Below, in pieces: positions 1-6,807 of a stretch of DNA of 6,807 nucleotides. Under the pieces are notes generated by a model, which was not told where the DNA came from, searched no databases, and worked only from the letters and a program-made list of their open reading frames with translations. Made by a program: the position numbers and the translations under genes. This DNA comes from Nitrospirales bacterium (lineage in GTDB: Bacteria; Nitrospirota; Nitrospiria; Nitrospirales; UBA8639): positions 1 to 6,807 of the forward strand of contig BQIY01000117.1 of the NCBI GenBank assembly GCA_021604265.1, given 5' to 3'. Each line of letters starts with the position of its first letter. Position 1 is the stretch's first letter.

Positions 1-1
1 C

Positions 2-91
2 ACGGTCATTCTCAAAACCATGGCAAACGACCGTCGTCCATTGCTGATCATTGATGCACCACCATGGCGTGAGATCACAGGGCCCAAGTGA
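2..91 (+). CDS. Possible 3' end of an unrecognised gene (5' end outside window)
   Basis: Frame 2 is open from the window edge for 29 codons to a TGA at 89-91. The fragment reads like ordinary protein: TVILKTMANDRRPLLII, followed by DAPPWREITGPK and stop. The beta-strand-like stretch RPLLIID looks genuine, but 29 residues are too few to name a family. The other two plus-strand frames stop within the first 50 bases or so. Frame 3 reopens at an ATG at 54 and runs 56 codons to 224 (it includes SVLVLREHGTLAQLL). The true reading could therefore pass from frame 2 to frame 3 through a frameshift, which would make this a broken gene. I cannot choose between the two from this window. Confidence 0.3.
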   Translation, partial: TVILKTMANDRRPLLIIDAPPWREITGPK

Positions 92-275
92 CGAGCGGAG
101 CGTACTGGTATTACGTGAGCACGGCACTCTCGCGCAGCTCCTACAAACGCTGCCGAATCACCTCAGTGACACAACGCAGACTCTCTCCAGAAAACCACGT
201 AGCATTCGGACGGTGAGAGGGTGAGAACGACGCTGGCGGATTTTTTCAACATTCCCAAAAGGGAAATTAGACGAT

Positions 276-500
276 ATGCCCATTGCTCGTGAATACAAGG
301 TTGAAGTGATTACGGAAGGCGTGCTGGGCAGCTTACTGTTCGGGGCCAGTAAATTACCAATCGAAAGAATGGAAGAACGCATGAATGAACTTGGACGGCA
401 GGGGTGGGAAGTGACGTTTATGGTAATCGAAAAGAAACGACTTCTCTTATTCTGGGAGCGAGAGGCGGCGGTTATTACCTTTTCACGCGCACGTTCATGA
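276..500 (+). CDS. DUF4177 domain-containing small protein
   Basis: A 74-residue soluble protein with no signal peptide or membrane segment. It fits the DUF4177 family: an N-terminal strand EYKVEVI (residues 6-12), a helix with MNELGRQGWEV (36-46) holding the conserved G-W-E, and a C-terminal strand pair containing LLFWEREAAVITF (57-69). Families of this kind are small alpha/beta proteins of unknown function, and no catalytic residues are apparent. ATG 276 is the only standard start between the upstream in-frame stop (222-224) and the conserved domain. The ribosome site is weak (AAGGGA near 259-264, about 11 bases upstream). The gene stands alone: the nearest convincing neighbour runs the other way and ends at 689. 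A G/C-rich hairpin follows immediately. Family assignment is fairly sure; cellular role is unknown. Confidence 0.82.
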   Translation: MPIAREYKVEVITEGVLGSLLFGASKLPIERMEERMNELGRQGWEVTFMVIEKKRLLLFWEREAAVITFSRARS

Positions 501-505
501 GAGGC

Positions 506-541
506 CCCATCCCCATTCTTCCTATTGTGAAAGGGGATGGG
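506..541 (+). terminator. Hairpin after the DUF4177 gene, possible terminator without a U-tract
   Basis: CCCATCCCC (506-514) is exactly complementary to GGGGATGGG (533-541). The stem continues, after one A/A mismatch, with TTC (516-518) against GAA (529-531), leaving a 10-base loop. It begins 5 bases after the stop codon of the DUF4177 gene. Neither strand has a T-run after the stem, so it is not a standard intrinsic terminator. It could still act as an RNA 3'-end stabiliser or a Rho-assisted stop. The pairing is seen directly; the function is inferred. Confidence 0.45.
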
Positions 542-688
542 CACATGTGTATGATTCTCAATAGGTGCTATAGCCGTTTCCAAATAATTTCCACAGCGAT
601 TCTCAGTAAAGATTGAAACGTCAAAGTCAATGGTGTGTTGAGTGTTCGTGGCCTAGGCACTACTGGAACTTATTTGGATTCGCTATAG

Positions 689-1027
689 TCAAGCCGATTC
701 AATCACGGCGGCAGGAGCGGCGGTCATTACGGCTTGAATACTTTTTTTCATCGATGGTTTCGAGGCATACATTTCGCTCTTACCGATCGGCTGCATATTC
801 TTGGCAATCAAGACAAAATAGTGTTTTCCGTTTTTGGCAACCTTCTCTTCGTATTGCTTCGCAAGCTTCGCGTTGGCCTTGACTGATGTAATGGCCCGAC
901 GAGCGCCCGATGGTGAATGATAACCTTGGCTCGCCAGGATAATTTCGCCGCTTCGCGCTTTTAAGCGAAAATACGCTTTTCCATTCTTCCCCTTAAACAC
1001 TTCAAACTTCGGGTGCTTCATAGCCAT
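689..1027 (-). CDS. YegP-type protein with two DUF1508 repeats
   Basis: A 112-residue cytosolic, lysine-rich protein made of two copies of the DUF1508 fold, as in E. coli YegP. Repeat 1 spans about residues 7-53 (KFEVFKGKNGKAYFRL, then GYHSPSGARRAITSVKANA). Repeat 2 spans about 59-105 (YEEKVAKNGKHYFVLIA, then MYASKPSMKKSIQAV). Each repeat has the typical K-N-G-K-x-Y-F strand followed by a helix. In repeat 2 the usual SVKxNA ending has drifted to AVMTAA. The length matches the two-repeat form, and an Ala-rich tail follows. The start at 1027 is fixed by a near-perfect ribosome site, AAAGGAGG, seven bases upstream; a second ATG two codons in is less well spaced. The biochemical function of the family is not established. 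The gene is transcribed divergently from the reductase-ligase operon. I see no T-tract terminator after it. Confidence 0.9.
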   Translation of the reverse strand: MAMKHPKFEVFKGKNGKAYFRLKARSGEIILASQGYHSPSGARRAITSVKANAKLAKQYEEKVAKNGKHYFVLIAKNMQPIGKSEMYASKPSMKKSIQAVMTAAPAAVIESA

Positions 1028-1033
1028 AGGAAA

Positions 1034-1041
1034 CCTCCTTT
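1034..1041 (-). promoter_or_regulatory. Strong ribosome binding site of the YegP-type gene
   Basis: On the minus strand this reads AAAGGAGG, which matches the anti-SD core. It is followed by TTTCCT and the ATG at 1027-1025. It fixes the start codon and suggests high translation. Confidence 0.85.
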
Positions 1042-1090
1042 GGTTGAACAGATGAAATCATAGACCGTCCCTCAGCAAGCGTTGAATGCT

Positions 1091-1118
1091 ATTGTGCCAT
1101 GATCATGCCTAATTTCAA
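1091..1118 (-). promoter_or_regulatory. Candidate sigma70-type promoter for the YegP-type gene, with a palindrome in the spacer
   Basis: On the minus strand, TTGAAA (1118-1113, 5 of 6 consensus bases) and CACAAT (1096-1091, 4 of 6) are 16 bases apart. The predicted start of transcription is near 1083, giving a leader of about 55 bases that carries the ribosome site. The spacer contains the perfect 10-bp palindrome CATGATCATG (1098-1107), which would suit a repressor site. Both calls come from motif matching by eye. Confidence 0.4.
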
Positions 1119-1151
1119 AGCCCTGCTGTACGAAGTCCCTGCGTCTTTTAC

Positions 1152-1181
1152 TTGACCTCGACTCCGGCATAATCAGATACT
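1152..1181 (+). promoter_or_regulatory. Candidate sigma70-type promoter for the reductase-ligase operon
   Basis: TTGACC (1152-1157, 5 of 6 consensus bases) and GATACT (1176-1181, 4 of 6) are 18 bases apart. Transcription would begin near 1188. That leaves only about 9 bases before the upstream ATG at 1197 but a normal leader of about 95 bases before the ATG at 1284, which supports the downstream start for the reductase. Confidence 0.4.
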
Positions 1182-1274
1182 CGTGTTCTATGACGGATGA
1201 AATTCTCATCGAGGCGTGAGGGTGTTGTCATCAAAGACATGCCGAATGTCATGCTATCAAGTTACCACACGAAT

Positions 1275-1279
1275 GGAGG
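1275..1279 (+). promoter_or_regulatory. Ribosome binding site that sets the reductase start
   Basis: TGGAGGA stands just before the ATG at 1284; four bases separate GGAGG from the ATG. None of the three earlier in-frame ATG codons (1197, 1239, 1251) has a comparable site. Confidence 0.65.
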
Positions 1280-1283
1280 ACTC

Positions 1284-2126
1284 ATGAGTGTCTACACAGC
1301 CTATAATGATGTCGCGGTTCCATCGTTCATATATGGAACCGCGTGGAAAAAAGATGCCACGGCTCAACTGGTGCAGTTAGCCGTGAGATCAGGTTTTACG
1401 GCGATTGATACCGCCAATCAGATTATTCATTATCAGGAGGCCTTAGTGGGTGACGCCTTGTTGGCGTTAGCCGGGCAAGGAGTCAAACGTGAGACGCTCT
1501 TCTTGCAAACGAAATTTACGCCTGTTGGCGGACAGGATCATCGAACACCCTATGATGTCTCTGCTGATATCACCACACAGGTCGCACAATCCTTTCAGAG
1601 TTCGTTAGAACATCTGCATACGGAGTATGTCGATTCGTATGTCTTGCATGGACCCTATTCCCGGGGAGGGTTAGGAGCGGACGATTGGGAAGTCTGGGCA
1701 GCTATTGAAGGCATCTACCAATCAGGAAAAGCCAAAATGATTGGTGTGAGCAATGTGAATGCCGGACAGCTTCGTCTGCTTTGCGAGAAATCTAAGGTCA
1801 AACCCATGGTCGTGCAGAATCGATGTTATGCCGTATTGGGCTGGGATAAAGAAGTCCGAGATATCTGTAACACTCACCAGATCATCTACCAAGGGTTTTC
1901 GTTATTAACGGCGAATCAGGATCTGTGGGCCGATCCTCTGATTCGTGCCATCGCAGAGCGGGTTGAAGCTGGTCTTGCGCAAGTGATATTTCGATTCGCG
2001 CAGCAAATTGGCATGCTTCCCTTGACCGGCACGACGAATCAGGAACACATGAAAGAGGATCTCGACATCGGGCGGTTTACTCTCTCACCAGAGGAAATAC
2101 AGACTATCGAACAGATTGCTGTTTGA
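1284..2126 (+). CDS. Aldo/keto reductase (NAD(P)H-dependent oxidoreductase)
   Basis: A 280-residue cytosolic oxidoreductase of the aldo/keto reductase superfamily, a single (beta/alpha)8 barrel that reduces aldehydes or ketones with NAD(P)H. The catalytic tetrad can be placed: Asp42 in AIDTANQ, Tyr50 in HYQEALVG, Lys77 in LQTKF and His122 in YVLHGPY. Other family marks are FIYGTAWK (16-23), IGVSNVNAGQL (153-163, the substrate-side GVSN strand), VQNRCY (177-182) and LPLTGTT (245-251), the cofactor loop. The usual Lys of an IPKS-type loop is Leu247, and the usual Arg further on appears to be His255, so phosphate recognition of NADPH may be altered. The Asp-Tyr gap is three residues longer than in classical members, suggesting a divergent subfamily. 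The frame is open back to an ATG at 1197, but that start lacks a ribosome site and adds 29 residues unlike the family. The stop overlaps the ligase start. The substrate cannot be predicted. Confidence 0.92.
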   Translation: MSVYTAYNDVAVPSFIYGTAWKKDATAQLVQLAVRSGFTAIDTANQIIHYQEALVGDALLALAGQGVKRETLFLQTKFTPVGGQDHRTPYDVSADITTQVAQSFQSSLEHLHTEYVDSYVLHGPYSRGGLGADDWEVWAAIEGIYQSGKAKMIGVSNVNAGQLRLLCEKSKVKPMVVQNRCYAVLGWDKEVRDICNTHQIIYQGFSLLTANQDLWADPLIRAIAERVEAGLAQVIFRFAQQIGMLPLTGTTNQEHMKEDLDIGRFTLSPEEIQTIEQIAV

Positions 2127-3028
2127 TGATCCAAGCGGCTTCGAATCGTATGAGGCATCTCTCTCATTGTGCTCGTTTGGAACTGAATGCCTGTCTATCG
2201 TTGACGCTACTCTTCGTTGGTGTTGTGCTCTGGTCAGTCGCAGAGGCCAAGGATAAGCCGGCGGTGATGTTGGCTGAGGTGTATCAGCCAGGTATTGACG
2301 TCAGCCAGTATTGGGTGAGTGAAAAACTCGATGGGGTGCGAGCTCGCTGGGATGGTCATCGCCTCATTTCACGAGGCGGACACGCATTTGCCGCTCCCAC
2401 CTGGTTTACTGCCGGTCTTCCGAATATCTCGTTGGATGGCGAGCTCTGGATTGCGCGAGGACGATATGAAGAGACCTCTTCAATTGTGAGAAAGCTCACA
2501 CCTCATGAAGGGTGGCGAGATATTCGGTTGATGCTGTTTGATCTGCCCGAACATGACGGGACCTTTGATCAGCGAGTGAGTGCGATGAAGCGTTTGGTCG
2601 AGCACACGCATTCCCCGTTTCTCGTCATGATTGAGCAGCAAACGATACAGAATGAAGAAGAATTACAACAGCGGCTAACCGAAGTTCTTGACCAAGGCGG
2701 AGAAGGCTTGATGCTTCATCGAAAGACGGCTCGGTATGCGAGTGGTCGAACGCATGATGTGCTGAAGCTGAAGCCGTTTATGGATGCCGAAGCGACGGTG
2801 ATTGGATATCGGCCGGGCAAAGGTCAGTTTGCTGGACAAGTCGGATCACTCAAAGTCCGTACTGATGAAGGGGTAGAGTTGTATATTGGCAGCGGGCTCT
2901 CGAATGCACAACGACGTCATCCGCCGCCTGTGCAAAGCCGGATTACGTTTCGCTATCAAGGGTTGACGAAAAATGGTGTGCCCCGATTTCCGGTATTTTT
3001 GCGGATCCGCCATGAACAACCGGAATAA
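2126..3028 (+). CDS. Exported ATP-dependent DNA ligase, LigE type
   Basis: A 300-residue protein that seals nicks in duplex DNA using ATP. A hydrophobic segment (about 23-38, LSLTLLFVGVVLWSVA) ends in an A-E-A box, so cleavage is likely before Lys42 and the mature ligase (about 259 residues) should be periplasmic. Nucleotidyltransferase motifs run in order: I, SEKLDGVR with the adenylated Lys67; Ia, SRGG at 82-85; LDGELW at 103-108; III, LMLFDLP at 135-141; IV, GGEGLMLHR at 191-199; V, LKLKP at 213-217. A C-terminal OB domain follows (about 218-300; GYRPGKGQFAGQVGSL, IGSGLS, GLTKNGVPRFPVF). There is no helical DNA-binding domain or zinc finger, as expected for the minimal LigE form. The start ATG shares its A with the reductase stop (TGATG), implying coupling. 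A TTG at 2123 and an ATG at 2150 are alternatives; the latter gives a shorter leader. No good ribosome site is seen. Confidence 0.93.
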   Translation: MIQAASNRMRHLSHCARLELNACLSLTLLFVGVVLWSVAEAKDKPAVMLAEVYQPGIDVSQYWVSEKLDGVRARWDGHRLISRGGHAFAAPTWFTAGLPNISLDGELWIARGRYEETSSIVRKLTPHEGWRDIRLMLFDLPEHDGTFDQRVSAMKRLVEHTHSPFLVMIEQQTIQNEEELQQRLTEVLDQGGEGLMLHRKTARYASGRTHDVLKLKPFMDAEATVIGYRPGKGQFAGQVGSLKVRTDEGVELYIGSGLSNAQRRHPPPVQSRITFRYQGLTKNGVPRFPVFLRIRHEQPE

Positions 3029-3030
3029 TG

Positions 3031-3047
3031 CCGAGTCAGTTTCTCGG
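3031..3047. terminator. Small hairpin between convergent genes
   Basis: CCGAG (3031-3035) pairs with CTCGG (3043-3047) across a 7-base loop, inside the 29-bp gap between the ligase stop and the stop of the convergent minus-strand gene. No T-run follows on either strand, so it is at best a weak bidirectional terminator. Confidence 0.3.
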
Positions 3048-3057
3048 TGTTGCGGAG

Positions 3058-3720
3058 TTAATAGCCTTTCCGCTGTATGTGCCGATTGGTGAGAGTCACG
3101 TTGTCCCGCTCGCATGTCCGTGTGAGCAATCGATGATGGCAAGCTGAATCGGTTGCCGCATCCAGGTGCATTTGCTGACAAAGCTGTATTGTGTAAATCA
3201 GTGAGACGGCAGTTTTGATTAAGGCTAATCCGTAATCATAGTGATCGCTTTCTTCCTGGGACAGTCGAGTTCCACTCAAGACTGTGATCGTTTCTACACT
3301 AAATGACGTAGACTTCCACTCCGGCCGTTGTAACTTCAAGAGGCCAGTGGGGTCGGCCGGTTTCGTACTTCTTCCTTGAGAGTCCTGGGCAAATGTCACC
3401 AGTCCGCGCTGAAATTGCTGATTGTGGGTAATTGCTTCATGAAAAGACAACCGCCACAGTTGGTCAGCTAAGTCTCGGTCGACCGCTGCGACAACGTTCA
3501 GGCTCATTGTTCCGCTTACTGAATGTCCCTGCACAATTCGGCCGGCGTTCAATAGTTCCGGATAGTCATCGCCCATTCGGTCCGGGAACGCGAGTGTTCC
3601 CATCAGGGGCGACAGTTGCAAAGCCATGTAGTCTCGAAAGTGGACTTGCTGAAACTCCTTCAATAATTGATGAAGCGTACGTTCGTGACAAAGATGGAAA
3701 GGATAAAAAAGCGCGTTCAA
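3058..3720 (-). CDS. Unrecognised 220-residue protein, TTG start, coupled to the Cys-repeat gene
   Basis: I do not recognise a named family. The protein has no signal peptide; one hydrophobic stretch (about 165-180, LALIKTAVSLIYTIQL) looks more like a buried helix than a membrane anchor. The N-terminus is distinctive: FYPFHLCHERTLHQLL (5-20) then HFRDYMALQLSP (27-38) and FPDRMGDDYPELLNAGRIVQGHSVSG (two adjoining runs within 45-70). His9, Cys11 and His12 together, and Cys194, His195, His196 and Cys203 near the end, could bind a metal. The ORF starts with TTG, whose last two bases overlap the TGA stop of the upstream gene (TTGA), so translation is probably coupled; no ribosome site is visible. 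The next ATG is residue 32 and would remove the most distinctive part. Coding is supported by length, composition and the tight overlap. Function is unknown; context suggests a role with the exported partner. Confidence 0.75.
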   Translation of the reverse strand: MNALFYPFHLCHERTLHQLLKEFQQVHFRDYMALQLSPLMGTLAFPDRMGDDYPELLNAGRIVQGHSVSGTMSLNVVAAVDRDLADQLWRLSFHEAITHNQQFQRGLVTFAQDSQGRSTKPADPTGLLKLQRPEWKSTSFSVETITVLSGTRLSQEESDHYDYGLALIKTAVSLIYTIQLCQQMHLDAATDSACHHRLLTRTCERDNVTLTNRHIQRKGY

Positions 3721-5033
3721 GATACAGACGGCATACGGTTGAACAACGTTGAAGAGTGATCGAGACTAAGGCGGGCGCCTTGACGGCAGTCTTGAATATA
3801 TTTGGTTTCTGACCGAGCGCAGGCTTGAGTGCGCTGTTGGGGTTCTGCATAGAGGACGAGCAGTTCTTCTCCTATGGCGTTGTGGCAATCCTGTTTATGT
3901 TGCTTGGGCGTTTGTCGACAAAATTCAAAGGCGTTGTCTGAGGCTCGCCCGGAAACATTCAGGAAATTCTTGACGACACCAATGAAACAACGGCTTTGAT
4001 GCGCGGCCGTTCCCAACTGACAAAGACGAATCGACTGATCGATATTTCGCAGGGTGTGACCGGATATGTCTCGTCCCATACTTTGGTAACAGGTCGGCTT
4101 CATGCCTTCTGGCGCGGTATCGCATAGGCCAAACGCCTTGGCAAAATCATACTGCGTCAGGTGCAATATAATAGAGGTTTGCATCATATAACATTCCCGC
4201 AAATACTTCTCGTTGAGTGCAGAGCATGGATACAAAGGGTCCTTCGGGTCGACGAGTTTGGTCTTGTGGTGCTGAGCCTCATTGCCATGATGTCCGCTAT
4301 GTTGTTCCGAACCATTAATGCCCGTGACCACGCCTTCCATGAAGACTCCACCGTAACAGGATTGTTGATCCCAAGCCGTGTTTAACGTGTCGCACAGGGC
4401 TAACGCGTGTTTGATGTCATGATTGAGATGCATGGTCAGGCCATGTCCTAAACCATGAAAGCAATTGAAGTATGCGAATCGGCCTTTTTCTTTCTCGAGT
4501 TTTGCACTGCAGATGACGGCGACATCCTCTGATTGAATACGCGGTTTACTGGTGAGATAGGCTTCCAGTGCACCATGATAACAGCCTGATTGGTGGGCGG
4601 GCGTGCATTGGGTCATCACTGTCGTGACGTCTTTAAGGTGGTGATAGGACATGCGTCCCACATAATGGGTGAGATTATGGGCTTCTCGTAAAGCGGCCTG
4701 ATCCTTCTCGACAATTTCTTCGATCAAATGAAGCGCCTGTTCTGTTCCCTGTGTTGTTAAGGCGGTTTTTAATTTCTTTTTGTAGCAGGGAATATTACCC
4801 TGACAGGTATCAGGAGGAGGTGTGGGTGAATCTGCTGGCTGTTGTGGTTGAGGCGTAATATGAAGGTGTTTCGGCTGCGCTGAGGAATCAGCTTGTTCTT
4901 TAATGTCCGTCGCGTGACTTGTTGCTATGTGAGGTAGCATGCTCCCTATGGACAAGAGTACTCCGAGGCACCATGCCAGCCGTCGAGGCCAATCACTGAT
5001 TGATTGATTGCTTCTGCTTCTTTTTGAGCTCAT
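3717..5033 (-). CDS. Exported Cys/His-rich protein with tandem 34-residue CX10C repeats
   Basis: A 438-residue protein I cannot assign to a named family. Two Args (18-19) precede a hydrophobic segment (about 20-37), and an A-T-S-H-A stretch (37-41) suggests Sec export with cleavage near residue 41. A Pro/Gln-rich linker (about 54-75) follows. From there the protein is helical with paired cysteines: 143/151, 175/191, 214/226, then 270/281, 304/315, 338/349, 372/383 and 405/416. The last five pairs are each CX10C, and pairs begin 34, 34, 34 and 33 residues apart, like TPR- or Sel1-sized helical hairpins stapled by disulfides. Early units have CYHGALEAYL (151-160), CFHGLGHGL (191-199) and CYGGVFMEG (226-234). 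A His-rich insert occupies 242-257. There is no CXXCH haem motif. The start is the ATG at 5033 without an obvious ribosome site. It is the first gene of a two-gene operon. Binding, scaffold or enzyme roles are all open. Confidence 0.85.
   Translation of the reverse strand: MSSKRSRSNQSISDWPRRLAWCLGVLLSIGSMLPHIATSHATDIKEQADSSAQPKHLHITPQPQQPADSPTPPPDTCQGNIPCYKKKLKTALTTQGTEQALHLIEEIVEKDQAALREAHNLTHYVGRMSYHHLKDVTTVMTQCTPAHQSGCYHGALEAYLTSKPRIQSEDVAVICSAKLEKEKGRFAYFNCFHGLGHGLTMHLNHDIKHALALCDTLNTAWDQQSCYGGVFMEGVVTGINGSEQHSGHHGNEAQHHKTKLVDPKDPLYPCSALNEKYLRECYMMQTSIILHLTQYDFAKAFGLCDTAPEGMKPTCYQSMGRDISGHTLRNIDQSIRLCQLGTAAHQSRCFIGVVKNFLNVSGRASDNAFEFCRQTPKQHKQDCHNAIGEELLVLYAEPQQRTQACARSETKYIQDCRQGARLSLDHSSTLFNRMPSVS
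3780..4226 (-). repeat. Five tandem protein repeats with CX10C, period about 34 residues
   Basis: This part of the Cys-repeat gene encodes residues 270-418. Units start CSALNEKYLREC, CDTAPEGMKPTC, CQLGTAAHQSRC, CRQTPKQHKQDC and CARSETKYIQDC. Start-to-start spacing is 34, 34, 34 and 33 residues. Outside the cysteines the units share little identity, so this is an old protein-level repeat, not a recent DNA duplication. Less regular units precede it (Cys pairs at residues 143, 175 and 214). Confidence 0.85.
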
Positions 5034-5339
5034 GTGTATTCTGTCAAGTTAAAAATACGTTCCGTTGTATGACTGTGACCAAAAAAGAATCTCAAATTTG
5101 ACATGAGACGTGTTGGGAGTCAAGTGTTTGTGAAAATGAAGCCGTATTCACATTGTTCATTTACTAAATTACTTAGTCGTATCGTGTAGAAGGATTTTAA
5201 AATTGGACTTTCTTCAATCCCGTTTCTCAATTAAGCTAGGAAGCACGCTAGCGATATGTAGGACGGATGTTGGATACACATCAGGTGAACGGCCAAGACG
5301 GAATGATGAAATGATTTTATACTTTGGAGGCTCTACCTT
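5034..5339. other. 306-bp A/T-rich divergent intergenic region
   Basis: No coding sequence is supportable here. The region must carry promoters for both the minus-strand Cys-repeat operon and the plus-strand lipoprotein operon, but no hexamer pair is convincing on either strand. Visible items are A/T-rich patches (5050-5100 and 5158-5202) and a short inverted repeat, GCTAG (5235-5239) with CTAGC (5248-5252). A TTGACA-like hexamer on the minus strand (5047-5042) lies too close to the Cys-repeat start codon to serve that gene. Confidence 0.6.
5326..5330 (+). promoter_or_regulatory. Ribosome binding site of the first TRL-like lipoprotein gene
   Basis: TTTGGAGG ends nine bases before the ATG at 5340. 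It is the strongest ribosome site on the plus strand in this part of the window and fixes the start. Confidence 0.75.
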
Positions 5340-5696
5340 ATGCTGAAACGACTATTAACGAAAATGCTCTTGATCTTGGCTGCATCGATGTTTTTGAGCG
5401 GGTGTCTGTATACGGATATTCAGGTGCCGAGAGCGTATCGTTCGGCCAGTCCGATTGATGTCAAAGCCAAGACTACGGATAAAGTGGTGGTCGGGGAAAG
5501 CTGTAACCGATCCGTACTCTTCTTAGTGGCCTGGGGTAATGGGGGATATGTCGGGGCCATTAACAATGCCTTGGCCGACGAACCAACAGGCTCGATTCTC
5601 TACGATGTGCATGTCGATGTTAAAGCTACAGTCTATGTATTCGGCCTGTATGCTCAGACATGTACGGTCGTGACAGGAAAAGTGGGGTCGGTATGA
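5340..5696 (+). CDS. TRL-like family lipoprotein, first of a tandem pair
   Basis: A 118-residue envelope lipoprotein. The leader is basic then hydrophobic (MLKRLLTKMLLILAASMF) and ends in the lipobox L-S-G-C, so Cys22 should be the lipidated first residue of the mature protein. The +2 residue is Leu, not Asp, which in proteobacterial rules would favour the outer membrane. The mature part fits the TRL-like pattern: an early G-E-S-C (51-54 or so), a short hydrophobic strand VLFLVAWGNGG, a helix with AINNAL, then YDVHVDV and a second conserved Cys in AQTCTVVTGK. Two Cys at these places could form a disulfide in the periplasm. TRL stands for tRNA-associated locus, but no tRNA gene is seen here and the function of the family is unknown. 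The stop overlaps the start of a longer relative by 4 bases (ATGA), so the two are co-translated. Confidence 0.85.
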   Translation: MLKRLLTKMLLILAASMFLSGCLYTDIQVPRAYRSASPIDVKAKTTDKVVVGESCNRSVLFLVAWGNGGYVGAINNALADEPTGSILYDVHVDVKATVYVFGLYAQTCTVVTGKVGSV

Positions 5697-6166
5697 AAAC
5701 TGTTCTCATGCTGATGGTCGTTTGTGTTCTTGGCTATGGTTGTGCCCCGTCACAAAGATGGGCGTATGAAGCTCGTCCTGGTCTGATTTTTGTCGGGGGA
5801 TTTGTGTTGTATTATGATTCTGAAGCCCCGCTGTCCTATCAGGCCTTGACGCCGCATGAGATTCCCGACAACACGGTTCCGGTAGGAGAAGTTTTGGGTG
5901 ATAGCTGTCAGCATGGGCTCTCCATTCCCATTATATTTTCTGCGACAGATCGAACGAGTGTTTCTGGAGCAAATGGGGACGGGAGTTATAAGAAAGCCCT
6001 GTTGAATATCAGAGAAAAGCATCCAGGACTTATCGGTTTATATGACATCAAAGTGGATGTGCATCAGTGGTCAATTTTGACCTATAGCCGGGAATGCACG
6101 GTTGTCGTGGCTCAAGGGTTTACGCGACCGGGGTTGGAAGGGGCAATGCAATTGTCAGCAAAATGA
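5693..6166 (+). CDS. TRL-like family probable lipoprotein, second of a tandem pair
   Basis: A 157-residue relative of the protein encoded just upstream. The leader MKTVLMLMVVCVLGYGC has a hydrophobic core and a Cys at 17. The lipobox G-Y-G-C is imperfect, so lipidation is likely but not certain. The mature part repeats the pattern of its neighbour: G-E-V-L-G-D-S-C in place of G-E-S-C, a Gly-rich turn with a helix (SYKKALLNI), then YDIKVDVH and ECTVVVAQGF matching YDVHVDV and TCTVVTGK. It differs by extra residues at both ends and a longer central loop. The start at 5693 is chosen because it gives the leader and an ATGA overlap with the previous stop. The frame is open further up, to 5660, but that would destroy the leader. 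A GGGG run five bases upstream may act as a ribosome site. Function is unknown; co-expression and similarity suggest paired envelope roles. Confidence 0.82.
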   Translation: MKTVLMLMVVCVLGYGCAPSQRWAYEARPGLIFVGGFVLYYDSEAPLSYQALTPHEIPDNTVPVGEVLGDSCQHGLSIPIIFSATDRTSVSGANGDGSYKKALLNIREKHPGLIGLYDIKVDVHQWSILTYSRECTVVVAQGFTRPGLEGAMQLSAK

Positions 6167-6233
6167 AGGCAAGGGCATGTCACGATTTTTCCTCATTCAA
6201 TCTATTGTACGTTTCCCTCCTCAATGCTTTCTT

Positions 6234-6260
6234 ACAAAAGAGAAGGCTTGTCACAGCCTT
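6234..6260 (-). terminator. Probable intrinsic terminator of the alpha/beta hydrolase gene
   Basis: Read on the minus strand, AAGGCT (6260-6255), a 6-base loop and AGCCTT (6248-6243) form a perfect 6-bp stem. It is followed by CTCTTTTGT, a T-rich tail. It lies about 10 bases after the hydrolase stop codon. The stem is short, so efficiency is uncertain. Confidence 0.5.
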
Positions 6261-6270
6261 GAAGAGGGGC

Positions 6271-6807
6271 TCAAGAACTACAGCCGACATGGGTATTGAG
6301 AAATGGAAGCACTCGAGTCTCATAGTCGGTTGGAGCGTACTGGTAAAAGTCTTGATGGTGCGCACCCTGGACTAACCACAGTTCTTTGGGAGAATGCGCC
6401 TTTGAGTACAGGGCTTGAGTTTCTGATGGAAGCGTATGTTCATCATGGGTGCCGCCTATCACAAAGACAGGTATTCCAAGAGTATGTATGAAATCGATTG
6501 GGCGAATGGAATCAGGGTTTATTCCATAGCGAAACTGAAATGACAAGAGTAGGGGATGAGCAAGAAGGGGTGCCAACGCGCCAACGCGCTGATGAATACG
6601 ATTGATTACTGCCTGTTCAAGTGTCGAAAGTACGGCTTCGATGACGAGGGCATCGACGTCTAAGGAAGGTCCGTTCAAGACAGCGGCGGTACCGCCTAAC
6701 GAAAACCCGATTATACCGATAGGGGCAGAGGGGTGTCGTTGGACTATGAACTTGACGGCCGTTCGAGCATCATCTTTCTCTCGGTCTCCAAACGTGACCA
6801 AATCGCC
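6271..6807 (-). CDS. Alpha/beta hydrolase (partial, 5' end outside window)
   Basis: The frame is open through the right window edge, so the N-terminal part, including the first strands and oxyanion region, is missing; 178 residues are visible. The fold is alpha/beta hydrolase of the serine-peptidase/dienelactone-hydrolase-like group. The nucleophile elbow is G-F-S-L-G-G, with Ser36 of the visible part preceded by the strand PIGIIGF. The acid is probably Asp122 in FVIGGTHDEHTLP. The base is probably His151 in VQGAHHQDFY, the second of the two His. The stretch TFGDREKDDARTAVKFI just before the elbow is typical of the helix that precedes it in such enzymes. A cap-like helical insert lies between. 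With triad and spacing intact it should be an active esterase, peptidase or thioesterase, but the substrate cannot be told. It converges on the lipoprotein operon across 104 bases. Whether it has a signal peptide cannot be seen. Confidence 0.9.
   Translation of the reverse strand, partial: GDLVTFGDREKDDARTAVKFIVQRHPSAPIGIIGFSLGGTAAVLNGPSLDVDALVIEAVLSTLEQAVINRIHQRVGALAPLLAHPLLLSFQFRYGINPDSIRPIDFIHTLGIPVFVIGGTHDEHTLPSETQALYSKAHSPKELWLVQGAHHQDFYQYAPTDYETRVLPFLNTHVGCSS

Follow-up and report, generated by a model that had tools for sequence, protein, structure and literature searches.

A stretch of 6,807 nucleotides from a Nitrospirales bacterium, referred to here as the window, carries on its minus strand a gene for a cysteine-rich protein with an export-type start. 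From the sequence alone, the protein had been read as a row of two-helix hairpins, each closed by one disulfide outside the cytoplasm, and as a disulfide-stapled solenoid of an undescribed kind. Is this architecture kept among the relatives of the protein, is it new, and what could such a protein do?

The focal gene and its parts

Translation of the window gives a minus-strand ORF (5033..3717) of 438 aa with 19 cysteines. The ORF is real: alignments with relatives that range in identity from 90% to ~30% extend over its length. Its parts, and an overlapping ORF, are listed below with the basis of each in brackets.

3717..5033, minus strand: CDS, predicted exported disulfide-stapled solenoid protein, 438 aa (translation, relatives)
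4908..5033, minus strand: putative signal peptide, residues 1-42 (inspection and one hydrophobic segment)
4806..4907, minus strand: Pro-rich linker, residues 43-76 (sequence; pLDDT mostly low)
3780..4805, minus strand: predicted solenoid domain, residues 77-418, helical all through (AlphaFold2 model and profile comparison)
4785..4805, minus strand: N-terminal cysteine pair C77/C83 (sequence and relatives)
4335..4679, minus strand: candidate metal site, H119, H123, H153, H193, H197 and M232 near-invariant, E233 mostly conserved (alignment of relatives)
4356..4607, minus strand: cysteine pairs 143/151, 175/191 and 214/226 (sequence and conservation)
4239..4316, minus strand: variable His-rich loop, residues 240-265 (alignment of relatives)
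3786..4226, minus strand: regular CX10C ladder 270/281, 304/315, 338/349, 372/383 and 405/416 (sequence and conservation)
3058..3720, minus strand: 220-aa ORF whose start overlaps the stop codon of the focal gene (ORF list, family searches, relatives)

The putative signal peptide has a basic n-region, a single hydrophobic segment and an A-x-A-like end, a cleavage-like site by inspection. This segment was called at a threshold of 1.4, laxer than the 1.6 applied to relatives. The export-type start supports the prediction that the focal protein is exported. In a promoter and terminator scan round the gene, sites were no commoner than in shuffles.

Relatives and their distribution

The window protein gave no significant match in Pfam, NCBIfam, PADLOC or PHROGs, and nothing in these libraries came above cut-off for the solenoid when relatives were included. 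An aligned set of 56 members, made up of the window protein plus 55 relatives taken from the 120 listed, gave no credible Pfam match. A single-sequence search of the PDB matched no chain; with the clade-I profile A1 weak matches only were found, the best being a designed PPR protein (E 0.037). The absence of a recognised motif, reported in the sequence-only reading, thus holds against curated family libraries, and no match to a characterised Cys-rich domain was found.

A database search from the window protein gave 249 relatives, of which the best 120 were listed. With a membrane-fused relative as query, 324 matches were obtained (best 120 listed), some of them labelled Actinobacteria, Chloroflexota or Dehalococcoidia. 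Genomes from the phylum of Nitrospira defluvii also carry divergent copies; these led to a second clade, for which the search gave 402 further matches, again with the best 120 listed. Comparison of clade I with clade II by hhalign gave a probability of 99.8% (E 1.6e-27) at ~21% identity. The best explanation of the focal protein's family is a large unnamed bacterial superfamily of exported alpha-solenoids, with members labelled Nitrospirota, Gemmatimonadota, Binatota, Actinomycetota, Chloroflexota and Acidobacteriota. The relatives listed are called hypothetical wherever a name was shown, save one TPR-fusion protein, and precomputed Pfam domains among them are confined to proteins that have an extra TPR portion. 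TPR domains are present in 6 of the 120 listed clade-II proteins and lie ahead of the solenoid in all four examined. No description of the family was recognised from titles and abstracts of the open-access literature, subscription journals being outside this scope; a single one of the four motif strings tried is found there, judging by titles in connection with kininogen or serum peptides/proteins.

The named loci (80 kept of 138) come mostly from Nitrospira and other Nitrospirales, Binatia or Binatota, and Gemmatimonadota, with single loci labelled Gammaproteobacteria, Desulfurellaceae and Nitrosospira. Among sampled genomes, clade-I profile A1 matched in 25 of 295 from the phylum of G001 (Nitrospira defluvii); profile A2 matched in 47 of 200 from the phylum of G002 (a Gemmatimonadetes genome) and in 1 of 198 from that of G003, the query genome itself. 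The clade-II profile matched in 37/395, 66/298 and 1/398 in the phyla of G001, G002 and G795 respectively; many of its matches are clade-I genes at a distance, and the single one in the G795 phylum is the query genome itself. From these low fractions, the gene is patchy and not universal.

At least one hydrophobic N-terminal segment was found in 147/193 clade-I and 80/120 clade-II database proteins, and 45 of the 193 clade-I relatives have at least two in front. From residue 100 onward, only one of 313 proteins has such a segment. A lipobox-like motif is seen in 18/194 clade-I and 19/123 clade-II proteins by a loose pattern, false ones included. In P0023, P0042, P0054, P0083, P0136 and P0139 the N-terminal hydrophobic segments belong to no known family. 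In the similar protein P0159, this domain has further matches in proteins encoded on four Mycolicibacterium plasmids; the match stops where the membrane domain fused to some relatives ends, and metal ATPases lie near this domain in one of the three plasmid regions examined.

Spacing and conservation of the cysteines

Cysteines of the window protein are at positions 22, 77, 83, 143, 151, 175, 191, 214, 226, 270, 281, 304, 315, 338, 349, 372, 383, 405 and 416. Every position given earlier for the pairs, regular and less regular, agrees with the translation. The constant CX10C, with unit starts 34, 34, 34 and 33 residues apart, is confirmed and lies far above chance: in 100,000 shuffles of residues 26-438, at least five CX10C pairs occurred in 34, and at least four pairs, each with the next pair 33 or 34 residues on, occurred in none. 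C77/C83 form a further pair ahead of the array, absent from the sequence-only reading. When residues 112-240 were compared with residues 265-418 as profiles, they matched with a probability of 86% (E 5e-6); the pairs from 143 to 226 therefore look like units of the regular repeat. It is in these less regular units that the near-invariant residues are mostly found.

At least three consecutive CX10C pairs at exactly 34 residues are present in 190 of 194 clade-I proteins, a count that excludes the tandem protein P0016, and at least two at 33-35 residues in 113 of 120 clade-II database proteins. P0016 is 729 aa long, with two solenoid domains in tandem. The array cysteines other than C77/C83 are found in nearly all clade-I proteins. 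C77 and C83 are both kept in 144/194 of them, and the position is Cys-free in 50/194. An extra pair, one cysteine before H119 and one between 143 and 151, occurs together in 123/123 clade-II sequences and in L091 and L092; neither cysteine is present in 194/194 clade-I proteins. Losses of whole pairs, counted as sequences and not as independent events and mostly tracking the clade division, include the joint absence of 143/151 in three proteins and the absence of 405/416 from clade II. Broken pairs were also seen, with the loss of C143 alone in P0005, of C151 alone in P0243 and of C349 alone in P0302. In P0038 C416 alone falls in a gap, L091 has C304 without C315, and P0021 has gaps at 349, 372 and 383 with C338 retained, perhaps through misalignment.

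Alignment of homologues, which had been suggested as a check on invariance, thus finds the cysteines nearly invariant and the pairs mostly kept or lost together, with some broken. As to the proposal of one disulfide per unit, near-invariant cysteines and mostly pairwise loss support the type of pairing; from sequence, model topology and co-loss we infer the closure itself.

Predicted fold

AlphaFold2 predicted an all-helical solenoid for the window protein, with a mean pLDDT of 85.7 and values of at least 90 at 313 of 437 residues (numbering in this model is that of the protein minus one). A fold of matching type was predicted for clade II, with a mean pLDDT of 90.0. The two models were built from alignments of 56 rows, chosen by the analyst, and 48 rows respectively, with no row in common. 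In the regular region of the window-protein model, helices of ~18 and ~8 residues alternate. The first cysteine of each pair is at or near the end of the short helix and the second ~7 residues into the following long helix, so that each regular pair in the models spans the turn between the two. The two-helix hairpins proposed earlier are supported by these two predictions from disjoint alignments, and the general fold class would be that of an alpha/alpha hairpin solenoid.

Among the matches listed in structural searches, generic helical repeats (TPR, PPR, ARM, proteasome chains) predominated and none was convincing; with Foldseek, neither model had a match that reached E 0.001. Deoxyhypusine hydroxylase, Hcp and COA7 are not among the matches listed, which has no exclusion value.

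A conserved histidine/methionine signature

Conservation was measured in an alignment of 319 sequences, comprising the window protein, 313 database proteins and five distant copies. The database proteins were drawn from the best 120 of 249, of 324 and of 402 matches, and remoter relatives without the His site, beyond these best-120 lists, could be absent from the set. H153 is conserved in 100% of the sequences, H123 and H197 in 99.7%, H193 in 99.4% and H119 in 99.1%; M232 is conserved in 99.7%, P269 in 98.4% and E233 in 94.7%. Besides Cys and Gly, the columns conserved at 97% or more are the five His, M232 and P269, and no others. Given the composition, seven such residues would include five or more His with a chance of ~2e-5. 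One or two of the five His are absent in 6/319 sequences, and E233 is replaced in 17/319.

In both models, H119/H123, H153, H193/H197 and M232 lie on four successive long helices. The His and Met residues are at +2 and +6 from the second cysteine of their unit, or in the first unit from the equivalent position. The resulting signature is HxxxH - HG - HGxGH - ME. H153, H193 and H197 fall in the units that the sequence-only reading had termed less regular, where the signature was missed. A His-rich loop with at least three His is present in 168/194 clade-I proteins as against 1/123 in clade II.

Gene neighbourhood

The focal gene was called at 75 of the 80 named loci. Neighbours at these loci were clustered and only representatives of the top clusters were examined by eye, so that single metal genes may be overlooked; the neighbourhoods of distant copies and further loci were examined by eye. 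No neighbour cluster among those shown is common to Nitrospira and Gemmatimonadota. The larger clusters are each confined to one clade, and one of them unites eight Binatia loci with one other. Gene context was rejected as a guide to function, as the neighbours give no consistent signal.

Metal-related neighbours were seen at three places only. On a Kitasatospora plasmid, a Caa3_CtaG gene adjoins the relative, and genes for CcsB, CopC and a CopY-type regulator lie within ~9 kb. At L092 a cupredoxin gene is separated by one gene, and at L128 ZnuA, ABC-3 and ABC genes are on the opposite strand. L164 carries a clade-II-like gene (7000-8157, plus strand) adjoining, by eye, genes resembling those for an exopolysaccharide chain-length protein and an XrtA-type ATPase.

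In the window, the 220-aa ORF (3058-3720, minus strand) has a TTG start in a 4-base overlap (TTGA) with the focal stop codon. The same overlap is seen at L001, L002 and L004; at L003 the start is ~80 bases downstream. The ORF is kept at eight loci, three of them apparently the same contig counted again, with 57-87% identity over 220 residues. It matched no known family in library searches and has no obvious signal peptide. Its product looks cytosolic, and it is a possible operon partner in close Nitrospirales relatives.

Other genes of the window were also noted. The ORF at 2123-3028 (plus strand) encodes an ATP-dependent DNA ligase (NF006592, PF14743) with a hydrophobic, by inspection signal-like N-terminus, and may be a Lig E-type ligase of the periplasm. 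Two small overlapping ORFs, 5340-5696 and 5660-6166 (plus strand), have lipoprotein-like starts and are kept in close relatives; the former is a TRL family protein (PF13146) with weak similarity to the latter. At 689-1027 (minus strand), a match to the HVO_2922 family is below cut-off.

Discussion

The five near-unchanging His suggest a metal held outside the cell. An extracytoplasmic metal-binding solenoid is the best reading of the conservation and the models, and on balance the His/Met signature is probably a metal site. Counting against it are the broken cysteine pairs, the few sequences short of one or two His, the near absence of the His-rich loop from clade II, the patchy distribution, the lack of a neighbour cluster common to Nitrospira and Gemmatimonadota, and metal-related genes seen at three places only. 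In the mechanism proposed, nine cysteine pairs would staple the solenoid. In the regular part each disulfide would bridge from where a short helix ends to the opening turns of the next long helix, and in an oxidising compartment these staples would keep the rod locked. H119/H123, H153, H193/H197 and M232, then E233, may line a single stripe of the groove that would bind one or two metal ions. Copper would be the first guess, because of the His and Met ligands and the oxidising compartment, with zinc or iron next. In clade I, metal may be gathered by the His-rich loop, and the protein could then store it, hand it over or use it for catalysis outside the membrane. A hemerythrin-like five-His site was considered and rejected on account of its different fold.

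A broader proposal, to which we give slightly less than an even chance, is that the family represents an unnamed superfamily of extracytoplasmic metalloproteins, in which a disulfide-locked solenoid with a five-His/Met site drawn from four successive repeats would be a new type of scaffold for periplasmic metal chemistry.

The generic helical repeats among the structural matches listed, the solenoid fold predicted for both clades and the TPR domains on 6 of the 120 listed clade-II proteins could also be explained by a protein- or peptide-binding scaffold with a TPR- or Hcp-like groove. In that case the His and Met residues, free of metal, would make up the groove for the ligand or lend stability to the fold. 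However, five His kept across phyla at ~21% identity are rare for such grooves, and HxxxH occurring twice with a further H in one register is typical of a metal site; we regard this explanation as rather unlikely.

A heme-binding factor that helps to assemble cytochrome oxidase or cytochrome c, with a function resembling that of COA7, is improbable. COA7 is a disulfide-stapled solenoid, described as binding heme in a review passage and in the title of a reference given there, the His and Met could serve as axial ligands, and one relative adjoins the Caa3_CtaG gene with CcsB and CopC genes near. However, this neighbour support comes from a single locus, the focal family did not match Sel1 in profile tests, and CXXCH occurs in 0/319 sequences, a count on which a c-type cytochrome was rejected as well.

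The 18 conserved cysteines might suggest a thiol-active oxidoreductase or chaperone with cysteines cycling between states, but they include no CXXC-type pair, and their regular ladder and mostly pairwise variation make this very improbable.

That the protein is an ordinary Sel1 or TPR protein missed by profile libraries, as the similar repeat length and the Hcp-like disulfide topology (PMC3851747) might suggest, can hardly be the case: at E 0.1 the 56 members match neither Sel1 (PF08238) nor TPR in Pfam, the window protein has no TPR profile match in the repeat region, the Sel1 profile finds 7, 4 and 22 matches in G001-G003, always elsewhere than the focal-family loci, and hhalign against six local Sel1 stretches gave a probability of 0.2% (the Sel1-Sel1 control gave 99.9% but is lenient, its halves sharing overlapping stretches).

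The cysteine ladder, as a scaffold feature, has precedents. More novel is the unnamed superfamily itself, whose exported solenoid bears a His/Met signature kept with little change. This signature renders function testable. Nitrospira are nitrite-oxidising bacteria and part of the global nitrogen cycle; if the extracytoplasmic site binds copper or another metal, the protein would be an unrecognised metal-handling component in these organisms among others.

Comparison with known systems

The repeat subunits of the 26S proteasome regulatory particle matched in the structural searches, which we take to be Rpn2, share 6 and 12% identity with the focal proteins, with scores inside the tool's stated helical-repeat background. 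Deoxyhypusine hydroxylase, a di-iron enzyme built of HEAT repeats, presumably cytosolic and without a comparable cysteine ladder, has His-Glu motifs, whereas the focal family is His/Met-rich and exported. Neither the window protein nor the 56 members matched a HEAT or DOHH profile in Pfam. The iron ligands of deoxyhypusine hydroxylase, His56/His89 and His207/His240, are placed 33 apart, at the HEAT repeat period (PMC3306375), compared with 34 for H119/H153.

To our knowledge, disulfide-stapled helical solenoids have been described from few families only (Hcp, COA7). Of the earlier interpretation, the export, the hairpins, the disulfide-type pairing and the lack of a curated family are supported. 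Its view of the stapled solenoid as undescribed is not, since Hcp (PMC3851747) and COA7 (PMC6505684) are precedents, and the principle is therefore not new. COA7, of the mitochondrial intermembrane space, is described with five disulfide-stabilised Sel1-like repeats (PMC6505684). It resembles the focal family, as predicted here, in its disulfide-stapled helical repeats, oxidising compartment and near-constant Cys-Cys distance. COA7 is, however, a Sel1-repeat protein with five proposed disulfides, whereas in the focal family as many as nine pairs occur and Sel1 is not matched.

The Helicobacter cysteine-rich proteins HcpB and HcpC, built of Sel1-like repeats, share the alpha/alpha solenoid predicted for the focal family. 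Consecutive repeats of Hcp proteins are described as tethered by a disulfide, from where one ends to where the next begins (PMC3851747); the cysteine positions at helix ends in our model and the co-loss of pairs agree with this tether topology. Unlike Hcp, the focal family is without the Sel1 signature and has CX10C pairs at 34 residues, a near-invariant five-His set and, in the model, long helices of ~18 and short helices of ~8 residues. We therefore file it as a family that would work like an Hcp-type scaffold without being a Sel1 member. It would add a second, sequence-unrelated, disulfide-stapled helical solenoid beside Hcp and COA7.
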